A DNA stretch of 64,000 bases. Source: Clostridia bacterium. Its GTDB lineage: Bacteria; Bacillota; Clostridia; Monoglobales; Monoglobaceae. Numbering within the stretch: the stretch's first letter is position 1; each line of letters begins with the position of its first letter. A program made the translations under genes and the position numbers. The stretch is from the NCBI GenBank assembly GCA_017620615.1, contig JAGAUW010000008.1, forward strand, positions 1-64,000. Direction: 5' to 3'. Below the pieces are notes generated by a model. That model had not been told where the DNA came from. It ran no database searches and worked only from the letters and a program-made list of their open reading frames with translations. Below are positions 1 through 64,000 of the stretch, piece after piece.

Positions 1-2
1 AA

Positions 3-1256
3 GGCTTAATAAACGATAGTTATGTGCAAGACATAATCGTCAAAATTCTCGCCGCATTAAGACACAAACAAGAATTTGAAGGAATAGTTATAAATGTGCC
101 GATGGGATACCTAAAGGACAGGTACACCAAAAAAGTTGAGATATGTGAGGAGACGGCAGATATTATCAGAAGAATATATAAATTGTTTCTGGATGGACAT
201 GGTACGGAAACAATAGCAAAAATATTGAATCAAGAAGGTGTTAAAACACCTGCCTACTATGAACTGAAATTAAAAGGAAAAAGCCTTGGAGATAATAAGC
301 CAAAAGCAACCTTTGAATATCTGTGGACATATTCCATAGTGCGAAGAATTCTCACTAATCCCTTCTATTGCGGAGATTTAGTCAATCATCAAAGAGAGCG
401 AAGTAGAATAACCAAAAAGCAGATCAAGGTACCCAAAGAGGAACAATTTATACATAAGGATGCTGTCCCTGCAATCATCTCAAGAGAGATTTGGGACAAG
501 GTGCAGGAGATTATACGGATAAACTCAGAGGGCAAAGTGAAATCGCAAAACAATCAGCCTTGCCACAGATATGCATCTCTCCTAAAATGTGGAGATTGTG
601 GAAGCACATTCACGGCAAAAAGGAGAAAAACTAAGGATAAGCCGGACAGAATTGAATATGTGTGTAACGGTTATCACAGACACACTCATATGGTATGTTC
701 CTCTCACAGAATTAACGAATCGGTGCTTGACGAACAGATTTATAAGCAACTTGCCGTAATGAGAGACGGACTCTCCAAATGCTCAAGGCAAATAGAAAGT
801 GATATACGGTTATGGATGTCACAGAAAAATAATGTCAGCAAGAGGATAAAACGGCTTCAAGACAGTATAAATGCAACCGAGCTTGAGGTTGAACAAATAC
901 TGATGGAGAAAATCAAGGACAGGGATAATGCCGAAAGATATGAAAGAATGATAGAAAAGCGAAACAGAGAAATCGAAGGCTTCAAAAATGAGATTGCCAA
1001 AATAGAGAATATTGATAAAACCATCAAGGAAAGAAAAAAGGCAATGCTCGAAAATGCAAATCTGCTTGATAAGATATTAAGTGAAAAGGAATTGAGCCAC
1101 ACAAATCTGTGTCTGCTGTTAGAAAAAATTATAATTCACGAAGATGAATATGGACTTCGCCTTGAGATACTGATGAAAGCACCCTTCCTTGAAAAGAGCT
1201 ATACAGATGAAATCGGTATGATATACGAGGACGATTACGAGGAAGTATCTGCCTGA
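3..1256 (+). CDS. Large serine recombinase, C-terminal part (5' end outside window)
   Basis: The frame is open to the left edge; the first possible start inside the window is GTG at 24, but the residues before it (LINDSYV) continue the family pattern, so the gene begins upstream. Counting from 24, residues ~20-150 match the Recombinase domain of large serine integrases/transposases. Residues ~188-230 form a Cys-rich zinc ribbon (KCGDCG, then VCNGYH and MVCSSH), and ~255-350 are a charged coiled coil. The N-terminal resolvase domain with the catalytic serine must lie off-window. Such enzymes integrate, excise or invert mobile elements, and the SpoIVCA recombinase that excises skin is in this family. 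The gene ends 54 bp before the CCA end of a tRNA-Leu gene, so it may sit at one end of an integrated element. Family call is firm; element type is unknown. Confidence 0.9.
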   Translation, partial: GLINDSYVQDIIVKILAALRHKQEFEGIVINVPMGYLKDRYTKKVEICEETADIIRRIYKLFLDGHGTETIAKILNQEGVKTPAYYELKLKGKSLGDNKPKATFEYLWTYSIVRRILTNPFYCGDLVNHQRERSRITKKQIKVPKEEQFIHKDAVPAIISREIWDKVQEIIRINSEGKVKSQNNQPCHRYASLLKCGDCGSTFTAKRRKTKDKPDRIEYVCNGYHRHTHMVCSSHRINESVLDEQIYKQLAVMRDGLSKCSRQIESDIRLWMSQKNNVSKRIKRLQDSINATELEVEQILMEKIKDRDNAERYERMIEKRNREIEGFKNEIAKIENIDKTIKERKKAMLENANLLDKILSEKELSHTNLCLLLEKIIIHEDEYGLRLEILMKAPFLEKSYTDEIGMIYEDDYEEVSA

Positions 1257-1271
1257 CAATAACAGACACGA

Positions 1272-1304
1272 AAAAAGCTTACAGTCAAATCCTGTAAGCT
1301 TTTT
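1272..1304. terminator. Bidirectional intrinsic terminator between recombinase and tRNA-Leu
   Basis: Perfect 13-bp inverted repeat AAAAAGCTTACAG / CTGTAAGCTTTTT with a 7-nt loop. The A-tract on one side and T-tract on the other let it serve the recombinase (plus) and tRNA-Leu (minus). Confidence 0.85.
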
Positions 1305-1309
1305 GTCGG

Positions 1310-1393
1310 TGGTGCGGGCGAAGGGACTTGAACCCCCACGATAAAATCACTAGATCCTAAGTCTAGCGCGTCTGCCAATTCCGCCACGCCCGC
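1310..1393 (-). tRNA. tRNA-Leu (anticodon UAG), CCA encoded
   Basis: Minus-strand cloverleaf: acceptor GCGGGCG pairs with CGCCCGC, followed by A73 and genomic CCA. The anticodon stem TAGA/TCTA encloses loop CTTAGGA, giving anticodon TAG. A D-loop, a T-arm with GGTTCAAGTCC and a class II variable arm fit Leu. No good promoter directly precedes it; the nearest strong one (1580-1608) lies beyond a degenerate second copy of the gene. Confidence 0.95.
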
Positions 1394-1493
1394 ATATTAA
1401 GTTTTTACCTCTTAATTTTTACACGGTAGAGGTACACCGAGGAGGAGCATATCGCTTAATCCTCATCTATGAAAACGGCAAAAACCGTAATCA

Positions 1494-1559
1494 ACAATAA
1501 AATCACATACAGTACGGAACCTAAGTCTAGCGCGTCTGCCAATTCCGCCACGGGCGCAT
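1494..1559 (-). pseudogene. Degenerate second copy of tRNA-Leu (5' half plus variable-arm trace)
   Basis: Positions 1520-1552 repeat 1356-1388 of the intact tRNA-Leu without mismatch (33 bp). Two mismatches follow in the acceptor stem (GCGGGCG becomes GCGCCCG), then the identity resumes. A second block, 1494-1506, matches 1338-1350 (variable-arm region) at 12 of 13 positions, but lies 8 nt further away than in the intact gene. The 3' half with T-arm and acceptor strand is missing, so it cannot fold as a tRNA. It lies between the strong promoter and the intact gene, in the same orientation. It could be a decayed tandem tRNA or an attachment-site scar. Confidence 0.75.
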
Positions 1560-1579
1560 ATAAAAACTGTTACCACGTG

Positions 1580-1608
1580 AGTATAGCAAATTTTTCAAAA
1601 AAAGTCAA
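1580..1608 (-). promoter_or_regulatory. Promoter of the tRNA-Leu locus
   Basis: On the minus strand TTGACT (1608-1603), a 17-nt spacer and TATACT (1585-1580) match the housekeeping consensus. It reads first into the degenerate tRNA copy and then into the intact tRNA-Leu. Confidence 0.75.
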
Positions 1609-1623
1609 GCTAAAATAGTGTAA

Positions 1624-1667
1624 ATATAAAAAAACTTCTGCCAAAAATTTTACAAAGCAGAAGTTTT
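1624..1667 (-). terminator. Intrinsic terminator after the sigG fragment
   Basis: Inverted repeat AAAACTTCTGC / GCAGAAGTTTT (1631-1641 and 1657-1667), followed on the minus strand by a T-run. It begins 7 bp after the sigma stop codon. Confidence 0.8.
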
Positions 1668-1673
1668 CAAAAT

Positions 1674-2186
1674 TCACAAATACTTTTTCATATGCCCAAG
1701 GGCGTTTTTTTCAAGTCGTGACACCTGTGCCTGCGAAATTCCAATTTCATTGGCAATTTCCATCTGGGTTCTGCCCATAAAAAATCTCAATTTCAAAATA
1801 TTCCGTTCTCTTTTATTGAGCTTTTTCATAGCTTCCTTGATAGCAATCTCCTCAAGCCAAAAATCATCATTGTTTTTGTTGTCTTTCACCTGATCCATAA
1901 CAAAAATCGCATCTCCTCCATCGTGATACACCGGCTCATAAAGGGAAACCGGGTCCATAATTGCATCAAGAGCTGATGATACCTCCTCGTGACTTGCACC
2001 GATTTCGGCTGCAATTTCTTCAAGGGTTGGTTCCTTCAAATTCTTGTTTACCAATCTTTCCTTTGCAGACAATGCCTTGTATGCAGTATCACGAAGAGAA
2101 CGACTTACACGAATAGATGTATTATCCCGAAGATATCGTCTTATTTCACCGACAATCATCGGCACTGATGTCTTTTGTTGAAACAA
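1674..2186 (-). pseudogene. sigG: Truncated forespore sigma factor SigG (regions 3 and 4 only)
   Basis: From VPMIVGEIRRYLRDN onward the protein is plainly SigG-like, through RVSRSLRD, DPVSLYEPVYHDGGD and the region 4 helix-turn-helix TQMEIANEIGISQAQVSRLEK. Intact SigG is about 257 residues. Here similarity begins abruptly near where residue ~95 should be, so regions 1.2 and 2 (core RNA polymerase binding, -10 recognition) are absent. The only starts are TTG at 2186, or GTG/ATG in VPM, none with a convincing ribosome site. The first 41 bp overlap the end of the upstream transporter gene in another frame. About 160 codons remain without a stop, so the truncation is recent, the fragment has a use, or it is an assembly artefact. 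SigF is less likely because the GGDAIFVMDQ stretch is SigG-like. Confidence 0.8.
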
Positions 2187-3099
2187 CGTTTTTAGTAGGT
2201 TTGCGGTGCATTCTAAAAACCAGTTGTGAGATAATTACCCCTGAAAAAATCAAAATGCAACCAATATACCCAGGCATACTCATTTCTTCGTTTAAAATAA
2301 GCATACCGCCTATTGCGCCAAACATTGACTCAGTGGAAAGAATAATTGATGCATATGTTGGGTCTGCAGTTTTTTGACCAATAATCTGACAGGTATAAGC
2401 AACACCCACAGACAAAAGTCCGCAATAAAGAATGGGCACAAGCGCTTTTTCAACCATTTCAAGTTCAGCATTTTCAAACACTCCCGCAATGCAGAAATTC
2501 AAAATTGCGCAAAAAACAAACTGTATTGAGGCAAATCTCAAAGAATAAATACTGTCCACAAAACGGTCAATTATGAGTATATGCACCGCCCAAAAAACCG
2601 CATTCAAAAAGAGAATAACGTCGCCGTAGCTTATTTTCCAGCTCACCGAAAAATCCTCACCCACAACGCAAAGGAAAAACATTCCAATCACCGCAAGAAA
2701 AGCTCCAAGCCAGACATTGAGATTCGTTTTTTTGCCGAGAAAAATGCCGAAAATCGGAACAATCACCGTATAAAGTCCCGTCATAAAACTGGTTTTTCCT
2801 GCACTTTGAGTAATCTCAATGCCCTTTTGCTGAAGTGCCGATGCGGTAAACAAAGCAAGTCCCGCAAGTATCCCTGCAAGAATAGTAATTTTCATTTTTT
2901 GTGTATGTATTTGCTTGCCTGATTCTCTCTTTTCAAAAAAGAAAATAACCGGAATAAGCGACAAACCACCAAGAACAAATCTTATACCATTAAACGTAAA
3001 AACCGGAACAAAATCTGCCCCCATACGCTGTGCCACAAAAGCAAAGCCCCAAATCATAGCGGTAAGCAGCAATATTCCAAGCGACTTAATTTTTTTCAC
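2146..3099 (-). CDS. DMT-superfamily (EamA) transporter
   Basis: 317 residues with about ten hydrophobic helices in two EamA repeats, opening with LGILLLTAMIWGFAFVAQRMG, typical of drug/metabolite exporters of the inner membrane. Substrate cannot be told. The last residues (TKDISADDCR) are read from DNA that in another frame encodes the start of the sigG fragment, so the gene takes its stop codon from the sigG sequence. The C-terminal tail after the last helix is therefore probably chimeric, though the membrane part looks complete. Confidence 0.88.
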   Translation of the reverse strand: MKKIKSLGILLLTAMIWGFAFVAQRMGADFVPVFTFNGIRFVLGGLSLIPVIFFFEKRESGKQIHTQKMKITILAGILAGLALFTASALQQKGIEITQSAGKTSFMTGLYTVIVPIFGIFLGKKTNLNVWLGAFLAVIGMFFLCVVGEDFSVSWKISYGDVILFLNAVFWAVHILIIDRFVDSIYSLRFASIQFVFCAILNFCIAGVFENAELEMVEKALVPILYCGLLSVGVAYTCQIIGQKTADPTYASIILSTESMFGAIGGMLILNEEMSMPGYIGCILIFSGVIISQLVFRMHRKPTKNVVSTKDISADDCR

Positions 3100-3172
3100 T
3101 TTTTAAACGTCCTCTCAAATCAAATTTTACGCAACTGTCATTATAACCTAAAGTCCCTTTTAAGTCAACAAC

Positions 3173-3205
3173 AAAAAAGCACACTCAAAACATTTTTGGG
3201 TGTGC
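3173..3205 (-). terminator. Intrinsic terminator after the anti-sigma gene
   Basis: Hairpin of GCACAC-CAAAA and TTTTG-GTGTGC arms around 3179-3205, followed on the minus strand by six Ts. It ends the ECF sigma/anti-sigma operon. Confidence 0.8.
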
Positions 3206-3213
3206 AATATATT

Positions 3214-3960
3214 TTATTTTTCAAGAAAGTTGTTTTCGGTTGTCCAGATAATTTCTCCTTCTTCTATCCGACATTCATACATTTGGGAAAGCTTTTCATC
3301 GAGGACAAATTCAGTAAGCAAGGAGCTGTGGTCAACAACCCACCAGCGCCACCTTCCAATGTAAAAGGTTTCACCGCCGTCCTCAAACTTTCCTGCAATT
3401 TCAAATATGTGCTGATTTTGAGTTTCTCTGTCTATCTCACCGAAAACCGAATACAAAAAAGATGAAACAACCTCTTTTTCGGTTTCAATAACATCAGAAA
3501 TACTTTCAAGAGAAACTCGCCCACTGATAATTGCAAAATCTTCTGTTATGGCACGGGCTTCTTTTTCTATTTCATATTCTGCTGTACCGTTTATAACTTT
3601 TTCCTCTGCAATGCTGTCAGACTTTGGCTCTTTCTTATCTTGTGCATGATTTTCTTTTGCAGGCATCATTTTTTCAACCAAAGTGCTTAATTTCTCCTCA
3701 TCTCCACCCAAAGTTGCATCCTTTTCTACTTCTGACACTGTTACGAGGTAGTTTTCATTCATTTTTTGAATTTGCGGATAAAAAATTGCCGTTGCAGAAA
3801 TTACCAGAACCGCCGCTACTGCCCCGCCGTATCTCATTGCAAGTTTGTAAATTTTTCTTGACTCTCTTTTGGATGCTTTTTCAAAAATTTCGTCAATGAG
3901 CTCGCGTCTTGGCTGAAGATCATCATTGGCTTCTTTATAATATTTTCTAAACAAAATCAT
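3214..3960 (-). CDS. Putative membrane anti-sigma factor paired with the ECF sigma factor
   Basis: 248 residues. A charged N-terminal cytoplasmic stretch of ~40 residues precedes one membrane helix (about 46-66, AVAAVLVISATAIFYP). Then comes a Glu/Lys-rich linker and an extracytoplasmic domain with FYIGRWRWWVVDH near residue 200. I do not recognise a named domain. The call rests on position: its ATG overlaps the 3' end of the ECF sigma gene by 14 bp, the usual arrangement for a sigma factor and its membrane-bound antagonist. Such proteins hold the sigma at the membrane until an envelope signal releases it. The signal is unknown. Confidence 0.6.
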   Translation of the reverse strand: MILFRKYYKEANDDLQPRRELIDEIFEKASKRESRKIYKLAMRYGGAVAAVLVISATAIFYPQIQKMNENYLVTVSEVEKDATLGGDEEKLSTLVEKMMPAKENHAQDKKEPKSDSIAEEKVINGTAEYEIEKEARAITEDFAIISGRVSLESISDVIETEKEVVSSFLYSVFGEIDRETQNQHIFEIAGKFEDGGETFYIGRWRWWVVDHSSLLTEFVLDEKLSQMYECRIEEGEIIWTTENNFLEK

Positions 3961-4423
3961 ATCCCCCTTTAAGCCTTTCGCGGAGAAGCTTCCTTCCGCG
4001 ACTGAGCTGTGATTTGACTGTTGATGAGTTAATTTTCAGTGTCTTTGAAATTTCTTCTATGGACATATCCTCATAATAAAAAAGGTGAATAACTGCCCTG
4101 TATTTTGGTGCAAGCTCCAAAACCGCATAATAGGCATCGCCTTTTTCTTCTGTTTCAAAGGGTATTTCTTCGCTTAGTTCTGTCATAGGCACTGTTTTTT
4201 TGTGCCAGCTTGATGAAAAAATACTATGACTGCAATTTATTGCAACACGAATAAGCCACGCTTTTATATGCTCATCGCTTTCAAAGCTGCGGTCTGTTTT
4301 AAGAAACCTTAGGAATGTCTCCTGCACCACATCCTCCGCCATTTCGCGGTTCTTGGTCTGAGACAAGGCGAGCCTGTAAACCATATCAAAATTTTTTTCA
4401 ATAACGTGTCTTTTTTCTTCCAT
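3947..4423 (-). CDS. ECF-type RNA polymerase sigma factor
   Basis: 158 residues from the ATG at 4423, which has AAAGGA eight bases upstream; a GTG at 4453 would add ten residues but sits on its own Shine-Dalgarno. Region 2 is near residues 15-75 (MVYRLALSQTKNREMAEDVVQETFLRFL). Region 4 is near 100-150 (APKYRAVIHLFYYEDMSIEEISKTL, then INSSTVKSQLSRGRKLLRERL). Region 3 is absent, as in the ECF group. It is transcribed with the putative membrane anti-sigma downstream. A sequence resembling an ECF promoter lies just upstream, suggesting autoregulation. Confidence 0.92.
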   Translation of the reverse strand: MEEKRHVIEKNFDMVYRLALSQTKNREMAEDVVQETFLRFLKTDRSFESDEHIKAWLIRVAINCSHSIFSSSWHKKTVPMTELSEEIPFETEEKGDAYYAVLELAPKYRAVIHLFYYEDMSIEEISKTLKINSSTVKSQLSRGRKLLRERLKGGYDFV

Positions 4424-4464
4424 TCGAAGCGTCCTTTTCTCGCGTGAAAACACCTTTCATTAAT

Positions 4465-4492
4465 AATACCAAAGATAACCCAAAAAGGTTGC
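4465..4492 (-). promoter_or_regulatory. Candidate autoregulated ECF promoter
   Basis: On the minus strand, GCAACC followed by a T-run (from 4492), 16 bp, then GGTATT (4470-4465). The AAC core in the -35 is characteristic of ECF promoters. It lies ~40 bp before the sigma ATG. No housekeeping promoter of similar quality was seen. Confidence 0.4.
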
Positions 4493-4545
4493 ATTATGAT
4501 TTTATTTTTAATCTTCCCTTTTTATAAAATATTACAACTTTTTAT

Positions 4546-4580
4546 GCAAAAACAATGAGCCGGGGAAACCCGACTCATTT
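4546..4580 (-). terminator. Intrinsic terminator after fba
   Basis: Minus-strand hairpin with AATGAG-CGGG arms around a TTTC loop, followed by GTTTTTGC. It ends the aldolase transcript. Confidence 0.75.
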
Positions 4581-4591
4581 ATGTGCAATTC

Positions 4592-5539
4592 TTATTTATT
4601 CAAATACTTTGCAACTTCTTCTGCAACAAGCTTTGTAACAAGCTCAATGTCATTTGAAGACATCGGAGCACCCTTTGTAATGTCAGCTTTTCCGTTGCTG
4701 CTGAAGAGTTCCATCTTCTTCATGCTTTCCTGCTTAACAGCTTCAACTGCGGCAGGAATAAGGTCGATAAGACCTTTTTCCATACTTGAAAATTTCTTGA
4801 ACTCAGCCTCAACCGCTGCAACGTTGATGTCTGTGAAGATGTTAACCTTGCTGATACCTTCATGGATAGCCTGTCTGAAATCGTTGTCTGTAAGACCTGA
4901 GCCACCGTGAAGGACAAGGGGAACATCAACTGTTTTTGCTATTGTGCGAATTCTTTCAAAGTCGAGTTTTGGTGGAAGCTTGTATGCACCGTGAGCGTTA
5001 CCCACTGCAATAGCCAACGCGTCAACACCTGTCTTTTCTACAAAGTCTTTTGCCAGAGCAGGGTCTGTGAAAAACTTTGAGGGATCAGCAAGATGTGAAC
5101 TGCCCTCTGCAGAGCCTTCGTTGTCCCCAACGTGACCAAGCTCACCTTCGATTGTCGCACCATAAGAATGTGCAATATCTGCCATTTTTTTAACTTTACG
5201 GACATTTTCCTCGTATGAATCTGTAGAACAGTCATACATAACAGAGGTAAAGCCAAGCTTAAGTGCCTTTACACAAGTGTCATATGTAAGACCGTGGTCA
5301 AGGTGAACAACAACGGGAACAGATGCCTTTTTAGCCATCGGGATGAGATAATAAGAAACCTCATCAAGTGGTCCATAAGGAAGCAATATTTCAGCAGTAC
5401 CCATAATAACAGGTGAGCGTGTTGCTTCCGCCGCATTGATAATTCCGCGTGCAAGTTCAAGGTTTACTGCATTGAAAAGACCAACAGCATATTTATTTTG
5501 CTTGGCAGGTCTTAAAACCTCGTTCATGTTAACCAACAT
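4592..5539 (-). CDS. fba: Class II fructose-bisphosphate aldolase family protein
   Basis: 315 residues covering the whole class II aldolase fold. These zinc enzymes interconvert fructose-1,6-bisphosphate with dihydroxyacetone phosphate and glyceraldehyde-3-phosphate. Metal and catalytic motifs visible are HLDHG (D81, H82), EGELGHVG, NAHG and LHGGSG, followed by KVNIFTDIN. The ketose-bisphosphate family also includes tagatose-bisphosphate aldolases, so the exact sugar is not certain, but it stands alone without other sugar genes, consistent with a glycolytic role. Own promoter and terminator. Confidence 0.88.
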   Translation of the reverse strand: MLVNMNEVLRPAKQNKYAVGLFNAVNLELARGIINAAEATRSPVIMGTAEILLPYGPLDEVSYYLIPMAKKASVPVVVHLDHGLTYDTCVKALKLGFTSVMYDCSTDSYEENVRKVKKMADIAHSYGATIEGELGHVGDNEGSAEGSSHLADPSKFFTDPALAKDFVEKTGVDALAIAVGNAHGAYKLPPKLDFERIRTIAKTVDVPLVLHGGSGLTDNDFRQAIHEGISKVNIFTDINVAAVEAEFKKFSSMEKGLIDLIPAAVEAVKQESMKKMELFSSNGKADITKGAPMSSNDIELVTKLVAEEVAKYLNK

Positions 5540-5594
5540 TTCATAATCCTGCTTAGCGAAGTCATAAATTTAATCAAATTTGTACTACCGGGTA

Positions 5595-5623
5595 ATTATA
5601 CCTCATCTTAGAAGGAAAGTCAA
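5595..5623 (-). promoter_or_regulatory. fba promoter
   Basis: TTGACT (5623-5618), 17-nt spacer, TATAAT (5600-5595) on the minus strand, ~55 bp before the fba start. Confidence 0.8.
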
Positions 5624-5642
5624 TATCCTTTTCTGTCATTAT

Positions 5643-7001
5643 TTAGTTTTTAAGGCTGTGTATGGGAGCAGGAATTCTTCCTCCGCGATTTATAAAGTCA
5701 CAGCTTGAATATTCGTGAACCGGCATAATAGGTGCATAACCCAAAAGCCCGCAGAATTCAACCATTTCGCCAACGCCTTTGCCCACTACCGGAATAATTC
5801 TCACCGCTGTGGTTTTCTGGTTAATCATACCGATTGCCGCTTCGTCAGCGATAATTGCTGAAATTGTTTCTGCCGATGTATCCCCGGGGACAGCTATCAT
5901 ATCAAGCCCAACCGAACAAACGCAGGTCATCGCTTCAAGCTTATCAAGGCTCAGCGCACCGCACTCTGCTGCAGAAATCATACCTGCATCCTCGCTTACG
6001 GGAATGAATGCACCGCTTAATCCCCCAACATAGCTGGATGCCATAACTCCGCCCTTTTTAACAGCATCGTTAAGAAGTGCAAGAGCCGCTGTAGTGCCGT
6101 GAGTTCCGCACTTTTCAAGCCCCATTTCTTCCAATATATAGGCAACACTGTCACCAATTTCAGGAGTCGGCGCAAGTGACAAATCTACTATTCCAAAAGG
6201 CACGCCAAGACGTCTTGAAGCTTCCTGCGCCACAAGCTGGCCCATTCTTGTGATTTTAAAAGCGGTTTTCTTTATTACATCAGCAACAGTTCCGAAATCC
6301 TTGCCTTTTACCTTTTCAAGTGCCGCTTTAACAACACCGGGGCCACTGACACCTACATTGATGACTGCATCTCCCTCACCAACGCCGTGAAATGCACCCG
6401 CCATAAATGGATTATCCTCAACTGCGTTTGAAAAAACAACCAGCTTTGCACATCCAAAGGACTGATTATCTGCTGTCCTTTCGGCAGTTTTCTTTATGGT
6501 TTCCCCCATAATCTTCACTGCATCCATATTGATTCCTGACTTGGTGGTAGCAACCCCCACAGATGAGCAAACTCTTTCGGTAACCGCCAATGCTTCAGGG
6601 ATTGATTCAATCAAAATCCGATCACCCTTTGTGAAATCCTTGTGAACAAGGGCGGAAAAACCACCAATAAAGTTTACACCCGTATCTTTTGCCGCACGGT
6701 CAAGAGCTTTTGCAAAGCAAACATAATCCTTTGCATCACTTGCCCCTGCAATCAGCGAAATAGGCGTTACCGATATTCTCTTATTTATAATCGGAATGCC
6801 ATACTGACGGCTGATGTCCTCCCCCGTCTTCACCAAATCTTTGGCAAGCCTTGTAATCTTTTCATAAATCTTTTCACACGCTTTTTCTGCACTGCTGTCA
6901 ATACAATCCAGCAGAGAAATACCCATAGTAATGGTTCTTATATCAAGATGCTGGTCATCAATCATCTTGATTGTTTCCATAATTTCTCTTGTGTTAATCA
7001 T
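5643..7001 (-). CDS. UPF0210 (PFL/DUF711) family protein
   Basis: 452 residues, full length for this conserved but poorly characterised family. Recognisable stretches are the N-terminal [45 protein letters not shown] and the Gly-rich middle. The family is usually encoded directly after a small ACT-domain protein, as here (22-bp gap), which suggests that amino-acid binding by the ACT protein controls it. Structures in the family resemble glycyl-radical enzymes, but I see no glycyl-radical loop motif, so no reaction is proposed. Confidence 0.85.
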
Positions 7002-7023
7002 ATCTGCCTCCGAAATACCCTAC

Positions 7024-7290
7024 TTAAATTCTGTGCATGGAATTGAAAATTTCTTCATTCTGCGCCCTTATATCAACACCGATTTCTTCACCTATTTTTT
7101 CAAGGTCAGAAACAACAACAGAAAAGTCTGTCTTTTCGCCCATTTTAACCAACATAACCATTGTAAAAATATCCTGCATAATTGTCTGGTTTATGTCAAG
7201 GATATTAACTCCATTTTCAAAAAGTGAATTGCTCACCTTTGCTATAATTCCGGGACGGTCAATCCCCATAACAGTAACTACCGCTTTCAT
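7024..7290 (-). CDS. ACT domain-containing protein (UPF0237)
   Basis: 88 residues forming a single ACT domain: AVVTVMGIDRPGIIAKVSNSLFENGVNILDINQ, where the DRPG turn and following helix are the usual ligand site. ACT domains bind small ligands, mostly amino acids, and act as regulatory modules. It is first in a two-gene operon with the UPF0210 protein and probably partners with it. Its leader carries a 9-bp hairpin just after the transcription start. Confidence 0.88.
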   Translation of the reverse strand: MKAVVTVMGIDRPGIIAKVSNSLFENGVNILDINQTIMQDIFTMVMLVKMGEKTDFSVVVSDLEKIGEEIGVDIRAQNEEIFNSMHRI

Positions 7291-7336
7291 TTTTATAACA
7301 CTCCTTAAATTTTATTACTTGCACACACGAAAGTTC

Positions 7337-7365
7337 GGTATTTCGCTCTTTTAAAACGAAATACC
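7337..7365 (-). promoter_or_regulatory. Leader hairpin of the ACT-UPF0210 operon
   Basis: Perfect 9-bp inverted repeat GGTATTTCG / CGAAATACC with an 11-nt loop. It lies just downstream of the predicted start at ~7370. It could be an RNA hairpin or a protein operator; no T-run follows directly, so it is not a standard terminator. Confidence 0.5.
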
Positions 7366-7376
7366 TCATACTTTGT

Positions 7377-7405
7377 ATTATACAGCGGTCTTTATTTTCC
7401 GTCAA
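7377..7405 (-). promoter_or_regulatory. Promoter of the ACT-UPF0210 operon
   Basis: TTGACG (7405-7400), 17-nt spacer, TATAAT (7382-7377) on the minus strand. Confidence 0.8.
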
Positions 7406-7428
7406 GTAAAATTTAGCTAAAAAATCTG

Positions 7429-7457
7429 TTGAAAAATTTTATTTTTCGTGGTAAAAT
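7429..7457 (+). promoter_or_regulatory. Promoter of the ygiQ-folD-radA run
   Basis: TTGAAA (7429-7434), 17-nt spacer, TAAAAT (7452-7457). It is divergent from the ACT promoter and 38 bp before the ygiQ start. Confidence 0.7.
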
Positions 7458-7494
7458 ATAGTAGATAATTCTTATTTTCAGTGAGGATTTTGAA

Positions 7495-9423
7495 ATGTTT
7501 CTTCCCATATCAAAGGACGATATGAAAAAACGCAAAATCACACAGCTTGATTTTGTATATATAATAGGTGACGCATATGTAGACCATTCAAGCTTTGGTC
7601 ACGCCATTATCTCGCGCATTTTGGAGGCAAACGGTTTTTCGGTAGGGATTATTCCCCAACCTGACTGGCACAGTTCTGATGCATTCCGCGAGCTTGGGGA
7701 GCCACGGCTTGGTTTTCTTGTGTCCGGTGGAAATCTCGACCCAATGGTGAACCGCTATACTGTTTCAAAAAAAGTGCGGTCAGTTGACCTTTATTCCCCG
7801 GGCGGTGAAATAGGTAAACGTCCCGACAGAGCTACCATTGTTTATTGCAACCGCATTCGCGAGGCTTTTGGCAAAAAAATACCTATCATAATAGGTGGAA
7901 TAGAAGCAAGTCTCAGACGCTTTGCTCATTATGATTACTGGTCTGACAAAGTCCGTCGCAGTATTCTCATCGATAGCGGTGCAGACTTGCTCATCTATGG
8001 TATGGGCGAACATCAAATCGTTGAAATCGCAAATCTTCTTAAAATGGGGGTTCCTGTAAACGAAATAAAAAGTGTTCCGGGCACTGTATACATTGAAAAC
8101 TCAGATGGGGACTTCCCCGAAAATTATATTGAAATTCCATCTTTTGACGAAGTTTCACAGGACAAAAAACTTTACGCCAAGGCATCAAAAATTCAATACG
8201 AAGAACAAGATGCCTTTCGCGGAAGGGCCATAATTCAGTCAGACAATTCCGACAAATACATCGTTCAGCTTCCGCCGTCACCACCTCTTGGGACAGAGGA
8301 GCTTGATGCGGTTTATGAGCTTCCCTACGAGGGAACTTATCATCCAAGCTATGAAACTTTGGGCGGTGTTCCGGCAATTTCCGAAATAGAATTCAGTATA
8401 ACCTCCTCCCGTGGTTGTTTTGGAGCTTGCAATTTCTGCACTCTTGCCTTTCATCAGGGCAGAACGGTTGTTCCACGAAGCCACGAATCAATTTTGCGCG
8501 AGGCTGAAAAGCTGATCCAAAAACCCAATTTCAAGGGCTACATCCACGATGTCGGCGGTCCTACTGCAAATTTTCGTGCCCCATCATGCAAAAAGCAACT
8601 CAAATTCGGGGTATGCAAAGATAAGCAGTGTTTGTTCCCTACTCTCTGTAAAAACCTTGAGGTTTCGCACAGCGACTATCTTGAGCTTCTCAGGAAACTG
8701 CGGAAGCTTCCAAAGTTAAAAAAAGTCTTTATTCGTTCAGGAATACGCTTTGACTATCTTATGGCAGACAAAGACGAAAGCTTTTTCCACGAACTGTGCC
8801 GACACCATATAAGCGGTCAGCTGAGAGTTGCACCAGAACATATTTCTGATAACGTTTTGAGCTATATGGGAAAACCCTCATCTGATGTTTATGAAAAATT
8901 TCTCAAAAAATTTGAGAAAATAAATGCACAAAGCGGAAAGAAACAATATGTTGTTCCCTACCTTATGTCTTCACACCCGGGGAGCACACTCAAGGATGCA
9001 GTTAAGCTTGCGGAATACTTAAATCGCCACAAGCTCAGTCCGGAGCAGGTTCAGGATTTTTATCCCACACCCGGGAGTATATCCACCTGTATGTATTATA
9101 CCGGCATTGACCCAAGGACTATGAAACCAGTTTATGTGCCAAGGGACTACAATGAAAAACAAATGCAACGCGCACTGCTTCAGTATCGCGACGCAAAAAA
9201 TTATAAACTGGTGCTTAGTGCACTAAAGAAGGTAAACCGCCTTGACCTTGTGGGAAATTCTCCCCATTGTCTTATAAAACCACCAAAAGGAGAAAATCAA
9301 AATGGCAAAATTACTCAGCGGAAAAACAGTATCAGCAAGAATAAAGGAAAATTTGAAAAAGGAAATCGAAGAGCTGAAAACCGGAGGGATTCTTCCCGGT
9401 CTCGCCGTAATCATAGTAGGTGA
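7495..9423 (+). CDS. YgiQ-family radical SAM protein
   Basis: 642 residues. The N-terminal ~290 residues form a cobalamin-binding-like region. The radical SAM 4Fe-4S motif is in [20 protein letters not shown] near residue 305 (Cys-x3-Cys-x2-Cys). The conserved tail [22 protein letters not shown] and [19 protein letters not shown] is characteristic of YgiQ. The reaction of the family is not established. The last ~40 residues are Lys/Arg/Ser-rich and are read from DNA that also encodes the N-terminus of FolD: the two genes overlap by 122 bp in different frames. Basic disordered tails are common in YgiQ proteins, so the overlap may be genuine. Confidence 0.92.
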
Positions 9424-10150
9424 AGACCCTGCATCAAAGGTATATGTGGGCAGAAAAGAAGCAATGTGCGAGGAACTTGGTATGCATTCTGAAAAGTTTG
9501 CTCTTCCGGAAGAAACCACCCAAGAAGAGCTGGTTGCACTTGTTGAAAAGCTCAACAACGACGACAAAATCCACGGAATTTTGGTGCAGCTTCCGCTTCC
9601 CAAGCACCTTGACGAAAAGGCTGTTATAAACACCATCCGTCCCGACAAAGACGTTGACGCTTTTCACCCCGTAAATGTTGGAAAAATTATGATTGGTGAT
9701 TATGATTTTGTTCCTTGTACCCCTGCGGGAATTATGGAGCTTATTGCAGAAAGCGATGTGGAAGTTGAGGGCAAAACCTGTGTAGTTATCGGCAGAAGCA
9801 ATATTGTAGGGAAGCCTATGAGTATGCTTCTTCTCCACAAAAACGGGACTGTTACCACCTGTCACTCCCGCACCAGGAACATCGCTGAAATCACAAAAAC
9901 TGCAGACATTTTGGTGGCAGCAGTGGGCAGAGCAAACTTTGTCACCGCCGATATGGTAAAACCCGGTGCCGTTGTTATTGACGTTGGTATGAACCGTCTT
10001 GCAGACGGCAGACTCGTTGGCGACGTAGACTTTGAAAACGTTGAAAAGATTGCAGGGGCAATCACCCCCGTTCCCGGCGGTGTTGGACCTATGACCATTG
10101 CTATGCTTATGAAAAACACCTTTACGGCCGCAAAAAACAGTAAAAAGTAA
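9302..10150 (+). CDS. folD: Bifunctional methylenetetrahydrofolate dehydrogenase/cyclohydrolase
   Basis: 282 residues, the normal length. FolD interconverts 5,10-methylene-, methenyl- and 10-formyl-tetrahydrofolate in the cytosol, supplying one-carbon units. Visible motifs: [22 protein letters not shown] with the catalytic YVxx[17 protein letters not shown], then the NAD(P)-binding [10 protein letters not shown] and the C-terminal [15 protein letters not shown]. The ATG at 9302 has GGAG upstream and lies inside the end of ygiQ, so the genes are likely translationally coupled. Confidence 0.97.
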
Positions 10151-10173
10151 TTCAAGTTTATGAGGAATTTCAT

Positions 10174-11553
10174 ATGAAAACCAAATCTGTTTATGTATGT
10201 TCAGAATGCGGTGCAAACTTTCCCAAGTGGATGGGGAAATGCACCACCTGTAACTCGTGGAACACCATTGAAGAAGAGCTTGTGGCAGCGCCATCCAATA
10301 ATTCAAAAATCGGTGCTCTCTCCACCCCCTCTTCTTCATCTTCACCAAAGGCAATCAAGGATATTGATGCAACCGATGAGGCAAGAGTGAAAACCGGTAT
10401 GTCAGAGCTTGACCGTGTTCTTGGCGGAGGGCTTGTATGCGGTTCACTTGTTCTGGTTGGCGGCGACCCCGGCATTGGAAAATCCACTCTTCTTCTTCAG
10501 ATTTGCGAAACCTTGGGGAAAACAAAAAATGTTCTTTACGTTTCAGGGGAGGAATCTCCAAGGCAAATAAAGCTCCGGGCAGACCGACTTGGTGTTACCA
10601 CCGAAAACCTCAAAATATACTCCGAAACAAATATGAATTTTATTACGGACTGTGTTTTTAAGGAGAAGCCTGATATTCTCATTGTTGACTCTGTTCAGAC
10701 AATGTACAATCCTGAAATTCAGTCAGCACCTGGTAGCACATCTCAAATAAAAGACATAACCACTGTGCTTATGAAGATTGCAAAGGAGAATTCCATTTCA
10801 GTATTTCTTGTAGGGCACGTCACAAAAGAAGGTGCTCTGGCTGGGCCGAAGATACTCGAACATATGGTTGATTCCGTCCTTTATTTCGAGGGCGACCGTC
10901 ATCAATCGTTCAGGATACTGAGGGCTGTGAAAAACCGATTTGGTTCAACCAATGAAATCGGGGTTTTTGAAATGAAAAGCCACGGACTTATGGAAGTCCC
11001 CAATCCATCAATGGCTATGCTTTCAGGCCGACCCGAAAATGTCCCCGGCACTTGTATCATCTGCACTATGGAAGGCACTCGTCCCGTCCTTGCCGAAGTC
11101 CAGGCACTTGTTTCCCCCACTACTTTCGGAAATCCACGGCGTATGGCAAGCGGTCCTGATGTAGGCAGATTCATAATGCTTATGGCGGTACTTGAAAAGC
11201 GTGGCGGAATAAGGGCATCAGCATATGATGCTTACGCAAATGTTGTCGGCGGGCTGAAGGTCTCAGAGCCTGCTGCTGACCTTGGACTTGTACTTGCACT
11301 TGCTTCAAGCTTCACCGGGAAAAGTATTGACAGCAGTACCGTTGCAATCGGCGAGGTTGGACTTACAGGCGAAATTCGTGCCTGCAGCTTTCTGGAGTCA
11401 AGAATTGCTGAATGTGAAAAGCTGGGCTTTAAACGTTGCATTATCCCCTCCGTGAATGTTAAAAATCTCAGGAAATTTGAAAATATTGAGCTTTGTCCTG
11501 TTTCAAACATTCAGGAGGCACTCGCCTCACAGCTTGATAAAAATAGTAAATAA
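10174..11553 (+). CDS. radA: DNA repair protein RadA
   Basis: 459 residues. An N-terminal four-Cys zinc finger (CSECGANFPKWMGKCTTC) is followed by a RecA-like core with Walker A GGDPGIGKSTLLLQ near residue 90, the RadA signature KNRFGSTNEIGVFEM, and a C-terminal Lon-protease-like domain. RadA is an ATPase that promotes branch migration during recombinational repair. It starts 23 bp after folD and is in the same run as the CarD and isp genes, as in other Clostridia. Confidence 0.97.
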   Translation: MKTKSVYVCSECGANFPKWMGKCTTCNSWNTIEEELVAAPSNNSKIGALSTPSSSSSPKAIKDIDATDEARVKTGMSELDRVLGGGLVCGSLVLVGGDPGIGKSTLLLQICETLGKTKNVLYVSGEESPRQIKLRADRLGVTTENLKIYSETNMNFITDCVFKEKPDILIVDSVQTMYNPEIQSAPGSTSQIKDITTVLMKIAKENSISVFLVGHVTKEGALAGPKILEHMVDSVLYFEGDRHQSFRILRAVKNRFGSTNEIGVFEMKSHGLMEVPNPSMAMLSGRPENVPGTCIICTMEGTRPVLAEVQALVSPTTFGNPRRMASGPDVGRFIMLMAVLEKRGGIRASAYDAYANVVGGLKVSEPAADLGLVLALASSFTGKSIDSSTVAIGEVGLTGEIRACSFLESRIAECEKLGFKRCIIPSVNVKNLRKFENIELCPVSNIQEALASQLDKNSK

Positions 11554-11609
11554 TTTAATTTTTTAAAAATATAAATAAATATAAAGTTTTATTGAAGGGA
11601 AGTCTTTAC

Positions 11610-12077
11610 GTGTTTAATATAGGTGACGAAATTGTTTATCCCATGCACGGAGCCGGAATCATTGTCGACATCGAGGAAAGAAAAATTCTCGGCGAGCTCC
11701 ATAAGTACTATATCCTGCAGATTTCCATCAGCGACATGAAGGTTATGCTGCCCGTAAATAACACCGAAATAATCGGCATCAGACGTATTGTGTCTGAAAA
11801 TGCCGCCAATGAAGCTATAAACCATTTTCTTGCTTGCGGCGAAGATATGAACAACAACTGGAATCAACGCTACCGAGAAAACATAGACAAAATGAAAACA
11901 GGAAATCTTTTGGAGGTTGCCACCGTTGCAAAGACCCTGCTCCTTCGAGACAACAAAAAGTCTTTGTCAAATGCTGAAAGAAAAATGCTTTCAAACGCAA
12001 AAAACATTTTAATTTCAGAGCTAGTGCTGGCAAAAAAGATGCCTGCCGAAAAAATCAAAGAACTTCTGGCTCTTTAA
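11610..12077 (+). CDS. CarD/CdnL-family transcription regulator
   Basis: 155 residues from the GTG at 11610, chosen because GAAGGGA sits nine bases upstream and the product then starts MFNIGDEIVYPMHGAGIIVDIEE, the usual N-terminus. A TTG at 11592 would lie upstream of that ribosome site. The N-terminal ~60 residues are the CarD-CdnL RNA-polymerase-interacting domain; the rest is helical. Family members bind the RNA polymerase beta subunit and stabilise open complexes, often at rRNA promoters. It is followed 23 bp later by ispD. Confidence 0.88.
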   Translation: MFNIGDEIVYPMHGAGIIVDIEERKILGELHKYYILQISISDMKVMLPVNNTEIIGIRRIVSENAANEAINHFLACGEDMNNNWNQRYRENIDKMKTGNLLEVATVAKTLLLRDNKKSLSNAERKMLSNAKNILISELVLAKKMPAEKIKELLAL

Positions 12078-12100
12078 AAATTAGAAAAGGAGATCCGGCA

Positions 12101-12811
12101 ATGCTTCGCATAAAAAAAGAGAAGAAAACCGCAACAGCAATCATTGTCGCTGCCGGCTCAGGCAGCCGTATGGGCAAAACTCAAAACAAGCAATTTATCA
12201 TGCTCCACGGTATGCCGGTCCTTGCCCATGCAATAAAAAAGTTTCAGTGTTCAGACAAAATTGACTCGATTATTGTTGTCACAAAGGCTGGGAGCATTCC
12301 TCTTGTAAACGATTTAATCCGAGAATTTGGTTTTACAAAGGTCACCGATGTTGTTGCCGGTGGCAAAACCCGCCAGGACTCTGTTAATTGCGGTCTGGCG
12401 CTTGTACCAAACGGAAAGGTTGTGGCAATCCATGATGGTGCAAGACCCTTTGTTTCAACAAAGCTTATTGACGAACTTGTTTCTGCTGCCTATGAGTTTG
12501 GCGCCGCAGCCCCGGGAGTTATCCCAAAGGATACTGTGAAAACGGTCTCTGGAGACTGTTCCGTATTGGAAACTCCAGACAGGCAAACACTTCGTCTTAT
12601 TCAGACACCTCAAGTGGTCTTTTCGGACGATTTAAAGCTTGCCTATATTCGTGCGAGAGAAATGGGTTTTGTGGGAACAGATGACTGCTCGGTTCTTGAG
12701 AATATGGGACTTTCCATTCACATTGTCAGCGGAGAATATACAAATATAAAGGTTACTACTCCTGACGATATTCCCATAGCAGAAGCAATCTGCGACTTTT
12801 TGGAACAATAA
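12101..12811 (+). CDS. ispD: 2-C-methyl-D-erythritol 4-phosphate cytidylyltransferase
   Basis: 236 residues with the nucleotidyltransferase start AIIVAAGSGSRMG and K residues of QNKQF. Further family motifs are VAGGKTRQDSV, IHDGARPFVS, RLIQTPQVF-like RLIQTPQVVF and TDDCSVLE. It makes CDP-methylerythritol in the MEP isoprenoid pathway. It is directly followed by ispF (24 bp), which supports the assignment. Confidence 0.96.
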   Translation: MLRIKKEKKTATAIIVAAGSGSRMGKTQNKQFIMLHGMPVLAHAIKKFQCSDKIDSIIVVTKAGSIPLVNDLIREFGFTKVTDVVAGGKTRQDSVNCGLALVPNGKVVAIHDGARPFVSTKLIDELVSAAYEFGAAAPGVIPKDTVKTVSGDCSVLETPDRQTLRLIQTPQVVFSDDLKLAYIRAREMGFVGTDDCSVLENMGLSIHIVSGEYTNIKVTTPDDIPIAEAICDFLEQ

Positions 12812-12835
12812 CGCTTTATTGAAAGGGTGAATTTT

Positions 12836-13309
12836 ATGCGAATAGGCTTTGGATATGATGTCCACGCTTTGACGCCGGGAAGAAATTTAATACTCGGGGG
12901 AGTTCACATTCCTCACGAAACCGGACTTATGGGTCATTCTGACGCTGATGTCCTCGTTCACGCCATTATGGACTCTCTCCTTGGAGCCGCGGCCCTTGGC
13001 GATATAGGAAAGCATTTTCCCGATACTGACAACAGCTTTAAGGATATTGACAGTATGGTTCTTCTTGAGAAAGTTGGCAAGATTTTGGAGGATGCCAATT
13101 TTCAGGTTGGAAACATTGATGCTACAATAATCGCTCAGGCTCCAAAGCTTGCTCCTTTTATTGATGAAATGCGGAAAAATATTGCAGACGCTCTTTCTCT
13201 TCCCGTTAGCGCTGTTTCCGTTAAGGCTACAACCACCGAACATCTGGGTTTTGAGGGGCGAAAAGAAGGAATTTCCGCCTGCTCGGTTGTCGCTATTTTT
13301 CAAAAATAA
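12836..13309 (+). CDS. ispF: 2-C-methyl-D-erythritol 2,4-cyclodiphosphate synthase
   Basis: 157 residues from the ATG at 12836; a GTG nine bases earlier is part of the AAAGGGTG ribosome site, and the family normally begins [10 protein letters not shown]. Metal and active-site motifs: [43 protein letters not shown], and the C-terminal [17 protein letters not shown]. It acts two steps after IspD in the MEP pathway. Confidence 0.96.
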
Positions 13310-13409
13310 CAGCTTACCTGATAATTTTTGCATATAATTGAATATAATAACAAATAAACCCTTCTAATCAACCATAATCAAGTTTGATTTATACTTAATA
13401 TTTTTGTAA

Positions 13410-13415
13410 TATAAT
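13410..13415 (+). promoter_or_regulatory. -10 element of the groESL promoter
   Basis: TATAAT lies 4 bp before the CIRCE operator. A TTGATT at 13384-13389 is 20 bp away, longer than usual, so the -35 is uncertain. Confidence 0.55.
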
Positions 13416-13419
13416 CACA

Positions 13420-13446
13420 TTAGCACTCAATCATCAAGAGTGCTAA
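13420..13446. promoter_or_regulatory. CIRCE operator (HrcA binding site) of groESL
   Basis: Exact TTAGCACTC-N9-GAGTGCTAA palindrome, the full consensus bound by the heat-shock repressor HrcA. It lies between the -10 and the groES start. Confidence 0.97.
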
Positions 13447-13461
13447 CACTTAAGTTTTTAA

Positions 13462-15438
<1,977 letters not shown>

Positions 15439-15459
15439 AAAATCTTTCAAGCAAAGTTT

Positions 15460-15494
15460 CAGACCGCATAGTTTTTCTGTGCGGTCTGTTTTTT
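15460..15494 (+). terminator. groESL terminator
   Basis: 9-bp stem CAGACCGCA / TGCGGTCTG (15460-15468, 15480-15488) followed by a T-run. Confidence 0.9.
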
Positions 15495-15498
15495 ACAC

Positions 15499-15527
15499 TT
15501 GACAAAACCTGACTTATGGATTAAAAT
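15499..15527 (+). promoter_or_regulatory. Promoter of the amino-acid ABC transporter operon
   Basis: TTGACA (15499-15504), 17-nt spacer, TAAAAT (15522-15527). Confidence 0.8.
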
Positions 15528-15566
15528 GGTTATATCTAATTTATACCTTTAGGAGGATACATATTT

Positions 15567-16328
15567 ATGAAAAAAATTATCGCATTGACACTTGCACTTA
15601 TGCTTACTGTTTGCTGTCTTGCAGGTTGCGGCGAAGCAAAGAACGAAAACACACTTACAATGGCTACAAATGCTGAATTCCCCCCATATGAATATATGGA
15701 AAACAACGAAATCGTTGGTATTGATGCTGAAATTTCAAGAGCAATTGCTGAAAAGTTGGACTATGAACTTGTTATTGAAAACGTTGACTTTGATTCACTT
15801 ATCCCCGGCGTACAGACCGGCAAGTACGATTTTGCTGCTGCAGGTATGACAGTTACCGAAGACCGTCTCGAGCAGGTAGATTTTACACAGTCCTATGCAA
15901 CAGGCATCCAGTCAATCATCGTCAAAGAAGATTCAACTATAACAAGCGCTGATGACCTCTTTGCAGACGGTGCTTCCACAAAAATCGGCGTTCAGCTTGC
16001 TACTACCGGCGACCTCTACTGCACATGGGATATTGAAGACGAAGGCCTTGGAACTGTTGAACGCTACAACAAAGGTGCTGATGCTGTTATGGCACTGACT
16101 TCAGGCAAGGTTGACTGTGTTGTTATTGACAACGAACCCGCTAAGGTTTTCGTTCAGAACAACCCCGGTCTTAAGATTCTTGATACAGAATATGCTGTTG
16201 AAGATTATGCTATCGCAGTATCAAAGGATAAGCCCGAACTGCTCGAAAGCATCAACAAAGCTTTGGGCGAATTGATTGCCGACGGTACAGTTCAGAGCAT
16301 CATCGAAAAGTATATCCCTGCTGAATAA
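15567..16328 (+). CDS. Amino-acid ABC transporter substrate-binding lipoprotein
   Basis: 253 residues with a lipoprotein signal peptide ending LAGC, so Cys21 would be lipidated and the protein tethered outside the membrane. The mature part is a family 3 solute-binding protein: MATNAEFPPYEYMENNEIVGIDAEISRAIAEKL, GMTVTEDRLEQVDFTQSY and the second-lobe KIGVQLATTGDLY. These are features of polar amino-acid binding proteins, but the ligand is not predictable. Permease and ATPase genes follow in order. Confidence 0.93.
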   Translation: MKKIIALTLALMLTVCCLAGCGEAKNENTLTMATNAEFPPYEYMENNEIVGIDAEISRAIAEKLDYELVIENVDFDSLIPGVQTGKYDFAAAGMTVTEDRLEQVDFTQSYATGIQSIIVKEDSTITSADDLFADGASTKIGVQLATTGDLYCTWDIEDEGLGTVERYNKGADAVMALTSGKVDCVVIDNEPAKVFVQNNPGLKILDTEYAVEDYAIAVSKDKPELLESINKALGELIADGTVQSIIEKYIPAE

Positions 16329-16402
16329 TATCAAGCAGATTTGCATGGGCTGTATCGCAATGACACAGCCCTATTTATTTGTTACGAAAGGAGCATTTAC
16401 AA

Positions 16403-17131
16403 ATGCCCGAATGGTTTACTAAGCTTACACGCGACTTTAACACCGCATTTGTGGTAGATAACAGGTGGAAATATCTTCTTGAAGGTGTAGAAAATACCCT
16501 TATTCTTACGTTTTTTGCCCTTATCTTAGGTGTTGCCCTTGGTATCATTATCGCCGCAATCCGCGTTACATACGACAAACAATATCACCTGATGAAGAGA
16601 GGTATCTCAAAATTCCTGCTTTGCATTGGAAACATAATTGCCAAGGTGTACCTGACAATTATCCGCGGTACTCCTGCAATGGTTCAAATCCTTATCATTT
16701 TCTTTATTATAATGGCAAGCTCCAGTAATAAGATGCTTTGCGGCATAATTGCCTTTGGTATAAATTCCGGCGCGTATGTTGCGGAAATTATACGCGGTGG
16801 AATCATGAGCATTGACGAAGGGCAGACCGAAGCGGGTCGTTCACTTGGTTTCAACTATGTGCAGACTATGATTTTTATTATTCTTCCGCAAACATTCAAA
16901 AGTATTCTGCCTGCACTTGCAAATGAATTTATTGTTCTTTTGAAAGAAACTGCTATTGCCGGATATGTTGGTGTTACTGACCTTACCCGTGGTGCCAATA
17001 TAATTCGTGGTATCACATACCAAAGTTTTTGGCCGCTTCTTGCAATTGCCGCAGTTTACCTTGTAATGGTAATGTTCTTCACCTGGCTTGTTGGTATTTT
17101 GGAAAGGAGGCTTCGCAAGAATGAACGCTAA
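16403..17131 (+). CDS. Amino-acid ABC transporter permease
   Basis: 242 residues from the ATG at 16403, which has GAAAGGAG nine bases upstream; a TTG at 16379 precedes that ribosome site. It has about five membrane helices with the His/Glu/Gln-type permease pattern and the EAA loop [28 protein letters not shown] that docks on the ATPase. A single permease gene suggests a homodimer. Its end overlaps the ATPase start by 11 bp. Confidence 0.93.
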
Positions 17132-17864
17132 TTCTCTTATCGCTACAAACAACCTGTGCAAATACTATAACGGCGGAACAATCAAAGCTCTTGACGGCGT
17201 TACTGCCGGAATAAAAAAGGGCGAGGTTGTTGTTATCATCGGTCCGTCAGGTTCTGGTAAATCTACCTACCTCCGTTCTCTCAATCTTCTGGAAGTTCCA
17301 ACCTCCGGAGAAATCGTTTTTGAGGGAGTTGAAATTACCGACCCAAAAGTGAACATCAATCTTCACAGGCAGAAAATGGGAATGGTTTTTCAGCAGTTCA
17401 ACCTCTTCCCACATATGAATGTCCTTAAAAATCTCACTATTGCACCCATAAAGCTTCTCAAAATGGACAAAGCTGAGGCAAACGAAAAAGCAATGGCACT
17501 TCTTGAAAGAGTTGGTCTTGCCGACCGAAGTGAAGCTTATCCTGCTCAGCTTTCCGGCGGGCAGAAACAACGTGTCGCTATTGTAAGAGCCCTTATGATG
17601 AGTCCTGATGTTATGCTCTTTGATGAACCCACCTCCGCCCTTGACCCCGAGATGGTGGGCGAAGTGCTGGATGTAATGAAAGAGCTTGCAAAAATGGGTA
17701 TGACAATGATTGTTGTAACACACGAAATGGGCTTTGCCCGCGAGGTTGCTGACCGTGTAATCTTTATGTCTGACGGAAAGATTGTTGAAGAGGGAAGTCC
17801 TGATGAAATATTTACCAACCCACAGGACCCCAGAACTAAGCAGTTTCTGCATAGCATTTTGTAA
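17121..17864 (+). CDS. Amino-acid ABC transporter ATP-binding protein
   Basis: 247 residues from ATG 17121, preceded by AAAGGAGG. Walker A is GPSGSGKST at residues 41-49, then the Q-loop [15 protein letters not shown], signature LSGGQKQR, Walker [15 protein letters not shown] and switch His in VTHEMGFA. GlnQ-type ATPase powering polar amino-acid import. Final gene of the three-gene operon; a terminator follows at once. Confidence 0.95.
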
Positions 17865-17868
17865 ATTT

Positions 17869-17896
17869 AAAGACCGATATCATCGGTCTTTTTTTG
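17869..17896 (+). terminator. Terminator of the amino-acid ABC operon
   Basis: 10-bp stem AAAGACCGAT / ATCGGTCTTT with a 3-nt loop, followed by a T-run. Confidence 0.9.
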
Positions 17897-17904
17897 TTTT
17901 TATA

Positions 17905-17933
17905 TTGATTTTTTGCTATGTTGGTGATATACT
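17905..17933 (+). promoter_or_regulatory. coaX promoter (extended -10)
   Basis: TTGATT (17905-17910), 17-nt spacer, TATACT (17928-17933) preceded by TGA, an extended -10. Confidence 0.8.
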
Positions 17934-17970
17934 TGTCCTAATAGAAGCTATATACAAGGGGATTTTTATT

Positions 17971-18735
17971 ATGATACTTGCTATTGATATCGGAAATACA
18001 AATATTGTTCTTGGCGGTTTTGTTGACGATAACCTTGAATTTGTTGCCCGTATTGCCACAAACCCAAGCAAAACAGAAGACGAATATGCCACAAAAATCC
18101 GCAGCATTCTTGCTCTTCACGATGTGGACAAGTCCGCTGTCAAAGGGGCTATTGTATCATCGGTTGTACCTCCTCTCAATTCTGTTATCAAAAAAGCAAT
18201 CCGGTTGGTTTATGGCATTGAACCAATTATGGTCCAGCCAGGCATAAAAACAGGAATAGGCATACATTGTGATAACCCCGCAAGCGTTGGGGCAGACCTT
18301 ATCTGTGCCTGTGTTGCTGCCCACCACCTTTACGGAAGCCCGTCACTTGTGATTGATATGGGTACTGCCACAAAAATTATGTTGATTGATAAAACCGGAA
18401 CTTTTTGTGGAGTTTCTATTATCCCTGGTGTAAATATCGGTCTTAAAGCTTTGGCAAGCGGTACGGCACAACTTCCGCAAATCAGCCTTGAAGCTCCAAA
18501 ATCCGTTATCGGCAAAAACACCGTTGACTGTATGAAATCAGGTGTGGTTTTTGGAAATGCAAGCCTTATTGATGGTATGATTGACCGTTTCTGTGAGGAG
18601 ATTGGCGAAGAACTTCCCGTATACGGCACCGGTGGTCTTTCTTCCACCATTCTCTGCCACTGCAAACACGAAATCACTCTTGATGAAAATATGGTTCTTA
18701 GAGGTCTTAATGTTTTATACAAGAAAAACAGTTAG
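17971..18735 (+). CDS. coaX: Type III pantothenate kinase
   Basis: 254 residues from ATG 17971, with AAGGGGA upstream; the reading frame is open further 5', but those codons precede the promoter. MILAIDIGNTNIVLGGF carries the DxGNT phosphate motif, and GADLICACVAAHHLYGSPSLVIDMGTATK, IPGVNIGLKAL and the C-terminal TGGL are type III signatures. It phosphorylates pantothenate in the first step of CoA synthesis. An ECF-transporter S component gene follows, possibly the vitamin importer. Confidence 0.95.
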   Translation: MILAIDIGNTNIVLGGFVDDNLEFVARIATNPSKTEDEYATKIRSILALHDVDKSAVKGAIVSSVVPPLNSVIKKAIRLVYGIEPIMVQPGIKTGIGIHCDNPASVGADLICACVAAHHLYGSPSLVIDMGTATKIMLIDKTGTFCGVSIIPGVNIGLKALASGTAQLPQISLEAPKSVIGKNTVDCMKSGVVFGNASLIDGMIDRFCEEIGEELPVYGTGGLSSTILCHCKHEITLDENMVLRGLNVLYKKNS

Positions 18736-18820
18736 TATATTGCTCTGTCGACAGCAGAGTTAATATAAAAATTTATGCGTTGTATCACATTTTCGTGAAC
18801 GACAGCAAGGAGGAATTTTT

Positions 18821-19405
18821 ATGAAAAAAGAAAACAAAATGTCAACACACACTCTTGTCCTTGGTGCACTTATGTCCGCGCTGGTTATTGTTTTCCAGCT
18901 TCTGGCCACCTATACCGCCTTTTTCGGCCCTTTTTCCACTGCCATTGCACTTATACCGATTGCTATTGGTGCTATCCTTTGCGGACCTGCAATAGGAGCT
19001 TGGCTTGGTTTTGTTTTTGCAGTAGTGGTTTTGGCCAGCGGCGGAGCAGCTTTATTTTTAGCTGTTGATATTCCCGGAACATTTGTAACAGTGCTTGCAA
19101 AGGGCATCCTTTGTGGTTTTATTTCGGGACTTGCTTATAATTTTCTCAAAAAATGGAACAGCACCATTGCCGCAATAATTGCCGCAATTCTCTGTCCCAT
19201 TGTAAACACAGGTGTTTTTATGCTCGGTTGTTTTATCTTTTTTATGGATGATGTTGTTACACTTGCATCAAATCTTGGAAGTGCAAAAACCGGTGCAGCA
19301 CTTTTTGTAAGCCTTGCACTTGGGAACTTTTTGTTTGAGCTTGTTTTAAATGCAATTTTAAGTCCTGTTTTTGTTAAGCTTCTGAATATAAGAAAAAAAG
19401 TATAA
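18821..19405 (+). CDS. ECF transporter S component (possibly pantothenate)
   Basis: 194 residues, almost wholly hydrophobic with about six helices, starting with a Lys-rich N-terminus and LVLGALMSALVIVFQLL, which resembles the LGALMAALTAV segment by which S components dock on the ECF module. Such proteins bind a vitamin and share an energising EcfA/A'/T module encoded elsewhere. The neighbour coaX suggests pantothenate, which is inference. AAGGAGG is upstream of the start. Confidence 0.75.
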   Translation: MKKENKMSTHTLVLGALMSALVIVFQLLATYTAFFGPFSTAIALIPIAIGAILCGPAIGAWLGFVFAVVVLASGGAALFLAVDIPGTFVTVLAKGILCGFISGLAYNFLKKWNSTIAAIIAAILCPIVNTGVFMLGCFIFFMDDVVTLASNLGSAKTGAALFVSLALGNFLFELVLNAILSPVFVKLLNIRKKV

Positions 19406-19417
19406 AGGATATTCTAA

Positions 19418-20125
19418 ATGTCAGATAAATTTATGCGAACCGAAATGCTCCTTGGAGCAGAAAATATGAAAAAACTAAAATCGGCTCACGTTGCAGTTTT
19501 TGGTCTTGGCGGCGTTGGCGGACACGCGTGCGAAGCTCTTGCAAGATGCGGAATACAGAATTTCACACTGTTTGACAACGACAAGGTAGCATCTTCAAAT
19601 CTTAACCGTCAAATCATTGCAACAGTTGACACGATCGGTATGGACAAAACAGAAGCCATGAAAAACCGAATTCTTTCGATTAGCCCCAGCGCAAAGGTTG
19701 TTTGTCACAATATTTTTTATCTCCCTGAAAATGCCGATAATTTTTCGTTTTCAGGCATCGATTATGTTGTGGATGCCATTGATACTGTCAGTGCTAAGAT
19801 TGAGCTTGTTCTCAGGGCCAAAAAATTGGGTATTCCTATCATCAGTTCAATGGGTACGGGCAACAAGCTAAATCCTACAGAACTAAAGGTTGCAGATATT
19901 TACAAAACTTCTGTTTGTCCTTTGGCAAGGACCATGCGCACCGAACTCAAAAAACGTGGTATCAATCAGCTCAAGGTTGTTTATTCCGAAGAAAAAACCT
20001 TGAAACCGCTTTCCGAAACCGATACAGGAAACCAAAGACGTCAGACTCCTGGAAGCACTTCCTTTGTGCCGTCGGTTGCAGGACTTATAATCGCCAGTGA
20101 AGTTATTAAAGATTTAATAAAATAA
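19418..20125 (+). CDS. tcdA: tRNA threonylcarbamoyladenosine dehydratase (ThiF/E1-like)
   Basis: 235 residues. The nucleotide-binding loop GLGGVGGHACEALARCG is near residues 29-45, followed by FDNDKVASSNLNRQ with the E1-type arginine, VDAIDTVSAKIEL, and the TcdA-like GTGNKLNPTELKVADIYKTSVCPLARTMRTELKKRGI and PGSTSFVPSVAGLIIASEVI. TcdA converts t6A37 in ANN-decoding tRNAs to cyclic t6A. It starts 12 bp after the S component and ends at a terminator shared with hpf. Confidence 0.92.
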   Translation: MSDKFMRTEMLLGAENMKKLKSAHVAVFGLGGVGGHACEALARCGIQNFTLFDNDKVASSNLNRQIIATVDTIGMDKTEAMKNRILSISPSAKVVCHNIFYLPENADNFSFSGIDYVVDAIDTVSAKIELVLRAKKLGIPIISSMGTGNKLNPTELKVADIYKTSVCPLARTMRTELKKRGINQLKVVYSEEKTLKPLSETDTGNQRRQTPGSTSFVPSVAGLIIASEVIKDLIK

Positions 20126-20130
20126 CAAAG

Positions 20131-20170
20131 AAATACCACCTGCTGTTTGAAGGTGGTATTTTGTATTTTT
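20131..20170. terminator. Terminator between convergent tcdA and hpf
   Basis: 11-bp stem AAATACCACCT / AGGTGGTATTT with T-rich sequence on the plus side and A-rich on the other, able to serve both directions. Confidence 0.85.
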
Positions 20171-20703
20171 TATTCGGTTTCAAGCAGGCCATAGTCCCCG
20201 TCGTTGCGTTTGTATACAATGGTAATTTTCATAGTATCAGCCTGACGGAAAATAAAGAAATTATGACCAAGCATATTCATTTGAAGTATAGCTTCTTCTG
20301 GTGTCATGGGCTTTGAATCAATCTTCTTTTTCTTTATGATATTGAATTCATTTTCCTCTGCAACACTTTCGAAGCTGTCCATTATGGTATCATATTCGCC
20401 TATTCCGGGCTGACGCAAATGCTTTGCAAGCTTTGTCTTATTCTTTCTGATTTGTCTGTCAAGCTTCGCTAAGCAATCATCAGTTGCCGCAATAAGATCT
20501 TTATTTTGAGCCTCTGCCCTGAAAACAAAGCCTTTATGCACGAAAGTAATTTCCATAATAATATCATTTTTTTGTTCAGCAATCAAAATTTTGCACTCAA
20601 CATCGCCGTCAAAGAATTTATCAAGTTTTTTGACTTTGTCAAGCAGCTTTTCTTTTCTGGCATCCGACAACTCAACTTTTTTGCAAATAACGTTATACTT
20701 CAT
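20170..20703 (-). CDS. hpf: Ribosome hibernation-promoting factor, long form
   Basis: 177 residues from the ATG at 20703; an ATG 15 bases earlier overlaps the GGAGG ribosome site. The N-terminal ~100 residues are the S30AE/RaiA fold that occupies the 30S decoding site. The C-terminal domain (KPMTPEEAILQMNMLGHNFFIFRQADTMKITIVYKRNDGDYGLLE) mediates 100S dimerisation in the long form typical of Firmicutes. It stores idle ribosomes in stationary phase. Confidence 0.95.
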   Translation of the reverse strand: MKYNVICKKVELSDARKEKLLDKVKKLDKFFDGDVECKILIAEQKNDIIMEITFVHKGFVFRAEAQNKDLIAATDDCLAKLDRQIRKNKTKLAKHLRQPGIGEYDTIMDSFESVAEENEFNIIKKKKIDSKPMTPEEAILQMNMLGHNFFIFRQADTMKITIVYKRNDGDYGLLETE

Positions 20704-20759
20704 ACATCTTGCCTCCATTCCGGTTATATTTGAAAGAAGCCATCATGCTCCTTAATCAA

Positions 20760-20788
20760 ATTATACAACACAGAACCAATTTTTGCAA
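20760..20788 (-). promoter_or_regulatory. hpf promoter
   Basis: TTGCAA (20788-20783), 17-nt spacer, TATAAT (20765-20760) on the minus strand. Confidence 0.7.
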
Positions 20789-20811
20789 GTGTTTTTGTAA
20801 GAAATTACATA

Positions 20812-21975
20812 TTATATATAAATTATATCAATATTTATTACTCCATTGAATCTTGAATCAATCTTTTTAAGTTCGGCATCAATCCTCTGTTTCAATGTAT
20901 CAAGCTCTTTATATTCTGCAGGAACTTCAATATCAAATATAAGATTTATGTTATTAACACCATCAACCATCCTGAAATCATGGATATTCATACCTTCATC
21001 CATTCTCTTCACAATTTGCTGAACCTTGAGCTTTATACTTTCAGTATATTCACAATTCACAGAAATCGGGTCCATATGAATGACTATATGTATGCCAAGT
21101 TCATCACTTATTTTGTGTTCAAGGGCATCAATTATTTCATGAACCTCCACAATGTCACAGTCATCCGGAACTTCAGCATGAACAGACGCAAGCACTCTTC
21201 CGGGGCCGTAATCATGGACAATCAAATCATGTACACCAACAATACTATCAGAATTCGAAATAATCTTACGGATTTTCTCAGTAGTATTCTTATCAGGGGT
21301 AGTCCCCAAAAGAAGTCCTATTGTATCCATTGAAATTCCAAAGCCTGAATACATAATAAGCAGCGACACAGCCGTACCCACAACGCCGTCAAGGGGCGCA
21401 AAGTTTATAAGTTTTCCAAGCAAAGATGCGAGTATTACCGCCGAGGTTGCCACAACGTCGTTGAGATTATCCCTTGCCGCAGCCATAACAACGCCTGAAT
21501 TTACAGCCTTGCCCATAGTGTGATTATACCGATACATCCAGAACTTCACCGGCACAGAAATGCATAAAATTGCAAGAGGCCATGGTGAAAGCTGTATAGG
21601 AGCAGGGTTTAGCACCTTGCCAACTGATGACTTAAGAAGTTCAAATCCCACCAATATTATAATAAAAGAAACAATAAGTGCCGAAATATATTCATATCTT
21701 CCATGCCCGAAAGGATGCTCCTTGTCGGGTTTTTTGCGGCTTAACTTTGCACCTATGATGGTCACCACCGAAGAGCCTGTGTCAGAAAGGTTATTGAACG
21801 CGTCAGATATTATGGCGATACTTTTCATAGACATTCCTACAACAATTTTAAGCACAAACAAAAGAAGATTGCACACAATTCCCAAAAGTCCAGCCACGGT
21901 GCAGACTTTTGTGCGAACTGTATCGTCTGTCATCTCACGACCTTTTGAAATTTTATTAAGCAAATATTTTGTCAA
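20812..21975 (-). CDS. Cation diffusion facilitator family transporter
   Basis: 387 residues from TTG 21975 (GGAGG nine bases upstream); ATG 21933 is an equally possible start. About six helices occupy residues 25-215. Metal-site motifs are SDAFNNLSDTGSS in helix 2 and AARDNLNDVVATS in helix 5, with HPFGHGRYEY between helices 2 and 3. The C-terminal half has a CDF cytoplasmic domain plus ~100 further residues with a second domain-like repeat. It exports divalent metals (Zn, Mn, Fe or Co) by proton exchange; the metal is not predictable. Last in the hprK-dnaE run. Confidence 0.9.
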   Translation of the reverse strand: MTKYLLNKISKGREMTDDTVRTKVCTVAGLLGIVCNLLLFVLKIVVGMSMKSIAIISDAFNNLSDTGSSVVTIIGAKLSRKKPDKEHPFGHGRYEYISALIVSFIIILVGFELLKSSVGKVLNPAPIQLSPWPLAILCISVPVKFWMYRYNHTMGKAVNSGVVMAAARDNLNDVVATSAVILASLLGKLINFAPLDGVVGTAVSLLIMYSGFGISMDTIGLLLGTTPDKNTTEKIRKIISNSDSIVGVHDLIVHDYGPGRVLASVHAEVPDDCDIVEVHEIIDALEHKISDELGIHIVIHMDPISVNCEYTESIKLKVQQIVKRMDEGMNIHDFRMVDGVNNINLIFDIEVPAEYKELDTLKQRIDAELKKIDSRFNGVINIDIIYI

Positions 21976-21991
21976 AGTTCAACGCCTCCGC

Positions 21992-24900
21992 TTATTTTAC
22001 TTTTTTAACCGAGTCCTCACCAAGAATTTTTTCAAGAGCGGAAATCATTCTTTCATCCTTAAGCCACATACTTTTGGGTGCCTGCAAGGTTTCTTTGGTG
22101 TCTTCAAAATAGATTAACACAGGAACTATTCCATTACTCCCGCCGAGAATTGCCTTTACCTGACTCATTTTTTCTTTATCGGAAGAATTCATCTTCAGGT
22201 AAAGCTTTCTAAAATCAGGTACCCAGCTTTCAAGAAATTCTACGCCCTCAAGCCGTATTTTTGTTCCTCTTTCCTCCTGAACATCCAGATTCCCCTGAAT
22301 TATACAGAAGTTTTCTTCCTTCAATAAAGCATCAAACTTTTTCACTTGAGACGGAAAAACAAGAACTTCAATCTCACCCGTAAGGTCTTCGAAAGTGATA
22401 TAAAGCATAATTTCACCGCGTTTGGTCAGCTGTTCTTTGCGCTTTGAAATCATTCCGCCAAGCTTCACCTTCATATCCGATGAAAATTTGTTATTTTCAT
22501 TTTCAATGATTTCAAGAATGGTGGTGCTTGAATTTCTGCTTATAACATCTTCAAGTCCGTCAAGAGGATGCCCTGAAACATAAACTCCAAGATATTCCTT
22601 TTCAAAGTTGAGAAGGTCACGTTTTGGCATTTCGGGCATGTGGGGAAAATCATCAAATGGTGCTGCGTCTTCTTCAAACATGTTGAAAAAATCAAGCTGA
22701 CCCGAAACCGCATTCTTTTGCTCCTTTACCGCTGAATCAATAGTGTTTTCATAGACGCTCAAAAGCACGGAACGGTTTATATTGAGGCTGTCAAACACAC
22801 CGCTTTTTATCATAGATTCCGCAAGGCGTTTGTTAAGCTTTTTGTCGGATATCCTCGTGCAAAAATCTTTAAATGATACAAATTCTCCATTTATCTTGCG
22901 TTCCTTTGTCATATCGTCAATAAATGCAGAACCTACATTCTTGATAGCAGCAAGTCCAAAACGAATATCCTTTCCGTCAGGAACAAAGCTGGTATAACTT
23001 TTATTTATGTCAGGAGGCAGTATCTTTATTCCTAATTTTTTCGCCTCATTTATGTGTTTTGTGATTTTCGTGGAGTTTCCCAAAACGCTGGTGAGAAGTG
23101 CCGCATAAAATTCGGTGGGATAATGGCACTTAAGCCATGCAGTCTGGTACGAAACAAAAGCGTATGCCGCCGCATGTGACTTGTTGAACGCATATTTTGC
23201 AAAATCCATCATTTCGTCAAAAATGGTTGTCGCTGTCTGCTCATCAATGCCACGGCTTATACCACCCTCAACCTCCACTTCGCCCTTTTCATTTTTTATT
23301 CCATAGACAAAGTTTTTGCGTTCCTGCTCCATCACCTCAGTCTTCTTTTTGGACATAGCTCGTCTCACCAAGTCAGCACGGCCAAGAGAATATCCGCCAA
23401 GCTCACGAACAATCTGCATAACCTGTTCCTGATAAACAATACAGCCGTATGTGACATCAAGGATATTTTCAAGAAGCGGATGCTTGTATTTCACGTTTCC
23501 GCTGTTTTTGTTTGCAATATACCGAGGAATAGAATCCATCGGTCCCGGTCGGTAAAGGGCAATTCCCGCTATTATATCTTCAATGGAGCCAGGAGAAAGT
23601 TCTTTCATAAACTCTTTCATTCCGGCACTTTCAAGCTGGAATACACCGTCAGTTTCGCCCCTTGAAATCATTTCATAGGTTTCTTTGTCGGTCATATCAA
23701 CTTCATCTATATTTATATCAATTCCGTGAGTATGTTTGATATTTTTCACTGCATCACGGATGACCGTAAGTGTGCGAAGACCCAGAAAATCCATTTTGAG
23801 AAGACCGAGTCGTTCAATGGTTGTCATTGTGAACTGGGTTGTTATGACATCATCATTTCTTGAAAGTGGAACGTACGTCTGCACAGGCTCACGGGTAATA
23901 ACCACCCCTGCCGCATGAGTTGAAGTGTGTCTTGGAAGCCCCTCAAACTCTGATGACACGTCGATAAGGCGCTTTACCTGAGGATCTGTTTCATACATCA
24001 TTTTAAGCTGATTATTGCTTTCGAGTGCACTTTGGATGGTGACATTCAGTTCGTTGGGGATTTGCTTTGCAACGCTGTCCACAAAGCCATATGGCATATC
24101 AAGAGCCCTACCCGTGTCACGAATGGCAAGCTTTGCCGCCATTGTTCCAAAAGTGACTATTTGTGCAACACGGTCTGTCCCGTATTTTCTGTTTACATAG
24201 TCAATAACCTCACCTCGACGTTCATAGCAAAAGTCAACGTCAATATCAGGCATTGTAACACGCTCGGGATTTAAAAACCTCTCAAAAATAAGGTCATACT
24301 TTATTGGATCAATGCTTGTTATTTCAAGGCAATATGAAACGATACTTCCTGCCGCACTGCCTCTTCCCGGACCAACCATAATTCCATTTTCACGTGCAAA
24401 GTGTATAAAGTCCCATACAATCAGGAAGTAGTCCACATAGCCCATTTCCTCTATTGTTTTAAGTTCATATTCAAGTCTCTCACGTATTTCCGGCTCAGCA
24501 TCGGGATATCGTCTCGCAAAGCCCTCATAACAAAGCTTTCTTAGATACTCAGGTGATGTAAAACCATCAGGAATGTCGAATTTTGGCAAATGGAGTTTTC
24601 CAAACTCAATCTCCACATTGCACATATCCGCAATCTTCTGTGTGTTTTCAAGTGCCTCAGGGATGTAGGAGAAAAGTTCTTTCATTTCGTCTTCGGATTT
24701 TACAAACATCTCCTGAGTGGACATTTTCATTCTGTTTTCGTCAAAAACAGTCTTTCCCATCTGGATACACATAAGTATATCTTGAAACTCTGCATCCTCA
24801 CGTTTTACATAGTGAATATCATTCGTTGCAACGATGCCAAGGTCAAGTTCTCTGGCAAGGCGAACAAGCTCACGATTCAGCATTTTCTGTTCAAAAATGC

Positions 24901-25432
24901 CATGATCCTGAATTTCAATAAAGTAATTTTCTTTGCCAAAAATATCAATAAATTCAAGAGCTGACTGTTTTGCACCATCATAATCATTATTCAGTATCTT
25001 TTTTGAAAGGACGCCTATCATACAGGCACTCAGGGCTATTATCCCCTCGCTGTTTTCTCGAAGAACATCCATATCAATTCTTGGTTTATAATAAAATCCG
25101 TCAACATAGCCAATTGAAACAATGTTCATCAAATTTTTATAGCCAATATTGTTTTTTGCGAGCAAAATAAGATGTGAACTTGAGGAGTCAAGCTCGTGAG
25201 TTTTATCTTTGTGACCACGGGACGCAACATAAACTTCACAGCCAAGAACTGGCTTTATACCTATACTTTTTGCATATTCATAAAAATCAACCACGCCAAA
25301 CATACAGCCATGGTCTGTTATTGCCATTGCTGTTTGTCCAAGTTCTTTTGCTCTGTCCAGTATTTTTTTTATTGTACCTTCTCCATCAAGAAGGCTGAAC
25401 GCTGTATGTGTATGCAAATGTGCAAATGCCAT
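21992..25432 (-). CDS. dnaE: DNA polymerase III subunit alpha (DnaE type)
   Basis: 1146 residues from ATG 25432 (AAAGGA upstream), beginning MAFAHLHTHTAFSLLDGEG, the PHP domain. The polymerase core includes GPGRGSAAGSIVSYCLEI, catalytic aspartates in MPDIDVDFCYERRGEV, HAAGVVITREPV, LYRPGPMDSIPRYI and NKSHAAAYAFVSYQTAWLKCHYP. Helix-hairpin-helix and OB-fold (tRNA_anti) regions follow near residues 760-1020. In Firmicutes DnaE extends primers beside the replicative PolC. It begins 31 bp after whiA. Confidence 0.97.
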   Translation of the reverse strand: MAFAHLHTHTAFSLLDGEGTIKKILDRAKELGQTAMAITDHGCMFGVVDFYEYAKSIGIKPVLGCEVYVASRGHKDKTHELDSSSSHLILLAKNNIGYKNLMNIVSIGYVDGFYYKPRIDMDVLRENSEGIIALSACMIGVLSKKILNNDYDGAKQSALEFIDIFGKENYFIEIQDHGIFEQKMLNRELVRLARELDLGIVATNDIHYVKREDAEFQDILMCIQMGKTVFDENRMKMSTQEMFVKSEDEMKELFSYIPEALENTQKIADMCNVEIEFGKLHLPKFDIPDGFTSPEYLRKLCYEGFARRYPDAEPEIRERLEYELKTIEEMGYVDYFLIVWDFIHFARENGIMVGPGRGSAAGSIVSYCLEITSIDPIKYDLIFERFLNPERVTMPDIDVDFCYERRGEVIDYVNRKYGTDRVAQIVTFGTMAAKLAIRDTGRALDMPYGFVDSVAKQIPNELNVTIQSALESNNQLKMMYETDPQVKRLIDVSSEFEGLPRHTSTHAAGVVITREPVQTYVPLSRNDDVITTQFTMTTIERLGLLKMDFLGLRTLTVIRDAVKNIKHTHGIDINIDEVDMTDKETYEMISRGETDGVFQLESAGMKEFMKELSPGSIEDIIAGIALYRPGPMDSIPRYIANKNSGNVKYKHPLLENILDVTYGCIVYQEQVMQIVRELGGYSLGRADLVRRAMSKKKTEVMEQERKNFVYGIKNEKGEVEVEGGISRGIDEQTATTIFDEMMDFAKYAFNKSHAAAYAFVSYQTAWLKCHYPTEFYAALLTSVLGNSTKITKHINEAKKLGIKILPPDINKSYTSFVPDGKDIRFGLAAIKNVGSAFIDDMTKERKINGEFVSFKDFCTRISDKKLNKRLAESMIKSGVFDSLNINRSVLLSVYENTIDSAVKEQKNAVSGQLDFFNMFEEDAAPFDDFPHMPEMPKRDLLNFEKEYLGVYVSGHPLDGLEDVISRNSSTTILEIIENENNKFSSDMKVKLGGMISKRKEQLTKRGEIMLYITFEDLTGEIEVLVFPSQVKKFDALLKEENFCIIQGNLDVQEERGTKIRLEGVEFLESWVPDFRKLYLKMNSSDKEKMSQVKAILGGSNGIVPVLIYFEDTKETLQAPKSMWLKDERMISALEKILGEDSVKKVK

Positions 25433-25463
25433 TGTTTTCACATCCTTTTTCTCTGGTTTTTCC

Positions 25464-26339
25464 CTACAAGTTTTCTGCAATATCCAAAATTCTTTTTAAA
25501 CGGTGATTTACTCCTGACTTTGAAAGCGGCGGAATTATTTTTTTGCCAAGCTGTTCAAGGCTCAAATCCTTATAATATAGCCTTAAAACAGCCACTTCTT
25601 TGAGGTCATCGGGAAGATTGTCAATCCCCATAAATTTTTCTATATCTTCTATTGCTCTTATGTGACGGCTTGATGCCTCCATAACCTTGTCCATATTGGC
25701 AGTCTCGCCGTTTGATGTCCTCGTTATTTCACTCCGTACCTCTTTTTCAATTTTTACATTGAGTATTTCCATTTGCGCACTGAACGCACCCATATGAGCC
25801 AATGCATCGCATATAATATCACTGTTTTTTGTATAAAGCACAAACCCATTATTCTTTTTAATAGTACGAAATCCAAGTCCCATATTTTCAAGAAGTTTTT
25901 TAAACTCGCTGTGAATATATGTACTGTACATCTTGAATTCCATATTATAATTTTTATTGGGGTCAGTCATTGTTCCCCCACCCAAAAAAGCGCCCCTCAA
26001 AAACGCCGCACTGCAACATTCGTTTTTTATGAGATTTTGAGAAAAACCGCTTTTTTGATTTTCATATTCAAGGATTTTTTGTAAAACCTTTTTATCGGAC
26101 AAAACACAAAAATAACTGCTTTTGAGACTTTTTATCTGAACATCTGTATCAAGACAGGATTTCAAAAGTGTCGCAAACCTCTGTATTGCATCAAAACTTT
26201 CAAGCGAAACCCTGATTTCTGTACCCCGGAATTTGCCCGCAAACATCAAAATCCCCATCATTTCCGCTTCACAGCAGCAAGACTCACTTATCTCAAGTTT
26301 TGAAAGCATTTCCTTTGTCCTTTGAGAAAAAGTTTTCAC
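25464..26339 (-). CDS. whiA: DNA-binding protein WhiA
   Basis: 291 residues. The N-terminal LAGLIDADG-like fold contains CCSAAFLRGAFLGGGTMTDPNKNYNMEF, and the C-terminal HTH is LEQLGKKIIPPLSKSGVNHRLKRI. In Gram-positives WhiA affects division and, in Bacillus, carbon flux; it usually neighbours yvcJ/yvcK, but here it lies between murB and dnaE. Confidence 0.95.
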   Translation of the reverse strand: MKTFSQRTKEMLSKLEISESCCCEAEMMGILMFAGKFRGTEIRVSLESFDAIQRFATLLKSCLDTDVQIKSLKSSYFCVLSDKKVLQKILEYENQKSGFSQNLIKNECCSAAFLRGAFLGGGTMTDPNKNYNMEFKMYSTYIHSEFKKLLENMGLGFRTIKKNNGFVLYTKNSDIICDALAHMGAFSAQMEILNVKIEKEVRSEITRTSNGETANMDKVMEASSRHIRAIEDIEKFMGIDNLPDDLKEVAVLRLYYKDLSLEQLGKKIIPPLSKSGVNHRLKRILDIAENL

Positions 26340-26371
26340 ACAAAAACCTCCTTTCGCAGTTTTCCTATATC

Positions 26372-27271
26372 TTAAAATTCACCTATCATTTTAACTTCAG
26401 TTTCAAGCGTTACTCCAAAATTTTCCAAAACAACTTTTTGAATGTATTCAATAAGGTCAAGAACATCCTTTGCCGTAGCGTTTCCTGTGTTTATTATGAA
26501 GCCTGCGTGCTTCTGGGAAACCTGAGCACCACCTATCCCATAACCTTTTAGCCCCGACTGTTCAATAAGTGCCCCCGCAAAATATCCAACCGGTCTTTTG
26601 AAAACGCTTCCGGCACTGGGCTTTTCAAGAGGCTGTTTTGACGTACGCCTGCTTGTATAGTCATCCATCCTTTTTCTTATTTCACAAGGATTGTCAGCTT
26701 TGAGAGTAAGAGTACACCCCAAAACTATATAATCATTCTTGGAAAAAAGGCTGGTTCTGTACCCAAAGTCACAATTTCCATTTGAAACAGTGAAAATTTC
26801 TCCATTTTTGTCCATATACTCTACGGATTTTATAACTTCTTTAATTTCGTGCTCATAAGCACCGGCATTCATAAAAACCGCACCACCAATGCTCCCGGGA
26901 ATTCCCGATGCAAATTCAAGTCCTGAAAGTCCTTGACGCTGTACATAATTTGCCACCTTTGATAAAAGAGCACCACTTTCAACATAACATTCATTTTCAA
27001 ATATTTCAATGTTATCCATCTGTTTTCCAAGGCAAATAACCACACCGCGTATCCCTTTGTCACCAACCAGCAAATTTGACCCGTTACCCAGCACAAAAAA
27101 AGGCATTTTTGCCTCTTTTATAACGGCAATAATCTGCGTCAACTGTTCTTTGTTCTGCGGCATCAAAAACCAATCTGCACTGCCACCTATTTTAAATGTT
27201 GTGTGATTTTTCATAGGCTCATTTTGGAAAACATTTTCTTTGCCTAATATCTCTTCAAAAATTTCGCGCAT
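26372..27271 (-). CDS. murB: UDP-N-acetylenolpyruvoylglucosamine reductase
   Basis: 299 residues. FAD-binding motifs GNGSNLLVGDKGIRG and SGIPGSIGGAVFMNAGAYEHEIKE, the FGYRTS motif, KPSAGSVFKRP with the catalytic serine, and the terminal TEVKMIGEF with its glutamate identify MurB. It reduces UDP-GlcNAc-enolpyruvate to UDP-MurNAc in peptidoglycan synthesis. 14 bp after the PHP gene in the same run. Confidence 0.96.
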   Translation of the reverse strand: MREIFEEILGKENVFQNEPMKNHTTFKIGGSADWFLMPQNKEQLTQIIAVIKEAKMPFFVLGNGSNLLVGDKGIRGVVICLGKQMDNIEIFENECYVESGALLSKVANYVQRQGLSGLEFASGIPGSIGGAVFMNAGAYEHEIKEVIKSVEYMDKNGEIFTVSNGNCDFGYRTSLFSKNDYIVLGCTLTLKADNPCEIRKRMDDYTSRRTSKQPLEKPSAGSVFKRPVGYFAGALIEQSGLKGYGIGGAQVSQKHAGFIINTGNATAKDVLDLIEYIQKVVLENFGVTLETEVKMIGEF

Positions 27272-27285
27272 AATATCTGCCTTTC

Positions 27286-28017
27286 CTATTCCTCAAATTT
27301 GAACACCTTGTTCTTCTTTTTCGATATATATTCTATGAACCTTTCTGCCGTTAAATTCATAACCAGTCTTTCCGGAAAATCAATTTCCTCAAGCATTTCA
27401 ATTGCCTTTGATACCTCTCCCACTTTGCTCATAAAATGGGCATCCGAATTGACCACCACCGGCGTTTCATATTTTTTGCACGCCATAGCAATTTCTCTGC
27501 ATATTTCAATATTCCCGGGTCTTGAAATAAAGGAATGATTGTTTATTTCAATGCATTTGTTTTTCTCTTTTGCCCGCTTCACCACCGCATTAATATCGAA
27601 AGGATAATCCGGTGAGCCGATGTGTCCCAGAATATCAACATACTCATTTTCGATTACATTGAGCCACGTCTTTGTGTGGTCACCGCCTCTTTCCTCCTGG
27701 TATGTTGGTGGATGGATTGACGCAATCACAACCTCCAAGTCACAGAGGACTCTCTCGAGGATGTCGATATCTCCATTCGCATTCAGAATATTTACCTCTG
27801 CACCGCAAAGGAGTTTTACTCCCTCAATCATCCTTGGCAGTGCTTTGAAATACATAAAATGCCACATATGCGGCGCATCGCCAATACTCGGTGCATGATT
27901 AGTCATTGCAACCAACTCAAGTCCTTTTCTTTTTGCAGCGAGCATATTTTCATAAAGGGTGCTGTATGCATGTGTGCTCACATTTGTATGTGTGTGAACG
28001 TCTGTCAAAATCTTCAT
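27286..28017 (-). CDS. PHP-domain phosphatase (YcdX-like)
   Basis: 243 residues. Metal-site motifs of the PHP family are visible: DVHTHTNVSTHAYST at the start, AMTNHAP, GAEVNIL, VVIASIHPPTY, GHIGSPDYP and VNSDAHF near the end. YcdX-type proteins are trinuclear-metal phosphatases or phosphoesterases; the natural substrate is unknown. Encoded between hprK and murB, as in many Clostridia. Confidence 0.85.
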   Translation of the reverse strand: MKILTDVHTHTNVSTHAYSTLYENMLAAKRKGLELVAMTNHAPSIGDAPHMWHFMYFKALPRMIEGVKLLCGAEVNILNANGDIDILERVLCDLEVVIASIHPPTYQEERGGDHTKTWLNVIENEYVDILGHIGSPDYPFDINAVVKRAKEKNKCIEINNHSFISRPGNIEICREIAMACKKYETPVVVNSDAHFMSKVGEVSKAIEMLEEIDFPERLVMNLTAERFIEYISKKKNKVFKFEE

Positions 28018-28044
28018 TTTACTTTTTTCTCCGTTTTTCGATGC

Positions 28045-28965
28045 TTATTCGCTCATTTGTTCCATAAGTCTGTTATTAAGTTCTTCCGCGGCATTATAGC
28101 CCATTCGGCGCTGTCTGTTGTTCATCGCTGCAATTTCAAAAATTACCGCGAGGTTTCTGCCGGGGCGGATTGGAATAACGAGCGAGGGAACATCTATGCC
28201 AAGTATTTCGGTATAATTATCCACTAGGCCAAGTCGGTCATACTGTTTGCCTTTTTGCCATGATTCAAGGTGAATAACAAGATCGATTTTTTCTGTATCC
28301 TTGACTGCACCCATACCAAAAATTTTCTTTACGTCAACAATGCCAATACCGCGCATTTCAATGAAGTGGCGGATAATTTCAGGTGACGAGCCAACCAGGG
28401 TCTTTGATGAAACGCGACGTATTTCCACAGCATCATCAGCAACAAGTCGGTGGCCTCTCTTCATAAGTTCAACAGCCGCCTCGCTTTTTCCTATTCCGCT
28501 TTCACCAAGGATAAGAATACCCTCGCCATAAACCTCAACCAAAACCCCATGTCTCGTAATTCTTGGAGCAAGCTCAATATTAAGAAATGCAATAAGAGCA
28601 CTCATAAAACTTGATGTTCCAAGTGATGTCCTAAGAATGTTTATTTCGTGTTTTTTAGCGGCTTCCAGCATTTCTTCAGGGACTTCCATTTCACGGCTCA
28701 CAACAGCCGCCGGGATTTTTTTGCTAAAAAACTCATCAAAACGTTTGTATCTTTCATCAGACGAAAGCGATGCTAAATAGGTGTTTTCAACCATGCCAAA
28801 AATCTGTAGCCGTTTAGGGTCAAAATAATCAAAAAAGCCCGCCATAGGAAGTCCGGGACGATTTACATCCGTAGTAGATACCAATGTGTCTCTGTGGGGC
28901 ACATACACCTCTTCAAGTTTGAATTCATCTATAATTTTACTCAATTTAACTGAAAATTCTTCCAT
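28045..28965 (-). CDS. hprK: HPr kinase/phosphorylase
   Basis: 306 residues from ATG 28965 (AAAGGAG upstream); a GTG 12 bases earlier overlaps that site. Walker A is GESGIGKSEAAVELMKRGHRLVADDAVEI, and the family signature is HLESWQKGKQYDRLGL. The enzyme phosphorylates and dephosphorylates HPr at Ser46 in response to glycolytic state and so controls CcpA-mediated carbon catabolite regulation. First gene of the run leading to dnaE. Confidence 0.96.
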   Translation of the reverse strand: MEEFSVKLSKIIDEFKLEEVYVPHRDTLVSTTDVNRPGLPMAGFFDYFDPKRLQIFGMVENTYLASLSSDERYKRFDEFFSKKIPAAVVSREMEVPEEMLEAAKKHEINILRTSLGTSSFMSALIAFLNIELAPRITRHGVLVEVYGEGILILGESGIGKSEAAVELMKRGHRLVADDAVEIRRVSSKTLVGSSPEIIRHFIEMRGIGIVDVKKIFGMGAVKDTEKIDLVIHLESWQKGKQYDRLGLVDNYTEILGIDVPSLVIPIRPGRNLAVIFEIAAMNNRQRRMGYNAAEELNNRLMEQMSE

Positions 28966-29008
28966 AACAAAAAGCACTCCTTTGACTCTTTTGTATTTTC
29001 TTCTTTAT

Positions 29009-29036
29009 AGTATATCACAATTAACAATTTTTGCAA
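29009..29036 (-). promoter_or_regulatory. Promoter of the hprK-dnaE run
   Basis: TTGCAA (29036-29031), 16-nt spacer, TATACT (29014-29009) on the minus strand. Confidence 0.6.
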
Positions 29037-29080
29037 ATAGATATAAAAAATTTTGTTATAATAATATTATATTTTCTGTA

Positions 29081-29109
29081 TTGACTTTTTCAAATCTTTA
29101 TGGTATTAT
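29081..29109 (+). promoter_or_regulatory. Promoter of the tRNA-Asp/tRNA-Thr pair
   Basis: TTGACT (29081-29086), 17-nt spacer, TATTAT (29104-29109), 19 bp before tRNA-Asp. Confidence 0.75.
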
Positions 29110-29128
29110 ATCAAAGTGGTTTTCATGT

Positions 29129-29205
29129 GGTCCGGTAGTTCAGTTGGTTAGAATGCCAGCCTGTCACGCTGGAGGTCGTGGGTTCGAGCCCCATCCGGAT
29201 CGCCA
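29129..29205 (+). tRNA. tRNA-Asp (anticodon GUC), CCA encoded
   Basis: 77 nt. Acceptor GGTCCGG pairs with CCGGATC (one G-U), then G73 and CCA. Anticodon loop CTGTCAC gives GTC, and the T-arm GGGTTCGAGCCC is canonical. Confidence 0.97.
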
Positions 29206-29208
29206 TAC

Positions 29209-29284
<76 letters not shown>

Positions 29285-29286
29285 CT

Positions 29287-29325
29287 AAGAAAAACTCCGA
29301 AAGCATCGCTTTCGGAGTTTTTCTT
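29287..29325. terminator. Terminator after the tRNA pair, facing the feo operon
   Basis: 18-bp perfect inverted repeat (29287-29304 and 29308-29325) with a 3-nt loop, A-rich on one side and T-rich on the other, so it can stop tRNA and feo transcripts. Confidence 0.9.
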
Positions 29326-29329
29326 ATTT

Positions 29330-29491
29330 CTAGTTACAACCACAACCGTGAGAGTCGCCAGACTTTCTGCAACACGTGTCACTGTAAGGACACCCTATAC
29401 ACTTTTTCCCGCTTTTCTTTGATTTGTAAATATACAGTGAAACAAACCCTATAATAACTATCAAAACGAAAATAATAATAAGATTTTCCAC
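29330..29491 (-). CDS. FeoB-associated Cys-rich membrane protein
   Basis: 53 residues from GTG 29491, with AAGGAG nine bases upstream. The N-terminal helix MENLIIIFVLIVIIGFVSLY spans the membrane, a Lys-rich stretch follows, then a Cys-rich tail with CIGCPYSDTCC and HGCGCN. This layout matches small proteins that accompany feoB in Clostridia. They may help Fe(II) transport or metal handling at the membrane, but no role is proven. It begins 22 bp after the feoB stop, as the third gene of the operon. Confidence 0.85.
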   Translation of the reverse strand: MENLIIIFVLIVIIGFVSLYIYKSKKSGKKCIGCPYSDTCCRKSGDSHGCGCN

Positions 29492-29512
29492 AAAAGTCAG
29501 CTCCTTTTTTCG

Positions 29513-31525
29513 TTACAGCTTTGCTGAGGTTTTTCCTTTCAAAGCACTTTCAGTCTCAAACTTTTTATCCCCGTTGATACACAAAAAAGCCACAATAACT
29601 GCCATAATAACTACCGCAACAAGTCCCGGGAAAAATCCTGCGCCAAGGCGGTCTGTTACAATAAGTGTACCTATTTGATATACAAGATATCCAATGGTAT
29701 AACCTGTTCCCATTTGAAGTGCAATTCCACCCCAGAGCCATTTTGCACTCTTCATTTCGGAGTTCATCGCACCAATCGCCGCAAAGCACGGTGGCGAGAA
29801 TAGATTAAACATAAGGTATGCAAGTGCCGCCACCTTAGTAATCGCAAACACAGTAGCAACCTCTGCGCCTGCACCCTCCATAAGAGTAAGTTCTTCGGTA
29901 TCAATAAGATTTTCAAGACCAACAAAGCAAACAGCAAGTGTTCCTACAACATTTTCTTTTGCAATAAATCCCGTAACTGCCGCCGCAGCCAGTTGCCACG
30001 AAAGCACCCCTACAATAGGCACAAGGATATAAGCAAAGGGACCCGCAATAGATGCAAGGATTGAACTGTCTGCGCTTTCTGCCACAGCAAAGCTCCATGT
30101 AAATGTCTGCATAATCTGTACAGCAGTGTTACACAAAAGAATTATTGTCGCAGCCTTTACTATATAAGCCCAACCACGCCCACACATTGATTTGAAGGCT
30201 CTCCAGAGACTTGGGAATTTGTATTCGGGAAGTTCAATGATAAAGAATGATTTTTTAGGCTTGTGACCTGCAATCTTGTTAACCAGCAAGGCCCCAAAGA
30301 AAATAAGAACAATACCTACAAAATACATAAGTGTTCCAACCCATGAAGCATCTTCAAAGAATGCGCCTGCAAAAAGGGCAATAACCGGAAGCTTTGCACC
30401 ACAAGGCATAAACGGTGTAAGCATTGCTGTCGCTCTGCGTTCACGCTCGTTTCTGATTGTACGGCAAGCCATAACACCAGGGATAGCGCATCCTGTACCT
30501 ATTACAAACGGAATAACCGACCTTCCCGAAAGTCCAACTTTTTTGAAAATAGGGTCAAGGACAACAGAAACTCTTGCCATATATCCACAATCTTCCAAAA
30601 GCGCAATAAGGAAATACATAACCATTACGAGAGGAAGAAAACCAATAACTGCAATTACGCCACCAATCACACCATCAATCAGCAATGCATAAAGCAATGG
30701 ACTTGCGCCCTCAAACATACTGCCAATCCACGCCTGTCCAGTCTCAAGCCATAAAGTCAACGTATCCGCAATCCACGGGCCAAATGAAGACTGTGAAATA
30801 TCAAACACCAAAAACATAACAACGGCAAAAATCGGAATCCCAAGCCATTTGTTTGTGAGAACTGCATCGATTTTGTCCTGTGCATTTTTCTCCTTGGTAA
30901 AAACCTTTCTGCTTTCCACATCTTTTACTATTTTGTTTACAAAGTCAAAACGTTTTCTGTCAGCCTTTTCAACCTCCGCTTTGCTTGTAATATCTATGTA
31001 TTCTTGTATATACGGTGCTTTTTGCCCCATTCCTCTTTGGGCTTTGGCAGCGGCGATAACTTCTCTTAATCCGTCCGCTTCAGTCGAAATCGTATCAATA
31101 ACCGGACAACCAAGCTTTTTGCTGAGAGCCACTGCATCAATTTTTGTTTCCTTTTTCTTATTGATATCAGCCTTGTTAAGAGCTACAACCACCGGAATAC
31201 CAAGTTCTAGAAGCTGTGTTGTAAAAAACAGACTTCGGCTGAGGTTTGTTGCATCAACTATATTGATTATCACATCCGGGTTTTCATTCTTTACGTAAGA
31301 ACTTGTAATGCTCTCCTCAGATGTAAACGGTGACATAGAGTACGCACCGGGCAAGTCAACTGCCACCAGCGTTTCCTCTCCAGCACAAAAATTCTTTTTG
31401 ATTGGATGTTCTTTTTTCTCAACTGTTACACCCGCCCAGTTACCAACCTTTTCATTTCGGCCGGTAAGTGCATTGTACATTGTAGTTTTCCCGCTGTTGG
31501 GATTTCCCGCAAGTGCAATTCTCAT
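29513..31525 (-). CDS. feoB: Ferrous iron transporter FeoB
   Basis: 670 residues from ATG 31525 with GGGAGG upstream; the frame is open further but without a start signal. The N-terminal GTPase has G1 GNPNSGKTT at residues 7-15, G3 DLPGAYSM and G4 NKAD, followed by a helical linker. The membrane domain carries about ten helices with the gate motifs GCAIPGVMACRTI and GFIAKENVVGTLA. It imports Fe(II). A GTTAG-N6-CTAAC palindrome lies in the gap upstream, after feoA. Confidence 0.97.
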   Translation of the reverse strand: MRIALAGNPNSGKTTMYNALTGRNEKVGNWAGVTVEKKEHPIKKNFCAGEETLVAVDLPGAYSMSPFTSEESITSSYVKNENPDVIINIVDATNLSRSLFFTTQLLELGIPVVVALNKADINKKKETKIDAVALSKKLGCPVIDTISTEADGLREVIAAAKAQRGMGQKAPYIQEYIDITSKAEVEKADRKRFDFVNKIVKDVESRKVFTKEKNAQDKIDAVLTNKWLGIPIFAVVMFLVFDISQSSFGPWIADTLTLWLETGQAWIGSMFEGASPLLYALLIDGVIGGVIAVIGFLPLVMVMYFLIALLEDCGYMARVSVVLDPIFKKVGLSGRSVIPFVIGTGCAIPGVMACRTIRNERERRATAMLTPFMPCGAKLPVIALFAGAFFEDASWVGTLMYFVGIVLIFFGALLVNKIAGHKPKKSFFIIELPEYKFPSLWRAFKSMCGRGWAYIVKAATIILLCNTAVQIMQTFTWSFAVAESADSSILASIAGPFAYILVPIVGVLSWQLAAAAVTGFIAKENVVGTLAVCFVGLENLIDTEELTLMEGAGAEVATVFAITKVAALAYLMFNLFSPPCFAAIGAMNSEMKSAKWLWGGIALQMGTGYTIGYLVYQIGTLIVTDRLGAGFFPGLVAVVIMAVIVAFLCINGDKKFETESALKGKTSAKL

Positions 31526-31569
31526 AAAAATTCCTCCCTCGAAGTATATAATAAATTTAATACATGCTA

Positions 31570-31587
31570 AGTTAGTTTTGCCTAACC
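31570..31587. promoter_or_regulatory. Candidate iron-repressor operator between feoA and feoB
   Basis: Palindrome aGTTAG-TTTTGC-CTAACc. It has the same half-sites and 6-bp spacing as the site at 31898-31915. Half-sites resemble those of DtxR/IdeR-family metal repressors. Confidence 0.5.
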
Positions 31588-31629
31588 AATAGGCAAAAAA
31601 CAAACAGCAAGCCCTTGGCATCTTAAAAA

Positions 31630-31842
31630 TTATATCAAAATAGCCTCAGCCAGCTGATTGTCAATGTTGTATCTTCCATCCTTTATCGAAACAGTGCAGC
31701 CACCTTTTCTACGGGAAATAACGGTAATAGGTTCACCGCTGTAGCACCCCAGAGAAAACAGAAAAGAATTGAGTTCTTCATCTTCTGTTTCTATTTGTTT
31801 GATTATGTATTCCTTGCCTTCTTCGGCAGATAAAAGATTCAT
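31630..31842 (-). CDS. feoA: Ferrous iron transport protein FeoA
   Basis: 70 residues from ATG 31842 (GAGG eight bases upstream), forming the SH3-like FeoA domain: LLSAEEGKEYIIKQIE, LFSLGCYSGEPITVISRRKGGCTVSIKDGRYNIDNQLAEAILI. A small cytoplasmic protein needed for FeoB function. First gene of feoA-feoB-Cys-rich protein. Confidence 0.92.
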   Translation of the reverse strand: MNLLSAEEGKEYIIKQIETEDEELNSFLFSLGCYSGEPITVISRRKGGCTVSIKDGRYNIDNQLAEAILI

Positions 31843-31864
31843 AATAAGGACCTCGCTAAATAAA

Positions 31865-31880
31865 TTAGTTAAGACTAACT
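31865..31880. promoter_or_regulatory. Candidate downstream iron operator in the feoA leader
   Basis: TTAGT-TAAG-ACTAA / AGTTA-AGAC-TAACT, two overlapping short inverted repeats built from the same GTTAG/CTAAC words as the main site, between it and the feoA start. Confidence 0.35.
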
Positions 31881-31897
31881 CCATTGGTCAAAAATAA

Positions 31898-31915
31898 GGT
31901 TAGCCACATCTAACC
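31898..31915. promoter_or_regulatory. Main candidate iron-repressor operator of the feo operon
   Basis: Perfect palindrome GGTTAG-N6-CTAACC, beginning about 3 bp downstream of the predicted transcription start. A bound repressor would block initiation. A further GTTAG overlaps the -10. Confidence 0.6.
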
Positions 31916-31924
31916 ACTGCAGTT

Positions 31925-31953
31925 AGTTTATCATAACCCGCCATATTTGTCAA
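31925..31953 (-). promoter_or_regulatory. feo operon promoter
   Basis: TTGACA (31953-31948), 17-nt spacer, TAAACT (31930-31925) on the minus strand. Confidence 0.75.
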
Positions 31954-32049
31954 TACCCATTCAGGAAAAATTTTCACTTTTCAATCGCTTAAAAACTTAT
32001 CCAGCAATGAAATTTATACCTATATCAAAGTAGCTCCTTTCAAAATACA

Positions 32050-32080
32050 CAAAAAGCCCACTTTTTGGAAGCGAGCTTTT
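32050..32080 (-). terminator. Terminator after rhamnulokinase
   Basis: Minus-strand stem AAAAGCTCGCT / AGTGGGCTTTT (11 pairs, two G-U) followed by Ts. Confidence 0.75.
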
Positions 32081-32089
32081 GGCACAATA

Positions 32090-33529
32090 TTAACATATTA
32101 TTTTTTTAAATCTTTCATATGCTTCATTCCACACATTTTCATCTGCGGGCATATACTCCTTGATTTCAGCCGAGTTCATTATAACTTCTGTAAGGTCATC
32201 AACATAGCCCTCTGCATAAAGCTGAACAGCAATGTTTCCAAGAGCCGTTGCTTCAATAGGACCTGCAATAACCTTTGCCCCGGTTGAATTTGCTGTCATC
32301 TGACAAAGAAGTTTGTCTTTTGTTCCGCCACCAACCATATGAATCGCCTTATATTCTTTTCCCGTACATTCTGCAATCTTTTCAAAGGAGTTTTTATACT
32401 TAAGGGCAATACTTTCATAAATACATCTCACTATTTCACCGTCTGTCTCAGGCCTACCCTGACCGGTTTTTTCACAGTAATCACAAATTCTGTCAAGCAT
32501 ACCGCCCGGAGGAACAAACACCGGATCATCAGGGTCGATGAGATATTTAAAGGGTTCAGACTTAAGAGCAAGCTCTTCCATATCTCCATAGCTGTAATTC
32601 TTTCCATCTTTCACAAACTGACGCTTTGCTTCCTGAATAAGCCAGAGACCTATGATATTACGCAGAAATCTTATCCTTCCATCAACAGCATATTCATTCG
32701 TAATATTATACTTATTTGAAAGGTCGGTAAGCACAGGCTCGTCTGTAACAGTTCCGAAAAGAGACCATGTTCCGCAGGAAATGAAAATAAAGTCCTTTTC
32801 GGTAGATGGAACAGCAGCAACAGCACTTGCAGTATCATGGGCACCAATAGCAATAACGTCTTTCGGTTCAACACCAAGCTCATCAGCAAGCTCCTTTTTT
32901 ATTTTCCCAACAACAGTCCCTGCTTTCACAACTGGTGGGAAAATACTTCTTTTGAAGCCGAATTTGTCAATAATCTCCCAGTTCCAGTCGCACTTTTTCT
33001 GGTCAAACATATGTGATGTGGAACAAATGGTGCTTTCACAGTATTTTTCGCCCGTAAGCATATAGCCAAAAAGGTCAGGCATCATAAGAATTGTTTCTGC
33101 CTTGTCAATATCCTTTTCAACCATAAGCTGGAAAAGGGTATTGAAATTCATAACCTGAATACCCGTCATATTGTAAAGCTCTTTTTCAGGAATAACCTTA
33201 AAAGCTTCTTGGAGAGCATTGTCTGTTCTTGAATCTCGATAGTTATAGGGATTCACAACAAGATTTCCGTCTGTGCCTATTATTCCATAATCAACGCCCC
33301 ATGTATCAATGGCGATTGCCTCAAAATCAGAAATTTCGTTTGCTTTTTTAATTCCCGTTTTTATTTCTTCAAACAACTGTGCTGCATTCCAACGGAGCTC
33401 ACCGTTTTCTGTTCTTGGGTCGTTTGAAAATCTGTGAACTTCGGTAAGTTCAATTTTTTTGCCGTCAAATGAGCCAAGGATTGCTCTGCCGCTTGATGCA
33501 CCAAAGTCAATGGCCAATACTTTTTTCAA
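32090..33529 (-). CDS. rhaB: Rhamnulokinase
   Basis: 479 residues from TTG 33529, with GAGGTG six bases upstream; the frame is open further 5' past the promoter. FGGY kinase fold: KKVLAIDFGASSGRAILGSFDGKKIELTEVHRF at the start, then VDYGIIGTDGNLVVNPYNYRD, GAHDTASAVAAVP, and HMVGGGTKDKLLCQMTANSTGAKVIAGPIEATALGN, a close match to RhaB. It phosphorylates L-rhamnulose. No rhaA, rhaD or rhamnose transporter gene is near, so it is an orphan of the pathway here or acts on another ketose. Confidence 0.9.
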   Translation of the reverse strand: MKKVLAIDFGASSGRAILGSFDGKKIELTEVHRFSNDPRTENGELRWNAAQLFEEIKTGIKKANEISDFEAIAIDTWGVDYGIIGTDGNLVVNPYNYRDSRTDNALQEAFKVIPEKELYNMTGIQVMNFNTLFQLMVEKDIDKAETILMMPDLFGYMLTGEKYCESTICSTSHMFDQKKCDWNWEIIDKFGFKRSIFPPVVKAGTVVGKIKKELADELGVEPKDVIAIGAHDTASAVAAVPSTEKDFIFISCGTWSLFGTVTDEPVLTDLSNKYNITNEYAVDGRIRFLRNIIGLWLIQEAKRQFVKDGKNYSYGDMEELALKSEPFKYLIDPDDPVFVPPGGMLDRICDYCEKTGQGRPETDGEIVRCIYESIALKYKNSFEKIAECTGKEYKAIHMVGGGTKDKLLCQMTANSTGAKVIAGPIEATALGNIAVQLYAEGYVDDLTEVIMNSAEIKEYMPADENVWNEAYERFKKIIC

Positions 33530-33581
33530 AATAAGCACCTCTTTCAAAGTATCGTTTCTATTGGTTAATCTTATTGGAAAA

Positions 33582-33610
33582 ATTATAACATATTTGTATA
33601 AAAAAATCAA
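33582..33610 (-). promoter_or_regulatory. Rhamnulokinase promoter
   Basis: TTGATT (33610-33605), 17-nt spacer, TATAAT (33587-33582) on the minus strand. Confidence 0.75.
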
Positions 33611-33666
33611 CACAAATGAATGTTTTATTTGTCAAAATTTCTTCACCATATTTTGTAATTTTTTTG

Positions 33667-33695
33667 TTGACAAATTGTTTTTTTGGTGGTATAAT
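33667..33695 (+). promoter_or_regulatory. rpsB-tsf promoter
   Basis: Exact consensus TTGACA (33667-33672), 17-nt spacer, TATAAT (33690-33695). Confidence 0.9.
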
Positions 33696-33702
33696 ACATC
33701 AG

Positions 33703-33838
33703 TTGACATCTGCACAGGTGTCAGCAGAAAATAAAATACGCACATCATACGATTGGCGGGGCGGTGCTAGAATACCCATGACAGCTCCCCGACAAGGTGA
33801 CTATGGTGGAGGTGTAAAACTTTTGGAGGTGTAAAATC
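33703..33838 (+). promoter_or_regulatory. Long rpsB leader with tandem Shine-Dalgarno repeat
   Basis: About 135 nt of untranslated leader. It holds a hairpin near 33714-33731 (GACATCT / AGGTGTC), GC-rich complementary segments around 33755-33790, and the 13-bp direct repeat TGGAGGTGTAAAA at 33807-33819 and 33824-33836, only the second being placed to start rpsB. Long structured leaders of rpsB often mediate autoregulation by S2, which is inference here. Confidence 0.5.
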
Positions 33839-34591
33839 ATGGGAGTTATTCAAATGAAGCAATTGCTTGAAGCAGGTGTTCATTTTGGACACCAGACACG
33901 CCGTTGGAATCCTAAAATGGCGGAGTACATCTTTACAGAAAGAAACGGTATCTACATTATCGATCTTCAGAAAACTGTAAAGAAAATTGAGGAAGCTTAC
34001 TACTTTGTTCGCGACATCGCAGCAGAAGGCGGAAACGTTCTTTTTGTAGGTACAAAGAAGCAGGCTCAGGACGCTATCCGCGAAGAAGCTGAAAGAACAG
34101 GTATGTTCTTTGTTAACGCAAGATGGCTCGGCGGTATGCTCACAAACTTTAAGACAATCAAGAGAAGAATTGACAGACTTTATCAGCTCAAGAAAATGAA
34201 CGAAGACGGAACAATGGAACTTCTTCCCAAAAAAGAAGTCCTCAAGCTCAACCTTGAAGAAGAGCGCTTAGAAAAGTTCCTTGGCGGTATCAAGGAAATG
34301 AAAGACCTTCCCGCAGCAATCTTTGTTGTTGACCCAAGAAAAGAAAAGAACGCTATCGCAGAAGCTCACAAGCTTGGTATCCCGGTTATCGCTATCGTTG
34401 ATACAAACTGTGACCCCGAAGAAGCTGACTATCCTATTCCGGGAAATGACGATGCTATCCGTGCGGTAAAACTTATCGTTTCTACTATCGGTAACGCTAT
34501 CATTGAAGGCAGACAGGGCGAACAGGTTACTATTGAAGCTGCTACAGAAGAAGCTGCTGAAGAAGTTTCTCTTGATATGATTGAGGAATAA
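33839..34591 (+). CDS. rpsB: 30S ribosomal protein S2
   Basis: 250 residues: [86 protein letters not shown] and [16 protein letters not shown] are universal S2 blocks. TTTTGGAGGTG sits just before the ATG. It is followed by tsf, the conserved rpsB-tsf pair. Confidence 0.98.
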
Positions 34592-34626
34592 TCTACTTTA
34601 AATTTTAGAAAGCGAGTGAATATATT

Positions 34627-35538
34627 ATGGCATTTACTGCACAAGATGTTAAAACTCTCAGAGAAATGACAAACTGTGGTATGATGGACTGCAAAAAAGC
34701 TCTTACAGAAACAAACGGCGATATGGACAAGGCTGTTGAGTTCCTCAGAGAAAAAGGTCTCGCAACCGCAGCTAAAAAGGCTGGCAGAATTGCTGCTGAA
34801 GGTCTTGTTACATCAATGATTTTTGGAAACGTTGGTGTTGTTGTTGAAGTAAACACAGAAACAGACTTCGTTGCAAAGAACGCTGATTTCCAGAAATTTG
34901 TTGCTGACGTTGCTGAATGTGTTGCAAAAGAGAACCCCGCTGATGTTGAAGCACTCAAAGCTACAAAGCTTTATGGTGACCAGACAGTTGGTGATGCTCT
35001 TACAGAAAAAATCGCTACAATCGGCGAAAATATGAACCTCCGTCGTTTTGAAAGATACGAAGGCGTAAACGAAGCTTACATCCATGGCGGCGGCAGAATC
35101 GGTGTTCTCGTAAACTTCAAGCTTGGTGACGATTCAAAGGCAAGTGACCCCGCATTCCGCGCTGCAGCAAAAGACGTTGCTATGCAGATTGCAGCGGTTA
35201 TGCCCAAATACGTTAAGAGTGACGAAGTTCCCGCTGACGTTGTTGAGAAAGAAAAGGAAATTCTCAAGGCTCAGGCTCTTAACGAAGGTAAGCCCGCACA
35301 AATCGTTGATAAAATGGTTGTTGGACGTATCCAGAAGTTCTACAAGGAAGTTTGTCTTGTTGAACAACCTTACGTAAAGGACGGCGATTTGACAGTTGCT
35401 AAGTTCCTCAAGAACGTAGCTGCTGAAATCGGTACTGATATCGAAGTTGTTAAATTTGCACGTCTTGAAAAAGGCGAAGGCTTAGAGAAGAGAGTTGACG
35501 ACTTTGCAGCAGAAGTTGCAAAGATGGCAGGCAACTAA
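34627..35538 (+). CDS. tsf: Elongation factor Ts
   Basis: 303 residues. UBA-like N-terminus [54 protein letters not shown], then the core [10 protein letters not shown]. It is the GDP/GTP exchange factor for EF-Tu. 35 bp after rpsB; a strong terminator follows. Confidence 0.98.
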
Positions 35539-35551
35539 TATTTAAGTTTTT

Positions 35552-35582
35552 AAACAGCACAACCCTTTGGGTTGTGCTGTTT
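35552..35582 (+). terminator. rpsB-tsf terminator
   Basis: 14-bp stem AAACAGCACAACCC / GGGTTGTGCTGTTT with a TTT loop. Confidence 0.9.
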
Positions 35583-35667
35583 CTTTGTGCATTTTTTCAA
35601 AATTCCGCACAATATTATCTAATATGATATAAAAAACAGAATTTTTTAACTTTTTTTCAAAATATGT

Positions 35668-35696
35668 TTGAAATTCTATAGGATATATGCTATAAT
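35668..35696 (+). promoter_or_regulatory. Promoter of pyruvate:ferredoxin oxidoreductase
   Basis: TTGAAA (35668-35673), 17-nt spacer, TATAAT (35691-35696). Confidence 0.8.
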
Positions 35697-35704
35697 ATAT
35701 TCTG

Positions 35705-35724
35705 TGTGATTTTGTACAATCACA
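35705..35724. promoter_or_regulatory. Palindrome at the nifJ transcription start
   Basis: TGTGATT-TTGTAC-AATCACA, 7-bp arms, covering the predicted start site. It could be a repressor operator or a 5' mRNA hairpin. Arms recall CRP/FNR/Rex half-sites, but the spacing fits none of the usual consensuses. Confidence 0.45.
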
Positions 35725-35770
35725 ACCTGTATAAAATAATTAAATTCATATATTTAAGGAGGCATTTTTC

Positions 35771-38700
35771 ATGGCTAAAAAAATGAAAACCATGGATGGT
35801 AACAGCGCTGCTGCACATTGCGCCTATGCGTTTACAGAAGTTGCTGCTATCTATCCTATCACTCCCTCTTCCAACATGGCTGAAAATGTTGACCAGTGGA
35901 GTGCAGACGGTCTGAAGAACATCTTCGGCGAAACAGTTGACGTTGTTGAGATGCAGTCTGAAGCAGGTGCTGCTGGTGCAGTTCACGGTTCACTTCAGGC
36001 AGGTGCTCTTACTACAACATTCACCGCATCACAGGGTCTTCTTCTTATGATCCCCAATATGTACAAAATTGCAGGTGAACTTCTTCCTACAGTTTTCCAC
36101 GTTAGTGCTCGTGCTCTTGCAGCTCACGCACTCAACATTTTTGGTGACCATCAGGACGTTATGGCTTGCCGTCAGACAGGCTTTGCTATGCTTGCATCTG
36201 GCAGCGTTCAGGAAACAATGGACCTTGGTGGCGTAGCTCACCTTGCTGCAATAAAAGGCAGAGTTCCCTTTCTCCACTTCTTCGATGGTTTCAGAACTTC
36301 ACACGAAATTCAGAAGGTTGAAGTTATGGATTATGAAGACCTCAAGGGACTTCTTGACTGGGATGCTCTCAAAGCATTTAAGGATAACGCTTTAAATCCT
36401 GAACACCCCGTTCTTCGTGGTACAGCTCAGAACGCTGATATCTACTTCCAGGGCAGAGAAGCTTCAAACAAATACTATGAAGCAATTCCTGACATCGTTG
36501 CAGACTATATGAAAGAAATCACAAAGATTACAGGCAGAGAATATAAGCCCTTCAACTACTACGGTGCTCCCGATGCAACAAAGGTTATCGTAGCTATGGG
36601 CTCAGCTTGCGAAGCTATTGAAGAAACAGTTGATTATATCAATGCACGCGGTGGCAAGGTTGGTGTTGTTAAAGTTCACCTTTACAGACCTTTCTCCGCT
36701 AAGTACTTCTTTGATGTAATACCTGAAACTGTTGAAAAGATTGCAGTTCTTGACAGAACAAAGGAACCCGGCTCACTGGGCGAACCCCTCTATCTTGATG
36801 TTTGCAACCTTTACTATGGTAAGGAAAACGCGCCTGTAATCGTTGGCGGTCGTTATGGTCTTGGTTCAAAAGACACAACACCTACACAGATTATGGCTGT
36901 TTACAACAACCTTGACGCATACGAACCCAAGAACAACTTCACAATCGGTATTGTGGATGACGTTACAAACCTCTCACTTGAGCTTCCTGAGAAAATCAAT
37001 GCAGCTCCTGAGGGTACAACACGTTGTAAGTTCTGGGGCTTTGGCTCTGACGGTACTGTTGGTGCTAACAAGGATGCTATCAAGATTATCGGCGACAACA
37101 CAGACCTTTACGCTCAGGCATATTTTGACTATGACTCAAAGAAGTCAGGCGGCGTTACTATGTCTCACTTGAGATTCGGTAAAAAGCCCATCAAGTCAAC
37201 ATATCTCCTGGACGAAGCTGACTATATTGCATGTCACAAGCCTGCATATCTCACTCAGTATGACGTTCTTGAAGGCCTCAAAAAGGGCGGTACATTCCTC
37301 CTCAACTGCGTATGGACACCTGAAGAACTCGAAGAACATCTTCCTGCAAACGTTAAGAAATACATTGCAGAAAACGAAATCGAATTCTACACCATCAACG
37401 CAGTAGACGTTGCAGTTAAAGTTGGTCTTGGCCCGAACAGAATCAACATGGTTACACAGAGTGCTTTCTTCAAGCTCGCTAACGTAATCGACTTTGACAA
37501 GGCTGTTGAACTTATTAAGGCTGCTATCAAGAAGACATACGGCAAGAAGGGTGACGAAATCGTTAAGATGAACTGCGACGCAGTTGACGGCGCTATTGAA
37601 GCTCTTGTTAAAATTGATGTTCCGGCTTCTTGGAAATATGCTGTTGACAAGAACGTTAAGGAAAACAACGTTCCTGACTTCATCAAGAACATTGTTCAGC
37701 CCGTAAACGCACAGGCTGGTAACAAGCTCCCAGTTAGCACATTCGCAGGTATCGAAGACGGTACTTTTGAAACAGGTACTTCAAGATACGAAAAACGTGG
37801 TGTTGCTGTAAACGTTCCTGCTTGGGATATTAATAAGTGTATCCAGTGTAATCAGTGTTCACTTGTTTGTCCTCATGCTGCTATCCGTCCTGTTCTTCTT
37901 AATGCTGACGAAGCTGCAAAGAAACCCGCAGGTTTTGAAACAAAGGCTGCTACAGGCTTCGCTGGTATGGAATACAGAATTCAGGTTTCACCTCTTGACT
38001 GTCTTGGCTGTGGCGTTTGTGCTCAGGTTTGTCCTGCTAAGGAAAAAGCACTTACAATGAAGCCAATTGCTGAGGTTGAATGTGAAGCTCCCAACTGGGA
38101 ATTCGCTATGACTGTTTCTTCAAAACAGGATGAAATCGATATCACAAAGAGCACAAAGAACTCACAGTTCGCAACTCCTATGCTTGAATTCTCAGGCGCT
38201 TGTGCTGGTTGTGGTGAAACACCTTATATCAAACTTATCACTCAGCTCTTTGGTGACAGAATGATGGTTGCTAACGCTACAGGTTGTACATCAATCTGGG
38301 GTGGCTCTGCTCCTTCAATGCCTTACTGCAAGAATGCTGAAGGCAAGGGTCCGGCTTGGGCTAACTCACTCTTTGAAGACAACGCTGAATTTGGTCTTGG
38401 TATGGTTCTTGCTAACAAGAAAATCAGAAATACTTTGGTTTCAAGAATGAATTCAGTTATGGATGAAGTTTCACCAGAGCTCGCAGCTGCATTCAAGGCT
38501 TGGATTGAAGGCAAGGACAACGCTGACGCATCAAAGGCTGCTGCAAAAGAAATCTCAGCTCTCATCAAGGATGCTGATATGACAAATCCCGCAATCAAGG
38601 AAATCGCAGACAGAACCGACTTCCTCGTAAAACGTTCACAGTGGGTATTCGGCGGCGACGGCTGGGCTTATGATATCGGTTACGGCGGTCTTGACCACGT

Positions 38701-39286
38701 TATCGCATCTGGCGAAGACATCAACATCTTCGTTGTTGATACCGAAGTTTACTCAAATACAGGCGGTCAGGCATCTAAAGCTACACCTACTGCTGCTGTT
38801 GCTAAATTCGCAGCTTCTGGTATGAAGACCAAGAAGAAAGACCTCGGTATGATTGGTACAACTTATGGATATGTTTACGTTGCGCAAATCGCACTTGGTG
38901 CTGATATGAATCAGGCACTCAAGGCAATTAAGGAAGCAGAAGCTTATCCGGGTCCATCACTCATCATCGCTTATGCTCCTTGTATCAACCATGGTATCAA
39001 GGTTGGTATGGCTAACACAATCGCAGAGGAAAAGAAAGCTGTTCAGACAGGTTACTGGCACCTCTGGAGATACAATCCTCTCCTTAAAGAAGAAGGCAAG
39101 AATCCCTTCATCCTTGACTCAAAAGAGCCAACAGGCACAGTTAAGGAATTCCTTGAAGGCGAGAACCGTTATCTCATGCTCAAGAAAGCATTCCCCGAAG
39201 TTGCAGCACAGCTCTTCGACAAGGCTGAAAAAGACCTTATTGAAAGATATGAAATCTACAAAAAGAAAGCTGCTGAAGAATGCTAA
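35771..39286 (+). CDS. nifJ: Pyruvate:ferredoxin (flavodoxin) oxidoreductase
   Basis: 1171 residues, the single-chain fused form. Domain order: alpha-type N-terminus (AHCAYAFTEVAAIYPITPSSNMAE), gamma domain near 420-620, two 4Fe-4S clusters near 690-765 (CIQCNQCSLVCPH and CLGCGVCAQVCPAKEKAL), and the TPP-binding part with GACAGCGETPY, GDGWAYDIGYGGLDH and NTGGQ, whose Cys residues hold the third cluster. It decarboxylates pyruvate to acetyl-CoA, reducing ferredoxin, and marks an anaerobe. Monocistronic with its own promoter and terminator; codon use suggests high expression. Confidence 0.97.
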   Translation: MAKKMKTMDGNSAAAHCAYAFTEVAAIYPITPSSNMAENVDQWSADGLKNIFGETVDVVEMQSEAGAAGAVHGSLQAGALTTTFTASQGLLLMIPNMYKIAGELLPTVFHVSARALAAHALNIFGDHQDVMACRQTGFAMLASGSVQETMDLGGVAHLAAIKGRVPFLHFFDGFRTSHEIQKVEVMDYEDLKGLLDWDALKAFKDNALNPEHPVLRGTAQNADIYFQGREASNKYYEAIPDIVADYMKEITKITGREYKPFNYYGAPDATKVIVAMGSACEAIEETVDYINARGGKVGVVKVHLYRPFSAKYFFDVIPETVEKIAVLDRTKEPGSLGEPLYLDVCNLYYGKENAPVIVGGRYGLGSKDTTPTQIMAVYNNLDAYEPKNNFTIGIVDDVTNLSLELPEKINAAPEGTTRCKFWGFGSDGTVGANKDAIKIIGDNTDLYAQAYFDYDSKKSGGVTMSHLRFGKKPIKSTYLLDEADYIACHKPAYLTQYDVLEGLKKGGTFLLNCVWTPEELEEHLPANVKKYIAENEIEFYTINAVDVAVKVGLGPNRINMVTQSAFFKLANVIDFDKAVELIKAAIKKTYGKKGDEIVKMNCDAVDGAIEALVKIDVPASWKYAVDKNVKENNVPDFIKNIVQPVNAQAGNKLPVSTFAGIEDGTFETGTSRYEKRGVAVNVPAWDINKCIQCNQCSLVCPHAAIRPVLLNADEAAKKPAGFETKAATGFAGMEYRIQVSPLDCLGCGVCAQVCPAKEKALTMKPIAEVECEAPNWEFAMTVSSKQDEIDITKSTKNSQFATPMLEFSGACAGCGETPYIKLITQLFGDRMMVANATGCTSIWGGSAPSMPYCKNAEGKGPAWANSLFEDNAEFGLGMVLANKKIRNTLVSRMNSVMDEVSPELAAAFKAWIEGKDNADASKAAAKEISALIKDADMTNPAIKEIADRTDFLVKRSQWVFGGDGWAYDIGYGGLDHVIASGEDINIFVVDTEVYSNTGGQASKATPTAAVAKFAASGMKTKKKDLGMIGTTYGYVYVAQIALGADMNQALKAIKEAEAYPGPSLIIAYAPCINHGIKVGMANTIAEEKKAVQTGYWHLWRYNPLLKEEGKNPFILDSKEPTGTVKEFLEGENRYLMLKKAFPEVAAQLFDKAEKDLIERYEIYKKKAAEEC

Positions 39287-39304
39287 TTTCTTAAAAAGCT
39301 TATC

Positions 39305-39338
39305 AAAAACACCGTTGGAAAACCCAACGGTGTTTTTT
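39305..39338 (+). terminator. nifJ terminator
   Basis: 14-bp stem AAAAACACCGTTGG / CCAACGGTGTTTTT followed by Ts. Confidence 0.9.
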
Positions 39339-39346
39339 TGCAATCA

Positions 39347-39375
39347 TTGACAATAAACACAAAAAATGCTATAAT
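39347..39375 (+). promoter_or_regulatory. Promoter of the LacI-type regulator
   Basis: TTGACA (39347-39352), 17-nt spacer, TATAAT (39370-39375), exact consensus. Confidence 0.85.
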
Positions 39376-39411
39376 TATATACAGTATTTACTATGGAGGT
39401 ACAAGTCCGTA

Positions 39412-40398
39412 ATGAAAAATATCACTCTGGCAGATATAGCTGCAAAAACAGGTTTCTCTATAAACACTGTTTCGCATGCTCTTCACGATAAGCCGGACAT
39501 TTCACAAAAAACAAAAGATTATATAATAAAAACTGCAAATGAAATTGGCTATATCGCCAACAGTTCTGCCAGCTCACTTCGTTCTGGCAAAACCAAAAGC
39601 ATTGCTATCATCTGCGGAGATATTTCAAACCCTTACTTTTCAATTATGATAAGAGAGATGGAAATCACCCTTAAAAATTATGGTTACACATCTTTCATTA
39701 TCAATACTGACGAAAATCAAAAAATTGAAAAGAATGCCATTATTTCTGCTATCAGCAGAGGTACAGACGGAATTGTTCTGTGTCCTGTTCAGGAGAATAA
39801 TGAAAATATTGATTTTATAAAGTCGAAAAAAATGCCTTATATTCTCATTGGCCGTCGATTTGACGAATCATCAAGCTATGTTGTTTGTGATGACGAAAAC
39901 GGTGGAAAACTGGCCGCGATGCATCTTTTTGATGAAGGCATAAAGAAAATCCTGTTTTTGAATGGTCCTTCTTATATTTCCAGTGCAAGCGAACGTCTTT
40001 CAGGAATTGAAATTGCATTCCGAGAAGCTGATATTCCACTGGAAAATCTCTGCACAGAAGAAATCAGCATCACAACTGAACAAACCATCGAAGCTTTGCT
40101 TTCAAAGCACAGCGATTGTGAAGCTGTTATTTGTTTCAGTGACCTTATTGCAATGCAGGTATGCCATTGTCTCAAAGAAGCCGGGAAAAACGTTCCTCAG
40201 GACATCTCTGTAATTGGATTTGATAATATTGCCTCAAACTTCTATTTCTCCCCCATGCTTTCTTCTGTTACATCTTCAAAAAGAAAGATGGCTTCATTTG
40301 CCATCGAAGCTCTTATGAAAATGATTGAAACAGATGATCTCACACCTATAAATAAGGTTTTTAAAACAAAACTTATCCTGAGAGAAACCACTAAGTAA
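39412..40398 (+). CDS. LacI-family transcriptional regulator
   Basis: 328 residues. The N-terminal helix-turn-helix and hinge (ITLADIAAKTGFSINTVSHALHDKPDISQKT, ending IANSSASSLRSGKTK) are followed by a periplasmic-binding-like sensor domain (IAIICGDISNPYFSIMIREME, GTDGIVLCP, SVIGFDNIAS). Such proteins bind a sugar-like effector. It is convergent with a Gfo/Idh oxidoreductase gene, which could be a target, but no operator could be matched. Confidence 0.93.
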   Translation: MKNITLADIAAKTGFSINTVSHALHDKPDISQKTKDYIIKTANEIGYIANSSASSLRSGKTKSIAIICGDISNPYFSIMIREMEITLKNYGYTSFIINTDENQKIEKNAIISAISRGTDGIVLCPVQENNENIDFIKSKKMPYILIGRRFDESSSYVVCDDENGGKLAAMHLFDEGIKKILFLNGPSYISSASERLSGIEIAFREADIPLENLCTEEISITTEQTIEALLSKHSDCEAVICFSDLIAMQVCHCLKEAGKNVPQDISVIGFDNIASNFYFSPMLSSVTSSKRKMASFAIEALMKMIETDDLTPINKVFKTKLILRETTK

Positions 40399-40409
40399 TA
40401 AACTATATA

Positions 40410-40440
40410 AAAGGCCAATAATTGTTGGTCTTTTGTTTTT
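40410..40440 (+). terminator. Terminator of the LacI-type regulator gene
   Basis: 9-bp stem AAAGGCCAA / TTGGTCTTT (one G-U) followed by TGTTTTTG. Confidence 0.75.
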
Positions 40441-40443
40441 GTT

Positions 40444-40487
40444 AAAAGCCAACCCCCCCGACCAAAATTTGGTCGGGGGGTGGCTTT
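40444..40487 (-). terminator. GC-rich terminator of the oxidoreductase/aminotransferase operon
   Basis: Very stable hairpin with CCCCCCGACC / GGTCGGGGGG in the centre and GCCA/TGGC outside (one-base bulge), with TTTT on the minus side. It lies 17 bp past the oxidoreductase stop. Confidence 0.75.
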
Positions 40488-40503
40488 AGGGGTATTCAAT
40501 CAA

Positions 40504-41550
40504 TTACTTTAATTCTGAAATTATTTTTGTTTCGCTTGCTTTATATGCACTTTCAACGATTCTCTGAACGTTTATGCCGTCCTCGCCGGTGATCTCAGGC
40601 TTTGTACCGTTAAGCACTGCATTGCCAAAAGATTCTACCTCTTTTGTGTACATATTTCCAAGTTCAACATCCAGCTTGACCGGAACAAGTTCATCACGGT
40701 TCTGTGCTGCATCATAGCCCAAAGAATCATCAGAGATAAGAACAGAAACCTTTCCGCCCTCAACCTGACTGATAGTTCCTTCTGCCATAATGCTGCCCTT
40801 TGTACCATAAATTTCAAGCTTGCACTTTGCAGCTGCGTCAGGAATGTTGAAGTTTGCATCAACCACAGCAAATGCACCATTGTCCATCTTCATAACGATT
40901 GCTGAGGAGTCATCAGCATTGTAGCTGAATGTCTGTGTTCCGGCAAACCCGGTAACCTCAACAGCCTTGAGACCGGTTATGTACTGAAGAAGGTCAATGC
41001 AGTGGATGCCCATATCCATAAGTGCACCGCCGCCTGAAAGGTCTTTGTTCTGACGCCAGTTTCCTGGGATATCCGGATACCAGCAGGTAAGCTGAGCACG
41101 CATTGAAACAATGTCACCAAGCTTTCCTTCCGAAACAAGCTTTTTCATTTCCTGATGGTAAGCAGCAAAACGCATCATAAGACCAACGCCAAGCTTTACA
41201 CCTTCTTTTTTACAAGCGTCGAGAATTTCAACAGATTCTTCACTTGTCAAAGCCATAGGCTTTTCAATGAGAATGTGCTTCTTTGCCTTTGCTGCAGCGA
41301 AGGCTTGCTCCTTGTGGCAAAAAACAGGTGAAGCAATATAAACTGCCTGAATTTCATCAAGAGCAAGGAGTTCTTCATAGTTATCAAAAGCATACTTTGC
41401 ATTGTATTTTTCTTTGCATCTTTCTGCTGCTTCTTTGTTTGTATCCATAACAGCAATCAACTCAACATTATCAGCAAGCATCATACTGGGAAGGGTTCTG
41501 CGGTCAGCGATACCGCCACAACCGATTACGCCCCATTTTACTTTATTCAT
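40504..41550 (-). CDS. Gfo/Idh/MocA-family oxidoreductase
   Basis: 348 residues. The NAD(P)-binding Rossmann start is KWGVIGCGGIADRRTLPSM, and the family EKP motif is in HILIEKPMALT. The C-terminal domain has GGGALMDMGIHCIDLLQYITG with the conserved Asp/His of sugar and inositol dehydrogenases. It oxidises or reduces a hydroxyl on a sugar, inositol or sugar acid; substrate unknown. Second gene after a DegT-type aminotransferase (30-bp gap), so the pair may turn a hydroxyl into a ketone and then an amine, or the reverse. Confidence 0.9.
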   Translation of the reverse strand: MNKVKWGVIGCGGIADRRTLPSMMLADNVELIAVMDTNKEAAERCKEKYNAKYAFDNYEELLALDEIQAVYIASPVFCHKEQAFAAAKAKKHILIEKPMALTSEESVEILDACKKEGVKLGVGLMMRFAAYHQEMKKLVSEGKLGDIVSMRAQLTCWYPDIPGNWRQNKDLSGGGALMDMGIHCIDLLQYITGLKAVEVTGFAGTQTFSYNADDSSAIVMKMDNGAFAVVDANFNIPDAAAKCKLEIYGTKGSIMAEGTISQVEGGKVSVLISDDSLGYDAAQNRDELVPVKLDVELGNMYTKEVESFGNAVLNGTKPEITGEDGINVQRIVESAYKASETKIISELK

Positions 41551-41580
41551 AATAACGCTCCTTAAGCTAATTGATTTTGT

Positions 41581-42855
41581 TTATTTTGTGTGAGCTGCCA
41601 AAACCTTCTTGAAGCCATCAATACATCTTTCGATGTGTACTTCTTCCCATGACGGATGGAGGAAAAGACAAACTGTCTGCTTGCGAAGTGCGTTTGCATT
41701 CTTGCAGAATACCTTGTCATACTGAACAGAAGCTTCGTCTGCATATTCTTTTGATTCAAACGGGAACTTAGCTGCACCAAATCCACCATGTTCTCTGTAA
41801 GCTTTTTCTTCATAAGCTTCGGGCCACTGAATACCATAGCAAGGGATACCTGACGCACCAAGCTCTTTAACAATAGTAGGAGCATCACAATCGAGAACAT
41901 CAAGATCAACAAGCATTGGGTACCACCAGTAAGCGTTCTTTCTTTCTGCTGTATTTACAGGAAGCTTCTTGATTCCCTTGAGACCTGTAAATGCTTCGTC
42001 ATACATCTTTGCGTATTTGAAACGACGTGCAAGATTCCAGTTGTCAAGTCTCTTAAGTTCGTTGATACCGAAAATTGACTGAATTTCTGTCATTCTGTAG
42101 TTGAAACCAACTCTTCTGTGAATGTAAGGAAGCTTTTCTTCAAGAGCAAGCATATTCATTCTTGTCTTTACGTCATAACCATGGTCACGGAATGAACGGC
42201 ATTCCCAACCTGTGTCTTCATCATTTGTAACTACCATACCGCCTTCACCGCCTGTTGTGAAGTGCTTACTCTGGCAGAATGAGAAACAACCTACATCACC
42301 GATAAGACCTGCTTTTATGCCATTGTATTCACCGCCGAAGCACTGTGCACAGTCTTCAACAACCTTGAGATTGTGTTTTTTAGCAATTTCAAGAATCGGA
42401 CCCATATCAGCAACAACACCATAAAGGTGAACAACAATGATAGCCTTTGTTCTTGGTGTGATAAGTGCCTCAATGCAAGCAGGATCGATTGTGTGATCAT
42501 CTGTAACATCAGCAAATACAGGGATAGCACCAGCCTGTACTACTGAAAATGAAGATGCAATAAATGAGTATGAAGGAACAATAACTTCATCCCCAGGTCC
42601 TATGTTAAGGCTTGCCAGAGCGATATGAAGAGCTGCTGTTCCGTTTGTGCAAGAGATAGCCATCTTTGCGCCCATCCATTTTGCCCATGCTTCTTCAAAT
42701 TCCATACCTTTTTTTCCTGTCCAGTAGTTTACCTTACCGTTTCTAACGGGTTCAAGAATATCTTCTGCTGTTTCAGGAGCGAGCTGAGGCCACATTGGGA
42801 AACCGAGATCTTCAACGCCGGCACCGTTCATTACTACTTCTTTTTCTTTACTCAT
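41581..42855 (-). CDS. DegT/DnrJ/EryC1/StrS-family aminotransferase
   Basis: 424 residues. PLP features: SCTNGTAALHIALASLNIGPGDEVIVPSYSFIAS, PVFADV, EDCAQCFGGEYNG, and the Schiff-base lysine in FCQSKHFTTGGEGGMV. The GGEGG form of the lysine loop and the length resemble the inosose (StsC/BtrS-like) and AHBA-related branch more than the dTDP-sugar branch, which is a family-level impression. It would aminate a keto-sugar or keto-cyclitol using Glu or Gln. First gene of a two-gene operon with an oxidoreductase; a ROK-type operator lies just before its ribosome site. Confidence 0.88.
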   Translation of the reverse strand: MSKEKEVVMNGAGVEDLGFPMWPQLAPETAEDILEPVRNGKVNYWTGKKGMEFEEAWAKWMGAKMAISCTNGTAALHIALASLNIGPGDEVIVPSYSFIASSFSVVQAGAIPVFADVTDDHTIDPACIEALITPRTKAIIVVHLYGVVADMGPILEIAKKHNLKVVEDCAQCFGGEYNGIKAGLIGDVGCFSFCQSKHFTTGGEGGMVVTNDEDTGWECRSFRDHGYDVKTRMNMLALEEKLPYIHRRVGFNYRMTEIQSIFGINELKRLDNWNLARRFKYAKMYDEAFTGLKGIKKLPVNTAERKNAYWWYPMLVDLDVLDCDAPTIVKELGASGIPCYGIQWPEAYEEKAYREHGGFGAAKFPFESKEYADEASVQYDKVFCKNANALRKQTVCLFLHPSWEEVHIERCIDGFKKVLAAHTK

Positions 42856-42875
42856 AATAAATTCCCTCCTTTAAA

Positions 42876-42892
42876 TTTGTCCATTGGACTTA
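42876..42892. promoter_or_regulatory. Candidate ROK operator before the aminotransferase
   Basis: Palindrome GTCCA-T-TGGAC (42879-42889) in AT-rich flanks. The left arm TTTGTCCAT recurs as TTAGTCCAT before the ROK gene itself. Confidence 0.5.
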
Positions 42893-42962
42893 TAAATTGT
42901 TTAAAAAATTTATCCTGAAAGATAACTATTATTTTTAAAATCATTTTGAAACAATACGACTT

Positions 42963-44084
42963 TTATGCACCAAAAATCAAGTCAAAAACAACTTTTGCTC
43001 CTCCCAATGTAACAGGATTTCCCTGCAAAACCGAGTACCTTATGTATTTATCCTTTATCAAAGAAATCTCATCAAAGCACCGTTTAAGCGGTTCCATAAG
43101 AAACTCTCCCAGTGTTCGAATCGGTCCGCCAATGACAATAAATTCCGGGTCAATCAAATTCACAATATTGTTAACTCCAAAGGCAAGGGCCCTGGCAGTA
43201 TCAAGAACTGCCTCTTTCGCTTTTTTATTATTATCTTCAAGCTTCTTCAAGAGCTCATCCATTGAAAAACACTCTGTTTTTCTCAAAATTGCCGGTATGC
43301 TGGCAACAAGTTCAAGGCAACCATAATTTCCACACTTGCAGCGTTTCCCGTTGAAATCAACACTTATATGTCCAAATTCACCTGCCATACCACTGCCGTC
43401 ATAGATATTTCCATCAATAAGGATACCTGCACCAACACCATCATCAATATCAATAGAAACAAGGTTTTTCACCTGTTCATCAGCACCAAATTCCTTCTCA
43501 GCGTACGCTACAAGCCCGGAATTGTTTTTGAGAATGACCCTGACATCAGGCATCGCCTCAGAAACTGTCTGATAAACATCCTGCGCATCCTCTGCTTCCA
43601 AAACAGTAGAAGACAAAAGTCGGTTATTTTTTGTATCAATAACACCAGGAACGCCCATAGTAACGCCCAAAATTCTTCTGTTTCTGGACGCCATACCAAT
43701 AGCGTGCAAAATCCCCATGGCAATTTTATGACCTTTTACAATCGGCACTTCTGTATGAAAAACCGAGGTGAAGTCAAGTGCAAAAACATCAGCAACAATA
43801 TGGTTTTTTCTTATATCAAGGCCCACAAAATACCCGCCGTCGGCACGAACCTGCAAAAGCACAGCTTTGCGCCCGCTTGTATTGGAATCTTTGATGCCGC
43901 ATTCCTCCACAAGACCATCAGCCATCAGTTCTTCCACCAATGACGAAACAGTGGTGGCACTCAGTCCCGTAATTTTTTTGATATCTGCACGAGAAATACA
44001 ACCATTTTTGTGAATCAAGCGAAAAACCAAACGCATATTTGATTCTTTTATCAACTGCTGTGATGATTTTACAACTTCCAACAT
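42963..44084 (-). CDS. ROK-family (NagC/XylR) transcriptional repressor
   Basis: 373 residues. An N-terminal winged HTH (RLVFRLIHKNGCISRADIKKITGLSATTVSSLVEELMADGLVEECG) is joined to a sugar-kinase-like ROK domain with the zinc motif CKCGNYGCLE near residue 250 and GDDGVGAGI-type ligand loop DIDDGVGAGILIDG. The N-terminal HTH shows a regulator rather than a kinase. Divergence is absent: it lies upstream of, and in line with, the aminotransferase operon, but with separate promoters. Confidence 0.92.
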   Translation of the reverse strand: MLEVVKSSQQLIKESNMRLVFRLIHKNGCISRADIKKITGLSATTVSSLVEELMADGLVEECGIKDSNTSGRKAVLLQVRADGGYFVGLDIRKNHIVADVFALDFTSVFHTEVPIVKGHKIAMGILHAIGMASRNRRILGVTMGVPGVIDTKNNRLLSSTVLEAEDAQDVYQTVSEAMPDVRVILKNNSGLVAYAEKEFGADEQVKNLVSIDIDDGVGAGILIDGNIYDGSGMAGEFGHISVDFNGKRCKCGNYGCLELVASIPAILRKTECFSMDELLKKLEDNNKKAKEAVLDTARALAFGVNNIVNLIDPEFIVIGGPIRTLGEFLMEPLKRCFDEISLIKDKYIRYSVLQGNPVTLGGAKVVFDLIFGA

Positions 44085-44099
44085 AACAACCTCTCATAA

Positions 44100-44116
44100 T
44101 TAGTCCATCGGCTGTA
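44100..44116. promoter_or_regulatory. Candidate autoregulatory ROK operator
   Basis: TTAGTCCAT, followed by a weaker right arm CGGCTGTA, at the start of the predicted ROK transcript. The left arm matches the site before the aminotransferase gene. Confidence 0.4.
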
Positions 44117-44124
44117 TTAATTAT

Positions 44125-44153
44125 AATATAGCACAAAATCCATCTATTGTCAA
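44125..44153 (-). promoter_or_regulatory. ROK repressor promoter
   Basis: TTGACA (44153-44148), 17-nt spacer, TATATT (44130-44125) on the minus strand; the operator lies just downstream. Confidence 0.7.
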
Positions 44154-44173
44154 TACACCGAAAAATTTTTTTG

Positions 44174-44195
44174 TAAAAAAGCTCCCAAAGGGAGC
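44174..44195 (-). terminator. Terminator after the phosphoribosyltransferase gene
   Basis: Minus-strand GCTCCC-TTT-GGGAGC followed by TTTTTT. Confidence 0.8.
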
Positions 44196-44202
44196 CTTTG
44201 TT

Positions 44203-44763
44203 TTATTCAATAACAGTTCCGTCCGCGTGGAATACCGGTAATGGTGCAAGATAAGTAATATCTTCTCTGCCTATTGCATCGCCTTCAGCGAGGACTGCCA
44301 TACGACCTACAACCTTTCCTCCCACCTGCTCAATAAGTGTTTCAAGCGCAGCAAGTGATTCACCAGTGCTGATTACGTCATCCACAATAAGAACACGTTT
44401 ACCCTTCATTGCCTCTGCCTCTTCCGCTCCAATGCAAAGAGTCTGTTTGTGGGCAGTGGTAATAGAATCAACCTCTGTTGTTATTACATCTTTCATATAG
44501 AGCTTGGGGCCTTTGCGTGCAACAATGTAATAGTTGTGTCCTGCTTGCCTTGCCATTTCATAAAGAAGCGGGATACCTTTTGATTCCGCTGTAATCATAA
44601 CATCGCACTCAGGTGCCTTTTTGAGCAGTTCACGTGCACTGTTAACCGTAATTTCCACATCACCAAACATAATAAACGCTGCAATATAAAAATCATCCGA
44701 AACCTTGCAAAGCGGTAGTTCACGAGTCACCCCGGCAATTTCCATTTCATAAAATCTGTCCAT
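44203..44763 (-). CDS. Purine phosphoribosyltransferase (adenine PRT-like)
   Basis: 186 residues. The PRPP-binding motif is VLIVDDVISTGESLAALETLIEQVGG near residue 123; DVMITAESKGIPLLYEMARQ and YYIVARKGPKLY match the Apt/Xpt group. It would convert a free purine base plus PRPP to the nucleotide. The N-terminus differs from classical Apt, so xanthine or guanine is possible. It follows a purine permease gene on the same strand, supporting salvage. Confidence 0.82.
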   Translation of the reverse strand: MDRFYEMEIAGVTRELPLCKVSDDFYIAAFIMFGDVEITVNSARELLKKAPECDVMITAESKGIPLLYEMARQAGHNYYIVARKGPKLYMKDVITTEVDSITTAHKQTLCIGAEEAEAMKGKRVLIVDDVISTGESLAALETLIEQVGGKVVGRMAVLAEGDAIGREDITYLAPLPVFHADGTVIE

Positions 44764-44788
44764 TTCAACAAGCTCCTTTACATCGCAG

Positions 44789-44822
44789 AAAATATCCCCC
44801 GCCTTTGAAGACGAGGGATATC
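44789..44822 (-). terminator. Hairpin after the purine permease gene
   Basis: ATATCCC / GGGATAT arms with a 16-nt interior, followed by TTTT on the minus strand. It may allow partial read-through into the phosphoribosyltransferase gene. Confidence 0.6.
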
Positions 44823-44841
44823 TGTCTTCATTTTTTATATT

Positions 44842-46203
44842 TTATGCAAGTCCCATAACCTTGAGCACAATGTAAATTGCAAACAAAGCAACCGAAATCC
44901 ACATTACACCGCTGATGTCTTTTGCCTTGCCTGTAACAAGCTTCAAGATAACCCAAGCGAGCATACCGAACATGATACCATTTGCAATTGAGTATGTGAG
45001 AGGCATCATAACGATAGCAAGGAAGGCACCAATTACATCTGCTGCATCGCCATCAAAATCAACTTTCTTGATTGAAGAAAGCATCAGAAGACCAACATAA
45101 AGCATAGCAGGTGTTGTAGCAAAGCCAGGTATTGCAAGGAAGATAGGTGCAAAGATAATTGCGATAAGGAACATAACAGCTGTTGTAACAGCGGTAAGAC
45201 CTGTTCTTCCGCCTGCTGCAACGCCGGCACTTGATTCAACATAGCTTGTAACAGTTGATGTACCAAGGCAAGCACCAACAACAGTACCAACAGCGTCAGC
45301 CATCAAAGCGCCGCCTGCTTTGGGAAGTCTTCCATCCTTGTCAAGAAGGTCGCCTTTTTCAGCAACGCCGATAAGTGTACCAACTGTATCAAATATATCA
45401 GTATAAAGGAATGTAAATACAACAAGGATAAATCCTGCAAAATTCTTTGCAATAAATCCAAAATCAAACTGGAAGAGAGCGGGAGCTGCAAAATTTGCTT
45501 TGATTGATTCCCATGTGAGGTTTGGTATTACAGAATATACACCATTCGCAGGGTCAGGAACATACCATCCGATGAGTTCAGCAACGATTCCAAGAACCCA
45601 TGTAATGATTATACCGAGAAGAATTCCACCCGGAACCTTGAAGTGCTGAAGAACACCAATAGCCAAAAGGCCAACAAGTGCCAGAACAACGCCAGGTGAT
45701 GCAAGATTACCCATTGCAACAGTAGTAGCAGGGTCAGCAACAACAATTTTTGCATTAAGAAGAGCAATTATTGTGATAAAGAGACCGATACCTGCGGTAA
45801 TACCGAACTTGAGGTTTGCAGGAATTTTGTTAACCAGAGCTTCACGGAACTTGAACGCTGAAAGAATCATAAAGATGATACCTTCAATCAAGATAGCTGT
45901 GAGAGCAACCTGATAAGAATAGCCCATAGCACCACAAACTGTGAATGCAAAGAATGCATTGAGACCCATACCTGAAGCAAGAGCTACCGGATAGTTAGCA
46001 AAAAATGCCATACAGAGAGTAGCAATTGCAGCAGAAATAGCTGTTGCCATGAACACGCCTGCAGGTGTTGCACCCGGAATGTTGCCAAGATAACCAGGAT
46101 TTACCGCGAGGATATAAGACATTGCAAGGAATGTAGTGATACCTGCGAGAATCTCAGTCTTGACATTTGTTCCATGTTCTTTTAATTTAAAAAGTTTTTC
46201 CAT
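44842..46203 (-). CDS. NCS2-family purine permease (AzgA type)
   Basis: 453 residues, some 12-14 hydrophobic helices. Starts KLKEHGTNVKTEILAGITTFLAMSYILAVNPGYLG, typical of AzgA/PbuG adenine, guanine and hypoxanthine transporters; also ASGMGLNAFFAFTVC, TDIFDTVGTLIGVAEKGDLLDKDG and STVTSYVESSAGVAAGGRTGLTAV with family Asp and Glu. Proton symport of purine bases. No purine riboswitch could be seen upstream. Confidence 0.92.
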   Translation of the reverse strand: MEKLFKLKEHGTNVKTEILAGITTFLAMSYILAVNPGYLGNIPGATPAGVFMATAISAAIATLCMAFFANYPVALASGMGLNAFFAFTVCGAMGYSYQVALTAILIEGIIFMILSAFKFREALVNKIPANLKFGITAGIGLFITIIALLNAKIVVADPATTVAMGNLASPGVVLALVGLLAIGVLQHFKVPGGILLGIIITWVLGIVAELIGWYVPDPANGVYSVIPNLTWESIKANFAAPALFQFDFGFIAKNFAGFILVVFTFLYTDIFDTVGTLIGVAEKGDLLDKDGRLPKAGGALMADAVGTVVGACLGTSTVTSYVESSAGVAAGGRTGLTAVTTAVMFLIAIIFAPIFLAIPGFATTPAMLYVGLLMLSSIKKVDFDGDAADVIGAFLAIVMMPLTYSIANGIMFGMLAWVILKLVTGKAKDISGVMWISVALFAIYIVLKVMGLA

Positions 46204-46240
46204 GAGATTTCACTCCTCATATAAATTTTTTTATAAAACT

Positions 46241-46269
46241 ATTTTATAACACTTTTCGACTTTTTTCAA
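46241..46269 (-). promoter_or_regulatory. Purine permease promoter
   Basis: TTGAAA (46269-46264), 17-nt spacer, TAAAAT (46246-46241) on the minus strand. Confidence 0.5.
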
Positions 46270-46369
46270 GCAAATTAAGAAATTTGCAATATTTTGTAGG
46301 TTTTTACAATAAAATATACCATTATTTGTATATTTCGCATATACGCACCACAATATACTGTATTTCATA

Positions 46370-46396
46370 AAAAAGATGCAGGCAAATGCCTGCACC
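46370..46396 (-). terminator. gdhA terminator
   Basis: Minus-strand GGTGCAGGC-ATTT-GCCTGCATC followed by TTTTTT. Confidence 0.9.
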
Positions 46397-46414
46397 TCAT
46401 TTTAATTTTAAATC

Positions 46415-47758
46415 TTAATAAATACCCTGAGCCAGCATAGCCTTTGCAACCTTTATAAAGCCTGCAATGTTCGCCCCTGCAACAAGGTCATATCCAAGAC
46501 CGTACTCTTCAGCCGCTTCAACAGAAACCTTGTGAATATTTATCATAATGCCCTTGAGTTTTTCATCAACCTCTTCTGCTGTCCAGCTGTATCTCATTGA
46601 GTTCTGTGCCATTTCCAAAGCAGAAACTGCAACACCGCCGGCATTAACAGCCTTTGAAGGACCAACTATTGCACCGCTTTCTCTTATGAATTCCATAGCG
46701 TCTTCTGTTGTAGGCATATTTGCAACTTCGATATAATACTTTGTGCCGTTTGCAACAATTTTTTTTGCTTCGTCAATGTTGATTTCGTTCTGAGTAGCGC
46801 AAGGCATACAGATATCAACCTTAACCTCCCAAGGCTTTTTGCCTGCAAAGAACTGGCAACCAAACTTCTCAGCGTAATCCTGAGCCTTGTCACGTCCTGA
46901 TGCTCTCATTTCAAGAAGATAGTCGATTTTCTCTTCTGTAATCACACCATCAGGATCATAAACATAACCGTCAGGTCCGGAGATTGTAACAACCTTGCCA
47001 CCGAGCTCTGCAACCTTTTTGCAAACGCCCCAGGCAACGTTTCCGAAGCCTGAAACCGCAACTGTTTTTCCCTTTATGTCATCATCGCAATGCTTCAAAA
47101 CTTCGTTTGCATAATATGTAGCACCAAAACCTGTAGCTTCAGGTCTGATAAGAGAACCACCGTACTCGAGACCTTTACCAGTAAGAACACCATTTTCCCA
47201 TGCAGCCTTTATTCTTTTGTACTGTCCATAAAGATAACCGATTTCTCTGCCGCCAACACCAATGTCGCCAGCAGGAACGTCAACGTTCGGACCGATATGT
47301 CTGTAAAGTTCTGTCATAAACGCCTGGCAAAATCTCATAATTTCTCCATCGCTCTTTCCTCTTGGGTCAAAATCACTTCCACCTTTGCCGCCGCCAATAG
47401 GAAGACCGGTAAGACTATTTTTGAACGTCTGTTCAAAGCCAAGGAACTTGATAATTCCAAGATATACAGACGGATGGAAACGAAGGCCACCCTTGTAAGG
47501 ACCAATCGCGCCGTTAAACTGAACACGATAACCGGTGTTTACCTGAGTCTTGCCACTATCGTCTACCCATGCAACTCTGAAAATAATCTGTCTTTCAGGC
47601 TCAACCATTCTTTCAAGGATTGCAGCCTTTTCATACTCCGGATGTTTTTCAATTACCGGAGCAATACTTGTAAGCACCTCAGTCACAGTCTGAATAAATT
47701 CAGGTTCTGAAGCATGCTTTCTTTTTACATCTTCAATAACCCTTTCGATATAAGACAT
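46415..47758 (-). CDS. gdhA: NADP-type glutamate dehydrogenase
   Basis: 447 residues. Substrate and catalytic motifs: GPYKGGLRFHPSVYLGIIKFLGFEQTFKNSLTGLPIGGGKGGSDFDPRGKSDGEIMRFCQAFM, DVPAGDIGVGGREIGYLYGQYK, and the Rossmann loop SGFGNVAWG. Length and the SGFGNVA loop are typical of the hexameric, assimilatory (mainly NADPH) group, but the cofactor is inferred. It makes glutamate from 2-oxoglutarate and ammonium. Own promoter and terminator. Confidence 0.96.
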   Translation of the reverse strand: MSYIERVIEDVKRKHASEPEFIQTVTEVLTSIAPVIEKHPEYEKAAILERMVEPERQIIFRVAWVDDSGKTQVNTGYRVQFNGAIGPYKGGLRFHPSVYLGIIKFLGFEQTFKNSLTGLPIGGGKGGSDFDPRGKSDGEIMRFCQAFMTELYRHIGPNVDVPAGDIGVGGREIGYLYGQYKRIKAAWENGVLTGKGLEYGGSLIRPEATGFGATYYANEVLKHCDDDIKGKTVAVSGFGNVAWGVCKKVAELGGKVVTISGPDGYVYDPDGVITEEKIDYLLEMRASGRDKAQDYAEKFGCQFFAGKKPWEVKVDICMPCATQNEINIDEAKKIVANGTKYYIEVANMPTTEDAMEFIRESGAIVGPSKAVNAGGVAVSALEMAQNSMRYSWTAEEVDEKLKGIMINIHKVSVEAAEEYGLGYDLVAGANIAGFIKVAKAMLAQGIY

Positions 47759-47790
47759 AAATATACCCCCTAAAAATTTCTAACTTATTT

Positions 47791-47819
47791 ATTTTATCAC
47801 TTTTTCCATTTAAATGCAA
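47791..47819 (-). promoter_or_regulatory. gdhA promoter
   Basis: TTGCAT (47819-47814), 17-nt spacer, TAAAAT (47796-47791) on the minus strand. Confidence 0.7.
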
Positions 47820-47867
47820 TAGTTTTCAAAAATTTTTCGAAGCATTTTTTTCTGTAACAGTCCGGTT

Positions 47868-49283
47868 TTATTTATCCTTTTTTGCCGCTTTTGCAACAAT
47901 TTTATAAAGTGCAATAAGAGCAATAGCATTGGGTATAACCATTAGATAGTTAAAGAAGTCTGTAAGCTCCCATACCAAATCATTGGATAGAATCGAACCG
48001 GTGAAAATAAACGCAATAGAAATCACCGCGTAAAGAATTACGCCAATCTTTTTGTTCTTTGTGAGATACTGCGCATTTATTTTACCAAAGAAGTTCCAGC
48101 CGATAATTGTTGAAAGTGCAAAGAAGAACAAGCATATTGCAATGAATCCGTTACCAAACGCACTGGAGCCAATAGCACCGGAAAATGCCATTTGCATAGC
48201 GCTTGTTTTTGACACAATAGCATCTGCACCAGATGTGGCAGCAAGGTATGCATCACCAGCAAGACCTGCAAGTGGTCCATTGCCTGCATAAAGGCATGAA
48301 ATAACAACAAGTGCTGTCATTGTAAGAACAACAAATGTATCAATAAACACACCTATCATAGCAGCTGTACCCTGATCGTGAGGTTTTTTCACATTTGCCA
48401 TAGCATGAGCATGAGGTGTTGAACCCATACCTGCTTCGTTGGAGAAAAGACCTCTCTTTGCGCCTTGACTGATAGCGGTTTTAAGTGCATAACCGATTCC
48501 ACCGCCAATCAAAGCGCTTGGTGTGAATGCATATTTGAATATCATGCCGAATGTTTCCGGAATAAACTTAACACGAATGCAAAGCACTACAAGTCCGCCA
48601 ACTATATAAAGAAGTGCCATAAAAGGTACCATTTTTTCAGTAACAGATGCAAGGCGCTGAACACCGCCAAGGAAAATGAAAGCCGAAATAACAGCCACAA
48701 CAATTCCCATAACCCAAACCGGAATACCGAATGCAGTATTGCAGGTTTCAGCAATAGAGTTTGACTGAACCATGCTTCCCATAAATCCAAGAGCCAGAAC
48801 TGCAGCAATAGCAAAGAACACTGAAAGGAATGTTCCAAAGCCATTGGGGAAAGCTTTCTTTATGTAATAAACAGGGCCACCATGGATTTCTCCATTTTCG
48901 TCTTTGATTCTTGTTTCCTGAGCAAGTACCGCTTCGGCATAAATAGTAGCCATACCAAGGAATGCTATAATCCACATCCAGAATATTGCACCAGGACCAC
49001 CGATAAGAATTGCACCGGATGCACCAACGATGTTACCTGTGCCAACCTGAGCTGCAATAGCTGTAGCAAGCGCCTGGAAAGAACTGATTCCGCTTTTCTG
49101 CTTGCCGCCACGAAGCTTGAGGTTTCCAAATACCTGTTTCACACCTTCGCCAAAGCAACGAACCTGAACAAAACGTGTTTTGATTGAGAAGAAAAGACCG
49201 ACTCCTACAAGCAAAATAATAAGAATGTAGTCAGATAGATACGCGTTGGCTTTTGCCACAATGTTTAATAATGTTTCTTGCAT
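47868..49283 (-). CDS. Alanine/glycine:cation symporter (AGCS family)
   Basis: 471 residues, about 11 helices. Family blocks: GISSFQALATAIAAQVGTGNIVGASGAILIGGPGAIFWMWI, GGPVYYI, and QGAKRGLFSNEAGMGSTPHAHA. It takes up alanine and/or glycine with sodium. The glycine riboswitch in its leader points to glycine as the key substrate. Confidence 0.95.
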   Translation of the reverse strand: MQETLLNIVAKANAYLSDYILIILLVGVGLFFSIKTRFVQVRCFGEGVKQVFGNLKLRGGKQKSGISSFQALATAIAAQVGTGNIVGASGAILIGGPGAIFWMWIIAFLGMATIYAEAVLAQETRIKDENGEIHGGPVYYIKKAFPNGFGTFLSVFFAIAAVLALGFMGSMVQSNSIAETCNTAFGIPVWVMGIVVAVISAFIFLGGVQRLASVTEKMVPFMALLYIVGGLVVLCIRVKFIPETFGMIFKYAFTPSALIGGGIGYALKTAISQGAKRGLFSNEAGMGSTPHAHAMANVKKPHDQGTAAMIGVFIDTFVVLTMTALVVISCLYAGNGPLAGLAGDAYLAATSGADAIVSKTSAMQMAFSGAIGSSAFGNGFIAICLFFFALSTIIGWNFFGKINAQYLTKNKKIGVILYAVISIAFIFTGSILSNDLVWELTDFFNYLMVIPNAIALIALYKIVAKAAKKDK

Positions 49284-49317
49284 GGTTTAAAACCCTCCTG
49301 AAAAATAAAATAAAAAT

Positions 49318-49343
49318 AGCCGACCGAGTGATACTCAGCGGCT
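49318..49343 (-). terminator. Expression-platform terminator of the glycine riboswitch
   Basis: Minus-strand hairpin AGCCG-CTGAGT-ATC-ACTCGG-T-CGGCT (one bulged T) followed by a T-rich run. It lies between the aptamer and the symporter start, so formation would stop transcription early. Confidence 0.75.
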
Positions 49344-49383
49344 CCGGAATTTGACACACAGACATATGTAAGTATAAAAATTT

Positions 49384-49484
49384 GTCTGCTCCGTCCTTTT
49401 GCCTGAGAGATTCAGCCGATAAAAAACCGACCTTGCACCTTCGGCACTCAAAATGAGATTCTCCGGAGTCCCCTCTGCTTTCAG
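49384..49484 (-). ncRNA. Glycine riboswitch, single aptamer
   Basis: The minus strand carries the conserved aptamer core: CTCCGGAGAATCTC, then GTGCCGAAGGTGCAAG, and after a variable stem AATCTCTCAGGCAAAAGGAC. Only one such core is present. A hairpin CTTTCAG/CTGAAAG (49478-49502) directly 5' of it resembles the accessory helix reported for singlet glycine riboswitches. It precedes an alanine/glycine symporter gene. Confidence 0.93.
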
Positions 49485-49522
49485 TCTAAAAAATTCTGAA
49501 AGTTTCACTGGGTTACCCATAC

Positions 49523-49550
49523 ATTATACACCCATTTCATCTTTTGTCAA
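49523..49550 (-). promoter_or_regulatory. Promoter of the riboswitch-symporter transcript
   Basis: TTGACA (49550-49545), 16-nt spacer, TATAAT (49528-49523) on the minus strand. Confidence 0.8.
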
Positions 49551-49641
49551 TACTTTTTAAAAAATTTGTCGATTTTAGCTACTATTTATTTTTTAACACT
49601 TTTAACACCCAGAAATATAATATAAAATGGAGGTGAATTGT

Positions 49642-50919
49642 ATGAATATACATATAGTAAAAAGCGGTGAAACCGCAGCATCCATTGCGGAGCAATACGG
49701 GGTACCGGAATTCGTTGTTGTTACTCTTAACAATCTTGAAGAAATTCCCACTTTAGTTGAAGGTCAGGCACTTCTTATTTTAGAACCTACGCAAATCCAT
49801 ACAGTAAGCGCCAACGAAACGATATATTCCATTGCACAAAACTATGGAATAAGCGTCAATGCACTGTTTCAAAATAATCCGATTTTAGGCGGCAGAACAA
49901 CTCTTTATCCCGGTCAGACCCTTGTAATTTCCTTTGAAAGAAACGTTAGCCGTGAGATCGACGTAAACGGTTATGCATATCCTTACGTAAATATGTCTGT
50001 TCTTGAAGGTATACTTCCTTACTCCACCTATCTCACGCCTTTTACTTACGGAATAACCGAGCAGGGTGGCCTCGTGTATCTTGATGACGAAGAGTTGATT
50101 GAAAAAGCATACAGCTATGGTGTTCTTCCTCTAATGCATCTGTCCACCCTCACCGAAAGCGGCGGTTTCAGCAACGAGCTTGCAAGTACTGTTTTAAACA
50201 ATCCTGAAATTCAGGAACGGCTAATTGAAGAGGTTGTGTATAATATGCAAACCAAAGATTATCGGGGACTTGACATAGATTTCGAATTTGTTTATCCCGA
50301 GGACAGCCTTTTGTATGGCGAATTTATAGGGAAACTGAGAAACCGGCTTAACCCTTTGGGTTTTGAAGTTATCGCTGCCCTTGCCCCAAAAACTTCTGAT
50401 ACACAAAGAGGTCTTCTCTATGAGGGACACAACTATCAGGCGGTAGGAGATAATGCCGATGCCGTCCTGCTTATGACATATGAGTGGGGATATACCTATG
50501 GTCCCGCCATGGCTGTGGCGCCCATACGAAATGTACGTCAGGTGGTTGATTATGCTCTTACGCGAATACCGGCAGCAAAAATATTTTTGGGCATACCAAA
50601 CTATGGCTATGACTGGACCTTGCCATATGTAAAGGGCGAAAGCCGTGCACGGCTTATATCAAATGTTGAAGCAATAAAAATTGCTGCACGAAATGGGGTT
50701 GGTATACAGTTTGATGAAGTTTCACAGTCCCCCTGGTTCAGGTACACAGACGATAGTGGCAAAGAGCACGAAGTTTGGTTTGAGGACATCCGCAGCATAC
50801 AGCAAAAATTCAACCTCGTAAACGAAAAATCTCTTCGCGGTGTAGGCTACTGGAATTATATGCGACCCTTCCAGCAGAATTTTTCCCTCCTCAATTATAT
50901 GTTCAATGTAAGACAATAA
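49642..50919 (+). CDS. LysM and GH18 spore cortex-lytic enzyme (SleL/YaaH-like)
   Basis: 425 residues from ATG 49642 (GGAGGTGA upstream; an ATG 15 bases earlier overlaps it). Two LysM peptidoglycan-binding repeats occupy residues ~1-95 (IHIVKSGETAASIAEQYGV and IHTVSANETIYSIAQNYGI), followed by a GH18 domain with the catalytic pattern GLDIDFEFV near residue 212. No signal peptide, as in SleL, which is made in the mother cell and lodged in the spore coat/cortex. SleL is an N-acetylglucosaminidase that degrades cortex fragments at germination. Domain order and length fit well; the physiological role is inferred. Confidence 0.88.
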   Translation: MNIHIVKSGETAASIAEQYGVPEFVVVTLNNLEEIPTLVEGQALLILEPTQIHTVSANETIYSIAQNYGISVNALFQNNPILGGRTTLYPGQTLVISFERNVSREIDVNGYAYPYVNMSVLEGILPYSTYLTPFTYGITEQGGLVYLDDEELIEKAYSYGVLPLMHLSTLTESGGFSNELASTVLNNPEIQERLIEEVVYNMQTKDYRGLDIDFEFVYPEDSLLYGEFIGKLRNRLNPLGFEVIAALAPKTSDTQRGLLYEGHNYQAVGDNADAVLLMTYEWGYTYGPAMAVAPIRNVRQVVDYALTRIPAAKIFLGIPNYGYDWTLPYVKGESRARLISNVEAIKIAARNGVGIQFDEVSQSPWFRYTDDSGKEHEVWFEDIRSIQQKFNLVNEKSLRGVGYWNYMRPFQQNFSLLNYMFNVRQ

Positions 50920-51018
50920 AAAACGCTCCCCCGGATACGCAATATGGACCGACCTCCCAATCGTTAGATTTTGGTCTAACTTTTCATGGTCACATCAATC
51001 TGCTTTCTGGGGTGTTTT
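50920..51018 (+). terminator. Structured region/terminator after the SleL-like gene
   Basis: The outer arms AAAACGCTCCCC (50920-50931) and GGGGTGTTTT (51009-51018) can pair imperfectly and are followed by TTTATTTTT. Inside lie GACC/GGTC (50951-50954, 50988-50991) enclosing hairpin GTTAGA-N6-TCTAAC (50963-50980). It may be just a terminator with a folded insert; a small RNA on either strand is not excluded. Confidence 0.4.
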
Positions 51019-51109
51019 TATTTTTCCAATTTGCAATTCCAGTTTGAAATGTTTTTCGTCAGAAAGTCACTACCTTTTAAAAAAGGCGTATCTAACGCAA
51101 AATAGTGTA

Positions 51110-51138
51110 TTGACAATATCTTTTTAATAGATTATAAT
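51110..51138 (+). promoter_or_regulatory. Promoter of the CapA-like gene
   Basis: Exact TTGACA (51110-51115), 17-nt spacer, TATAAT (51133-51138). Confidence 0.85.
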
Positions 51139-51191
51139 CGGTTTGTAAGGTTTTGTATATAAAGTAACTTTTAATAAACAGGAGGAAATTT

Positions 51192-52283
51192 ATGAAAACA
51201 TTACTTCTCGGTGATCTTTCACCAAGCGAAACCACAAATCCATTATTTAAAAACAAGGAAGTCGAAAAACTTTTCAATGATACAGTCTCGGTTTTTCAGG
51301 GGAATGACATAAACTTTGTCAACCTTGAATGCGCGCTCACTGAATGTGAAAATGATATCGAAAAATTCGGACCGCCGCTCAAGGCTGCTGCTGAAGTTGC
51401 GGATGTCCTTGCCGAAATCGGAGTTAACTGCTGTGGCCTCAGCAATAACCATATTTTCGATTTTGGAAAGCAGGGAGTAAAAGACACCCTTGATGCTCTC
51501 TCCAAAGCCGGCATTTCATATACCGGTTTTGGAGAAAACTATGAAGACTCAAGAAAAAATATAGTATTTGAGAAGGACGGCGAAAAGGTTGCTATCATTG
51601 CCGTGTGCGAACACGAATATTCATATGCCCTTGAAGACAGAATGGGTTCACGTCCTTACGATGAATATGACACCATTGAAGATATAGCAAATGCCAAAAA
51701 AGAAAACGACAGAGTTATTGTTATTTATCATGGCGGAAAGGAACACTGTCAATATCCGTCACCACGAGTAAGGAAGGCTTGTCGTGCTATGGTTAAAAAT
51801 GGTGCGGATGTTGTTCTTTGTCAGCATAGTCATTGCATTGGATGCTATGAAGAGTATATGGGAAGCCACATCCTCTATGGACAAGGCAACTTCCACTTTG
51901 TTGTTTCGTGGGAATGGATTGATAAGAGTCTCTGGAACAATTGCCTCGCGGTTAAATATGATACAAAAACAAACAAAATCGAGTTTGTGCCCTTTGTTGT
52001 CAAAGATAGCGGCATAGCACTTGCCAAAGGCGAAGATAAAGAGAGAATCTTGGCAGGCTTTGAAAAGCGCAACGAAGAGCTCAAAAACGGCGAATGGAAA
52101 GCCGGATGGCATGCTTTCTGTGAATCCGTAAAGGAAAGATACCTTACCGTTATAAAAGAAGGCTATCAAGATGATGCGACAGAAAGACAAAACGCACGTT
52201 TTGCGCATTTTCTTGACTGTGAAGCACATACCGACGTGTGGCGCGAACTTTGTCCTACATACAATATGACAAATGAAAAATAA
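51192..52283 (+). CDS. CapA-family metallophosphatase-like protein
   Basis: 363 residues. PGA_cap/CapA domain motifs: LLLGDLSPSE, FVNLECALTE, NCCGLSNNHIFDFGKQGVKDTLDALSKAGISYTGFGEN, VVLCQHSHCIGCYEEYMGSHILYGQGNFHF. The fold is that of metallophosphoesterases. In Bacillus CapA takes part in poly-gamma-glutamate export, but there are no capB/capC genes here and no signal peptide or membrane anchor, so a cytosolic phosphoesterase role is as likely. Confidence 0.82.
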   Translation: MKTLLLGDLSPSETTNPLFKNKEVEKLFNDTVSVFQGNDINFVNLECALTECENDIEKFGPPLKAAAEVADVLAEIGVNCCGLSNNHIFDFGKQGVKDTLDALSKAGISYTGFGENYEDSRKNIVFEKDGEKVAIIAVCEHEYSYALEDRMGSRPYDEYDTIEDIANAKKENDRVIVIYHGGKEHCQYPSPRVRKACRAMVKNGADVVLCQHSHCIGCYEEYMGSHILYGQGNFHFVVSWEWIDKSLWNNCLAVKYDTKTNKIEFVPFVVKDSGIALAKGEDKERILAGFEKRNEELKNGEWKAGWHAFCESVKERYLTVIKEGYQDDATERQNARFAHFLDCEAHTDVWRELCPTYNMTNEK

Positions 52284-52290
52284 TTTTTTC

Positions 52291-52325
52291 AACAACCTGT
52301 CCCAAAAGGGCAGGTTGTTTTATAT
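52291..52325 (+). terminator. Terminator after the CapA-like gene
   Basis: Stem AACAACCTG-CCC / GGG-CAGGTTGTT with AAAA loop and one bulge, followed by TTTT. Confidence 0.85.
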
Positions 52326-52350
52326 TTTGGGATATTTTATTTGCTTTTTT

Positions 52351-52380
52351 TTGACATTTATAGTATAATATTTATATTAT
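52351..52380 (+). promoter_or_regulatory. NSS transporter promoter
   Basis: TTGACA (52351-52356), 18-nt spacer, TATTAT (52375-52380). Confidence 0.65.
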
Positions 52381-52401
52381 AAACATTTAGGGGGTCTATT
52401 T

Positions 52402-53760
52402 ATGACAAATGAAAAACGAAGCAGCTTTACGGGAAAGCTAGGATTTGTCCTTGCGGCAGCAGGCTCTGCTGTTGGGCTTGGAAACATCTGGCGATTTCCT
52501 TATCTTGCTGCAAAATACGGCGGCGGAATTTTCCTGCTTGTTTACATTGTTCTTGCTGTTACTTTGGGTTTTGCCCTTATGACTGCTGAAATTGCTATCG
52601 GAAGAAAAACCGGACTTAGTGCCATCGAAGCATTCAAAAAGCTCAACAAGAAGTTTTCTTTCGTAGGTTGGCTTGCGGCACTTGTTCCTGTTATCATCTT
52701 GCCTTACTACTCCGTTATTGGCGGATGGGTTATGAAATATTTGTTCGCTTTTGTTTCAGACGGAGGTCACGCCGCTGCAGCAGACGATTACTTCGGTGGT
52801 TTTATAACGCAAGCCGATGAACCTGCCATTTGGTTCCTTTTGTTTATCGGCGTTACCGCTTTAATCGTTCTCTGTGGTGTTGAAAAGGGTATCGAGAAGG
52901 TCAGCCGTTTTATGATGCCGGTGCTCGTTATTCTTTCAATCATCATTGCAATTTATTCAGTATGCATGCCCGGTGCGCTTGATGGCGTACTTTATTACAT
53001 ATTACCTGACTTTAGCAAATTTTCTGCTACAACCGTTCTTGCTGCTATGGGTCAGCTTTTCTATTCAATGTCACTTGCCATGGGTATTATGATAACATAC
53101 GGTTCATACATGAAAAAAGATGTAAACCTTGAATCTGCAGTGGGACAGATTGAGATTTTTGATACTGGTGTTGCTTTCCTTGCCGGACTTATGATTATCC
53201 CTGCTGTATTTGTTTTCTCTGGCGGAACACCTGAAGCTCTGGGCAAAGGTCCAAGTCTTATGTTTGTAACTCTCCCAAAAGTTTTTGAAACCATGTGGGG
53301 CGGACAGATAGTGGGCGTTGCCTTCTTCCTCCTGGTTCTTTTTGCAGCTCTTACATCATCAATTTCCCTTATGGAAACAGTTGTTTCAATTGTCTGTGAC
53401 AAATGCAAAATAAACCGCAATTTATCCTGTTTGATTGTTTTTGTCGCTTCACTCATTCTCGGATTTTTGTCAATCTTCGGTTACAGCATCTGGAGCAGCT
53501 TCACAATCATCGGGCTTCAGTTCCTTGATTTCTTTGACTTTATCAGCAATAGTGTTCTGATGCCATTTGTTGCTTTCTTCACTTGCATTTTTGTAGGATA
53601 TGTACTCAAACCACAATCGCTTATTGAAGAGGTTGAGCTTTCATCAAAATTTAAAAGAAAGGCTCTGTTCACTTTCGTAATAAAATATCTTGCACCTATT
53701 TGTATTGTTCTTATTCTTATTTCATCAGTACTTGATACACTTGGCATCTTCAAAATTTGA
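52402..53760 (+). CDS. Neurotransmitter:sodium symporter family transporter
   Basis: 452 residues, about 11-12 helices. The helix 1 signature LGFVLAAAGSAVGLGNIWRFPYLAAKYGGGIFLLVYI carries the unwound substrate/sodium site of LeuT-fold proteins, and helix 6 has the FYSMSLAMGIMITYGSY stretch. It imports an amino acid or amine with sodium; bacterial members mostly carry Trp, Tyr, Leu or Ala. Single-gene transcript. Confidence 0.93.
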   Translation: MTNEKRSSFTGKLGFVLAAAGSAVGLGNIWRFPYLAAKYGGGIFLLVYIVLAVTLGFALMTAEIAIGRKTGLSAIEAFKKLNKKFSFVGWLAALVPVIILPYYSVIGGWVMKYLFAFVSDGGHAAAADDYFGGFITQADEPAIWFLLFIGVTALIVLCGVEKGIEKVSRFMMPVLVILSIIIAIYSVCMPGALDGVLYYILPDFSKFSATTVLAAMGQLFYSMSLAMGIMITYGSYMKKDVNLESAVGQIEIFDTGVAFLAGLMIIPAVFVFSGGTPEALGKGPSLMFVTLPKVFETMWGGQIVGVAFFLLVLFAALTSSISLMETVVSIVCDKCKINRNLSCLIVFVASLILGFLSIFGYSIWSSFTIIGLQFLDFFDFISNSVLMPFVAFFTCIFVGYVLKPQSLIEEVELSSKFKRKALFTFVIKYLAPICIVLILISSVLDTLGIFKI

Positions 53761-53782
53761 TAGATTCTGTATTGACAAATAT

Positions 53783-53801
53783 CCCCCCGTATAACGGGGG
53801 G
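53783..53801 (+). terminator. NSS transporter terminator (GC-rich)
   Basis: CCCCCCGT-ATA-ACGGGGGG hairpin followed by TATTTCATT; the T-run is weak. Confidence 0.6.
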
Positions 53802-53853
53802 TATTTCATTGTATAACGGAAACCACGTAACTTTTGCATGGTTTTCTATATAC

Positions 53854-53889
53854 AAAAATCCGTGGAGGCAAAAGCCCTCACGGATTTTT
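53854..53889. terminator. Bidirectional terminator between NSS and lipid kinase genes
   Basis: AAAAATCCGT-GGAGG / CCCTC-ACGGATTTTT stem with CAAAAG loop, A-rich on one side and T-rich on the other, between convergent genes. Confidence 0.85.
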
Positions 53890-53916
53890 ATTTGCTCGTC
53901 ATACATACCAAAATAA

Positions 53917-54894
53917 TTATATCATTTCACGCTGTCTGAGTTTGATTTTCTTGACATTTCTGTCACCTGAAACTGCAACAAAATTAAACGCATCCGGCAC
54001 AATTTCAAACTCGGTAAACCCCGCATCCATAATTTCTCCGTCACAGCACAGTCTTATATTTCCGTTTAGCGGTGTAATAGTCATTTTTCTACATTTTTCA
54101 CTATGAATTACTTTTTCTATTCCACGAATTTTCAAGAAATCTCCCTTTGCATAGCGAGGCAGAAGTCCCAGGAATTTAAGCCTAGAAATGTTTTTTACTA
54201 TATTAACACTCAAAAAGCCATCGCATATAGACGCCAAAGGATTGCTTTTTATTCCGCCGCCACAATATGCACCGTTTGCCACTGAGGTAAGCAAAAGTTT
54301 CCCGTTGTGTTTTATCTTTCCGTCAATCTCAATTTTAAGATTTGCTCCTTTTTTCCTGATCAAGGCAACAAAAATCGCAACTATATAGGCAATGGTTCCC
54401 TTGATAATTTTTCCTCTCTTTATTTCATTTGTCATGTCTGCAACATTGCAATCAAAACCAATATTGAGCATGTTTACGCAATATCCCGATTTTTTCATTC
54501 CACCAACAGTGGTAATATATCTGATTGCATCGCATCTGACAGCAGGCGCACAGAGTTGAAACACTACATCACCAAAGGCTTTCGATTCATCAAAATTCCT
54601 ACAGAAATCATTTCCCGTCCCAAGTGGCATAACTCCTATCTCTGCTTCAGGAAAATCAATAGCACCGCCCAGCACCTCGCTGAGTGTTCCGTCTCCTCCA
54701 CAGGCAACAAACCGAGCTGCACCTATCTTTTCACAATATACTTTCGTAAAACGGCAAGCATCACCCACTGACTTTGTTATGTAAATCTCAATATCAGCCT
54801 TCAATCTTCCAGCTTCGTTTCTTATGTTTTCAATTATCCGGTCAATATTCTTTGGTTTTCCCGCTTTGGGATTTATTATAAAAACCGTTTTCAT
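53917..54894 (-). CDS. Diacylglycerol kinase-family lipid kinase
   Basis: 325 residues from ATG 54894 (AAGGAG upstream; the extra 15 codons 5' overlap the previous gene's stop). VFIINPKAGKPK at the start, the nucleotide motif CGGDGTLSEVLGG near residue 70, and MPLGTGNDFCRNF near residue 92 define the DAGK catalytic (YegS/DgkB-like) family. It phosphorylates diacylglycerol or a related lipid at the membrane face. 17 bp after a D-2-hydroxyacid dehydrogenase gene. Confidence 0.92.
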   Translation of the reverse strand: MKTVFIINPKAGKPKNIDRIIENIRNEAGRLKADIEIYITKSVGDACRFTKVYCEKIGAARFVACGGDGTLSEVLGGAIDFPEAEIGVMPLGTGNDFCRNFDESKAFGDVVFQLCAPAVRCDAIRYITTVGGMKKSGYCVNMLNIGFDCNVADMTNEIKRGKIIKGTIAYIVAIFVALIRKKGANLKIEIDGKIKHNGKLLLTSVANGAYCGGGIKSNPLASICDGFLSVNIVKNISRLKFLGLLPRYAKGDFLKIRGIEKVIHSEKCRKMTITPLNGNIRLCCDGEIMDAGFTEFEIVPDAFNFVAVSGDRNVKKIKLRQREMI

Positions 54895-54910
54895 TTCTTT
54901 CTCCTTGGAA

Positions 54911-55864
54911 CTAGACCACTCTCCCTTTGTTGCCACCACTGAAAAAGTCTTTTATATTCATCACAATTTCATCAAGACATCGTACCCTTGATTCATAAGC
55001 ACCCCACGCCATATGTGGAGTCAAAAGGACATTTTCCCTATCTTTTATTTCATAAAAAGGATGCGTCGCCGGAAAAGGCTCTTTTGAATAAACATCACAT
55101 CCGAAAGCCCCTATTTTCTCTTCCTTTATTGCCGTGGCTATCGCCTTTTCATCAACCACAGCACCTCGTGCCACATTCACCAGAATTGCATCTCGTTTCA
55201 TAAGTGAAAGTCGCTTTTTATTTATCAACTCATATGTTTCATCAGTGAGAGGGGTGTGTATGGTTATTATATTAGCATACCGGCAAAGTGTGTCAATATC
55301 AACACACTTGTAACCAGCAATCGGCGTCCTTTTATTCACAATAAGCTCACAGCCCAGCGCCTTTGCTACCATACCAACTTCCCGGCCTATATTTCCAAAA
55401 CCCACAATTCCCCAGGTCTTTCCAAAAAGCTCGTGATACACAGGCGAAAGTTTGTTTGCCGTATCACTTTTTGAATATTCGCCGCTCTTTACAAAGCCAT
55501 TGTATTCCGTCAGGTGGGTTGCAAGGGAAAGTACCATTGACGCTGTAAGCTGAGCACAGCTGTGAGATGAATATCCCACCACGTTACAAACCGCAATCCC
55601 TTTTTCTTTGCAATAATCAATATCAATATTGTCATATCCCGTGGCTGCTACACATATAAGCTTTAAATTTTTTGCATATTTAAGATTGCTTTCGTTGAGT
55701 TTTACCTTGTTTAAAACTGCAACATCACATGTCCCAATTCTTTCAGCCACATGTTCGGGATTTGTTGACTGATAGACTTCGCATTCGCCAAGCACTTTGA
55801 GTGGTTCAAGAGACAAATCCTCTCCGAGCGTTGCCGCATCAAGCACTGTTATTTTCATTTTCAT
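54911..55864 (-). CDS. D-2-hydroxyacid dehydrogenase (NAD)
   Basis: 317 residues. The NAD loop GFGNIGREVGMVAKALG is near residue 155. The catalytic residues are visible as Arg in NVARGAVVDE, Glu in CDVYSKEPFP and His in LTPHMAWG. The pattern is nearest to glycerate/hydroxypyruvate reductases and D-lactate-type enzymes; the substrate is not certain. Confidence 0.9.
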   Translation of the reverse strand: MKMKITVLDAATLGEDLSLEPLKVLGECEVYQSTNPEHVAERIGTCDVAVLNKVKLNESNLKYAKNLKLICVAATGYDNIDIDYCKEKGIAVCNVVGYSSHSCAQLTASMVLSLATHLTEYNGFVKSGEYSKSDTANKLSPVYHELFGKTWGIVGFGNIGREVGMVAKALGCELIVNKRTPIAGYKCVDIDTLCRYANIITIHTPLTDETYELINKKRLSLMKRDAILVNVARGAVVDEKAIATAIKEEKIGAFGCDVYSKEPFPATHPFYEIKDRENVLLTPHMAWGAYESRVRCLDEIVMNIKDFFSGGNKGRVV

Positions 55865-55882
55865 CCATCCTAAATAAAAGTT

Positions 55883-56419
55883 TTATGCTTTTTCAGTTTT
55901 TGAAAATTTTATATCATTCACAAACATACCAATAACGGTAAATAAAAGCAAAACTGCGTGTGTAATAAGCGCGCCAAAGGACTTTGACAAAATATCATAT
56001 GTACACCAAAGTACCATATTCACAATGGTCCAGAAACGATACTTTGCACCGTTTTTCTGTCCTATGCACAGAATAAATGTGAGTGATGCAACAATCACCA
56101 AAAGCCCAAGCCAAGTAATGCCGCCTGCCACTGCGATATTCAGAGCAATTATCGCTATGGCATAAATAACGATAAGCCAAGTGGGCAGGGGCTTATTTTT
56201 TGAATCAAAGAAATAATTTATAATAGTCTGTAAGCTGCCAATATAACACGCCGCCGCGCCGTTTATTCCGTTGCCGCCAATTAAATAGCTTGTAGCAACC
56301 AAGAAGTTTCCGCAAAATACGAAGAACAGAATTTTTTTCATATCCTTACCCTTGATCAGCGATGCTGTAACCATTGAAATTAAACCCAAAATGCTGAGTA
56401 TGTATGATAATGTCTGCAT
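55883..56419 (-). CDS. YgjV-family inner membrane protein
   Basis: 178 residues with about six helices, few charged residues in the core, and the start LSYILSILGLISMVTASLIKGKDMKKILFF typical of the YgjV family. No function is established. It lies 18 bp before the dehydrogenase gene on the same strand. Confidence 0.75.
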   Translation of the reverse strand: MQTLSYILSILGLISMVTASLIKGKDMKKILFFVFCGNFLVATSYLIGGNGINGAAACYIGSLQTIINYFFDSKNKPLPTWLIVIYAIAIIALNIAVAGGITWLGLLVIVASLTFILCIGQKNGAKYRFWTIVNMVLWCTYDILSKSFGALITHAVLLLFTVIGMFVNDIKFSKTEKA

Positions 56420-56461
56420 AAAATTTTCTCTCCTAAACTGTCTTTTGTAATTTTTTTATCA

Positions 56462-57022
56462 TTATCCCAAAACCCCTATATGTTCCAACAGGATTTTGAA
56501 TCCCATAACAATAAGTATAATTCCGCCAGCAAGCTCCGCCTTTGATTTATACCGACAACCAAACTTGTTGCCAACCAAAAGTCCAAAGCCTGAGAGCAAA
56601 AAGGTTATTACTCCGATGAATGAAACCGCAGGAATAATCGAAACCTTTAAAAAAGCAAAGGTAACACCCACAGCCAGTGCATCAATGCTTGTGGCAACAG
56701 CCAGAGGCAACATCGCCCGAAGAGAAAAAGATTCATCCATTTTTTCATTCTCACCGCAAGATTCCTTTATCATATTAAATCCAATTATACTTAAAAGCAC
56801 AAACGCTATCCAATGGTCGATATTTGCAATAAGAGACTGAAATCCCACCCCCAGCAAATATCCAATAGCGGGCATAAGTGCCTGAAATCCTCCAAAATAA
56901 AGACCTATAATAATGCAGTGTTTTTTCTGTATTTTTCCAAGGGACAGCCCCTTGCATATGGAAACAGCAAAGGCATCAGCGGAAAGTCCCACCGCAACAA
57001 CGAATAATTCCCACAAGCCCAT
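56462..57022 (-). CDS. mntP: Manganese efflux pump MntP
   Basis: 186 residues, six helices in two repeats, each with the family Asp motif: [20 protein letters not shown] and [16 protein letters not shown]. The motif FYFGGFQ-like [19 protein letters not shown] is also present. MntP exports Mn(II). No yybP-ykoY (Mn) riboswitch is visible; the gap to pyk is only ~70 bp. Confidence 0.92.
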
Positions 57023-57061
57023 ACTTTATCTTCTCTCCTTTTTATGTATAATGCAAATCGC

Positions 57062-57083
57062 CCCAAAGACCTTTTCTTTGGGG
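57062..57083. terminator. Hairpin between pyk and mntP
   Basis: CCCCAAAG / CTTTGGGG inverted repeat. There is no clear T-run on the minus strand, so termination may be incomplete. Confidence 0.45.
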
Positions 57084-57092
57084 TAATGCATT

Positions 57093-58505
57093 TTATACCG
57101 TTTCAACCTTAATGATGTTTGTGTTACCCGACTGGCCATTTACCTGACCGCCAGTCAGCACCACATCATCGCCTTTTGTAAGTTCAAAAACCTTTTTCGC
57201 CTGATTTACTGCATTATAGAACATAACCTCAACGGAATTGAATTCTTCACACATAGCGGGTGTAACACCCCAACTGAGATTTAATTTTCTCCATACTTTT
57301 TCATCCGTTGTCAAGCCCATTATGTCCACGGGGCATCTGAATCTGCTTACCATTCTTGCTGTTTTTCCGCTGATTGAGCTTACCACTATACATTTTGCAT
57401 CAAGGTCAATCGCCATAGAACAGGTGGAATGCGAAATCGCATCAAGGTGATTGCGAATTTCAAACTCTGAGTTTTTGAAACGTTTTTTATAGTTTATTCC
57501 CATTTCTGTGAATTTAACAATTTCAACCATATTGCGAACCGCCTCAACCGGGTACTTTCCCGATGCAGTTTCCCCTGAAAGCATAACCGCTGATGTCCCA
57601 TCATAAACCGCATTGGCAACGTCTGAAAGCTCAGCTCTTGTTGGACGTGGATTGTATATCATTGTCTCAAGCATCTCAGTTGCAGTGATAACACGACTGC
57701 CCAAAAGTCTACACTTGTTTATGAGATATTTCTGGACAGCAGGAACTTCAACAAAGGGAATTTCAACGCCCAAATCACCCCTGGCAATCATAATTCCGTC
57801 AGCAATTTCACAGATTTCTTCTACATTGTCAACACCGCTGCGGTTTTCGATTTTAGCAATAATGTCAATATCCTTGCCGCCGTTCTCATTGAGAAAAGCT
57901 CTCATATCTTCAATATCTTTTTTTCGCGAAACAAAGGACGCCGCTACAAAATCAACCTCGTTCTTAATGCCGAAAAGCAAATCCTCTTTGTCCTGTTCAC
58001 TTAAAAAATCGTGTGTCATCACTTTTCCCGGGAAATTCATACTCTTTCTGTCCGACAATTCCCCTCCCGACAGAACTGTACATACAGCGTCATTTCCCTT
58101 GATTTCCACAACCTTGAAGCTTACAAGACCGTTGTTCACTGTGATTATATCCCCCACCTTAAGATCATCCATAAGGTGATCATAATTAACAGCTACTCTT
58201 TTTTCATTTCCCACAATGTTTTCTGTAGTGAAAATGAACGTGTCGCCGTCACTCAATGTGACTTTTTTATTTTCAAATGTTTTTATTCTGTACTCCGGGC
58301 CCTTTGTATCCAGCATAATAGCAATAGGAAGTTCCAGTTTTTCTCTTACCTTTTTGATAAGGTCAATTTTGTTTTGATGCTCCTCGTGTGTGCCGTGTGA
58401 AAAATTGAGCCTTGCAACATTCATCCCTTCAAGGCACATTTTTTCCAGGATTTCCTGATTTTCACAAGCAGGACCAATCGTGCATATTACCTTTGTTTTT
58501 CTCAT
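57093..58505 (-). CDS. pyk: Pyruvate kinase
   Basis: 470 residues, the short form without the C-terminal PEP-utilising domain. TKVICTIGPAC, LNFSHGTHEEH, MLDTKGPEYRI, the signature IIAKIENRSGVDNVEEI and MIARGDLGVEIPFVEVPAVQK, and the ATAMLETM-like TATEMLETM. It converts PEP and ADP to pyruvate and ATP. Last gene of a run with oadB and a gamma-like peptide, linking glycolysis to oxaloacetate decarboxylation. Confidence 0.97.
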   Translation of the reverse strand: MRKTKVICTIGPACENQEILEKMCLEGMNVARLNFSHGTHEEHQNKIDLIKKVREKLELPIAIMLDTKGPEYRIKTFENKKVTLSDGDTFIFTTENIVGNEKRVAVNYDHLMDDLKVGDIITVNNGLVSFKVVEIKGNDAVCTVLSGGELSDRKSMNFPGKVMTHDFLSEQDKEDLLFGIKNEVDFVAASFVSRKKDIEDMRAFLNENGGKDIDIIAKIENRSGVDNVEEICEIADGIMIARGDLGVEIPFVEVPAVQKYLINKCRLLGSRVITATEMLETMIYNPRPTRAELSDVANAVYDGTSAVMLSGETASGKYPVEAVRNMVEIVKFTEMGINYKKRFKNSEFEIRNHLDAISHSTCSMAIDLDAKCIVVSSISGKTARMVSRFRCPVDIMGLTTDEKVWRKLNLSWGVTPAMCEEFNSVEVMFYNAVNQAKKVFELTKGDDVVLTGGQVNGQSGNTNIIKVETV

Positions 58506-58538
58506 TTTTGTATACCCCTTCTTGTATTTTAAAAAACA

Positions 58539-58670
58539 TCAGTTTTTTTCAGTAACCTTATTCAACAGCAAGGTAACACCTATCACTATGCCTATAACGA
58601 TAAATATTCCAAGCATACCAAGTCCCATATATTTTAGATTATATACAAAATTCATAGGATTTATATTCAT
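58539..58670 (-). CDS. Small OadG-like (sodium-pump decarboxylase gamma) membrane subunit
   Basis: 43 residues from ATG 58670 with GGAGGG eight bases upstream; the gene lies between oadB and pyk. Sequence: a short N-terminus, then one membrane helix (GLGMLGIFIVIGIVIGVTLL) and a short charged tail. Gamma subunits of sodium-translocating decarboxylases are likewise one-helix proteins that start with such a segment and assemble with beta. Here the usual long acidic/His tail is absent, so the call rests on helix type and position. Confidence 0.65.
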   Translation of the reverse strand: MNINPMNFVYNLKYMGLGMLGIFIVIGIVIGVTLLLNKVTEKN

Positions 58671-58690
58671 AGTCTTTTCCCTCCGTCAAA

Positions 58691-59779
58691 TTACATAAAG
58701 AATTTAAGTATCATACCGCCGGCAATGACTGACGCAATCTGGCCTGATACATTTACACCTATTGAATGCATAAGCAAGAAGTTCTGGGGGTCTTCGCGGA
58801 GTCCCATTTTGTGAACAACACGACCCGACATAGGAAATGCAGAAATACCTGCTGCTCCAATCATAGGATTGATTTTTTTCTTGGAGAAAAGATTCAATAT
58901 CTTTGCAAAAATAACACCGCCTGCAGTATCAACCACAAAGGCAACAAGACCAAGACAAAGAATAAGCAGTGTTTCAACTGTAAGGAACTCTGCAGCCTGC
59001 ATTCTGAGGGAAATCGTTATTCCAAGGAAAATCGTGATGATATTGGCTAAGGATTTCTGTGCAGTTTCAGAAAGCGAATTGAGAACACCGCACTCGCGGA
59101 TTAAGTTTCCGAACATCAAAAATCCGATAAGTGCAACAGATGCAGGAGCCACAAGACCTGCTATCACAGTGATAACTATGGGGAATAAAATCTTTGTGGT
59201 TTTTGACACTTCTTTCTGGGTATATTCCATTCTTATCATACGCTCTTTTTTTGTGGTCAAGAGCTTTATAACAGGCGGCTGAATAATTGGGACAAGCGCC
59301 ATATATGAATACGCCGCAACCATAATTGCACCCAGATATTTTGTGCCGAGAGCCTGAGCCACAACGATTGATGTAGGGCCGTCTGCGGCACCTATAATCG
59401 CAATGGATCCCGAATCCTTTATATCAAAGAACATTGATGCAAAGCAAAGGGTAAAGAAAATTCCAAACTGTGCCGCTGCACCAAAAAGCATAAGCTTTGG
59501 ATTTGAAAGAAGCGGTCCAAAGTCAATCATCGCACCTATTCCTATAAACAAAATAAGTGGAAAAAGTTCATTAGAAATTCCCGCTGCGAACAAAGTCTCA
59601 AGGGTTTCAATAGCACCCGAAAAAGGTAGGTTTACCAAAATTGCTCCAAAGCCCATCGGCAAAAGAAGGGTCGGCTCCATTTCTTTCTTTATGGCAAGAT
59701 AAACAAGAAGTCCACCAATAATCCACATAACAATCTGTTGCCACTGGATTTGCAGAATGTTTTCATAAATAATTTCCAT
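58691..59779 (-). CDS. oadB: Sodium ion-translocating decarboxylase subunit beta
   Basis: 362 residues, about ten helices. Motifs: LLPMGFGAILVNLPFSG, IGIGAMIDFGPLLSNPKLMLFGAAAQFGIF, IIGAADGPTSIVVAQALGTKYLGAI with the sodium-site Asp, and NPMIGAAGISAFPMSGRVVH. It couples decarboxylation of a carboxybiotinyl partner to sodium export. The carboxyltransferase alpha and biotin-carrier genes are not in the window, so oxaloacetate versus methylmalonyl-CoA or glutaconyl-CoA cannot be told by sequence; pyk next door favours oxaloacetate. Confidence 0.93.
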   Translation of the reverse strand: MEIIYENILQIQWQQIVMWIIGGLLVYLAIKKEMEPTLLLPMGFGAILVNLPFSGAIETLETLFAAGISNELFPLILFIGIGAMIDFGPLLSNPKLMLFGAAAQFGIFFTLCFASMFFDIKDSGSIAIIGAADGPTSIVVAQALGTKYLGAIMVAAYSYMALVPIIQPPVIKLLTTKKERMIRMEYTQKEVSKTTKILFPIVITVIAGLVAPASVALIGFLMFGNLIRECGVLNSLSETAQKSLANIITIFLGITISLRMQAAEFLTVETLLILCLGLVAFVVDTAGGVIFAKILNLFSKKKINPMIGAAGISAFPMSGRVVHKMGLREDPQNFLLMHSIGVNVSGQIASVIAGGMILKFFM

Positions 59780-59821
59780 TTTAATTCCTCCTGTAATCTT
59801 TTGTAATTAAACAGCCGAATT

Positions 59822-59850
59822 ATTATATCACAATCCTTGCTATTTTTCAA
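59822..59850 (-). promoter_or_regulatory. Promoter of the oadB-gamma-pyk run
   Basis: TTGAAA (59850-59845), 17-nt spacer, TATAAT (59827-59822) on the minus strand. Confidence 0.75.
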
Positions 59851-59885
59851 GTATAATTCTTCCTCTTATACAATTTTTTGGCTAC

Positions 59886-59917
59886 AAAAATAAGGCAAGG
59901 TTGAAACCAACCCTGCC
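59886..59917 (-). terminator. trpB terminator
   Basis: Minus-strand GGCAGGGTTG-GTTT-CAACCTTGCC (one G-U) followed by TTATTTTTG. Confidence 0.85.
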
Positions 59918-59924
59918 CGCTCTT

Positions 59925-61166
59925 TTAAATATTATAATCCAGCTTAAACTTTTCGCCACAGCCATAATTTTCATAAACGTAGTCAATATCTTTATCTCCA
60001 CGTCCTGAAAGACATACCAGAATTGAACCGCTTTTATGTTCCTTGGCATAACGGATAGCGTAAGCCACCGCGTGAGCACTTTCAATAGCCGGAATTATAC
60101 CCTCATATCTTGACAAAAGGAAAAATGCTTCCATAGCCTCTTCGTCAGATACTGTTTCATAATGCACTCTGCCTCTATCACGAAGATATGCGTGTTCGGG
60201 GCCTACACCCGGATAATCAAGTCCGCTGGCTATTGAATAAACCGGAAGGGGTTCGCCATTTTCATCCTGAAGAACATAGCTTGAGTAACCGTGAATGATA
60301 CCCTTTGTGCCATATGCCATCGTTGCCGCATGGTCACCAATACCTTCGCCTCTGCCAAGGGGCTCAACACCATATATCTCAACCGGATCAGCAAGGAATG
60401 GTGTGAACATACCCAGCGAGTTTGAACCACCGCCAACACAGGCTGTAACAGCATCAGGCATAATGCCTGTCATCTCCAGAAACTGTTCTCTTGCTTCTAT
60501 GCCAATAATAGACTGAAAATCCCTGACCATTTTGGGGAAAGGATGGGGACCTGCTGCAGTGCCTATACAGTATATTGCATCTTTATATTCCTTGAGATAG
60601 GCTTCAAATGCCGCGTCACAAGCTTCCTTAAGGGTTTTAAGACCTTTTGTTACAGGAACAACATTTGCACCCAGCATTTTCATTCTTATGACATTTGGAT
60701 GCTGTTTTTCAATATCAACCTCACCCATATAAACGTCACATTCCATACCAAAATAAGCCGCTGCAGTTGCTATTGCAACGCCGTGCTGACCTGCACCAGT
60801 TTCGGCAATTATCTTTTTCTTGCCCATAAACTTTGCTAAGAGACCCTCGCCCATACAGTGGTTGAGCTTGTGCGCCCCCGTGTGGTTTAAATCCTCTCTT
60901 TTTAAGTATATCTGGCAATTTCCAAAAATCTTAGAGAGACGCTCACAATGGTATACCGGAGTGGGTCTGCCCTGAAATTCCTTTCTTATTCTTCGAAGCT
61001 CGTTTATAAACTGTGCAGAATGACAAATAGCCTCATATGCATCATCAGCTTCCTTGAATGCTTCAATAAGCTCTTCCGCCTGATATGAGCCGCCATATTC
61101 GCCAAAAAACCCGTCCTGTGTGGGAAGCTCCTTTAAATAATTTTCAAAATCCTTATATTTATTCAT
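59925..61166 (-). CDS. trpB: Tryptophan synthase beta chain
   Basis: 413 residues, the TrpB1 length. PLP lysine in [20 protein letters not shown], then [31 protein letters not shown]-like [16 protein letters not shown] for the phosphate, and the C-terminal [10 protein letters not shown]. It joins indole and serine to form Trp. No trpA or other trp gene is nearby, so it may salvage indole or pair with TrpA from another locus. AAAAGGAG precedes the ATG. Upstream lies a leader peptide and terminator that look like a Trp attenuator. Confidence 0.95.
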
Positions 61167-61227
61167 AATAAAAACTCCTTTTCAAAAAAACATATTCAAT
61201 TCAAATCCCGCAGTTTAACTAACTGCC

Positions 61228-61258
61228 AAAAAACACGTTGGGCTTACGCCCAAATGTT
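61228..61258 (-). terminator. Attenuator terminator in the trpB leader
   Basis: Minus-strand hairpin TTGGGC-GTAA-GCCCAA, extended by AACAT/GTGTT around one bulged C, followed by six Ts (61233-61228). It overlaps the end of the leader peptide: Trp codon TGG is in the 5' arm and stop codon TAA is in the loop. Confidence 0.8.
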
Positions 61259-61300
61259 CCCTCCACTTTGATTCAAAATATATTTTTTTAAAAAAGTCAT
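61244..61300 (-). CDS. trpB leader peptide (18 aa, one Trp codon)
   Basis: MTFLKKYILNQSGGNIWA, ATG 61300 to TAA 61244. GGGAG lies eight bases before the ATG, and the predicted transcript start is only ~26 nt upstream, so this is the first translated frame. The single Trp is residue 17 of 18. The frame ends inside the terminator hairpin. A ribosome waiting at TGG for charged tRNA-Trp would cover the 5' arm and stop the hairpin forming, letting RNA polymerase reach trpB. The reading frame is short, so chance is possible, but the ribosome site, placement and target gene agree. Confidence 0.7.
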   Translation of the reverse strand: MTFLKKYILNQSGGNIWA

Positions 61301-61332
61301 AACTGTCACTCCCAAAAAATTTCTACCCAAAT

Positions 61333-61361
61333 AGTATATTACAATTTTTTCTGTTTGTCAA
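61333..61361 (-). promoter_or_regulatory. trpB promoter
   Basis: TTGACA (61361-61356), 17-nt spacer, TATACT (61338-61333) on the minus strand; start expected near 61326. Confidence 0.85.
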
Positions 61362-61404
61362 ATTATCTTTAATAAATTTTCTAACAATTATGTACCTTTT
61401 TCCC

Positions 61405-61433
61405 TTGACATCTACCTTTAAAGATAGTAAAAT
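61405..61433 (+). promoter_or_regulatory. Serine hydrolase promoter
   Basis: TTGACA (61405-61410), 17-nt spacer, TAAAAT (61428-61433), divergent from the trpB promoter. Confidence 0.8.
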
Positions 61434-61483
61434 TGTGGTATTAACATCAATTGCATTATGGCAAAAAGAAAGGTATGATTCAA

Positions 61484-62983
61484 ATGCTGGAAAAAGTTAC
61501 ACCTGAACAGGTGGGCATTTCATCCAAAAGTGTTAAAAAATACATAAAAATCTTAGAGAGAAATGAATTTTCTACTCATTCAATCGTTATGCTTAGGCAC
61601 GGTAAGGTTTTTTATGAAGCATACTGGGAGCCTTTTCACAAGGACTTCCTTCACAGAATATATTCATCAACCAAAAGCTTTGTGGCTCTTGCCATCGGCT
61701 TTCTCAAGCAAGACGGTCTCATCGACCTTGATGCGCCTGCTATTTCTTATCTTGATGAAGACATAACAAAAAATGCTTGTGATGAAGTCAAAAAACAGAC
61801 CATACGTGATATGCTGATTATGTCAACAGCGGGAATGTGTACGGTTGCAGGATTTTTCAAAGAGAAACCTGAAGACAGACTTCGTTACTATTATGACTGT
61901 GCAGGTCCTGACAGTTCTGCCAAACCAAAAGTTACAGGCTCTACCTTCATCTATGACAGTTCAGGCTCATTTGTTCTTGGTTGCATTGTTGAAATTATCA
62001 GCAGAATGAGCCTTATGGATTATCTTCGCGAAAAGCTTTTTGACAAAATCGGTTTTTCAAAAGACGCTTATTGTCTACAAAGTCCCGGCGGACACGCCTG
62101 GTCAGATTCAGGTATTCTCTGCCGTCCTATGGACCTTGCAAAGGTTCTTCAATTTCTGCTCAACGAAGGTGAGTGGAACGGCGAACAAATTCTTGACAAA
62201 CAGTTTATAAAAGAAGCAACCTCAAACCTTGTAAGCACAAAACGTGCCGCTCATCGCAGCGTGAATACATACGGCTATGGCTATCTTATATGGAGAACCC
62301 CCGGAAATGGTTATGGCTTCTTTGGTCTTGGAAATCAGTTGGCTCTCGCCTTCCCTGACTATGATATGGTCTTTGTGGTGACTGCCGACAACCAAACCAA
62401 TGCCACCATGGGTGAAAACGTTATGATTGACCGTCTTCTTGAAGAAATTGCCGAAACCGCAAAGGACGAAGCTTTAGCTGAAGACAAAGAGGCTTATCGC
62501 GACCTTATGGATTTCACCGAAAGTCTCAAGCTCTTCTCATTAAGTGGCAGTCTGAAAGAAAACATTGCAAACGAGGTAAGCGGCAAAACTTTCATTATGG
62601 AAGAAAACCCAATGGGTATTTCAAAAATGAAATTTACCTTTACCGATGATGTTTGCAAAATGGATTACACAAATGCACAGGGCGACAAAACCATTGAATT
62701 TGGTATTGATAAAAACGTCTTTGGCATCTTCCCTGAGGAAGGCTACTCCAACTTAGTGGGTAACACCTATGCACCCGGAAATTATTACAAATGTGCCGCA
62801 AGTGCCAACTGGACACACGAAAGAAACCTTGAAATTCTTGTTCAGGTTATTGACAAATATTTCGGAAAACTGTTTATCAAAGTTTTCTTCACAAAGGATA
62901 ACCGCATCGCGGTTTCTATGAACAAAACCGCTGAAAACTTTATGAATGAATATATGGGTTATGCACACAGCATTGCTGAATAA
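61484..62983 (+). CDS. Beta-lactamase-family serine hydrolase
   Basis: 499 residues from ATG 61484 (AAAGG about ten bases upstream); ATG 61475 and TTG 61451 are less well placed. The N-terminal ~330 residues are a class C beta-lactamase/DD-peptidase-like fold with the nucleophile motif YSSTKS (SxxK) and a YDSSGS Tyr motif, and GYGYLIWR before the third strand. The remaining ~170 residues are a separate C-terminal domain. No signal peptide or anchor is seen, so it is probably a cytosolic esterase or peptidase of unknown substrate, not a resistance enzyme. Confidence 0.85.
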   Translation: MLEKVTPEQVGISSKSVKKYIKILERNEFSTHSIVMLRHGKVFYEAYWEPFHKDFLHRIYSSTKSFVALAIGFLKQDGLIDLDAPAISYLDEDITKNACDEVKKQTIRDMLIMSTAGMCTVAGFFKEKPEDRLRYYYDCAGPDSSAKPKVTGSTFIYDSSGSFVLGCIVEIISRMSLMDYLREKLFDKIGFSKDAYCLQSPGGHAWSDSGILCRPMDLAKVLQFLLNEGEWNGEQILDKQFIKEATSNLVSTKRAAHRSVNTYGYGYLIWRTPGNGYGFFGLGNQLALAFPDYDMVFVVTADNQTNATMGENVMIDRLLEEIAETAKDEALAEDKEAYRDLMDFTESLKLFSLSGSLKENIANEVSGKTFIMEENPMGISKMKFTFTDDVCKMDYTNAQGDKTIEFGIDKNVFGIFPEEGYSNLVGNTYAPGNYYKCAASANWTHERNLEILVQVIDKYFGKLFIKVFFTKDNRIAVSMNKTAENFMNEYMGYAHSIAE

Positions 62984-62996
62984 ATTTATTTTGACG

Positions 62997-63033
62997 AAAA
63001 TCTCCTTTGCAAAATTGCAAAGGAGATTTTTTT
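62997..63033. terminator. Terminator between serine hydrolase and spoIIIAH
   Basis: 16-bp arms AAAATCTCCTTTGCAA / TTGCAAAGGAGATTTT, A-rich and T-rich on opposite sides, between convergent genes. Confidence 0.9.
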
Positions 63034-63544
63034 ATTGCTTGCTTGAAATTTTAATCTGTGTTGCTTTCATCCCGGTCTGTCCAACCACAATATCCTTGAT
63101 TTTTGAAACTCCGCTTTTATCAAGATTTTCAGCCTTTACCACAACGCTCACACTTTCGTCATCCACAAATGCAACACAATCGGCATAGCCTTTTGCCATT
63201 ATCATATTTTCAATAACTGATTCTTTTTCGGCACTTTGGGCATATTGTTCAATTTTTGCATTCGTTTCTGCGGATGCATCACCCGAAATCGCCGAAACTG
63301 TCAGAATTTCTACTGCCTCGGACCGTGTGCAGTCTCTCTCGTATCTGGCTCTTGAAAAATAATCCTCATCAACCGTCCCTTTTTCCTTTTCACCTTGTTC
63401 TTCTATGGGGAGCACCTCGTTTGTCACGGTCAGGCTCTCATTTTGTTCAACCGACCACCTGTAATACCCTGCTACAATCACCATAACAGCAAGCACCGAA
63501 ACCAAAAGTTGTTTTCCTCTTACTCCTTTAAAAAATTTTTTCAT
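63032..63544 (-). CDS. spoIIIAH: Stage III sporulation protein AH
   Basis: 170 residues. One N-terminal helix (QLLVSVLAVMVIVAGYYRW) is followed by an acidic linker and a C-terminal domain with DYFSRARYERDCTRSEAVEILTV, ENMIMAKGYADCVAFVDDESVSVVVKAENL and QTGMKATQIKISSK, as in SpoIIIAH. In the mother cell it pairs with forespore SpoIIQ and forms a YscJ-like ring of the feeding-tube channel. Slightly shorter than the Bacillus protein in the linker. It follows spoIIIAG by 79 bp, keeping the AG-AH order. Confidence 0.92.
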   Translation of the reverse strand: MKKFFKGVRGKQLLVSVLAVMVIVAGYYRWSVEQNESLTVTNEVLPIEEQGEKEKGTVDEDYFSRARYERDCTRSEAVEILTVSAISGDASAETNAKIEQYAQSAEKESVIENMIMAKGYADCVAFVDDESVSVVVKAENLDKSGVSKIKDIVVGQTGMKATQIKISSKQ

Positions 63545-63623
63545 TTAAAATCTTCCTCTCTGCCGCCAAAATATAATCAACAAGTATGCCTGCGGCAAGA
63601 CATTTTTGCTGACTGATAATTTT

Positions 63624-64000
63624 TTATTTTCCTGACGCCGCAGACACTTTTACCCTATGCCCCGAGATTCCATAAAGGGCCTTAACCGCTTCATAAAGCT
63701 CAAGGCGGATGCTTTCGCTTGCGGCACCCTCTGCCACAACAAGAACTCCCGTGGGGACGGGTAGCTTTTCTTTTACTACAAACGGCTCTTCACCCTGATT
63801 TGAATCATAAAGCAAAACATTTTCCTCTTGCTGTGACTTTGATTGTGTTTTATCTTCACTATGCTCGGTTTCAAGCTGCGAGCTTTGATTTTTTGCAAGA
63901 ACCTTTTCTTCGCCTGCATCAAAGGAAATCATTACCTTTACCTTGCCCGCACCTTTTATTTTAGAAAGAATATCACCAAGCTTTGTTTCAGCATTTATTA
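63624..64000 (-). CDS. spoIIIAG: Stage III sporulation protein AG, C-terminal part (5' end outside window)
   Basis: The frame is open to the right edge. The ATG at 63932 is internal: codons before it read LGDILSKIKGAGKVKVM, the conserved SpoIIIAG ring-domain start. Later come a Gln/Glu-rich insert (KNQSSQLETEHSEDKTQSKSQ), then PVPTGVLVVAEGAASESIRLELYEAVKALYGISGHRVKVSAASGK. SpoIIIAG forms a ~30-subunit secretin-like ring in the mother-cell to forespore channel. The rest of spoIIIA presumably continues to the right. Confidence 0.92.
   Translation of the reverse strand, partial: INAETKLGDILSKIKGAGKVKVMISFDAGEEKVLAKNQSSQLETEHSEDKTQSKSQQEENVLLYDSNQGEEPFVVKEKLPVPTGVLVVAEGAASESIRLELYEAVKALYGISGHRVKVSAASGK

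Follow-up and report, generated by a model that had tools for sequence, protein, structure and literature searches.

The 64,000-nt stretch of Clostridia bacterium DNA analysed here (the window) encodes on its minus strand a 413-aa stand-alone tryptophan synthase β subunit, TrpB (59925..61166; it scores 534 bits for TIGR00263, whose cut-off is 392). A terminator-like hairpin in the sequence 3′ of the gene (59893..59918, minus strand) suggests that trpB is probably monocistronic. The genes on both sides have no evident link to Trp; the divergent neighbour (61484-62980, plus strand) encodes a protein of the serine β-lactamase family with distant similarity to 3-succinylated cholic acid synthase, an assignment that we ruled out because its score of 169 bits falls below the curated threshold of 800. 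Searching 14 genomes, namely the source genome (82% complete) and 13 relatives (some of them incomplete; G066, G067 and G100 at least 95% complete), we did not find trpA, and the same search recovered it in 14 of 14 control genomes. TrpB alone joins indole and serine. Since trpA was not found, the enzyme probably makes Trp from scavenged indole, which, judging from gene content, is probably released by neighbours. Salvage of exogenous indole via Trp has been reported for Bifidobacterium species (PMC11085991).

An array of elements stands on the same strand 134 nt before trpB, comprising a consensus promoter, an 18-codon leader open reading frame, MTFLKKYILNQSGGNIWA, and an intrinsic terminator, all of which lie where the first-pass annotation had placed them. 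The promoter (61333..61361) is of the sigma-A type, TTGACA-N17-TATACT, and matches 11 of 12 consensus positions; its predicted transcript has a 5′ untranslated region of around 25 nt. A Shine-Dalgarno sequence, GGGAG (61309..61313), is separated by 8 nt from the leader ATG at 61300, and the leader frame, including its TAA, extends over 61244..61300. The frame runs into the terminator (61228..61258), which consists of a core stem (TTGGGC-GTAA-GCCCAA, 61253..61238) with a GUAA loop, a lower stem (AACA/UGUU) and a tail of six T residues (61233-61228). We confirmed two features of this overlap described in the first-pass annotation: the Trp codon W17 (TGG, 61252-61250) is within the 5′ arm of the terminator, and the leader stop codon (TAA, 61246-61244) provides three of the four bases of the loop. 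Directly 3′ of the U-tract lies a second hairpin (GCAGTT-AGTTA-AACTGC, 61210..61226). Codons 13-14 of the leader contain an invariant Shine-Dalgarno-like GGAGG (61260..61264), which, with W17 in the A site, is placed at close to Shine-Dalgarno distance from the P site and, we speculate, might prolong a pause there. An internal frame with a UUG start after this GGAGG, LGVSPTCFLAVS, was dropped as a candidate on account of an early stop in one of the further leader copies (L112).

The leader is present at four separate loci, which span two taxonomic families plus one contig: the window, L036 in the same genus, L100 in a genome belonging to a different family within the class, and L112 on a contig of the viral collection IMG/VR. 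Pattern searches found no fifth locus in 391 genomes of the class, 51 of the order, the genomes of the family or viral contigs. TrpB is 92-95% identical behind every further copy of the leader, and the flanking genes are unrelated. Pairwise comparison of the four loci yields a single homologous block, from around 12-60 nt before the leader ATG to approximately the end of trpB, which means that the leader and trpB travel, or are passed on, together. In the TrpB tree, the four leader-bearing rows lie inside one supported set of 20 and do not form a single clade; the tree does not settle whether the leader had a single origin. On the IMG/VR contig (L113:85-2290 and 7559-7600), an integrase and a repressor-like gene lie within a few kb of trpB, which may be in the host flank of a provirus. 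At another locus (L054), the sequence GGGAGTGACAG, identical to the ribosome-binding region of the window leader, is found immediately 5′ of the trpB ATG and a leader is absent, an arrangement that is possibly a natural deletion of the attenuator.

Across the four loci the leader peptide has the consensus MTFL[KR]KYI[LF]NQ[SWA]GGN[IT]WA*. The 57-nt frame contains zero indels, and 10 of its 57 columns are variable, six of them third positions, leaving four variable amino-acid columns and no internal stop. When the same nucleotide changes were placed randomly, equally few amino-acid changes without a stop arose in 0.27% of simulations; given this result and the lack of indels, the frame is conserved beyond chance. 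W17, A18, the UAA stop and the terminator hairpin are invariant at all four loci, as is GGAGTG in the Shine-Dalgarno region, so that the frame, the placement of TGG-GCG-TAA and the hairpin are all kept in the relatives, where the first-pass annotation had proposed to look for them. Three copies have one Trp codon, and L036 has two, separated, at positions 12 and 17.

The leader RNA is also conserved in structure. The full leader of the window folds with z = -5.2 relative to dinucleotide shuffles; the leaders of a different type found before related trpB genes (described below), used as a structure control, have a mean z of around 0 (n = 35). The RNAalifold consensus of the four leaders consists of three helices: the terminator, the second hairpin, which is kept at all four loci, and a long-range stem of roughly 26 pairs, which we denote P1. 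The 5′ strand of P1 (61268..61296, minus strand) comprises leader codons 2-11, and its 3′ strand (61176..61205, ends approximate) runs into the trpB Shine-Dalgarno sequence, AAAAGGAG. We compared P1 at each locus with 500 dinucleotide shuffles of its 3′ strand; an equally stable stem arose in 0, 0, 1 and 1 of them, and in 0 of 500 when the loci were summed. Since shuffles almost never match its stability, P1 reflects more than A+T richness. P1 and the second hairpin went unnoticed in the first-pass annotation, whose description of the attenuator as 'minimal' does not hold in view of a kept second hairpin and of codons 2-11 pairing with the trpB ribosome-binding region.

Over the three helices, 47 pairs are predicted and 95% of cells are paired in the four RNAs, compared with 37-57% when the partner strand is slid by 1-3 columns. 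In L112, two changes within codons are compensated (A-U to G-C and G-U to U-A). The covariation is modest, as expected from only four sequences, being equalled in 36-45 of 500 column shuffles; changed pairs are few, and the measures used for them are matched by 36-93 of 500 shuffles. So strongly folded and so thoroughly paired an RNA might itself be the sensor, its three helices binding a protein or ligand and the frame being a by-product. We regard this reading as improbable: an Rfam scan of the leader region returned chance matches only, with zero families near threshold, the frame is under coding constraint (about 0.003), and a gene for TRAP was not found in the source genome.

We modelled the effect of a translating ribosome by folding the four leader RNAs with the region from -15 to +15 around the P site blocked. 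In the free nascent RNA, the terminator core has a probability of 1.00 at all four loci. Placing W17 in the A site brings it down to 0.00 in every one of the four RNAs, whereas with codon 12 there it stays at 0.99-1.00. The folds contained no competing helix or antiterminator, in agreement with the first-pass proposal that none is needed, because a footprint at W17 by itself removes the terminator.

Taking the observed architecture, conservation, stem P1 and footprint geometry together, we interpret the element as a Trp attenuator, mediated by the ribosome, that controls a stand-alone trpB with a role in indole salvage, and put the probability of this reading at roughly 60%. We infer that Trp is the signal, that the ribosome stalls and that translation is affected as well. 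By default, the hairpin over codons 15-19 would form and transcription would end. When charged tRNA-Trp is short, a ribosome would wait with UGG codon 17 in the A site, covering the terminator from its 5′ arm through the loop to the beginning of the 3′ arm, and RNA polymerase would therefore read through; such direct blocking would make an antiterminator superfluous. When Trp is plentiful, the ribosome would reach the UAA in the loop and release, and the hairpin would form.

Masking by a stalled ribosome, the core of the first-pass proposal, is thus borne out in its geometry and qualified in its specificity: a ribosome whose A site holds the stop codon likewise gives a terminator probability of 0.00 in all four RNAs, so position alone does not discriminate for Trp. 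As the terminating ribosome masks the hairpin too, the difference between low and high Trp must come from ribosome dwell time, and Trp dependence would require fast release or RNA polymerase pausing. In Escherichia coli, translation leaves most of the efficiency of a terminator intact when it is located 30 bp downstream of a start codon, which is explained by the ribosome still lagging behind (PMC4824070); a putative pause that synchronises RNA polymerase with the ribosome is therefore expected here. Where only a small share of the codons is regulatory, attenuation has low sensitivity (PMC1183508), which predicts that a leader with a single Trp codon would respond weakly.

The equal masking by a ribosome at the stop codon also suits a different reading, in which the terminator would be masked, and the trpB region opened, by whatever ribosome occupies the leader; the element would then report general translation or the initiation rate, and the Trp codon would be incidental. 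E. coli ribosomes near stop codons do repress terminators (PMC4824070), and three of the four copies have a single Trp codon. However, W17 is invariant in all four and a second Trp codon is present in one copy, Trp is what the encoded enzyme produces, and the corresponding position before sibling genes is occupied by Trp sensors; we therefore consider this reading unlikely, if less so than the other alternatives.

For the Trp attenuator, P1 adds a possible second layer. In read-through transcripts, leader codons 2-11 would base-pair with the stretch that leads up to and into the trpB Shine-Dalgarno sequence, and P1 would be opened by ribosomes on the leader and otherwise closed, making it plausible, from the folding models, that leader occupancy also affects trpB translation. 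Blocking P1 with a queued ribosome, however, gave no clear rise in the predicted openness of the GGAG Shine-Dalgarno sequence, and the translational arm is accordingly no more than plausible. Tentatively, the single 57-nt frame might do three jobs, as Trp codon sensor, as 5′ arm of the terminator and as 5′ strand of a stem gating the trpB ribosome-binding region, so that a waiting and a queued ribosome would control transcription and translation without an antiterminator; we hold this fuller version to be possible rather than probable.

The conserved W-A-stop ending invites comparison with TnaC, an alternative raised in the first-pass annotation: free Trp would hold the ribosome at W-A-stop by nascent-peptide arrest and mask the terminator, so that trpB would be on at high Trp. 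The peptide is conserved outside the Trp codon (MTFL, KYI, NQ and GGN), and the stop codon lies in the terminator loop. Such regulation would nevertheless run the wrong way for an enzyme of synthesis; the Pro at the C-terminus of TnaC and its UGA stop are missing, all four copies ending in an invariant Ala-UAA; the terminator is intrinsic, not one of Rho-dependent control; and base pairing of codons 2-11 accounts for part of the peptide conservation. We judge arrest of this kind to have little chance of being correct.

The design has parallels in several known systems. Like E. coli trpL and the actinobacterial trp attenuators, the element has a short leader with a Trp codon and an intrinsic terminator between leader and trp gene, and it differs from them in that tandem Trp codons, an antiterminator and a separate pause hairpin were not found. 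In the Bacillus subtilis rtpA (anti-TRAP) leader peptide, Trp codons control access to the downstream ribosome-binding site. There, unlike here, it is a ribosome at the nearby stop codon that occludes, with three Trp codons and a T-box upstream. In E. coli pyrBI, a ribosome on the leader frame blocks the terminator directly, the UTP signal acting through RNA polymerase pausing. Direct masking, predicted here from the footprint geometry, would be common to pyrBI and the present leader, the signal being UTP there and, as we propose, charged tRNA-Trp here; the pausing at pyrBI is mentioned in PMC4824070. Leader codons also overlap terminators in actinobacterial ilvB leaders, where a frame of regulatory codons overlaps a candidate terminator hairpin with a U-run (PMC1262725); those leaders have runs of Leu, Ile and Val codons and belong to another phylum, whereas the present one has a single Trp codon, a stop codon in the loop and a stem to the ribosome-binding region. 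The leader-over-terminator design of ilvB and pyrBI, with W17 in the 5′ arm and UAA in the loop, is found at all four loci. Pairing of leader codons with the Shine-Dalgarno sequence of the structural gene occurs in the LEU element before actinobacterial leuA (PMC1262725), which in contrast forms a pseudoknot in which the regulatory Leu codons pair, no terminator over the stop codon being described. What appears new is the combination, for Trp and in Clostridia, of a leader-over-terminator with leader/Shine-Dalgarno pairing, as a form of ribosome-mediated attenuation whose mechanism we infer; we found no published description of this leader in the open-access literature.

As judged from its sequence, the leader is neither a T-box, a TRAP site nor TnaC. 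T-box searches gave zero matches at E up to 10 within 61000-61500, GAG/UAG repeats are absent from the window leader, and the TRAP gene (PF02081) was not found in the leader-bearing genomes G000 (the source genome, 82% complete), G003 (74% complete) and G067; these results support the first-pass reading. The source genome has four T-boxes, all elsewhere than trpB and none before trp genes; in our reading they precede a gene for a solute:sodium-type transporter, two AMP-ligase genes and pheS.

Other Trp sensors stand at the same position before close relatives of this trpB. We sorted the upstream regions of around 80 relatives by simple patterns, by which single loci may be misassigned: around 45 are T-box-like, six have a TRAP-like repeat (by-eye calls included), 38 have a different short Arg-Trp frame, and some, such as L050 and L048, have a plain promoter before trpB and lack a recognised leader. 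The TRAP gene occurs in exactly five of 14 genomes checked, namely those with a repeat leader before trpB (GAG/UAG repeats plus a terminator at L006, L008, L009, L010 and L012, in G005, G006, G001, G004 and G019), which makes TRAP control of a stand-alone trpB probable in these five gut Clostridia genomes. The use of other Trp sensors in the same position supports, indirectly, Trp as the signal for the present leader. The plain promoters of L050 and L048 would suit a fixed leader and terminator that merely lower basal expression with no regulation, a reading we consider very improbable given that frame, Trp codon, hairpin and long-range stem are conserved at four unrelated genomic sites.

The Arg-Trp frames form a group of their own. 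They often encode RWR and lie mostly 54-85 nt before trpB, at 38 loci among L032-L111 (for example, L105, L094, L064 and L108). Counted by that codon, Arg is CGA in all 38; other Arg-TGG hexamers near trpB amount to a handful, mostly the AGG-TGG of a T-box. The frame usually follows a T-box, seven lacking one by the pattern used, and at L098 it is apparently split by an insertion of around 200 bp between CGAT and ATGGCG. These sequences suggest a Trp leader peptide, so far undescribed, in which the dicodon CGA-UGG is fixed.

If our reading is true, the element before trpB would be a very compact Trp attenuator without an antiterminator, coupled to translation through pairing between the leader frame and the ribosome-binding region. 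Among near-identical members of this trpB family, T-box, TRAP and two types of leader peptide have replaced one another, and the family thus provides a natural series for how one sensor replaces another before the same enzyme.
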